In this document: positions 1 to 26,394 of the stretch, in pieces
Layout of the letters: each line of letters begins with the position of its first letter
How positions within the stretch are numbered: the stretch's first letter is position 1
IMG/VR virus record: IMGVR_UViG_3300030388_000411
Coordinates: 1 to 26,394 of that record
DNA: 26,394 nt
Source of the DNA: a virus
Strand: one strand, 5' to 3'
Notes under the pieces: model-generated
What the model was told of the DNA's origin: nothing
Seen by the model: only the letters and a program-made list of their open reading frames with translations
Database searches by the model: none
Program-made: the position numbers and the translations under genes

Positions 1-649
1 CTTGAGGTGTAAATGTCATTGTCTGTATAGATAAGTTCATGTATAAATTTGAACCTGCTCTCTCTGAAATTTCTCTAATCATTGGAAATATAACATCTCC
101 CTCTCTTATTAATGGTTCGGCTATAATTCTTTGTCTTATTCTTACTAAAGAATTATTATTTGCTGCACCTACAACAGTACAAGTAGCAAGTAAAGTAGGG
201 ACAATATTTGCAGTAGAAGGGTCAGGACTAATCTTGCATATAAGAACCTCAATAGTATTAGAACCACTACTTGTAACCCAACCATCAATAGATGATATAT
301 TTGCATTTTCAGGAGTAATAAAACTTTGACCAATTCTAAAAAATTGATTAGGAGCTAAAGAACCTGCAGATAAAGAAGATTGTCCATAATCAACATCCAT
401 TATGAATGGAGATTTATTATCTGCTATATCCTCTCCATATTGAAAATTATTAGAACCAATAGTATATCCCTGCATTTTGTAGTTAGTTACACCCATAGTA
501 GCTCTAGGCGCCCATTGAAGTATTCCATCTCTAGCAGCAAGACTAGAACCTGCTCCTTTAGAAAGTACAGTTTCATTAGAAGCCCCTTCATAACCCATAG
601 GATTATGCCTATTAGCATCTCGTAAATTTTTATGTTCGTTTTGAGCCAT
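1..649 (-). CDS. Virion fibre/appendage-like protein, C-terminus outside window (partial)
   Basis: This ORF opens with ATG at 649, 12 bases past the stop of the adaptor gene, and runs off the left edge without a stop, giving 216 residues. The N-terminus (MAQNEHKNLRDANRHNPMGY, then a Gly/Ala/Ser-rich stretch ending in VLSKGAG) resembles the short N-terminal motif I associate with fibre or appendage proteins of Bacteroidota phages: NL-x-A-x-x-H-x-P-x-G followed by A-x-N-x-T-x-L-x-K. The remainder is rich in Ser, Asn, Gly and Ile and looks like beta structure (for example residues near 105-165), with no enzymatic motif. It lies downstream of portal and adaptor at the end of the head genes, so a virion-surface role is inferred. 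The exact role (head fibre, tail fibre or decoration) cannot be told from this fragment. Confidence 0.7.
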   Translation of the reverse strand, partial: MAQNEHKNLRDANRHNPMGYEGASNETVLSKGAGSSLAARDGILQWAPRATMGVTNYKMQGYTIGSNNFQYGEDIADNKSPFIMDVDYGQSSLSAGSLAPNQFFRIGQSFITPENANISSIDGWVTSSGSNTIEVLICKISPDPSTANIVPTLLATCTVVGAANNNSLVRIRQRIIAEPLIREGDVIFPMIREISERAGSNLYMNLSIQTMTFTPQ

Positions 650-661
650 ATTATTATTATT

Positions 662-1264
662 TTAACAATTACAATTTGATTTACCTCTTACATAAGGATT
701 TCCACAGCTATAGCAACCATCAACTCCATCATAACCATATATACTATCATAGAATATCATTCCATGATTTTTATATGTATCACTCATACTCTTAGGTCTA
801 TTGCTAGCAAATGTAGGATACAAACCTGTTTGATCAGTACCATTCAAAAAGTCCATCATATCGTTAGCGAATATATCTGCTTTCCTGTATGTATCTTGCT
901 TGAATGTATTATATGTGTCTTGACTTATTATTCTTGAGAACTCATCTATATTATTAACTACTCCACTAGATGATATATTACTCATAATATCATTAACAAC
1001 CTCAAATCTAACAAACCAAGATAAGGTATCCTCTAGGTAATAAGTCATAAACGCCTGATTATTAACACTTAAAGCTCCTGTATCATGTTGAAGCTTTAAT
1101 TCTGCATAAAACTTTTCTCCTAATAAGGGTCTGATATGTGCTAACTCAGACAATACAATAGTGTTCTCTGAAACTAATACAGGGTCGGTATTCTTGTTAG
1201 TGAAGGTCTTGTCAATTACTTCTCCTGCACTTACTAATGTTTTATATTGCTTAGTATTACCCAT
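662..1264 (-). CDS. Putative head-tail adaptor (connector) protein with Cys-rich C-terminus
   Basis: This 200-residue protein starts 3 bases after the portal stop. It is largely helical (for example residues 35-60 and 70-100), with conserved-looking stretches such as AHIRPLLGEKFYAEL and a YYLEDTLSWFVRFEV segment. These match the general style of head-tail connector proteins of Bacteroidota phages, which usually sit directly after the portal or capsid. In the virion such a protein would dock on the portal ring and link it to the neck or tail. The last 20 residues carry four cysteines in two pairs (CYSC near 185-188 and CNC at the very end) after a Gly/Tyr-rich linker, which is unusual for an adaptor and could bind metal or form disulphides. 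The assignment rests mainly on position and fold style, not on a diagnostic motif. Confidence 0.55.
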   Translation of the reverse strand: MGNTKQYKTLVSAGEVIDKTFTNKNTDPVLVSENTIVLSELAHIRPLLGEKFYAELKLQHDTGALSVNNQAFMTYYLEDTLSWFVRFEVVNDIMSNISSSGVVNNIDEFSRIISQDTYNTFKQDTYRKADIFANDMMDFLNGTDQTGLYPTFASNRPKSMSDTYKNHGMIFYDSIYGYDGVDGCYSCGNPYVRGKSNCNC

Positions 1265-1267
1265 ATT

Positions 1268-2599
1268 TTATTGCTCTACAGTTATTTCTTTACTTTCATC
1301 AGGCTCACCATCTCCATCATTATCTTTTTCAACTACTATAACTTCTCTATCCGCTACAAACATATCACCATCTTCTAGCATTGGTAAGTCCTCATCAATT
1401 AATGCTCTTTGTTCGTTTATAGTAAGAACTTGTTTAATATCTACATCATTAGCGTATGATATTGGTGGCTCATAATGAATCTTTAAATCTTTAGGATCAA
1501 ATCCTAGCTCATTATAAAGAACTGTTCTAATGCCATTTAATAATAACTCAGAAGTATCTCTAATTACTGTAGTCATTACCAAGTCATAGGCAATTCTAAT
1601 CTCACTTCCTGAGTTGTTCATTTTCCCTGAACTAACAATGCCTGAAAGTGATGGCTGCCATCTGTTAGCAGTTATAATATTTTGGTCGGTAATCTGTTGT
1701 AAATCAATCCAACTTCCTTCTTGGTCATCTTTTATAATCTGAACATTAGCAGGAGATGTATCTCCATTCTTAACTATAAATAGAATTTTACCATTATTAC
1801 CTTCTCCTACAAATTTCTTTTGAGCTTCGTGAACCATCTTTTGAGCTTCTTCTTCTCCCATATCCCCACTAATCTCAACAATAGCTGAAGGCTGAAATCC
1901 GTTTAAGAATTTAGTATGATTCCATTTTCCAATTTCGTAATCAACACAGATATGTTCTAGTGCTGCTACATAATCAGGAAGTCCGTAAAAGTTAAATGTA
2001 GGCTCGTAATCCTTAAAGTGAATTACAAACTTGTTATGTGCTACTCTAGGGTATATAGGTAGTCTTTTTATTTTTTTATCTTGATTCCAATACTTACACC
2101 AATCAGGGTTTACATAAACCTCTTTCTTAGTCTTGGACATTCTTACAGTAGTTGCATCTAAATGGTAAAGATTTACACCTCCATCATATATAACGCACTC
2201 CATATAAGCATTCCCAAAAGTATAGTAATCATCTGCTAACTTCTTAAAAACATCTCTTAGAGATTCTTTATCAGCATTAACATCCTCAATAAACTCTCTT
2301 AATGATTCGTTCTCACAAACAAATTTAGCTCCACTTGTAAAGACAGTCTTTTGAGCCAATACACTTCTATGTGTAGATGACTTTCTCTTTAACTCTGCTA
2401 AATACTGAGGAAATAAGTTATCTTCGCCAAAAGGAACCCAATCATTATTAAGTGATTTAAGGTCTTTTACCTCAGTAATACTAGGTGGGACTGTTAAATC
2501 AAATACTCCGAACTCAAAAGTGTTATTCTTCTTCTGAGTTTTTCGTAATTGTTTTGGTTGCTTTTTTGCTTGTTGATTTTTTGGTTGTTGCTTTTTCAT
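1268..2599 (-). CDS. Phage portal protein
   Basis: This 443-residue protein is a portal subunit, which forms the dodecameric ring at the capsid vertex through which DNA is packaged and to which the tail attaches. Portal-like signs are GEDNLFPQYLAEL near residues 58-70, FYGLPDYVAALEHI near 206-219 followed by a WNHTKFLNGFQPSAI helix and strand, and a late SSGKMNNSGSEIRIAYDL segment near 330-350. The length is normal for HK97/SPP1-type portals. The first 25 residues are almost only Lys, Gln and Asn, and the last 40 are acidic. ATG at 2599 is the only usable ATG start before the conserved core, which forces a 77-base out-of-frame overlap with the preceding small gene. Unusually, the portal gene follows the capsid gene instead of preceding it, and is about 17 kb from the large terminase. 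Confidence 0.9.
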   Translation of the reverse strand: MKKQQPKNQQAKKQPKQLRKTQKKNNTFEFGVFDLTVPPSITEVKDLKSLNNDWVPFGEDNLFPQYLAELKRKSSTHRSVLAQKTVFTSGAKFVCENESLREFIEDVNADKESLRDVFKKLADDYYTFGNAYMECVIYDGGVNLYHLDATTVRMSKTKKEVYVNPDWCKYWNQDKKIKRLPIYPRVAHNKFVIHFKDYEPTFNFYGLPDYVAALEHICVDYEIGKWNHTKFLNGFQPSAIVEISGDMGEEEAQKMVHEAQKKFVGEGNNGKILFIVKNGDTSPANVQIIKDDQEGSWIDLQQITDQNIITANRWQPSLSGIVSSGKMNNSGSEIRIAYDLVMTTVIRDTSELLLNGIRTVLYNELGFDPKDLKIHYEPPISYANDVDIKQVLTINEQRALIDEDLPMLEDGDMFVADREVIVVEKDNDGDGEPDESKEITVEQ

Positions 2600-2777
2600 T
2601 TACTTTATCAGTTTTATCTATAAAATCAGTCATATTTAATTCTTCATAAGCGTAAGCTAACTGAGCTTGACTCATTTCTCCTCTAAAATCTACAAATTCT
2701 TTACCAAGACTTTTTGCATCCTTTCCTGCAAGAACTAATCCTTTAGGAGCTTTGCTGTTTGCTTTGTATTCTGCCAT
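2523..2777 (-). CDS. Small Lys-rich protein upstream of portal, function unknown
   Basis: This 84-residue protein lies between the tube-like proteins and the portal. I chose ATG 2777 (MAEYKANSKAPKG) because an A/T-rich leader precedes it. An in-frame ATG at 2831 would add 18 residues including CDC, but that extension runs close to a hairpin at 2847-2881. The N-terminal 50 residues contain a plausible folded part (KGLVLAGKDAKSLGKEF, then a helix MSQAQLAYAYEELNM). The last 30 are Lys/Thr/Ser repeats ending in EEE and look disordered. The final 77 bases are read in a second frame as the start of the portal, so both proteins have Lys-rich ends encoded by the same A-rich DNA. I do not recognise the family; a minor head protein is possible from position only. 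Confidence 0.6.
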   Translation of the reverse strand: MAEYKANSKAPKGLVLAGKDAKSLGKEFVDFRGEMSQAQLAYAYEELNMTDFIDKTDKVNEKATTKKSTSKKATKTITKNSEEE

Positions 2778-2846
2778 TTCTGTATATATATTTATCAAAA
2801 TTAAACTTTTTTCTGTATTACAATCACACATATCACAAAAGATATT

Positions 2847-2881
2847 AATAAGGAAGTGTTATTAACTAACACCCCCTTATT
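2847..2881 (-). terminator. Hairpin between tube-like gene and portal operon
   Basis: AATAAGG (2847-2853) pairs with CCTTATT (2875-2881) and GTGTTA (2856-2861) pairs with TAACAC (2867-2872), around a 5-base loop with one 2x2 mismatch. On the minus strand it is followed by AATATCTTTTG, only a modest T-run; on the plus strand a 7-T run follows. It may be a bidirectional or partial terminator, or an mRNA-stabilising 3' hairpin for the upstream gene. Confidence 0.45.
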
Positions 2882-2894
2882 TATAGTTTTTTTA

Positions 2895-3536
2895 TTATCC
2901 TGTTACCAATCCTAGTCCATCAGCATCCATAGTGATAGATCCTACATAAGCTCTTGGAATTTCATATTGTTTAGCTACAAGAGTTACTGTAACTCCAATC
3001 TCATCAGAGAAAGCTGCTCCTGTTCCACCCTCAACTGACTGAAGCCTACACCATTGCTGAGTTCTCTCAGGGTTAATATCTGTTAGTGGTGTTGCCATAT
3101 CTTGATTTGATAAAGTTCCTGAAACTCCTATTACTTTATTGTGTAATTGATTTCCACTAGGCACTGTTGTGCCTGAAGTTGTATCATTATTATCTACAAC
3201 CATTGCCATTAAACAAGACCCATCAAACTTATAAAGTGTTGCGAATTGAGCTGCTGTTAATCCTGGAATAAACCAAGACAAAGTACACTCATAAGTTGAA
3301 AATTCTTTATTCTCGTTAGTACCTGATAACGTTAAAGAAGAAGATTCAATTCTACTTTCAAATACCCCCCATACTGCATCTACTCCATCAGGTTGGTCTA
3401 TAATCTCAATCGTATGGTCAGTATCGTTGAATTTAACTACATCTGTACTCTCAAATTTTCTTATTGCTATCCATCTTGTTCCCCCTACTGCTTGTAAATC
3501 AGAACAATTAATTGCCATTCCATCTGCTATTGCCAT
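2895..3536 (-). CDS. Tube-like virion protein, paralogue 2
   Basis: This 213-residue protein is clearly paralogous to the gene just upstream (3563-4153). Both open MAI-x-x-G-x-x-I-x-CSD, then GG-x-R-x-x-x-IR, share a central ST-x-YEC-x-LS block followed by a short helix and a hydrophobic strand with NN, and end with GATG/GGTG, a TVT strand, KQ-x-E-x-PR and a Tyr-x-Gly-Ser/Thr strand. The pattern is an all-beta protein with one helix, as in tail-tube subunits, and I infer a tail-tube or neck role; a capsid decoration protein is the main alternative given its place after the major capsid gene. It starts 26 bases after its paralogue's stop, behind the same A-rich leader as the capsid gene, which suggests strong expression. 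A hairpin lies after its stop. Confidence 0.55.
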   Translation of the reverse strand: MAIADGMAINCSDLQAVGGTRWIAIRKFESTDVVKFNDTDHTIEIIDQPDGVDAVWGVFESRIESSSLTLSGTNENKEFSTYECTLSWFIPGLTAAQFATLYKFDGSCLMAMVVDNNDTTSGTTVPSGNQLHNKVIGVSGTLSNQDMATPLTDINPERTQQWCRLQSVEGGTGAAFSDEIGVTVTLVAKQYEIPRAYVGSITMDADGLGLVTG

Positions 3537-3558
3537 TTTATTTTATTTTTAATTATTA
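3537..3558 (-). repeat. A-rich leader repeat, copy before tube-like paralogue 2
   Basis: The 22 bases directly upstream of the ATG are identical to those before the capsid gene (5329-5350). The part nearest the ATG reads TAAAAATAAAATAAA on the coding strand. It contains no Shine-Dalgarno sequence. It probably acts as the translation-initiation region. Confidence 0.6.
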
Positions 3559-3562
3559 ATTA

Positions 3563-4153
3563 TTATGATGTAGTAGATGTTCCTGTGCCTGACCCTGCAT
3601 TCGTATATAAAGATAGAGTACCACTATATAATCTAGGTGCTTCCCATTGCTTACATCCCATTGTTACAGTCCAACCATTATCATCATTTATTCCTGCTCC
3701 TGTAGCACCTTCAGCTCCTGTCATACTAGCATAAGTTTGATTACGAATCATAGCCTTTTCATTACTATACTTCTGACTTGCTCCTAAAACATAGGCTTTT
3801 CCGTTATTACCAACTGCTATTACCATCATACAAGTGTCCATAAGGGATTGTAATGCTGCTGCTTTTGCAGTGTCCATATCAGGCATCATAAAAGATAAAG
3901 AGCATTCGTAAGATGTAGAACCGTTTTCTTTAGCTGCCGTAACAGTCAAAGAAGGAAGTTCTTGCTTGAATTCATAATTAAACCACTCAGCAGCATCAGT
4001 GTTATTCTTAATGCTACTTATACCATGAGTTGTAGCTGTGTTTGCATATAATACTATATCATTATCCTTCCAAGTTCTTATTAGTATATTCCTAATACCT
4101 CCTGCTCCTACAATATCAGAGCAACCTATATTTATTCCGTTTGTTATCGCCAT
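3563..4153 (-). CDS. Tube-like virion protein, paralogue 1
   Basis: This 196-residue protein is the first of two tandem paralogues after the capsid gene. It shares with its partner the N-terminal MAI..G...CSD motif, a GG-x-R-x-x-x-IR strand near residues 18-26, a YECSLSF strand near 82-88, a helix (TAKAAALQSLMDTC), a strand with GNNGKAYVLG and a TVTMGCKQWEAPRLYSG block near the C-terminus. The tail is Gly/Thr/Ser-rich. The style is that of tail-tube or similar beta-barrel virion proteins in Bacteroidota phages; no catalytic motif is seen. It lies 68 bases after the capsid stop, past a hairpin at 4186-4209, and carries the conserved A-rich leader. Whether both copies form one hetero-oligomeric tube, or one is tube and the other terminator or decoration, cannot be judged from sequence. 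Confidence 0.55.
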   Translation of the reverse strand: MAITNGINIGCSDIVGAGGIRNILIRTWKDNDIVLYANTATTHGISSIKNNTDAAEWFNYEFKQELPSLTVTAAKENGSTSYECSLSFMMPDMDTAKAAALQSLMDTCMMVIAVGNNGKAYVLGASQKYSNEKAMIRNQTYASMTGAEGATGAGINDDNGWTVTMGCKQWEAPRLYSGTLSLYTNAGSGTGTSTTS

Positions 4154-4169
4154 TTTATTTTATTTTTAA
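4154..4169 (-). repeat. A-rich leader repeat, copy before tube-like paralogue 1
   Basis: The 16 bases directly upstream of the ATG are identical to the equivalent bases before the capsid gene and before paralogue 2; further upstream the three diverge. Confidence 0.55.
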
Positions 4170-4185
4170 AATTAAGAAAAGTATT

Positions 4186-4209
4186 TAGGGTGAGATTTCT
4201 CCCACCCTA
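4186..4209 (-). terminator. Hairpin directly after the capsid gene
   Basis: TAGGGTG pairs with CACCCTA, continuing with GA/TC past one mismatch, around a 4-base loop. It begins 12 bases after the capsid stop. On the minus strand it is followed by AAATACTTTTCTTAATTTT, a broken T-rich stretch. It could partly end transcription after the highly expressed capsid gene or protect its 3' end. Confidence 0.45.
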
Positions 4210-4221
4210 TTTACTGTTAGA

Positions 4222-5328
4222 TTAGTCTACTAAACAAACTCCATTAACTAAAGAGTTCCAACCATACTCAAAGCCCATAGTAAATCCTGCTCTAATATAC
4301 ATATTATCAGAAACCTCATCATAAATCATTTTCATTTCGTTCTCAGGAGAAGAAACATCAGTACCTATCATTAAGTTTTCTTTAGCTACATAGATACATC
4401 CTGCAGTTGCATCAATCGCTGCTCCTGCTGCTGTAAATAATGCAGGGAAAGTTGCTCCTGCTAAAGTAGTTAAAGCTACATCCCACTCATACATAGGAAC
4501 TAATTCTACACCTCTAAAGTATAATCTTGATTTTCCTGATTGAGATTCTGAATGTCCGTAATCAACTGAACCTGCTGAAGCAACTTGAGTTAATGCACTA
4601 TACCAAGCATTATAAATATTTGGAGTACAGAAAATTCTTTTCTCTGAAGAAGCTACTTGTTGTAATGCAGAAGGAGCAGTATTAAATACAGCTTCTAAAG
4701 CAAGAACAGCATCTGCTGCAGGTAAAGTAGCCCCTACAGTAACATACTCAGTTGCTGCTGCACCTAAAGTTCCTTTTACTTCTCTTAATTGAGTACCTCC
4801 ATTAATAGCATTTCCTGCTGATAATTTTTTCCATAGTCCGTCTCCCATTGAGTCGTAAGTACAGTCAATAGCAATTACTGCTGCTGCTGTATCTCCTGCC
4901 CACATATTTCTAACCATATCAGACTGAATACCTCCTCTTACTCTATTGATAATTACTTGAGCTAATTCTGTTCCTGTTAAATCAGGCATATTAATTCCAT
5001 TTCTGTAAGATTCTACTATTACTGAATCTTTAAACTCATCCCAACATTGAACTTGTTTTACAGAAACATTACTAACCACAATTTGCTTTTGGATTACTGT
5101 AAATCCTGCAGGGTCGCAAGTATTTGTTGTTCCACATCCTGTATTAACAGCAGTTATACTTGCCAATTTAGGAGCCATTACTATATTTTGCTTATACTTC
5201 ACATTTGGATAGATAGTATAATTTCTCATTATATCATCTGAGTGAAACATTGGTTCTAAAAGAATCTTAGATGCGTAAGTACCATTATATGCTAAAGTAC
5301 CTGCCGCTTGTAGTGCTACATTTGCCAT
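4222..5328 (-). CDS. Major capsid protein (HK97 fold)
   Basis: This 368-residue protein is the main shell subunit. Supporting points are its place directly after a ClpP-like protease/scaffold gene, its length, and capsid-like segments: an early helix and strand region (residues 1-60), a polar central region with GGIQSDMVRNMWAG near 132-145, KRIFCTPNIYNAWYSAL near 229-245, LYFRGVELVPMYEWD near 268-282, and a C-terminal IYDEVSDNMYIRAGFTMGFEYGWNSLV stretch. The N-terminus shows no obvious long delta domain, which fits the separate scaffold part on the protease. Cysteines are frequent around residues 60-75, which is notable but not diagnostic. It starts 19 bases after the protease stop behind the shared A-rich leader, and a hairpin follows its stop, as expected for a gene expressed at high level. 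Confidence 0.9.
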   Translation of the reverse strand: MANVALQAAGTLAYNGTYASKILLEPMFHSDDIMRNYTIYPNVKYKQNIVMAPKLASITAVNTGCGTTNTCDPAGFTVIQKQIVVSNVSVKQVQCWDEFKDSVIVESYRNGINMPDLTGTELAQVIINRVRGGIQSDMVRNMWAGDTAAAVIAIDCTYDSMGDGLWKKLSAGNAINGGTQLREVKGTLGAAATEYVTVGATLPAADAVLALEAVFNTAPSALQQVASSEKRIFCTPNIYNAWYSALTQVASAGSVDYGHSESQSGKSRLYFRGVELVPMYEWDVALTTLAGATFPALFTAAGAAIDATAGCIYVAKENLMIGTDVSSPENEMKMIYDEVSDNMYIRAGFTMGFEYGWNSLVNGVCLVD

Positions 5329-5350
5329 TTTATTTTATTTTTAATTATTA
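5329..5350 (-). repeat. A-rich leader repeat, copy before capsid gene
   Basis: The 22 bases before the capsid ATG are identical to those before the gene starting at 3536, and the 16 nearest the ATG also occur before the gene starting at 4153. The stretch overlaps the last codon of the protease gene. It has no Shine-Dalgarno sequence and is probably a strong Bacteroidota-type initiation region. Confidence 0.6.
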
Positions 5351-5719
5351 TAAATTTATTTTTGCTACCATTCCATTCCAAAATGAAGCATTACCATCTT
5401 CTACTTTATTTGCTACTACTACTGCAGGATCACCATCTGTAGAAATTTCAGTTCCCTTTGCATTTGATTTACTTAATAAACCATTAAGTCTTTCAACTTC
5501 CATAGTAAGAGTTTCTTTTTCTCCTTCTAATTCAGTTACAGACCCACTAACTTCTGCTACTTTTGCTTCAAAATCTGAAAATTTATTTAAAATTTCAGCC
5601 TCATCAGACATAGTAACTTCAACATTTGATTTAGAATCAGCTTCAACATTTTCACTTTTTACTCTAGCGATAATGTCCTCAACTTTCCCATTAAACCAAG
5701 CTTTTAACTCATCAGTCAT
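5348..5719 (-). CDS. Candidate internal start giving a separate scaffold protein
   Basis: Within the protease gene, ATG 5719 begins MTDELKAWFNGKVEDIIARV and would yield 123 residues comprising only the acidic, coiled-coil-like scaffold part. The bases before this ATG are A-rich (AAAAAGTAAAAAA), similar to the leaders of the capsid and tube-like genes. The Lys-rich linker just before it separates the protease domain from the scaffold. The lambda C/Nu3 gene pair uses such nested starts. This is an inference from sequence; no direct proof of initiation here. Confidence 0.4.
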   Translation of the reverse strand: MTDELKAWFNGKVEDIIARVKSENVEADSKSNVEVTMSDEAEILNKFSDFEAKVAEVSGSVTELEGEKETLTMEVERLNGLLSKSNAKGTEISTDGDPAVVVANKVEDGNASFWNGMVAKINL

Positions 5720-6343
5720 TTTTTTACTTTTTATATTAATACTTAATTTAGTTTTTATTTCCTTGTTTGTTATATTTTTAAACTTAGAAACATCATATTT
5801 GGCTGCCACTTTAATAGCATCCGAGATAGAATCAATAAAACCTAGCTCTAGTGCTTCTTCAGCATTTAACCAAGTTTCTTCATCCATCATTTCTTTTACC
5901 TTATCATAAGGTAATTTTGTTTTTTTAACATAGATGTCAGCAATCTCTCCACTAATCTTATCTAAAAGCTTTGCTGTTTTTTTCATTTCTTTAGCTTCTC
6001 CCATTGCTCCACCCCAAGCATTGTGAATCATAAATAAAGAGTTTTCTGCCATAACAACCTTATTAGCAGCTAACGCAATAACACTACCCATACTAGCAGC
6101 TATACCTTCAATGTATACTGTAGTAGTTGCAGTCCTTTTTTTTATAATATTGTAGATCGCCATTCCATCAAATACATCTCCACCCACACAATTAATGTGC
6201 AAATTCATTGGGGAGTCCTTAAAAGATTTGATTTCTTCAATGAATCCTTGAGCATTAACTCCACCCATTCCTATCTCATCAAAAATATAAACATCAACTA
6301 CTTTAGATGCTTTTGAATTTATGTTATACCAATTTTCATTCAT
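5348..6343 (-). CDS. ClpP-like head maturation protease with C-terminal scaffold region
   Basis: Counted from ATG 6343 the protein has 331 residues; a GTG at 6349 would add two. The N-terminal 180 residues are a ClpP-type serine protease: GGDVFDG oxyanion-region motif near 54-60, nucleophile Ser84 in GIAASMGS, His107 in MIHNAWGG and Asp171 in LGFIDSI complete the triad. From about residue 190 the sequence changes to a Lys-rich linker, then a long acidic helical part with heptad-like spacing (EAEILNKF to LNGLLSKS, about 250-300), typical of a scaffold. In HK97-like phages such a protease digests the scaffold and trims the capsid protein during prohead maturation. It lies just upstream of the capsid gene. 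An in-frame ATG at 5719 with an A-rich leader could produce the scaffold alone, as with lambda C and Nu3. Confidence 0.92.
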   Translation of the reverse strand: MNENWYNINSKASKVVDVYIFDEIGMGGVNAQGFIEEIKSFKDSPMNLHINCVGGDVFDGMAIYNIIKKRTATTTVYIEGIAASMGSVIALAANKVVMAENSLFMIHNAWGGAMGEAKEMKKTAKLLDKISGEIADIYVKKTKLPYDKVKEMMDEETWLNAEEALELGFIDSISDAIKVAAKYDVSKFKNITNKEIKTKLSINIKSKKMTDELKAWFNGKVEDIIARVKSENVEADSKSNVEVTMSDEAEILNKFSDFEAKVAEVSGSVTELEGEKETLTMEVERLNGLLSKSNAKGTEISTDGDPAVVVANKVEDGNASFWNGMVAKINL

Positions 6344-6398
6344 AGCCACAAAAATAATTTTATACTATGACAATCTTACGCAACTTTTGGAACAAACT

Positions 6399-6719
6399 TT
6401 AATATGTAATATTTTCTGACTTACTTTGCTTCCTTCTCTCCTTATAAACTACACTCTGAGCTTGCCTTTCAGATATATCATATTTGATAGATAAGTCCAT
6501 AAAAGTATGAGTTCTATTGCCTTCATTGAATCTAAGCATGCAGTCAAAATCATAGATTATCATATAATTCCTAAGAATCTTTGGAGCTATAATTCCCTTT
6601 TCAATAAGATGTCTAATTGTGTCTTTAGATGTAGGCTCTATAAATCTTAAAGTAACCTCAGAGTTTAATAAATCCATGTATTCTTCAACCACATCTATAG
6701 TGTTTTGCTTCTTAGCCAT
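6399..6719 (-). CDS. Small helix-turn-helix-like protein
   Basis: This 106-residue protein lies between a Cys-cluster gene and the protease, 3 bases after the upstream stop. Residues 1-55 are helical with an EEYMDLLNS start. Residues 71-96 (HTFMDLSIKYDISERQAQSV and a following basic YKERRKQSK) look like a helix-turn-helix in which DISERQAQSV is the recognition half. It could bind DNA, perhaps as a late regulator or packaging-associated factor, but small virion assembly proteins can show similar helices. I do not recognise a named family. Confidence 0.6.
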   Translation of the reverse strand: MAKKQNTIDVVEEYMDLLNSEVTLRFIEPTSKDTIRHLIEKGIIAPKILRNYMIIYDFDCMLRFNEGNRTHTFMDLSIKYDISERQAQSVVYKERRKQSKSENITY

Positions 6720-6722
6720 ATT

Positions 6723-7034
6723 TTATTTTTTAGATAAAACTTTTTTCTTTTTTTTGCTTTTAACCTTGACAGTTTCAGGCACTATTTCTTCTTCTTTAGA
6801 TATAAAGTCAGCTACACTATGAAAGAAATGGCAAACTGATTTCCTGCATCCTGTGCAGCTTTTACTTTGCTTTATATTAGGAAATTCTTGACCCCATAAC
6901 TCAAAGAATTTATTTAATGCTGCAGAATGATATTCATTATACAAGTGCATCTTATCTCTATTGAGTTCTGCAAAACTAACAATCATATCTTTCTTTTCTT
7001 GGTCGTATTTTTCAACTATTGAACTGTAATCCAT
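6723..7034 (-). CDS. Small protein with Cys/His cluster, function unknown
   Basis: This 103-residue protein has a helical first half and a compact cluster C60-x2-C63-x4-C68-H69-x2-H72, which could bind zinc or an iron-sulphur cluster. It ends in a Lys/Val-rich tail (KVKSKKKKKVLSKK) that is likely disordered or nucleic-acid binding. It lies 18 bases after another Cys-rich gene (7053-7253) and 3 bases before the helix-turn-helix-like gene, so the three form a small block between tape measure and head genes. The location suggests an assembly function, but no family is recognised. Confidence 0.6.
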   Translation of the reverse strand: MDYSSIVEKYDQEKKDMIVSFAELNRDKMHLYNEYHSAALNKFFELWGQEFPNIKQSKSCTGCRKSVCHFFHSVADFISKEEEIVPETVKVKSKKKKKVLSKK

Positions 7035-7052
7035 ATTATTATTATTTAATTA

Positions 7053-7253
7053 TTATTCTTTCCATTTATCTAAAGGACATTCGCCTAAAAACTCTTTAGT
7101 AAGAGTTGTTTTAGCATCTAAGAAGCAACTGCATTTACCACATCTTGACCCCTTAGTCCATTTAGGATACTTCAGCATTGCGAAGTTCCTGTAAAAGTCG
7201 CATTTTTTACAGACATCCATTCTATCTTTCTTTACTTTTTTACTAACAAACAT
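7053..7253 (-). CDS. Small zinc-ribbon-like protein (CP-x-x-KW type)
   Basis: This 66-residue protein has two Cys pairs, C15-x2-C18 and C38-x2-C41-x-C43, followed by a late C59 in GECPLDKW. The arrangement CKKC ... CGKCSCFLDAKTTL ... CPLDKW matches a type of small zinc-ribbon protein I know from many marine phages of several families, of unknown function. It starts 19 bases after the tape-measure stop. The start ATG at 7253 fits the A/T-rich leader. A structural-zinc fold is well supported; any role in tail or head assembly is a guess from position. Confidence 0.7.
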   Translation of the reverse strand: MFVSKKVKKDRMDVCKKCDFYRNFAMLKYPKWTKGSRCGKCSCFLDAKTTLTKEFLGECPLDKWKE

Positions 7254-7272
7254 TTGTTTATTTTTTTAATTA

Positions 7273-10200
7273 TTAAAAACTTGCATTAGCTTGAATTACA
7301 CTAACTGTTGATTGACTATCCGTTATATCAGCTTCCACCACTACTACTTTACTTTGACCCTGCATAGCACCTAATAATTGAGATTGATTAGATGCAGCAA
7401 AACTAGACTCAGTAAATGAAGGAGAACTAAGTAGCCCTCCATCAGCAAACTTAACACCTCCACCTGCCTCATTCATAGATGATAATTGACCTCTGAACAT
7501 TGCTGTACTTCTTTTATTTATAACAGCTTCTCCACCCTCTAATTCATTTACTCTACCACCTACTGCAAACTTAACTCCTCCATTCGCATGACTTGCTCCA
7601 TGAACCATTCCTCCATTAGCAAATTTCTTACCATCATCAATTATACCTCCATCTTCAAACATCTTCATAACCTTCATAACCATAGCAGCCATAGCTATCA
7701 TAGCAATTATACCGAAAGGCCCGAGTCCTTTAGCAGATCCTAAAATAACACTTGTAGCTTTTGGAGCTAGACCGATAGTTTCAACTGCAGTTTCAGTTGT
7801 TGTTGCTACAATATTTGCTGTTGTAGCTTTTACTCCAAGTAATTTAGCTACTGTAGACTTACCTTCAATAATAACTCCTATTGATTTCTCAAAATTAAAT
7901 AAAGCTTCTGCTAATGCTGCTGCTTTAGTGATAGCTTCTCCTGCTTTTTTAACGCTATTTAAAGCTTTATTTTCTCCTGCAACATCCTGCAATGCACTTC
8001 CTAAATCCCCTAAATCTTTTAAATGTTCCTCTCTACTTTTAGCTTCTTTTTTATTACTCTTATCTTCTTCTTTTCTGCCTTTCATCTTAAGGTTTTGAAT
8101 CTTAGTTTCAAGGTCTAAACGAATATGTAAATTAGTTTCTAGAATAGGCAATAAAGCTAATTCGGCTTCAGCTCTACTTATAGCTGCATTTCTTAATTCA
8201 ACCTCTGCATCTTTTAGTGTTTTAGTTCCTGCTAAATAATCTTTCATTACATCTATTCTCTCCTGAGATATAGTATTTTGTAGGTCTTGGTTTTTTTTAT
8301 CTTCTGCTTCTGAATTTAATTTAGCTTGTCCTTTAAGTCTTAAAGACATAATCTTATTATCTATAGCACTAATATCTTCTGAATACTTAACCATTATTTT
8401 TCTCATTTTTCTAAGATGAGTTATTTCTCCATTCAAAAGATTATTATCAAATTCTTCTTTTGTTGTTGTACTGTTAAGGTATTTTTTTTGTTCTGCTTCT
8501 ATTGATTCTCTAAATCTAATATCTTCAGATTCTTTCTCACCTTTAAAAGCTTTCTCTAGGGCTTCCTTTCTCATTTGCCCCTCCTTTGCTATAATCCTTA
8601 GCTTTTTGTTTTCAAAACTTACTAAAAGCTCTAATGCTGCTGCATTATCAGCCTCAAGCTTTGTTGCTTCTTCCTTAAAAACCTGTTGAACATCCTCGCT
8701 TTCTTTAGCTAATAACTCTATTACATTTCCTACTCCCAATAGATTTCTCCAACGACTATTAAACTTATCATTTGCTGATTGCTTTGTACTTTCAATATCT
8801 TTAATATATTTATCTTGTTGTGCTAAAGCTGCATCAACCTCATCTAATGATGAAGGCAGTCCTTCTCCAAGAGCTTTATTAAGTTTATCTTGTGCTTTTG
8901 TAGTTTTTTCTAACTCTCCTCTATAATCGCCCATTCCACCTGACAGATCATCCATTGCATCACTAGCAAAAAAGAATTTTTCTGCTAGAATACCCAATCC
9001 CACTACTAAAGCACCAACACCTGTTTTTATCATACTAGCTCTAGTAATTATAAGCTGTCTATTGAAAAGTTTAGTAGCATTAGTGGCTATAATTGCAACT
9101 CCTGTATAAGCCATTGTACCTAACTTATAAAGACCTATCCATTTAACAGCATCTACTAGAAGTTTAATCATTTTAACAATACTGTCTGAATTTTTTGTCA
9201 TTGCATTAATAGCTAGAGCTATATTATTGACAAAATCTTGCAAACCACTACCTAGTTTATCAACAAGCTCTATAGACAGACCTTGCGTTGCTGATGTTAA
9301 TCTTAAGAAAGCCCCCTGAAGTGTATCTCCAATAATACTTGCTGCTTCTTTAGCTGCACCTTCAGCTTCTTTTAAATCTTTTGTTAATTGAATGACTCTT
9401 GCACTACCTTTAACCATTACATTAAATGCAGCAACTTGTCTTATATTAACAAGCCCATCTAGAGTATCACTACTAGCAGTATTTAATTTAAGTAAAGCTC
9501 TCTCTAAATCATCAGAACTCCTTACTGTAAATCCTAAAAACTTAGATAAGTCAGATGATGAATCTTTCATCTTTAAGAATATATTCCTCATAGATGTACC
9601 TGCAATAGAGGCTTCAATACCTGCATCCGTAAGAGTACCCATAATAGCTGCAGTATCTTCTATCTCTATATTCATTCCTGCTGCAATAGGAGCAACTTTA
9701 GTCATAGATGTTTGCCATTTCTCAATATCTAGTGCAGATGAGTTAAATGCAAGTGTCATTACATCAACCACTCTGTTAGTTTCACTAGCATGTAATCCAA
9801 AACCCCTAACTGCTGCTCCTGCTACGATTGCTGCCCTTGCTAAATCACTACCTGTTGCAGTAGCTAATAGTAATGTTGCTTCTTGTGCATTTAATATTTC
9901 ACTTGTTGTAAATCCTAATTTAGCAAAATTAGTTTGAAGTTCAGCAACTTGCTGTGCAGTAAAAAATGTTGTACGACCTAAATCTTGAGCTGTTTGAGAT
10001 AATTTTTTAAATTCCTGTTCACTAGCTCCTGTTATTGCTTTAACTTTAGCCATCTGAAACTCAAACTCTGTAAATGTATTCACTACTCCACTTAAAGCTC
10101 TACTTACCATTCTAAATGCACCCACTACAATTCCAATAGCTGCAGCACCTTTAATGAACTGCTTTGCCATTCCATTAGATGACTTAGTGGCTGCTTTTGT

Positions 10201-10437
10201 TGCTTTAGTAGAACCACTTAAATCTTTCTTTAGATTTCTTAAATCCTTAGATTGATTTTTAATTGCTTTAGAAGAATCTATATATCCTTTTGTAGATTCT
10301 TTGGTAGCTTTCTTCCCGTTAGCGATTTCTTTTTCATAATCGCTAGTTTCTTTTCTTAATTCTTTTAATGATTTCTTTAAATCAGCAACCTGCTTAATGT
10401 TTTTGATTTCTACCTCTATTGCTACCTTACTTGCCAT
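7273..10437 (-). CDS. Tail tape measure protein (TP901 type)
   Basis: This 1054-residue protein sets tail length and fills the tail tube lumen. Residues 1-90 are Lys-rich and coiled-coil-like. From about 95 a hydrophobic segment (FIKGAAAIGIVVGAF) leads into the TP901-type core, recognisable by FEFQMAKVKAITGAS near 125-139, TFFTAQQVAELQTNFAKLGF near 157-176 and later GTSMRNIFLKM. Further hydrophobic segments occur near 430-490 and 890-930. The middle is long charged helices. The end has Gly-rich repeats (DGGIID, ANGGMVHG, HANGG, VGGRV, EGGEAVIN, AGGG, ADGGLL), a common tape-measure ending. At about 0.15 nm per residue the tail would be near 160 nm; this is a rule-of-thumb estimate. In most siphophages the tape measure follows the frameshifting chaperone directly; here it lies 7.5 kb after it. 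Confidence 0.92.
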   Translation of the reverse strand: MASKVAIEVEIKNIKQVADLKKSLKELRKETSDYEKEIANGKKATKESTKGYIDSSKAIKNQSKDLRNLKKDLSGSTKATKAATKSSNGMAKQFIKGAAAIGIVVGAFRMVSRALSGVVNTFTEFEFQMAKVKAITGASEQEFKKLSQTAQDLGRTTFFTAQQVAELQTNFAKLGFTTSEILNAQEATLLLATATGSDLARAAIVAGAAVRGFGLHASETNRVVDVMTLAFNSSALDIEKWQTSMTKVAPIAAGMNIEIEDTAAIMGTLTDAGIEASIAGTSMRNIFLKMKDSSSDLSKFLGFTVRSSDDLERALLKLNTASSDTLDGLVNIRQVAAFNVMVKGSARVIQLTKDLKEAEGAAKEAASIIGDTLQGAFLRLTSATQGLSIELVDKLGSGLQDFVNNIALAINAMTKNSDSIVKMIKLLVDAVKWIGLYKLGTMAYTGVAIIATNATKLFNRQLIITRASMIKTGVGALVVGLGILAEKFFFASDAMDDLSGGMGDYRGELEKTTKAQDKLNKALGEGLPSSLDEVDAALAQQDKYIKDIESTKQSANDKFNSRWRNLLGVGNVIELLAKESEDVQQVFKEEATKLEADNAAALELLVSFENKKLRIIAKEGQMRKEALEKAFKGEKESEDIRFRESIEAEQKKYLNSTTTKEEFDNNLLNGEITHLRKMRKIMVKYSEDISAIDNKIMSLRLKGQAKLNSEAEDKKNQDLQNTISQERIDVMKDYLAGTKTLKDAEVELRNAAISRAEAELALLPILETNLHIRLDLETKIQNLKMKGRKEEDKSNKKEAKSREEHLKDLGDLGSALQDVAGENKALNSVKKAGEAITKAAALAEALFNFEKSIGVIIEGKSTVAKLLGVKATTANIVATTTETAVETIGLAPKATSVILGSAKGLGPFGIIAMIAMAAMVMKVMKMFEDGGIIDDGKKFANGGMVHGASHANGGVKFAVGGRVNELEGGEAVINKRSTAMFRGQLSSMNEAGGGVKFADGGLLSSPSFTESSFAASNQSQLLGAMQGQSKVVVVEADITDSQSTVSVIQANASF

Positions 10438-10448
10438 ATATATATATT

Positions 10449-10976
10449 TTAACCTATTGTTAATTTAATTTCTTTCTTTACTAATCCTTTATTTACAATA
10501 CCTTGAACATCTTTCACTATTGCATCATTTAACCTTTTAGCTAAGGGCGACATTAATGAAATATCTCCTCTTACAAAATCTATAAAGAAATACCTTCTTT
10601 TTGCAACTACTTTACCTCCTTCAGTATAATACCCATCTTCTAGTTTCTCCTTGACACTACTTACAAAGTTAGCTCTTTCGTGTTGACTTCCAAATGTTAG
10701 CTCTCCATTTTTTTCTTTATCATAAGTCCAATTGTCTATAGCATTATAACTAGCATTAACACCTGTAGACTTCCCATCATTAACTAACCACATATAAGGA
10801 GTGTCATTAAGAATTTGAAGTGAAATTGAATCAGTCCTATTTACTATGTTATAATAAAATCCATCTCTCAATGTACCTTTTCCTATATGCTTTTGAAGGG
10901 TAAGTTCTTTTTTTAAAGCATCAATAATTGTCTTATTTTCTGTAGCTAAGGCTTGTTTTATTTTTAATAAATCCAT
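10449..10976 (-). CDS. HK97 gp10-like tail completion protein (putative)
   Basis: This 175-residue protein begins with a helical region and then has YYNIVNRTDSISLQILNDTPYMWLVNDG near residues 41-68, the arrangement seen in gp10-like neck/tail-completion proteins (strand pairs around a conserved Tyr-x-x-x-Val-x-x-Gly). It ends in a basic helix. Such proteins sit at the head-tail junction. It lies between two tail proteins, immediately before the tape measure; its ATG overlaps the preceding stop by one base (TAATG), indicating coupled translation. The identification is by pattern, and other tail-tip or neck roles cannot be excluded. Confidence 0.45.
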   Translation of the reverse strand: MDLLKIKQALATENKTIIDALKKELTLQKHIGKGTLRDGFYYNIVNRTDSISLQILNDTPYMWLVNDGKSTGVNASYNAIDNWTYDKEKNGELTFGSQHERANFVSSVKEKLEDGYYTEGGKVVAKRRYFFIDFVRGDISLMSPLAKRLNDAIVKDVQGIVNKGLVKKEIKLTIG

Positions 10977-11707
10977 TAATCAGTATAAGTAGGTTCTCCT
11001 TCATCTGAGGGTATATCAAAATTATACTTCCTCCTTAATATTTTTGAAATTCCAATTAAAGGTATATCTGTAACTACAGGCATTTTATATTCTTTTTTTT
11101 CTTTAACGCTAATTGAAAGTATATCAACTAAACTTCCATCAACAGTAGATCCAAAAGTAATACAAATAATATCTGCAGTACCGTAAGCTTTAAAATTAAA
11201 AGTTAATTCACTTGAAGGTATGTTATAAGATTTTATTTCTGACTCAAGTAAAGGATAAGGAAAGGTTGAAGATTTATAAACTGTTGAAACCTTTACAGTA
11301 CCTATATTTGTGTTTTGGTGTAATTTTATAGTGGCAGAATATTCAGAACCTGCATATAATTGTTTTAATTCTTGAAATACACCCGAAACACTAGAAACTC
11401 CTTCCCTAGTTACTGCTGAACTAATCTTTATGCTATTATCAAATGATATTGGAGGGGTAACAGAAGTTTGTGAAGTTCCATTTGAAGCAAATCTAAACCA
11501 ACCCGATCCACTATAAGTAGGAAGATTAGCTAAACCCACAGCTTCTGTAGCATAAGCAACAGTTGAGGTTGCTATATTTGCAACTGATAGTGTTGAAGTT
11601 ATGAATGAAGAACCATAAGATGAATACTCTCCTGATAAGAATGGTACAGACATGAATATATCCAAACCATCTTCTAAGGCTTGTCCTCTACTATTTATTT
11701 GTTCCAT
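10976..11707 (-). CDS. Tail protein with carbohydrate-binding-like beta-sandwich
   Basis: This 243-residue protein has no catalytic motif. Residues about 60-205 read like a galactose-binding-type beta sandwich: a GSGWFRF strand, an AVTREGVSSVSGVFQ region, YAGSEYSATIKLHQ as the typical central strand, a TFNFKAYGTADIICITFGS segment, and DILSISVKE as the closing strand before a linker. The last 30 residues (ISKILRRKYNFDIPSDEGEP) form a separate acidic tail. It sits between a very large tail protein and the gp10-like gene, with a 2-base gap upstream and a 1-base overlap downstream, so it belongs to the tail module. A role in tail-tip or surface glycan contact is inferred. Confidence 0.5.
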   Translation of the reverse strand: MEQINSRGQALEDGLDIFMSVPFLSGEYSSYGSSFITSTLSVANIATSTVAYATEAVGLANLPTYSGSGWFRFASNGTSQTSVTPPISFDNSIKISSAVTREGVSSVSGVFQELKQLYAGSEYSATIKLHQNTNIGTVKVSTVYKSSTFPYPLLESEIKSYNIPSSELTFNFKAYGTADIICITFGSTVDGSLVDILSISVKEKKEYKMPVVTDIPLIGISKILRRKYNFDIPSDEGEPTYTD

Positions 11708-11709
11708 TT

Positions 11710-14700
11710 TTAATTATTATTAAATGATGTATCAATAGGAAGAAAACCTAAGTCCTCCCAAAGAACTAATTCTACTTTAGTAACCTCATTATTATTAGGC
11801 ATGTAATCTACAACTCTGTTTATCCTGTAATAATATCCATCAATATAAACTAACTTTCTTAAATCTAAATTATTTATATCAGATAATTTAAGATTAACAT
11901 ATACTGTTTTAATTCTAGGGTTTGATTTAACCTGCTCTATCATTTTTTGATAGTAAGTTTGATATAACCCTCTAAAAGGAATAGGAGATGTAACTGTATT
12001 ATTAGATCTCACAAAAGTACCCTGATTAAGACTATTATATGTTAATGGTTGTCTAGGATTAACAGAATCCGTAAACTTATCATAACTAGAAGCTACACAA
12101 AGAAATTTATACTGATAAGTACCTGTATAGCCAGGAATTAAATAAAATTCATCAGCCAATGCCCAATACTGAGTCCTTGTTTGAAATCTTGAAGGATTAG
12201 GAGGAGTAACAAATTCACTCATTTTGACATAATTAAGAAGTCTAGGCATAAAATTATAAGCATAAGGAGGTCTACAGGAACTTCCTGGAGTTGGAATGGC
12301 TCCTGTATCACAAAGACCCCAAAGATTTGCTCTATATGGTGTTAATGATGCCATATCTCCAAAAGCACTACCATAATAACTTTCTCCATCAGGAGAACTG
12401 TAGCTTCCTGCGAAGAATGGGTTTTCAAATGTAGTAGAACCTGCCTTAAACTCTGTGCTAAGAAATTCTCTATAAGGGTATTCATCATCTATTCCATCCC
12501 AATAAGTATCTCCTCTGTATTCTACAACCTTATCATTAGAGTCTGTTTTATATTTAAAAATAATCTCCCTACTTAATTCAGACTGAACCCATTTATCATC
12601 TTGAATCCTAGATAAATCAACTTTATTAGTCCAATCTATAGCTTGATTTTGATTTTTATAGAAATCATCAAATGGTTCTATAGTAACAATTTTTGAAACT
12701 GTATCTGTTGTCATCTGAAGATTAAAAGCGTGTATAATTCCCTTTAAAAACCCCATTTGAGTGCTTGAGCTATCTATAACATTTTTCAAATCAAATGTTT
12801 GACCATACTCAACTCTCTCTCCTTTGTGAATTATACTTATACGACCATTAGAACTTGAGCTACTGCCTGATGTATATCCTGTTGGAGATGAACCACCCCA
12901 AATAGATAAATCATAGCCTATAGTTTTAGGAGTTGCATTTAGATCTGTAGATGACCATGATGCTTTTTTCGTACACCTAAATCTAATTTTATCTCCTTTA
13001 TTAAGCCAATAATCCTCTAATGTAAAGCCTTCAAAATTAAAAGATTTGTCATCATTAGGAGGTAGAGGGCAAGTTTCATAATAGGGATAAAATGTTTCAG
13101 GAAAACCATCCATTCTTTTAATTATATTCCAACTTGTCTGACCTACTGTTTGTAATTCTACTCTAATTTGAACATAATAAATATTCTGTAAATTTTCGGT
13201 AGCACTCGTTCCCTCACATATTGAATCTAACCAACCCCCAATATCACTTGCACTTATATCATAAAATCCATATTCTTGAATAGTAAAAAAGCCATTACCT
13301 GTATTGTACATAGAACCATCATCAATAATACTCATATTCCCTCCTGCGTTCCACTCCATAGTAGATGAATTCCATATAATTTCTGCTCTGTCAGATGGAT
13401 CGGTTGCAAGAAAACCTTTTTCTGCTACATAACCATTACCATCAAATGACATATAAACACTATTATCTGCAATTCTTTTAGACACATTATTATGAAGAAA
13501 ATTAGGAAGAAGCATTACTAGTTTTTTAAAATTTGCTTTTATTCCTGATGCACTTGTTTCTTCCATAAATTGAGAAACAAGAGTATATCCTTCTTGCAAA
13601 AATATTTGCTTCACAATATCATAAATAAATATAGCAGGTCTCCAATTCATTTGAGGTGTTGGAGTTGGGTATGGATCAGGGTTGTTTCCGCCATCTCCAT
13701 TATAAAAACCATGATAACCATATTTATCTGCAGCTCCTGCAGTTGCATCAGCAGCAGTCATAAGAAGCTGTAGAGAACCTGATAAACCTCCTACATTTGT
13801 TGCTCCATAACCTACTTGAGGGTAAGTTATAGGATTAGTATTTGCACTCTCAGTTCCTGATGTATTAGTCTTTCTTGTAGCACTATCTGCATCCCAAGAT
13901 TCCATTATTTTATCTCTATTAGCTTCAAGACCTATTCCTGTTCCACTTCCTTTACGATTAAGGTTATCCCAACCACTTCCATCTTCAACACTATTAACGC
14001 TTAAATCCATTAATAGTTTATTGTTTAATGATGAAGCCCAATCCATATTATTTCCATAAAATACACATGAATAATACTTCGGCTCATTAGCTTTCCCTAT
14101 TGAAGTTATTTGTAAATAACCAACTATAAATAAGTTGTCATTTACTATTATTCTACAAGCTTTTTGATTTGATATTGTATTTGTACTTAAATAAGAACCT
14201 GATATATATGAAGATTTTAAAATCTTATTATTATTCTTTGTTGCAGGTATTTTAAATGTCTTACTGTAGGTTCCTGTCCTTGAGTTTAGGTTTCTAGCAT
14301 CAGCTACAGAAAAATTGATTGCAACAGGAAAGTCTTGTGAATTACCAACATCCAAAGTACCTGAAACACTCTCATTCCAATTAATACCTCCCACCTGAGT
14401 TATTCTAGCTGTAACTGTACCTGTCGTTCCTCCCTCTGCAAAAATTCTTAAAGCACAACTATTTTCAGCTAAAAAAGTTTCTGTTACACTTCCATCAGTA
14501 GACCTTCTCATTGCGCCTGTTAGTCCAATAGTTGGATTTGCCCCTGAAGAATCAACACCAAGAGTAGAGAAACCTATATCCGCTCCACCTGTTTTGTTAG
14601 ATAGTGTTAAAGATATTATATACTGCTCTCCATTAGTTAATATTCCCGATACAGGAGAAACATATTGTGTTCCTGCAACTGAAGTTGCAGATAGTTCGTA

Positions 14701-14808
14701 TTCATTAACTATAGTCCAATCAGATCCTTTAGAAGTAATATTATTAAACTTTATTTGATTATTTGATGTATTATCATATTTGTAATCTAATAACTGTAAC
14801 TTAATCAT
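11710..14808 (-). CDS. Large tail-tip/hub-like protein with inserted carbohydrate-binding-like domain
   Basis: This 1032-residue protein contains, from about residue 148, a pattern common in large Bacteroidota-phage tail proteins: SQDFPVAINFSVADARN, then SRTGTYSKTFKIPATKNNNK, followed by beta strands. A later block (FDLKNVIDSSSTQMGFLKGI, then TDTVSKIVTIEPFDDFY near 690-730) looks like the hub-like domain of tail-associated proteins. The C-terminus has YVNLKLSDINNLDLRKLVYIDGYYYRINRVVDY, typical of such hubs. Residues 20-140 appear to be an extra carbohydrate-binding-type beta sandwich between the first strand (MIKLQLLDYKY) and the core: YELSATSVAGTQYVSP, NGEQYIISLTLSNKTGG, FLAENSCALRIFAEG, GTVTARITQV. 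It probably forms the tail tip that contacts the cell. It is the first gene after the 621-residue protein, 3 bases apart. Confidence 0.65.
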   Translation of the reverse strand: MIKLQLLDYKYDNTSNNQIKFNNITSKGSDWTIVNEYELSATSVAGTQYVSPVSGILTNGEQYIISLTLSNKTGGADIGFSTLGVDSSGANPTIGLTGAMRRSTDGSVTETFLAENSCALRIFAEGGTTGTVTARITQVGGINWNESVSGTLDVGNSQDFPVAINFSVADARNLNSRTGTYSKTFKIPATKNNNKILKSSYISGSYLSTNTISNQKACRIIVNDNLFIVGYLQITSIGKANEPKYYSCVFYGNNMDWASSLNNKLLMDLSVNSVEDGSGWDNLNRKGSGTGIGLEANRDKIMESWDADSATRKTNTSGTESANTNPITYPQVGYGATNVGGLSGSLQLLMTAADATAGAADKYGYHGFYNGDGGNNPDPYPTPTPQMNWRPAIFIYDIVKQIFLQEGYTLVSQFMEETSASGIKANFKKLVMLLPNFLHNNVSKRIADNSVYMSFDGNGYVAEKGFLATDPSDRAEIIWNSSTMEWNAGGNMSIIDDGSMYNTGNGFFTIQEYGFYDISASDIGGWLDSICEGTSATENLQNIYYVQIRVELQTVGQTSWNIIKRMDGFPETFYPYYETCPLPPNDDKSFNFEGFTLEDYWLNKGDKIRFRCTKKASWSSTDLNATPKTIGYDLSIWGGSSPTGYTSGSSSSSNGRISIIHKGERVEYGQTFDLKNVIDSSSTQMGFLKGIIHAFNLQMTTDTVSKIVTIEPFDDFYKNQNQAIDWTNKVDLSRIQDDKWVQSELSREIIFKYKTDSNDKVVEYRGDTYWDGIDDEYPYREFLSTEFKAGSTTFENPFFAGSYSSPDGESYYGSAFGDMASLTPYRANLWGLCDTGAIPTPGSSCRPPYAYNFMPRLLNYVKMSEFVTPPNPSRFQTRTQYWALADEFYLIPGYTGTYQYKFLCVASSYDKFTDSVNPRQPLTYNSLNQGTFVRSNNTVTSPIPFRGLYQTYYQKMIEQVKSNPRIKTVYVNLKLSDINNLDLRKLVYIDGYYYRINRVVDYMPNNNEVTKVELVLWEDLGFLPIDTSFNNN

Positions 14809-14811
14809 ATT

Positions 14812-16677
14812 TTAATTTCTTTGTGTTAGAACTCCTTGTGAAAAAGTATACTCTATATTAAACATCACTAATCCTTTTGATTGGTCTAAAGATACGACTT
14901 CTGAGTTAGTTATTATTACAGGCTTGTATATTGTTTTTATAGGTCTTAAAGTAGGATTTAATTGATTCATGTGATAAGCAGCATCTGATTCATAGTTAAT
15001 GCCATCTGAATTATCAGTTTCCTGTTCTATCCATACATTTGGAGATTGGAATATCTCTTTAAGCCAATCTGCTTCAATTTTATTTAAAGGCTCAGTGTAT
15101 ACTTTATTATTAATATTAGCTTCAACATTTAAAACCTCTGTACCTCCCTGATATGTATTCCAACCTCTCATTGAGTCATTATAATAACTACCTGCAGGAA
15201 ATACAGTTCCTGAAGAATTTTCATTATCTTGAAAATAAAGTCTATTAGGTAATGCTTTTTCCATAGTTGATTTATTTATACTCATAGATTCTAAAACATC
15301 TCTCCTGGCTGTATATGAATCTATTCCTCCTACTGTATTTAACCAATGAAATCTAACTGCACCATAAGGAACATTATCATCTTCTCTATCTATTTTAAAC
15401 CAATATACAGAACTATGTCTTACAGGAACCCAATCATTTGGGGCAGGATTATTTGCATTATAAAACCCTCTAACATATAATTTATAATAGGCTGTAGAGG
15501 CTGTTATAGGCGAATATTTTCCAGTGTTTGCTCCATTATAAGGGTAATCGCCCTCTCCATCATAATAAGCGTGGTCATTTATGTAACCTGCTGAAACATT
15601 CTGAACACACATTTGATTTTGAACATGAGCAAATGCAGTGGCAGTTTCTTTTTCAAAAGTATGAGATATATCTGAAGTTATTTCTGTAAGTCCATTTTGA
15701 TTTTTCCATTCAGACCCTAAAACAAAAGCATTTTGTTGAACGTTATCAGCAGTATAGGTAACTCCTAAAACTTCATATCTGTTATAATAGTCTGTTGGAT
15801 CATCAGTATCAAAAGTTTCAGCAACATAGAAATACAAAAATTCTGCTTTTTCTGAAAGCCTAGTAGGCTTCATATAACTAGGTGTTGAATAAGTACCTGT
15901 ACTTTGTGGAGTATAGTTAGGGCAATTTGTCAAAGCTCTTTTAGGAGAACTTGTTGTAACTCCATTTTGAGAAAGAACTCTCATCCTATTGTAATATGTA
16001 TTGCGATTAAAATCAGGAACAGAATTTATAACTCTTACATAAGGAGCAGAAGATACTGTAGTGCTAGATAATTCAACTTCTCCATTAGCATTTATCATTT
16101 CTATTTCAGCTCTAACCCGTATAGCTCTATAAGAACCATTTCTAGTTACATTATAAGGACTTATATCTTCTGTTATATTATCTTGTTTTTGGTTACCGCC
16201 ATTCATGCCACCATAAGTTTGGGTTTCCCAAGAACCTTTTCCTATAGGCACTAATGAATAGGATAATTGGTCGGCAGCTATTTGAGATACATCTACAGTA
16301 AATCTTTGACCTACAGCTATAGTACCATTTACTATATTAGTATTGGGTATATCTCTTGTTTTTCTAATGCTACTAATTAAATCCCAATCTGCTGAAAGTG
16401 CAGGTGTAGGAAATTCAGTAGTAGCGTAAACCTTAAAAATCACACTAACAACATCTCCCTTCCCATCAGCTAAAGCACAGCAAGGGACATACATTTCATT
16501 AACTTCAGCATAACCTTCTGCTGCGGGAGCGTTCCACCAAACCTGATATATTAGGGGTTTATTTACAGAAACTAAATTTTGCGCTTTAAAGCTAGGCTGT
16601 TGAGTATACATTGGTGTTTCATTACTACTCCATTTTGTTAGCTGCCCCCATACTACTGTTCCTCTTATTGCTGTCAT
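14812..16677 (-). CDS. Large tail/baseplate protein, Bacteroidota-phage type
   Basis: This 621-residue protein is nearly all beta, rich in Tyr, Asn and Thr, without catalytic motifs. Recognisable segments are an N-terminal LIYQVWWNAP strand near 43-52, VRFHWLNTVGGIDSYTARRD near 441-460, LNKIEADWLKEIFQSPNVWI near 533-552, and the C-terminal PVIITNSEVVSLDQSKGL followed by MFNIEYTFS. This style is familiar from large structural proteins of Bacteroidota phages encoded beside the tail tip. It lies between a LamG-type tail protein and the hub-like protein with only 3-base gaps, so the three are translated together. The likely role is a tail-tip or baseplate component; no sign of a fibre coiled coil or enzymatic depolymerase. 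Confidence 0.6.
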   Translation of the reverse strand: MTAIRGTVVWGQLTKWSSNETPMYTQQPSFKAQNLVSVNKPLIYQVWWNAPAAEGYAEVNEMYVPCCALADGKGDVVSVIFKVYATTEFPTPALSADWDLISSIRKTRDIPNTNIVNGTIAVGQRFTVDVSQIAADQLSYSLVPIGKGSWETQTYGGMNGGNQKQDNITEDISPYNVTRNGSYRAIRVRAEIEMINANGEVELSSTTVSSAPYVRVINSVPDFNRNTYYNRMRVLSQNGVTTSSPKRALTNCPNYTPQSTGTYSTPSYMKPTRLSEKAEFLYFYVAETFDTDDPTDYYNRYEVLGVTYTADNVQQNAFVLGSEWKNQNGLTEITSDISHTFEKETATAFAHVQNQMCVQNVSAGYINDHAYYDGEGDYPYNGANTGKYSPITASTAYYKLYVRGFYNANNPAPNDWVPVRHSSVYWFKIDREDDNVPYGAVRFHWLNTVGGIDSYTARRDVLESMSINKSTMEKALPNRLYFQDNENSSGTVFPAGSYYNDSMRGWNTYQGGTEVLNVEANINNKVYTEPLNKIEADWLKEIFQSPNVWIEQETDNSDGINYESDAAYHMNQLNPTLRPIKTIYKPVIITNSEVVSLDQSKGLVMFNIEYTFSQGVLTQRN

Positions 16678-16680
16678 ATC

Positions 16681-17919
16681 TTAATATATTCTATATTTCT
16701 TGTTTAAATAATCTACTACTTTTGCTGTTTCTGCATCTGTTAATTTTCTATCGTAAACAATAAGCTCTTGAAAATCTCCATCTAAGTATCTAGTGTTAAT
16801 TGCTGTAGCAGGTACTAGACCATCTGATTCCCTAGCACAACCTATTGTAAATTTATCTCTAGTAAATGATGTTCCGGGAATAAATTGAGCATCATGGAAT
16901 ATCCCCCCATTAGGTGGAGTTAAATTAACTGCTTCACTATAATAATTAAAATAAATTGTATTGGTAGACATTCTTATAGCTCCAATATGAAATTTTCCCG
17001 GATCATATATACCTGTTGTGGTTGCAATAGTTACAGGTGCAAGTGGAGGGGTAACTTGACCTCCATCACATATAGAAAATCCATAATGACCATTTGCAAG
17101 CGTTCCCATTTCTATACTTCTACCTCTATCCAAATCAAAGTAGCTAAATACTGCTTGAGAAGCTGCATTTATCTTGCTTACCTCAAATATTGAAAATTGC
17201 CTATAATTTAAACTTGTTGTAAAGTTATTATCTGAAACTAAAACATCATTATTGAATGTAAGCATTGTCTTGTCTAAAGCTCCACCACCATAAGTATATC
17301 TTAGAGGCTGAAGCTCTTTATCTAATTGTGCTACTCCATTAGTATTACCTGAACCATCTCCAACAGCACTAACTTTTTTAGTTGGAATGCTAAATGTAAC
17401 ATTACTATCAGCTCTCAACCAAGAAGTCAATCCACTTATTTGATTTGGGTAGTTAGATACAGGTGCAAAGCACTTGCTGAATATTCTAAATCCAAAGTTC
17501 ATTTTTAATTGCAGTAATTGGTCATTAGCAACCTCTTTCTTTCTTTCTATTGTTAAACTACCATCCATTAAGTATGATATAGTAGTTTTATGTGCTTGAG
17601 TACCCATATAACTCTTTAGGAACATATCTAACCACTCATTAGCTAAATCCTGAAGGTTATCCCATCTTTGCTCAATACTTTCGTTAGCTTGGTCGGTTCT
17701 GTTATACAAGTCTGAAAAATAAACTTCAAATGAGTATTCCTCCCAACCATTTCTAGGAGTTACTTCAGGGTAAACTGAATTAGGTGGTGTTATAAGTAAA
17801 GAAGGGTACTGAGTATTATGATTATCGTTAAATTCATCTGTATATCCAAAGAACTTATCTCCATAAGTCCATTTATCCTTCATTGTTGCTACTAAATCTG
17901 TTAATCTTACTATTGCCAT
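16681..17919 (-). CDS. Tail protein fused to a LamG/concanavalin-like domain
   Basis: This 412-residue protein has two parts. Residues 1-150 are a mixed alpha/beta tail domain (MAIVRLTDLVATMKDKW start, QYPSLLITPPNSVYPEV, WEEYSFEVYFSD, RWDNLQDLANEWLDMFL helix), in style like small tail-terminator or completion proteins. Residues 162-412 are a LamG-type beta sandwich: SGLTSWLRADSNVTF, DKTMLTFNNDVL, FSIFEVSKI, GKFHIGAIRM, and the closing LDGDFQELIVYDRKLTDAET plus a KVVDYLNKKYRIY helix, which is characteristic of the domain. LamG domains bind carbohydrate, so a tail protein carrying one on its outside could attach to the host glycan. The fusion joint lies near residue 152-160. Confidence 0.7.
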   Translation of the reverse strand: MAIVRLTDLVATMKDKWTYGDKFFGYTDEFNDNHNTQYPSLLITPPNSVYPEVTPRNGWEEYSFEVYFSDLYNRTDQANESIEQRWDNLQDLANEWLDMFLKSYMGTQAHKTTISYLMDGSLTIERKKEVANDQLLQLKMNFGFRIFSKCFAPVSNYPNQISGLTSWLRADSNVTFSIPTKKVSAVGDGSGNTNGVAQLDKELQPLRYTYGGGALDKTMLTFNNDVLVSDNNFTTSLNYRQFSIFEVSKINAASQAVFSYFDLDRGRSIEMGTLANGHYGFSICDGGQVTPPLAPVTIATTTGIYDPGKFHIGAIRMSTNTIYFNYYSEAVNLTPPNGGIFHDAQFIPGTSFTRDKFTIGCARESDGLVPATAINTRYLDGDFQELIVYDRKLTDAETAKVVDYLNKKYRIY

Positions 17920-17920
17920 A

Positions 17921-18861
17921 TTACATTATTTTGTTTGGATTGTGAATTTTCTCTTGAACTTTAGATTCGTATGTGTTTTTTGCTGTTACCCAACTTAAAT
18001 AAGTTAAGACATTGTACAGATTAGTTTCTTTAACACTATCTATGCCATTTTTACCTTCCATATTAAACACTTGCTTCTCCGCTAACATATAAAGGCTGTT
18101 AAGCCATCCAAATGGTGCAATGTAGGTTTTGTATAATCCTTTTGTATTCACAGTTCCTCCTGTACTTGTAGTTTTTTCTCCGAATATGTATGGAAAAGTT
18201 TCGTTAATTTTTCGCTTTGATGAGTCAAAAAAAAACTGAACTCCCAAATAACATCCATTGTAAGTTTTCTGAATTTATCTGCCTTTTCAGGAATTAATTC
18301 TTCATCATACTCCTCATCTGCCCTCCTGCATAGTATCGCCATCTGTTCAGGAAGAATATCATACCTTCCGTTCTCCATATCAGCAATATACATCTCTAAT
18401 TGAGTAGATTCAATAAAATCTCCATAAGTTTCTTTTCTGAAAAACTCAGAAGGGAAATTATAAGTTTCTCCATCAAATTCAAATGACTTCATTCCTTTAG
18501 GCTCGTATTCCTTAGTCAATGTATTTATACATCCTATAACTTCTGTAATTTGACTCACATCAATTAGATCAACCTCTTCTTTTGTTAATCCTGTTATATA
18601 TGAGAATATATCCGCATTCATTCTCAGTATTTGTGAGTTATTAAGCTCTACACTATCATTTAAAACTGACATATAGCTATCACTAATAAGTTCATGAGTC
18701 TTATCTTTCCTTACTCCTGATTCTTCTGAAGCCCTTTCATAATGTTTCTTTATTATCGTAGATAATTCACCCCAATACTTAACAGATATATCCTTCCATT
18801 CTACAGGAATTACTACATCTCGCTCTACATTTTGGCTTTTAAGGCTAATTGTTATACTCAT
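17921..18861 (-). CDS. Tail assembly chaperone, predicted -1 frameshift product (gpGT-like)
   Basis: Two overlapping ORFs, 18861-18148 and the -1-frame ORF ending at 17921, are joined by a slippery T9 run at 18235-18227. In the zero frame it reads AGT TTT TTT TTG; after slipping back one base the ribosome reads TTT GAC TCA and continues for 101 more codons, giving about 313 residues. The -1 ORF has no ATG near its beginning (only TTG at 18247), so frameshifting is the simplest way to express it. This is the lambda G/GT arrangement, in which a short and a long chaperone coat the tape measure during tail assembly. The extension (SSKRKINETFPYIFGEK, then a Trp/Tyr-rich helix region) is unlike the first part. 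A homopolymer sequencing error is the alternative explanation. Confidence 0.7.
18148..18861 (-). CDS. Tail assembly chaperone, zero-frame product (gpG-like)
   Basis: This is the 237-residue product when no frameshift occurs. It begins MSITISLKSQNVERDVVIPV, a short beta region, followed by mostly helices with acidic surfaces (EEVDLIDVSQITEVIGCI near 115-132, YDILPEQMAILCRRADEEYDEEL near 167-190), in keeping with small tail chaperones. The last 27 residues after the slippery site (THQSEKLTKLFHTYSEKK, then QVQEEL) replace the 101-residue extension. Its start overlaps the upstream 142-residue gene by 17 bases. The downstream tail genes follow after 17919. Family assignment rests on position, the frameshift architecture and helical content, not on a diagnostic motif. 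Confidence 0.65.
   Translation of the reverse strand: MSITISLKSQNVERDVVIPVEWKDISVKYWGELSTIIKKHYERASEESGVRKDKTHELISDSYMSVLNDSVELNNSQILRMNADIFSYITGLTKEEVDLIDVSQITEVIGCINTLTKEYEPKGMKSFEFDGETYNFPSEFFRKETYGDFIESTQLEMYIADMENGRYDILPEQMAILCRRADEEYDEELIPEKADKFRKLTMDVIWEFSFFLTHQSEKLTKLFHTYSEKKLQVQEEL
18226..18235 (-). promoter_or_regulatory. Predicted -1 ribosomal frameshift site (T9 run)
   Basis: On the coding strand this is TTTTTTTTTG, with zero-frame codons TTT (18234), TTT (18231), TTG (18228). T TTT TTT satisfies the X XXY YYZ slippery pattern with perfect re-pairing after a -1 slip. It lies inside the overlap of two ORFs whose relative frame is exactly -1. T9 would also allow transcriptional slippage. 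Confidence 0.7.
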
Positions 18862-19273
18862 TCTGTGTTTTTTGGTTAGTTAGTATTTCTCTTTGTATTT
18901 CTTCTTTTTTCTCAATATCATCTAAAATATCTGTTGTTTCTCCTACGAAATCTACTGTTGTTTCAAACAAATCTTCTGATAATTCATTAATTAAATCGCT
19001 GTTTTCATCATTTTTTACTCCCTCTAAAAAACCAATAGTGGCATAAAGCATTAAATTAGGAGTCATATAAGCCCATTCAGTTCTTCTGTTGGATGAAACC
19101 AACATATTATTAAATGAATTGGTATATGTTATTATATTAGCTATTATCTCATTGAAACCCAAGAATTTACTACTTTCATATCCTTCAGTAGCTGTGTATG
19201 CAGTACCCTGAACAAATTTCACATATTTGTGAATCATTTCTTCATGTTTCTCATTCAAACTACTTATATCCAT
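18845..19273 (-). CDS. Hypothetical protein upstream of the tail chaperone
   Basis: This 142-residue protein lies between the large terminase (65-base gap) and the chaperone (17-base overlap). It is mostly helical: residues 1-55 contain EKHEEMIHKYVKF and a GFNEIIANIITYTNSF helix, the centre has PNLMLYATIGFLEGVKN, and the C-terminal 45 residues are acidic, ending in Lys/Gln/Asn-rich tail. No signal peptide, Cys cluster or catalytic motif. Its leader has a weak AGGAA motif, one of the few SD-like sequences here. No family recognised; a neck or tail-assembly role is only positional. Confidence 0.6.
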   Translation of the reverse strand: MDISSLNEKHEEMIHKYVKFVQGTAYTATEGYESSKFLGFNEIIANIITYTNSFNNMLVSSNRRTEWAYMTPNLMLYATIGFLEGVKNDENSDLINELSEDLFETTVDFVGETTDILDDIEKKEEIQREILTNQKTQNEYNN

Positions 19274-19338
19274 AATTTATTCCTATTGTTTCGCAATTAT
19301 ATGACTTTTTTTCTTACCAACCTAGTGATTTTGTTAAA

Positions 19339-20796
19339 TCAAGAAAAATAAACTACTTTTGAGCCACTCCACATATTATTATTTACAGCCATTACTAGGC
19401 AATCTACCATATCATCATGTTTTGCAGATGGAAACCTCACTAATTGCTGTAAAAATTCCTCGTTCCATTTCCCTTTGAGTAAACTAACTCTACCTGACTC
19501 TAAAGAGGCAGAAATATCCTGTACTCTTGCTACTTTATCTTTAGATGGTGGTTTATCTTCTTTTACATTAAGTCCTGTTTCCTTTTTAAGAGTTTGGACT
19601 ATAGATTTACCTGATGCTTTAGGTTCAACATAAATTCTACTTCTATTTGTGTATCCATTTTTCGCTACCCATTGCTGAATGAATTTAATTAAGTCAGGAA
19701 ACTCTTTATAAACATTAATACAATCAATTATCTGCCATTTATTGTTTTTATATGTATATGCTAGTAGTGCAGAAGGGTCATTCTTCTCATTTGCAGTGTA
19801 TGCAGGGTCTATAACGAAATCAACTGTAGTTTGTTCTCCCATATCTCCCATCTTATGGTTATCTATGTTTAGCCACTCTGATTTTATCATTCCTGAGTTT
19901 AGAGGTGTAGGAGTTTGCATAAGCTGACCTGCATATCCATAACTTCCTAAAGCTTGCTTATAATCATCTAAAATAGCCTTACTGAACCTGTCTGACCAAA
20001 ACAATCCATTCTCATCATAGTTAGATTCTAGCATTTTAGGTTTAACATCCTCCGAAAGCTCTGCAGGTATGCAAATATGTTGATATTTTAATCTACTTTG
20101 CTTTCCATATAGCAAGAATCCACTTAAATCATCATCATGTATTCTCTGCATGATAATTATTCTTACTCCTGTTAGTGGATTATTAAGCCTAGAGTAGAAT
20201 GTTGTCCTATACCATTCGTTTGCGTTCTCTCTTTCTATCTCTGATGCAGCGTGTTGTGGAGAAACAGGGTCATCTACAAGTAGAAAGTCCCCTCCTTGCC
20301 CTGTAACAGTACCTCCTACTGATGTTGCTCTCCTTACTCCTAAGAAATTATTCTCGTATCTTGATTTTAGATTCTGATCTTTTTTAATAAAGAATAAATC
20401 TCCCCATCTTGCTTTAAACCACTCTGAGTTTATAATATCTCTACTTCTTGTTGAATGTTCTATTGAAAGCTCTGCAGAATAAGATGCTGTTATGAATCTG
20501 AACTTAGGATTCTTAATCCAAGCCCATACAGGGAACATAACGGTAACTAGAAGTGATTTTGTAGAACGAAATGGGATATTAATTACAATATCTTTCGTTT
20601 TAGGTTTATTAGCTATTATTCTTTCGGCTTCTTCTTGTAAAATATCACATAAATATTTATGATGCCAATTAGTAGACAATTCAATAGAAGGTTCCACAAT
20701 ATGCCACGCTTGTTGGAAAAATTCATAGAATGATATTTCGCATAACTTCTTTTCTAATGCAAATTTTAACTGATTATCAGTTGTTGTTAATTTCAT
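19339..20796 (-). CDS. terL: Terminase large subunit (packaging ATPase and nuclease)
   Basis: This protein pumps DNA into the prohead and cuts concatemers. ATG 20796 gives 485 residues; a TTG one codon earlier is possible. The N-terminal ATPase has a divergent Walker A, INIPFRSTKS near residues 73-81, Walker B DFLLVDD near 170-176, and a GQGGD loop just before it. The C-terminal nuclease has an acidic triad consistent with Asp330 in VIDPAY, Glu391 in VEPKASGKS and Asp461/462 or Asp465 in HDDMVDCLVM. Length and order are normal for the family. It overlaps the end of the small subunit gene by 20 bases, a coupled arrangement. Unusually, no portal gene follows it; tail genes do. Confidence 0.95.
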   Translation of the reverse strand: MKLTTTDNQLKFALEKKLCEISFYEFFQQAWHIVEPSIELSTNWHHKYLCDILQEEAERIIANKPKTKDIVINIPFRSTKSLLVTVMFPVWAWIKNPKFRFITASYSAELSIEHSTRSRDIINSEWFKARWGDLFFIKKDQNLKSRYENNFLGVRRATSVGGTVTGQGGDFLLVDDPVSPQHAASEIERENANEWYRTTFYSRLNNPLTGVRIIIMQRIHDDDLSGFLLYGKQSRLKYQHICIPAELSEDVKPKMLESNYDENGLFWSDRFSKAILDDYKQALGSYGYAGQLMQTPTPLNSGMIKSEWLNIDNHKMGDMGEQTTVDFVIDPAYTANEKNDPSALLAYTYKNNKWQIIDCINVYKEFPDLIKFIQQWVAKNGYTNRSRIYVEPKASGKSIVQTLKKETGLNVKEDKPPSKDKVARVQDISASLESGRVSLLKGKWNEEFLQQLVRFPSAKHDDMVDCLVMAVNNNMWSGSKVVYFS

Positions 20797-21181
20797 CAAG
20801 TTTTGCTCTTAATTCATCAATACTAACATCATCATTAAGTTCAATCTTAACTTTTTTGGTAGTATTATCTGTAATTTCAGCAGATGATAATTTAGGAACT
20901 GTATAGTTAAGTAGTTTTGAAACTGCGTTAATGTAAGCTTCAGGGTTTTGGTCAAATAATTTGTCTAATGCTAATCTTATCTTAGTTGAATGTCCTTCTA
21001 ATGCCCAAGTCAAAGCATTTCTACTGATCTTTGTAGTAACAACATTATTTTTTTCTCCTTTTTTCCTTCCTTCTGTGTTTATCTTACCACCATTTGGAAA
21101 GAACTTATCTGTAGTTTCTTTATAAGGATTGAGTTTATTTATATTACTCTCTTTAAGTTTATATCTTTCATCCTCACTCAT
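20777..21181 (-). CDS. terS: Terminase small subunit (putative)
   Basis: ATG 21181 gives 134 residues (MSEDERYKLKESNINKL) and lies 1 base after the upstream stop; a 15-residue longer start at 21226 would overlap that gene by 44 bases and is less likely. The N-terminal part is basic and polar, with PNGGKINTEGRKKGEKNNVV, a segment seen in small-terminase-like proteins. A helical region follows (SRNALTWALEGHSTKIRLALDKLFDQNPEAYINAV), then a low-complexity Ser/Thr/Lys stretch and a C-terminal SIDELRAKLDEINNN helix that could bind the large subunit. It directly precedes and overlaps the large terminase gene, which is the best support for its role in recognising DNA for packaging. Confidence 0.75.
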   Translation of the reverse strand: MSEDERYKLKESNINKLNPYKETTDKFFPNGGKINTEGRKKGEKNNVVTTKISRNALTWALEGHSTKIRLALDKLFDQNPEAYINAVSKLLNYTVPKLSSAEITDNTTKKVKIELNDDVSIDELRAKLDEINNN

Positions 21182-21182
21182 A

Positions 21183-21623
21183 TTACAATTTTTTAATTGA
21201 AGCTGTAAGCTTATCAATATACTCATCTAACTCTCCATCTAACATAGCGACAGTTAATTTAGCATATTCTCTTTCTTCTTTCTCCTCCTTATCAATTCTC
21301 TTATCATCTTCTCTCTTATCTTCTTCTAGTTCCTCCTCTCTGTCATCTTCTTTTTCTTCTCTATCATAAGTGAAAAGCAAAGTCATTGATTCTTGTTCTT
21401 CTTTCTCAACTTTAACAATAAGTTTACCATCATCATGAAGTTCTTTCATTTGTGCGGAAGTAAAATTATAAGTCCAATCAATTTCTTCTTCGTATTTCGG
21501 TTTTAAAGTTTCCTCAAGGTATTCTTCTTGATTTGCTAATTGGCAGTCCTCAAGAGTTTCGTACATACACTCTCCATTCTCTCCCCATTTGTATAATCCT
21601 TCTTCGCATTGTTCGCAAGGCAT
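21183..21623 (-). CDS. Cys-motif protein with long charged region
   Basis: This 146-residue protein opens with MPCEQCEEGLYKWGENGECM and a DCQLAN after it. The pattern MPC-x2-C...GKYKYGE-like...C...C, which is conserved in phage proteins I have seen in several marine phage groups, probably binds zinc. Residues 45-80 contain a small beta/alpha part (EEEIDWTYNFTSAQMKELHD, GKLIVKVEKEEQ). Residues 88-121 are almost only Glu, Asp, Lys and Arg and should form a single long charged helix or coiled coil. The C-terminus is a mixed helix (LDGELDEYIDKLTASIKKL). It lies 31 bases after the preceding gene and 1 base before the small terminase. Its function is unknown. Confidence 0.7.
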   Translation of the reverse strand: MPCEQCEEGLYKWGENGECMYETLEDCQLANQEEYLEETLKPKYEEEIDWTYNFTSAQMKELHDDGKLIVKVEKEEQESMTLLFTYDREEKEDDREEELEEDKREDDKRIDKEEKEEREYAKLTVAMLDGELDEYIDKLTASIKKL

Positions 21624-21654
21624 AATTCTATTTTTTAATTTTTTTATATTTTTT

Positions 21655-22032
21655 TTACGACTGTGTACAATCTCTATAAATTATTGCTAATCCTGAATCA
21701 GCTCTATCATCTATTTCTATAATACTAATATCTGCCATTATCTCTGAACCTGCAGGATGTATAACACTACTAGCAATACTTCCCAACATATCTGATTGAG
21801 CAGTATTCATATTATCAGCTATAAATACTTTAACTGTAGTATCGTGAACAAAAACAACTTTCCAGCCATTAATTTTACTTGTAGTTTCTGTTGCATTAAA
21901 TATTCCATTCGCTCTACTAGATGTGTCTATAACCCAAGTTGCACCACACTTTCCATGAGCTTCATAAGCTAAGTCTGCACTCAATATTGGAGAGGCATTA
22001 TTAGTAATCATTTTAGGAGGAGAGTAAGCCAT
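21655..22032 (-). CDS. Small virion-like beta protein, first gene of the late block
   Basis: ATG 22032 gives 125 residues (MAYSPPKMITNNASP); an in-frame TTG at 22050 is unnecessary. The protein is predicted to be beta rich, with short strands such as INGWKVVFVHDTTVKVFI and SEIMADISIIEIDDRADSGLAIIYR. The arrangement of a hydrophobic strand, an IHPAGSEI turn and a final strand resembles small trimeric capsid- or fibre-associated domains common in phages, in which a P-AG-x-x-I turn is followed by a strand. This is a pattern match only. It is the first gene after the 680-bp leader and would be transcribed first with the late genes, upstream of terminase. Confidence 0.5.
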   Translation of the reverse strand: MAYSPPKMITNNASPILSADLAYEAHGKCGATWVIDTSSRANGIFNATETTSKINGWKVVFVHDTTVKVFIADNMNTAQSDMLGSIASSVIHPAGSEIMADISIIEIDDRADSGLAIIYRDCTQS

Positions 22033-22146
22033 TGTTTTTCGTTTGCACAAATAAAGTAAAATATTTAATATATCCTACGAAACTTTAGGAAATTTTATTA
22101 ACTAGTCTTTATTCATATCTTTATCTTTATCTTGTTCTTTATCTTT

Positions 22147-22165
22147 AAGGGTAAAAGATACCCTT
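22147..22165 (-). other. Hairpin in late leader
   Basis: AAGGGTA (22147-22153) and TACCCTT (22159-22165) are perfect inverted repeats around a 5-base loop, 115 bases upstream of the first late gene. No T-run follows on the minus strand, so it is not a typical terminator. A further ACCCTTT copy lies a few bases to the right, near 22171. Confidence 0.4.
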
Positions 22166-22556
22166 ACTATACCCTTTAATTCTTTTCCATTTATACAATC
22201 CCATTCCAAATTTTTTTATATTTTTTTTTTACTTCCAAAAACTGCTGAATATTCCATTTATTTTACTATAACTTTGTATTCCTTAGAATATACTGTTGCT
22301 CATATCGCAACTAGCATATTTAATAACCTTCCCACTTAACAATATATATTATGTTTAAATTCAGAATTGGTAATGTCTATATACAACTTATTCCATTTAA
22401 AATAACTTGGAAGTTTTAATTCTAATGTATCTTTATGAAATTGGATTTAGATTTCTTGCTTGTGTGTGTGTTTGCTCAAGGATGTATAGTTACAATATCC
22501 GCGTTTTTGGAAAATGACCCTTTTACTCCTTTAATCCTGTTTTTTACCTGAAGATC

Positions 22557-22591
22557 AACAAAATAAACACTTTTTTAACAAAATAAACACT
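22557..22591. repeat. Pair of 15-bp direct repeats, 20-bp period
   Basis: AACAAAATAAACACT occurs at 22557-22571 and again at 22577-22591, identical, with five T between them. A centre-to-centre distance of 20 bp is near two helical turns, so a protein could bind both copies on one face. Position within the late leader suggests an operator or activator site. Confidence 0.55.
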
Positions 22592-22601
22592 AAAAAAGTA
22601 A

Positions 22602-22611
22602 TTGTTAACAA
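22602..22611. promoter_or_regulatory. Perfect 10-bp palindrome beside the direct repeats
   Basis: TTGTTAACAA is its own reverse complement and lies 10 bp from the nearest direct repeat. It shares the AACAA end with those repeats. It may be another binding site for the same regulator. In AT-rich DNA such a palindrome can also arise by chance. Confidence 0.35.
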
Positions 22612-22708
22612 GTTTTCACTAGAATTTGCGTACAAAAGAAGCAAAAAAATTGCTTTATAACTACCATTATTAAAAATATATTCCAATAATTAAAAATAAT
22701 TAGTGTAT

Positions 22709-22740
22709 AAAAAAACCTTACTAAATTAATAATAAGGTTT
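22709..22740 (-). terminator. Intrinsic terminator of the GP88 cassette
   Basis: On the minus strand AAACCTTA is followed by a 12-base loop, then TAAGGTTT, and directly by a T-run (plus strand has seven A at 22709-22715). The perfect 8-bp stem plus T-run is the clearest intrinsic terminator in the window. It lies 22 bases after the stop of the 25-codon ORF and would separate the cassette from the late genes. Confidence 0.75.
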
Positions 22741-22761
22741 GTAGTTTGTTATTGCTTTAAG

Positions 22762-22839
22762 CTAACAGCTGAGCAAAAATAGTATGAAGATCAGAGCAAT
22801 TATATTGTCATTAAATGGGATCTTATCAAATTGACTCAT
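22762..22839 (-). CDS. Very short hydrophobic ORF (25 codons)
   Basis: ATG 22839 to TAG 22762 encodes MSQFDKIPFNDN followed by IIALIFILFLLSC. The second half is a single membrane-spanning stretch ending in LLSC, which resembles a lipobox Cys but is the last residue. Its ATG overlaps the TGA of the preceding 35-codon ORF (ATGA), a common sign of coupled translation. The terminator follows 22 bases later. Short length keeps the call tentative; it may be a small membrane peptide expressed with the GP88 cassette. Confidence 0.4.
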   Translation of the reverse strand: MSQFDKIPFNDNIIALIFILFLLSC

Positions 22840-22943
22840 ATTGTTTTTAATTGTTTTTTTCTTTTGTTTCTTTCTCTTTTTTTCTTTCTGTTTTCTTTAA
22901 AAATATTAAATTCTTTGTCTGTTGTTGTTGTTGTTGTTTTCAT
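22836..22943 (-). CDS. Short basic ORF (35 codons)
   Basis: ATG 22943 to TGA 22836 encodes 35 residues: M-K, six Thr from a (ACA)6 run, DKEFNIFKEN, then a highly basic RKKKRERNKRKKQLKTI end. It begins 13 bases after the GP88 stop and its stop overlaps the next ORF's ATG. The triplet repeat could vary in length between isolates without breaking the frame. The composition could reflect nucleic-acid binding or simply A-rich DNA being read through, so the call is tentative. Confidence 0.4.
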   Translation of the reverse strand: MKTTTTTTDKEFNIFKENRKKKRERNKRKKQLKTI

Positions 22944-22956
22944 TGTTTATTATTTA

Positions 22957-23559
22957 TTAGTGAAAAATTAAACCTACTTTTTTATTGTCTGTTATTGCTT
23001 GCAAATCATTACTTGAAGCGTCTATATATCCCGCCGCTGTTAATTCTTCTGAGGTCTTAAATATACGGGCGTGGCGGTGTTTGTTCACATTAATTAAATT
23101 ATCTGTTTTGCTACCTTCTGAAAATATAATCTTTAAATTTGTAGGAACTGTGAAACCCTCAACAAAGAACTTAATTGATTTAGTATAAGCATAAAAAATA
23201 ACTTCTTTGTTATCGTTTGCAATATCAACCCACTTTTGCAAATATAAAGGACTGTAAAAATCGCCGCTGTCGTGTATTCTAACGTGTGTTGGCTTTTTCT
23301 TTTGTATCTCTGTATTGATCAAGAAAGGGAAATTATCCTGTTTGCTTAATAAATATTTTTTCTCCATTAGTTCTTGTACTATTGGAAAGCGTGTGTAATT
23401 GCCCTTCTGAGCATAACAATAGGCTTGGCACCCTCCCGCAAAAGGGCAGGTACTTTTACCGCTTTTAGTTTTATAGGCGGGAATTGAAAAATTTAATATC
23501 TTTGCTTTATTTTCTTTGCTAGTCTTTTTCATTTTAGCGTTCTGAGTAAGTAAATTCAT
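22957..23559 (-). CDS. GP88-family protein with Cys cluster
   Basis: This 200-residue protein matches the phage 'gene product 88' family in its key parts. It starts MNLLTQNAKMKKTSKENK, then a Cys cluster C38-x5-C44-x3-C48 in STCPFAGGCQAYCYAQKG, then VRIHDSGDFYSPLYLQKWVDIA near residues 93-114, a FYAYTKSIKFF strand and helix near 122-132, and LKIIFSEGSK near 142-151. The family is known from mycobacteriophages and bacteria; to my knowledge its function is not established. The Cys cluster followed by alternating strands and helices is reminiscent of radical-SAM proteins, although the spacing is not the canonical C-x3-C-x2-C, so this is only a hypothesis. The gene uses GC-rich codons more often than the virion genes. 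It is the main product of a promoter-to-terminator cassette. Confidence 0.75.
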   Translation of the reverse strand: MNLLTQNAKMKKTSKENKAKILNFSIPAYKTKSGKSTCPFAGGCQAYCYAQKGNYTRFPIVQELMEKKYLLSKQDNFPFLINTEIQKKKPTHVRIHDSGDFYSPLYLQKWVDIANDNKEVIFYAYTKSIKFFVEGFTVPTNLKIIFSEGSKTDNLINVNKHRHARIFKTSEELTAAGYIDASSNDLQAITDNKKVGLIFH

Positions 23560-23587
23560 TTTTAAAAGTGTTTTTAATTAATAGTTT

Positions 23588-23818
23588 TTAATTGTGTTCT
23601 TTGCATGTTGGGCACATTCTAAGTTCTTGGTCTAATTCATCACCGCAACAAGAATAAAAACAATTATTGCAATATTTGTTGTCTTCCTCGTTTAGTTCTA
23701 TTTCTTCAGGTGTCAAATCTGCAGCGCATAGAGTACACAAAACCGCTTCTTCTGTGTTCTCTGTTGGGTCATCTCCATAAGTTGACCTAGTGGCTTTTAT
23801 ATAGCTTTCAAAATTCAT
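23588..23818 (-). CDS. Small double zinc-ribbon protein
   Basis: This 76-residue protein carries eight cysteines: C28-x2-C31, C50-x2-C53, C57-C58 and C69-x2-C72. They fit one zinc site from the first two pairs and possibly a second from C57/C58 with C69/C72. The linker between the pairs is acidic (ADLTPEEIELNEEDNKY), and the end, CPTCKEHN, is typical of zinc ribbons. It overlaps the upstream 47-residue ORF by 11 bases and lies 28 bases before the GP88 gene. A partner or regulator role is a guess. Confidence 0.65.
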   Translation of the reverse strand: MNFESYIKATRSTYGDDPTENTEEAVLCTLCAADLTPEEIELNEEDNKYCNNCFYSCCGDELDQELRMCPTCKEHN

Positions 23819-23951
23819 TTTTTTTGTTTTTTAATTTCTTAAATTCTGTTAAATATTTATCATGCTTTTGCTGTCTTGTCTCGTCTTGATATGTTGCAAG
23901 CTTATGAAGTGAAAAAGACAGGGCTATAATAATTAAAATTTTTATTATCAT
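23808..23951 (-). CDS. Small membrane-anchored ORF (47 codons)
   Basis: ATG 23951 to TGA 23808 encodes MIIKILIIIALSFSLHKLAT, followed by a charged 27-residue tail (YQDETRQQKHDKYLTEF, ending KLKNKKNEF). The first 18 residues form one hydrophobic membrane segment or signal anchor, and the rest would face one side of the membrane. It starts 4 bases after the upstream gene's stop and overlaps the zinc-ribbon start by 11 bases, which is the spacing expected of a real gene in an operon. No family recognised. Confidence 0.55.
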   Translation of the reverse strand: MIIKILIIIALSFSLHKLATYQDETRQQKHDKYLTEFKKLKNKKNEF

Positions 23952-23955
23952 TTTA

Positions 23956-24303
23956 TTATATTTTATTGTGAAAGATTATATTTTTTAAGTCTGTTTGTAT
24001 TTGCTCAACTTCCTGTTCAGTAGCTGCAAAAATATTATAAATTTGCATTAAATCCTTGCTTTGGTTGGTTGTGTACTCTAGAATTTGCACCGCTTCAGAA
24101 ATTTTTAATTCACCGACAAAATTATATTTGTTTAAATTTTCTATAATATCCTTGTAATTTTGAGGATACGGGAAACTGTTTATTTCTAATTGAATTATTC
24201 TTTCAGCCTTCAATTTTTGTTTTAATGTGTAATTTTTCAAAATATAATTTTTTAAGTTTGCCAATATTGACACTGTAAAGATACAAATAAATTTGATATA
24301 CAA
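23956..24303 (-). CDS. Helical protein of unknown function, first gene of the GP88 cassette
   Basis: The open frame is 115 residues with no ATG near its beginning. Possible starts are TTG 24303, GTG 24273 and TTG 24264. TTG 24303 coincides with the -33 element of a promoter-like sequence (24276-24303), which, if real, would favour 24273 or 24264 (LANLKNYILKNYTLKQK). The remainder is helical and moderately charged: ERIIQLEINSFPYPQNYKDI, NLNKYNFVGELKISEAVQIL, a DLMQIYNIFAATEQEVEQI helix. Nothing suggests catalysis. It precedes the membrane ORF by 4 bases. Unknown function; start uncertain. Confidence 0.5.
   Translation of the reverse strand: MYIKFICIFTVSILANLKNYILKNYTLKQKLKAERIIQLEINSFPYPQNYKDIIENLNKYNFVGELKISEAVQILEYTTNQSKDLMQIYNIFAATEQEVEQIQTDLKNIIFHNKI
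24276..24303 (-). promoter_or_regulatory. Bacteroidota-type promoter candidate before GP88 cassette
   Basis: On the minus strand TTG (24303-24301), 17 bases, then TATCTTTA (24283-24276). The Bacteroidota consensus is TTG, 17-23 bases, then TAnnTTTG, so one base of the -7 box differs. It is located precisely ahead of the cassette that ends at the 22709 terminator. AT-rich DNA makes chance matches likely, so confidence is modest. Confidence 0.4.
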
Positions 24304-24515
24304 TACAAATAATTTATAAATGTTTACAAAGGTGCTAATTTATTTTAATTCTAAATAAGAAAATATATTTTTGCAGTATATAGGAACGCATGCACGCAAA
24401 TAGCAAAATATTTGATCTGACAAAATAAAAAGGATAAAGTTATTAACAATTAGATTATATAGAATGGTTCTAAATAAGATAAAAATTGCTCTTTATATCC
24501 CTTATAACATACCTA

Positions 24516-24578
24516 GCAGTTTCAACAGGTTTGGCAGTTTCAGCAGTTTCAGCAGTTTCAACAGGTTTAGCAGTTTCA
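24516..24578. repeat. Seven tandem 9-bp units (iteron-like)
   Basis: Reading the plus strand, the order is A-B-A-A-A-B-A, where A is GCAGTTTCA (five perfect copies) and B is ACAGGTTTG or ACAGGTTTA. The units are directly adjacent. Because 9 is a multiple of 3, both strands stay open across the array in some frames, but no ATG starts such a frame. Iterons bound by replication initiators, or regulator-binding arrays, are possible roles. Confidence 0.75.
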
Positions 24579-24596
24579 GGAAAATTTAAGAAAATC

Positions 24597-24659
24597 TTTT
24601 TTAAAAAATAAAAATAAAAATAAATTTAAAATTTAAAAAATAAAATTTAAAAATAAAAA
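24597..24659. other. 63-bp A/T-only tract
   Basis: Every base from 24597 to 24659 is A or T, with runs of T/A of 4-6 and AAAAT/AAATTT repeats on the plus strand. It starts 18 bp from the tandem repeats. Such tracts melt easily and often mark replication origins; alternatively it is the T-rich tail of a terminator on the minus strand. Confidence 0.6.
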
Positions 24660-24662
24660 GAA

Positions 24663-24683
24663 CTGAATAAAAATATTAATCAG
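24663..24683 (-). terminator. Weak terminator candidate after the early operon
   Basis: CTGA at 24663 pairs with TCAG at 24680-24683 and, after a mismatch, TAA pairs with TTA. On the minus strand it is followed by TTCTTTTTATTTTT. It lies 11 bases after the stop of the helix-turn-helix gene. The stem is short and AT-rich, so it is weak. Confidence 0.3.
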
Positions 24684-24694
24684 CTTAGTGAATA

Positions 24695-24892
24695 TTACTT
24701 TAGATAGGTCTTTAACCTAAGTATCTTATTGATGATTGATTGACTTACCTTATACTTAATAGCTAACTGATGCTGAGTATAAACTCCTTTAGCATACTCT
24801 AGTCTAATAATCTCTGCTTCCTCTAAGGTAAACTTCCTCTTAGCATATCCACCACCTCTCCTATCCTTCCTGTCGTATAAATTTACACTCAT
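24695..24892 (-). CDS. Small helix-turn-helix DNA-binding protein
   Basis: This 65-residue protein has a basic N-terminus (DRKDRRGGGYAKRK), a helix FTLEEAEIIRLEYAKG at about 21-36 and a helix-turn-helix at about 38-60 (YTQHQLAIKYKVSQSIINKI). This arrangement is common in short phage and mobile-element proteins with a homeodomain-like or resolvase-type HTH. It could be the regulator that binds repeats in the adjoining gap. It starts by a 4-base overlap with the nuclease stop (ATGA-type). Confidence 0.75.
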   Translation of the reverse strand: MSVNLYDRKDRRGGGYAKRKFTLEEAEIIRLEYAKGVYTQHQLAIKYKVSQSIINKILRLKTYLK

Positions 24893-25290
24893 ATTGTTTT
24901 GTTAAAGTAGGCATCTATAACCTCTAATGATTGATCTAATCCTTTAGTAACCCTAGCACAATAACCTTGTTCGTTAAGGTATGCTATCCATTCTTTCTGT
25001 TCTTTAGTTGGGTAAGATTTCTTATCCTTTTTTATTTCAAGAAACAATCCATGATACATTTCTCCTTTGAGGGTACCCCCCTCCCCCTTATCCCCCTCTA
25101 CCCCCCTCTCCATAGGAAAACAGATTTGTAGATCAGGGAAGCCTTTTACATAACCTGTAGCCTTAGCCTTCACAGCTTGTTTAAAAGATGTTCTAATGCC
25201 TCCTAAAGAAGCACAGTACATTACTTTAGGGTACTTAAACTTTAGGTAAGTGATTACGCTTTTTTGTACTTCTTCTTCTTGATTTCTCAA
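24889..25290 (-). CDS. VRR-NUC nuclease
   Basis: This protein of up to 133 residues has the VRR-NUC signature: EEEVQKSVITYLKFKYPKV near 5-23, a SLGGIRTS segment near 28-35, GFPDLQICF near 50-58 and LFLEIKKDKKSY near 82-93, followed by Gln98 in KEQKEW. Asp53, Glu85 and Lys87 are the likely metal-binding PD-(D/E)xK residues. The family acts on branched DNA in phage replication and repair. No ATG lies before the motif; the only start in frame is TTG 25290, inside a 56-base overlap with the upstream gene. Residues 62-72 (RGVEGDKGEGG) form a Gly-rich insert encoded by four G-runs, unusual for this genome. Confidence 0.9.
   Translation of the reverse strand: MRNQEEEVQKSVITYLKFKYPKVMYCASLGGIRTSFKQAVKAKATGYVKGFPDLQICFPMERGVEGDKGEGGTLKGEMYHGLFLEIKKDKKSYPTKEQKEWIAYLNEQGYCARVTKGLDQSLEVIDAYFNKTI
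25076..25106 (-). other. Four-run G-quadruplex motif within the nuclease gene
   Basis: On the coding strand the runs are GGGGGG, GGGGG, GGGGG and GGGGGG, separated by TAGA, ATAA and A (a further GA-rich flank precedes). The motif fulfils G3+ with loops of 1-7. It would occur in both the DNA and mRNA. It stands out in a genome where runs of four G are rare. Confidence 0.7.
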
Positions 25291-25471
25291 CTTTAGTTTT
25301 TTTAATTGATTGCTTAATTTCTCTACGAATCTCCATCATCTTATTGTAGACTTTGATTTCTAACTCTGCATTATCTAATCCGAGTTCAATGATTTCTTCC
25401 TGAGCTTCTCTTAGTCTTAGGTTGAGGTAGATGCAATAGAACAGTACAACTACAAACAGTATGATTTCCAT
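25235..25471 (-). CDS. Small membrane-anchored coiled-coil protein
   Basis: This 78-residue protein begins MEIILFVVVLFYCIYLNL, a single membrane segment, followed by a predicted coiled coil (REAQEEIIELGLDNAELEIKV, about 21-41) and a basic tail (KSRRRSTKKRNHL). Anchored helical proteins of this form occur in phages as spanin- or receptor-related or replication-membrane factors; none can be chosen. It starts 11 bases after the preceding stop and its last 56 bases overlap the nuclease frame. Confidence 0.6.
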   Translation of the reverse strand: MEIILFVVVLFYCIYLNLRLREAQEEIIELGLDNAELEIKVYNKMMEIRREIKQSIKKTKVEKSRRRSTKKRNHLPKV

Positions 25472-25482
25472 ATATTGTTTAT

Positions 25483-25722
25483 TTAATAATTAGTGTTTCC
25501 ATATTGACCTTCAACATAGATGCTCTTGAACATAATGTCCATTTCTTTATTGCCTGATTTAAGTTGTCTTAAAATCTTAGCATTAACTTCCTTGTCTTTT
25601 CTTATCATATCAACATCACTCGTTAAAGCAAATGTATCAATTATTTTATACTTATAGTGCCTCACAGAACCTTTCTTTCTGTAACCATACTCTATGATAA
25701 CCCTATAGATAGGGCTAGACAA
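25483..25722 (-). CDS. Small early protein, function unknown
   Basis: The frame has 79 residues beginning at TTG 25722 (SSPIYRVIIEYGYRKKGS); the first internal ATG is at residue 39, which would remove the N-terminal strands, so TTG is preferred. It overlaps the preceding gene by 8 bases. The N-terminus with YRVIIEY, KIIDTFALTS and a basic central helix KEVNAKILRQLKS suggests a small alpha/beta fold. Not recognised as a named family. Together with the nuclease it is one of two genes in this operon that seem to use TTG. Confidence 0.5.
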   Translation of the reverse strand: MSSPIYRVIIEYGYRKKGSVRHYKYKIIDTFALTSDVDMIRKDKEVNAKILRQLKSGNKEMDIMFKSIYVEGQYGNTNY

Positions 25723-25984
25723 CCTCTTTAATTTTCTCTAACTCAAATTCTAAATGAGCTATTGCCTTGATAATGCACTCGTTAGGTTTTGAGTGTTTCT
25801 TTTCTGCTCTTAGTAAATAGGTAACAGCAGTTCCAATGTTGTATGATAAATCAAATCCTGATACAACCTTCCTTGCTTCATATCCATTATTACCTATGTA
25901 GTAATGAGGTATTCTCTCGTCCCCCTCTATATCTACCTCCCTCCAATTAGAGATTGTGTTTTCAGTATTATTTTTTCTGCTCAT
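25715..25984 (-). CDS. DUF3310 family protein
   Basis: This 89-residue protein has the core seen in DUF3310 proteins: a His-Tyr near residue 27, then NGYEARKVVSGFDLSYNIG, AVTYLLRAEKKHSKP near 53-67 and AIAHLEFELEKI near 74-85. The family is widespread in phages; T7 gp1.7, a nucleotide kinase, is often cited as a relative, but kinase function for this protein is only a possibility. It overlaps the upstream membrane gene by 17 bases and the downstream gene by 8, as part of the early operon. Confidence 0.85.
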   Translation of the reverse strand: MSRKNNTENTISNWREVDIEGDERIPHYYIGNNGYEARKVVSGFDLSYNIGTAVTYLLRAEKKHSKPNECIIKAIAHLEFELEKIKEVV

Positions 25985-26195
25985 TTTGTTTTTGTATTTC
26001 GCTATAAGTTCTGTTTCTATCGTGTGCTAGTCCTCCTGTCCTAGTTACTACTTTATCTCTCTTATCCATCTGCTCCATCCTCCATATAATCTTTTCGTTC
26101 TGATTGTTTTTTATCTTTCTTTCAATCATACTCATAAATATAATCATAAGAATTATCAAAGCAAACAAACACATTATCATTTTAAATATCATCAT
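25968..26195 (-). CDS. Small membrane protein of early operon
   Basis: This 75-residue protein begins with MMIFKMIMCLFALIILM and continues with IIFMSM, a single long membrane segment (about residues 3-23), then a basic polar tail (ERKIKNNQNEKIIWRM, QMDKRDKVVTRTGG). It begins at ATG 26195 (a second ATG at 26192 is equally possible), overlapping the preceding ORF by 4 bases in ATGA style. No family recognised. It could help anchor a complex to the membrane. Confidence 0.55.
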   Translation of the reverse strand: MMIFKMIMCLFALIILMIIFMSMIERKIKNNQNEKIIWRMEQMDKRDKVVTRTGGLAHDRNRTYSEIQKQNEQKK

Positions 26196-26368
26196 TGTGT
26201 TAAGATTTTTAATAATTGATTTGAAGTATATATTCTATCATCCCCATCATAATTTTCATATATCATTGTAAAGTTATCATCTTTCCAAGTCCATAAAGAC
26301 TTGACATTCTTTTTAATATTGTCTTTCAATATCCATTTGATTGTTTTGTATGTTCTTTTTTCTTCCAT
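26192..26368 (-). CDS. Small 58-codon early protein
   Basis: ATG 26368 to TGA 26192 encodes MEEKRTYKTIKWILKDNIKK, NVKSLWTWKDDNFTMIYENY and DGDDRIYTSNQLLKILTQ. It is a compact mixed protein with a basic start and an acidic DGDD turn, Trp/Tyr-rich. The stop overlaps the next gene's ATG (4 bases), and the start follows the stop of the (cut) upstream frame by 3 bases, an operon-like arrangement that supports coding. Unknown function. Confidence 0.6.
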   Translation of the reverse strand: MEEKRTYKTIKWILKDNIKKNVKSLWTWKDDNFTMIYENYDGDDRIYTSNQLLKILTQ

Positions 26369-26394
26369 AGTTTAATATCCAAATTCTTTGCAGC

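Follow-up and report, generated by a model that had tools for sequence, protein, structure and literature searches.

The genes between positions 22709 and 24303 of a marine bacterial virus form, as judged by comparison with related phages, an operon of varying contents at the junction of the early and late genes. The window, that is, the whole stretch of DNA that was analysed (26 394 nucleotides), is a 26.4-kb virus record whose TerL has its nearest match in Croceibacter phage P2559Y (43 %). The explanation preferred here, with moderate confidence, is that this region (the slot) serves as an exchange site and that one of its genes, GP88, encodes a minimal radical-SAM modifier favouring infection. 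An earlier reading of the same DNA (the sequence-only reading) had described 22709–24303 as a self-contained cassette; the ORFs of that reading were confirmed, on the minus strand, where it had placed them. The slot ORFs all lie on that strand, between a promoter-like site (24308–24276) and a terminator-like hairpin (22740–22709):

24276..24308, minus strand: promoter-like site of the Bacteroidota type, TTG-N22- or TTG-N17-TATCTTTA, −7 box at 24283–24276
23956..24240, minus strand: 94-aa protein, start codon TTG, placed by homologue starts
23808..23951, minus strand: 47-aa protein with one hydrophobic span (hydropathy peak 1.99)
23588..23818, minus strand: 76-aa zinc-ribbon-like protein with 8 Cys; homologues (40–70 %) in relatives
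22957..23559, minus strand: GP88, 200 aa (PF17338, phrog_1392), with invariant Cx5Cx3C and a radical-SAM-like predicted fold
22836..22943, minus strand: 35-codon Lys/Thr-rich ORF, overlapping the 25-aa ORF by ATGA
22762..22839, minus strand: 25-aa micropeptide with hydrophobic tail, the last frame ahead of the terminator, in relatives too
22709..22740, minus strand: intrinsic-terminator-like hairpin and T-run (−10.2 kcal/mol), closing the operon

When the window was compared with its relatives, homology of the block stopped near 24272 and returned at 22839. The promoter-like element proposed at the upstream end was found, with one base differing from TTG-N17-23-TAnnTTTG, which we take to be the Bacteroidota promoter consensus. 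The exact consensus was present in 34 of 44 related loci when the 700 bases downstream of the shared upstream gene were searched; 50 shuffles gave 4.3 of 44 loci on average and 8 at most. The 44 loci were obtained from 52 by removing eight duplicates of contigs already represented, and still include the near copies L003/L004/L005 and L019/L020/L021. The distance of the match from the upstream gene was variable (mostly 185–640 bases), in L037 and L068 the match probably arose by chance, and L034 gave no match within the 700 bases. DNA around the site was kept in some relatives with other downstream genes (L012, 92 %; L040, 77 %; L043 and L049, 69–72 %), and no such promoter island was seen by blastn in L034, L037, L066 and L068. 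Transcription of the slot operon would start from this site. Three further searches were discarded: a sigma-70 scan was uninformative (21 sites; 25.3 expected), an exact TTTG-initial promoter consensus occurred four times in the window (1.7 expected) and never at the slot promoter, and an inverted-repeat operator was unconvincing (mean score 4.5 vs. 3.7 for shuffled sequence at 32 promoters, L037 and L068 excluded).

At the downstream end, the hairpin was the strongest of 39 terminator candidates obtained in the window with a purpose-made scan of the sequence, as had been claimed; a standard scan omits it because three G–C pairs are required and the stem has two. A hairpin with T-run was found at the equivalent place in all six relatives folded, with a sequence almost identical to that of the window in L012 and different in L034, L043, L049, L050 and L052. 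DNA homology to L012 and L034 restarts exactly at 22839, the first base of the 25-aa frame, in which changes are concentrated at the third codon position (e.g., 7/3/18 vs. L040); the frame is without an in-frame start codon in five relatives. The 25-codon ORF, originally counted as a cassette member, is thus assigned to the conserved core, and the putative membrane micropeptide and the terminator belong to the core rather than to the cargo.

Only contigs found through TerL were used to count slot contents, because loci found through GP88 are biased towards presence. Among the 23 such contigs that cover the slot (from a set of which 80 of 99 were kept), GP88 of the window type (GP88-A) was present in ten, including L101 and L102 with identical TerL, a distant type (GP88-B) in two and neither in eleven. 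PF17338 gave no match in ten of these eleven; the other, L066, was assessed by tblastn alone. Other slots carried a 376–414-aa family or PF23790- and PF10902-type proteins. Mapped on the TerL tree, the GP88 state changed about nine times, at least seven changes being forced for "none", and presence was unclustered (9 changes vs. a shuffled mean of 9.6). The genes are therefore no fixed core block in all relatives; their content varies.

The window GP88 matched that of L002 at 92 %, while the nearest upstream genes of L002 matched at about 50 % and its zinc-ribbon gene at 54 %; GP88 proteins of sisters with near-identical TerL reached only 74–78 %. In a GP88 tree of 22 hand-chosen rows the window grouped with L002 and L004 (97/83). 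Placing the window GP88 in a clade with the TerL sisters L012 and L034 gave an AU p of 0.018, which became 0.066 once L068 was added. From these comparisons, GP88 has a history separate from that of its neighbours and travels without the zinc-ribbon gene. L040 (TerL 97 %) retains homologues of the 94-aa and zinc-ribbon-like proteins and has GP88-B in place of GP88-A, an in-place subtype swap.

The remaining cargo was reannotated. A 115-aa ORF starting at 24303 had been over-called: homologues of its product in L040 (73 %) and L068 (50 %) both begin at the equivalent of 24240, with the N-terminus M(K/E)NYTLKQKLKA, so that the protein has about 94 aa and the first 63 bases of the longer reading are promoter/leader. 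No Pfam match to the 94-aa protein was obtained up to E 0.1. The 47-aa ORF has the single hydrophobic span ascribed to it; short membrane-type ORFs occur in the slot of 17 of 23 relatives at a hydropathy threshold of 2.0, and that of the window lies just under this value. The eight Cys of the 76-aa protein are present, and its match to a zinc ribbon is below threshold (DZR, 16.6 bits; cut-off 27.3). The 35-codon ORF, possibly a gene remnant, had no tblastn match in relatives at E ≤ 1e-4. Rfam searches at gathering thresholds gave no match in the window. PADLOC, whose models describe defence and not anti-defence systems, and NCBIfam gave no match tying the slot to a defence system, only weak, chance-like ones; the best PADLOC match (JetC, E 0.00099) concerned the 94-aa protein in its longer, 115-aa version and is likewise chance-like.

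The assignment of the GP88 gene held: the protein matched PF17338 over its full length (E 1.6e-40; 139.8 bits vs. a gathering threshold of 24.4) and is a full member with no difference found. Subtype B proteins also belong to this family (L040, E 1.1e-35; L106, E 6e-34), which is named "Gene product 88", comprises phrog_1392 and phrog_1617 and is labelled "unknown function" in PHROGs. Homologues are widespread: 557 candidate stretches yielded 467 relatives, with 80 kept, and the family occurs also in archaeal viruses and beside conjugation genes. ICP1 Gp88 is probably unrelated to the family. A literature search by family names and related terms gave no paper on phage GP88 among the matches listed, and the gp88 of PMC8066314 is a concanavalin A-like protein. 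The GC-rich codons mentioned earlier as distinguishing GP88 do not make the gene GC-rich: GCG GCG occurs once in frame, CGGGCGTGG lies on the opposite strand, and GC is average (0.332 vs. 0.284–0.371 across 20 late/virion genes). They were rejected as a sign of foreign origin; GP88 is atypical in codon choice only (z −6.2 against virion usage and −2.9 against early-gene usage), and its GC3 (0.312) resembles that of early genes.

Models of the two GP88 subtypes, 24 % identical in sequence, were obtained with pLDDT 92.6 and 87.3. In a VIA structural comparison, all 16 top rows for both models were enzymes classed here as radical SAM; their Z of 4.3–7.0 is below the tool guide of 8, and rows within Z 1 tie with the glycoside hydrolases ranked next. 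Foldseek against the PDB gave mixed folds for both models with no match at E ≤ 0.001, and comparison with solved structures by sequence gave chance matches only (E 1.2). Three Cys, C38, C44 and C48 in the window protein, are invariant (Cx5Cx3C in subtype A, Cx6Cx3C in subtype B from L040) and stand in register when the subtypes are aligned (hhalign probability 97); R94, D100, F122, Y123, Y125, S147 and D153 are invariant as well. The predicted fold, with its three invariant Cys after the first strand, resembles that of QueE, viperin, TYW1, NifB and BtrN, whereas the canonical Cx3Cx2C motif is absent, the protein is short (about 200–245 aa) and profile similarity is not significant: alignments A2 (the window and 51 of 72 distinct GP88 relatives) and A3 gave E 0.22 and 0.17 by hhalign against 20 rows of PF04055 matches, at least one of which (L353) is possibly mis-cut, in a comparison run without a positive control. 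Noncanonical Cys motifs occur in the radical SAM superfamily.

DUF5131 (PF07505, phage Gp37/Gp68) was considered as a possible relative. By eye it shares with GP88, in the same order, a Cys cluster, YA, S-x-D-x-F and a later TK, and one BFVD structural match to GP88 is named Gp37/Gp68-like (E 4.8e-7), but its own spacing is Cx6Cx2C. Comparison by hhalign with alignment A4, which holds six of nine PF07505 matches, gave a probability of 0.3 % and E 0.2 with these six rows only; a second run, without a positive control, gave E 0.27 vs. 0.49–0.95 for six shuffled or reversed controls.

On these models, GP88 may be a stripped-down iron–sulphur enzyme of the radical-SAM type. It is possible, although rather unlikely, that it instead binds zinc or a structural Fe–S cluster and has a regulatory or inhibitory function. 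The low fold scores, the noncanonical Cys spacing, the lack of a significant profile link to radical SAM and the adjoining zinc-ribbon-like gene all agree with such a protein; against it, radical-SAM enzymes fill the top VIA rows for two such divergent models, and the seven further invariant residues resemble an active site more than a bare metal knuckle.

In the preferred explanation, the promoter region at one end and the micropeptide frame and terminator at the other would be the fixed frame of an operon, and recombination between related phages would exchange the genes inside it. The cargo in this phage would be the 94-aa protein, the membrane peptide, the zinc-ribbon-like protein and GP88. 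GP88 would most likely be a minimal QueE/viperin-like radical-SAM barrel, with its Cx5-6Cx3C Cys positioned to hold an Fe–S cluster, and would most likely modify a host or phage molecule in favour of infection, by counter-defence or host take-over. The borders, the turnover, the separate GP88 history and the Cys conservation were observed; promoter use, radical-SAM chemistry, the GP88 target and its benefit, as well as a role of the slot in counter-defence or host modification, we infer.

Accessory genes between core blocks, accompanied by a promoter-like site and a terminator, recall the morons described by Juhala and Hendrix in lambdoid phages, and the sequence-only reading was right in spirit in calling the unit moron-like. 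A classical moron, however, would have entered as one unit, bringing promoter, genes and terminator, between phage genes that are neighbours without it, and such an insertion was looked for in the covering relatives and not found. Variable presence among relatives and the atypical codon use of GP88 would suit this origin, but the 25-aa frame persists with the terminator when the genes change, as does the promoter island in several relatives, and GP88 and the zinc-ribbon gene differ in history. No empty slot was seen in the 23 covering contigs and L066 (L019 left out), every slot holding ORFs, and the gap between the HTH gene and the 25-aa ORF was 1.9–3.3 kb in the window and five relatives. 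With genes that move one at a time and no empty site among these relatives, the region is a variable cargo slot; a classical moron is improbable and largely refuted. The claimed cassette stands as a separate unit with accessory variation from relative to relative, not as a block that moves as one. That these are ordinary fast-diverging early or middle core genes, lost from view by divergence, would fit the early-like GC3 and wide distribution of GP88 but is very unlikely, as PF17338 misses ten "none" contigs yet detects the 24 %-identical subtype B, and the slots of "none" contigs are filled by other genes.

With fixed borders and changing cargo, the slot is a practical place to seek phage accessory functions, and the relatives supply a list of alternative genes that can be tested singly: GP88-A, GP88-B, the 376–414-aa family and the PF23790- and PF10902-type genes. 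Should GP88 prove to be a radical-SAM enzyme, there would be testable chemistry for a family so far known by no other name than "Gene product 88". More speculatively, and at present doubtful, GP88 might represent an unrecognised minimal radical-SAM family (Cx5-6Cx3C), carried as swappable mobile-element cargo by tailed phages of Bacteroidota, actinobacteria and cyanobacteria, by archaeal viruses and by actinobacterial conjugative elements, that counters defence by modifying a conserved target (host or nucleic acid), and the slot might be a dedicated site of effector exchange.

Related loci (L-numbers) were compared with the window, and the sequence-only observation of a unit of small genes proved mostly right: the slot between the early and late blocks is a real, well-bounded variable operon. 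All ORFs claimed in series were present, and the identity of GP88 was confirmed by a strong PF17338 match. The gene called as 115 aa exists, at an over-called length: its L040 and L068 counterparts both start with M(K/E)NYTLKQKLKA, placing the start in the window at 24240 and leaving 94 aa. The slot lies between the small early genes and the TerL block, with the following landmarks:

24889-25290: VRR-NUC-like protein, small early gene, Pfam score sub-threshold
24695-24892: HTH-like protein, small early gene, Pfam score sub-threshold
22762-22839, minus strand: FDKIP micropeptide, 25 aa, conserved frame
Late block, minus strand: portal, head protease, tape measure and TerL

The 26,394 bases make up the complete virus record, which is probably a fragment of a longer genome, because contigs of several relatives measure 34-37 kb. 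The nearest named-phage TerL in the TerL search was that of Croceibacter phage P2559Y (43%), and a megablast search of the phage collection with bases 1-25000 gave no match. Imperfect direct repeats of the CTGAAACTG type were seen downstream of the HTH gene (24500-24590), where blastn matches occur in most relatives compared. A stretch of about 300 bp without a convincing ORF (22175-22480) is 80-89% identical in L037, L040, L041, L043 and L049 and had no Rfam match at the gathering threshold; it could be a packaging site or a late-block regulatory region.

Alignment of the window DNA with 10 relatives left one interval that could not be aligned as a block. Homology with L012 (TerL 98% identical) runs from 25005 to 24542 at 97%, followed by an island at 24330-24272 at 92%; between the island and 22839 alignment is limited to pieces of the Zn-ribbon and GP88 genes. 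Homology restarts at 22839, the first base of the 25-aa ORF's ATG, and continues beyond the terminator at 84%. The L034 homology (TerL 99%) likewise restarts at 22839, at 86%. The island is kept at 69-77% in L040, L043 and L049 despite different downstream genes, and was not found in L034, L037, L066 or L068. By this pattern the 25-aa ORF and the terminator belong to the core, the promoter region does so in some relatives only, and the cargo occupies about 24272 to 22840. In the window, L012, L034 and L040, the last cargo ORF and the 25-aa ORF share an ATGA overlap.

The promoter-like element noticed at the slot is one base off TTG-N17-23-TAnnTTTG, the Bacteroidota consensus. Exact matches in the 700 bases that follow the same upstream gene were counted in 34 of 44 related loci (shuffle mean 4.3, maximum 8 of 44, 50 shuffles); two of them, in L037 and L068, are probably due to chance. 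As had been claimed, the terminator, a AAACCTTATTATTAATTTAGTAAGGTTT hairpin with T-run, is the best in the window, the strongest of 39 candidates scanned; a separate scan demanding three G-C pairs omits it because its stem has two. A hairpin with T-run stands at the same position in all six relatives folded (L012, L034, L043, L049, L050 and L052), with nearly the same sequence as the window in L012 and different sequences in the other five.

Differences from the window micropeptide at codon positions 1/2/3 were 7/3/18 (L040), 8/3/17 (L050), 9/3/17 (L051), 9/3/18 (L052), 10/4/14 (L049) and 10/3/13 (L043), the pattern expected of a coding frame; only the two closest relatives (3/2/2 and 3/1/3) had no codon-position excess. 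An ATG of its own opens the frame in the window, L012, L034, L040 and L197. No in-frame ATG, GTG or TTG follows the preceding stop in five loci:

L043:3989, plus strand, start-less micropeptide frame
L049:7953, plus strand, start-less micropeptide frame
L050:121, plus strand, start-less micropeptide frame
L051:58, plus strand, start-less micropeptide frame
L052:1172, plus strand, start-less micropeptide frame

In these five, a five-codon ORF, ATG-x-x-x-TTT-TAA, read by eye, directly precedes the micropeptide frame, to which a +1 slip on TTTT would connect it. The arrangement is a candidate programmed +1 frameshift, or the frame may be untranslated there.

The TerL search gave 99 relatives; among the 80 retained, 23 contigs span the slot, with the VRR/HTH genes on one side and TerL on the other. 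The proposal of an accessory unit was borne out by its varying contents (GP88 subtype A in 10, subtype B in two, none in 11; subtype A in 11 of 24 with the window) and failed for the 25-aa ORF and terminator, assigned here to the core. The PF17338 profile had no match in 10 of the 11 contigs without GP88, though it detects subtype B; L066 was called by tblastn alone. On the TerL tree (24 rows; TerL identical in L101 and L102) the three GP88 states require 9 changes, against a shuffled mean of 9.6, and the "none" state 9, at least 7 of them forced by well-supported branches.

Slots without GP88 are occupied, not empty. A 376-414-aa protein, joined as one family by eye, takes the place of GP88 in L037 (2883-4031), L043 (2669-3910), L049 (6633-7877) and L066 (745-1875); no Pfam or PHROGs match was found for those of L037 and L043. 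The L066 protein carries a Cys cluster at its C-terminus. A protein of about 130-140 aa (fused in L104) with a PF23790-type protein was found in L081, L092, L097, L104, L105 and L113, the PF23790 match being computed for L092 and assigned by eye for the others; L075 holds the Zn-ribbon gene and other ORFs. In 17 of 23 loci scored, the slot holds a small ORF with one hydrophobic span; these ORFs differ widely in sequence, and most of them immediately precede the Zn-ribbon gene or whatever replaces it. Zn-ribbon-type and Cys-poor 104-144-aa slot proteins (the latter in L015, L021 and L081) resemble one another in an N-terminal leader around DP(N/T)xx (L009, L012, L015, L017, L021, L022, L027, L034, L040, L075 and L081), as if different domains had been exchanged behind one leader.

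GP88 itself seems to have been exchanged. The window gene shares 92% identity with the GP88 of L002, a locus with 53% (VRR), 49% (HTH) and 40-84% (other early genes) identity to the window, but 74% and 78% with the GP88 of L034 and L012, the loci with TerL identities of 99% and 98%. The GP88 tree (22 rows) groups the window with L002 and L004 (97/83); a clade joining the window to L012 and L034 was rejected (AU p 0.018), and with L068 added p was 0.066. The Zn-ribbon gene, only 54% identical between window and L002, does not travel with GP88. L040 retains the 94-aa and Zn-ribbon homologues (73%, 70%) with the distant subtype B, a subtype swap in place. GC-rich codons had been pointed out in GP88, but the gene is not GC-rich, its GC being 0.332 against 0.284-0.371 in 20 late/virion genes, and CGGGCGTGG lies on the opposite strand. 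The proposed codon-usage comparison did find an odd codon choice, z -6.2 against 19 virion-block genes and -2.9 against early-gene usage (3,004 codons, window plus five relatives).

Residues C38, A41, C44, C48, G53, F77, R94, D100, F122, Y123, Y125, S147, D153, F167, D185 and G196 are invariant in 52 GP88 sequences of both subtypes, which hhalign links (probability 97, E 1.2e-10) with Cys in register. In a VIA-align second look, the top 16 rows for the window AlphaFold model (pLDDT 92.6) were all radical-SAM enzymes: E. coli QueE (Z 7.0, rmsd 4.2, 144 aligned), B. subtilis QueE (6.6), viperin (6.2), NifB (6.0), TYW1 (5.8), BtrN (5.7) and LIAS (5.3) among them. The lower rows are tied, since glycoside hydrolases, with another radical-SAM enzyme, follow at Z 5.2 and below. 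The subtype B model (L040, 24% identical, pLDDT 87.3) also had 16 radical-SAM top rows (Z 5.6 to 4.3). No Z value reaches 8, the guide figure of the tool, Foldseek against PDB gave mixed folds and no match at E <= 0.001 for either model, and hhalign against 20 radical-SAM or 6 DUF5131 rows, run without a positive control, was not significant. The Cx5-6Cx3C motif of GP88 differs from the canonical Cx3Cx2C of radical-SAM enzymes and was counted against kinship. On balance we lean somewhat towards GP88 working like a radical-SAM enzyme, without assigning it to the superfamily; a possible Fe-S enzyme nature was not found described in the papers searched on GP88 and related terms.

Named-phage GP88 comprises 128 records, all below 60% identity, 117 from Mycobacterium and others from Streptomyces, Synechococcus, Pelagibacter and Methanomassiliicoccales; among the structural matches in BFVD are a Nitrosopumilus spindle-shaped virus (E 5e-8) and Halogranum tailed virus 1 (E 4.7e-3). 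Of 86 cellular loci 80 were kept (L247-L326), 76 of them actinobacterial by record title; 42 of the 80 share one TraG/VirB4-type ATPase cluster, median about 2.9 kb upstream of GP88. Neighbour-cluster representatives match P-loop_TraG, TrbL_4 (below cut-off), PrgI, T4SS_pilin and Replic_Relax. The actinobacterial genes adjoin conjugation genes, and with its phage, archaeal-virus and conjugation-gene settings GP88 thus occurs in mobile elements of several unrelated types.

Among phage accessory loci the slot is ordinary in kind; less ordinary are its lasting frame and GP88 cargo. Most likely a dedicated promoter would transcribe the cargo, whose products are small (a membrane peptide, a metal-ribbon-like protein and GP88), and the terminator would end transcription. 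Because GP88 is replaced in a fixed place by other genes or a distant subtype, and is spread among phages and conjugation-gene settings, a host-dependent accessory role would fit, for example evasion of defence through changes made to a host factor or to nucleic acid.
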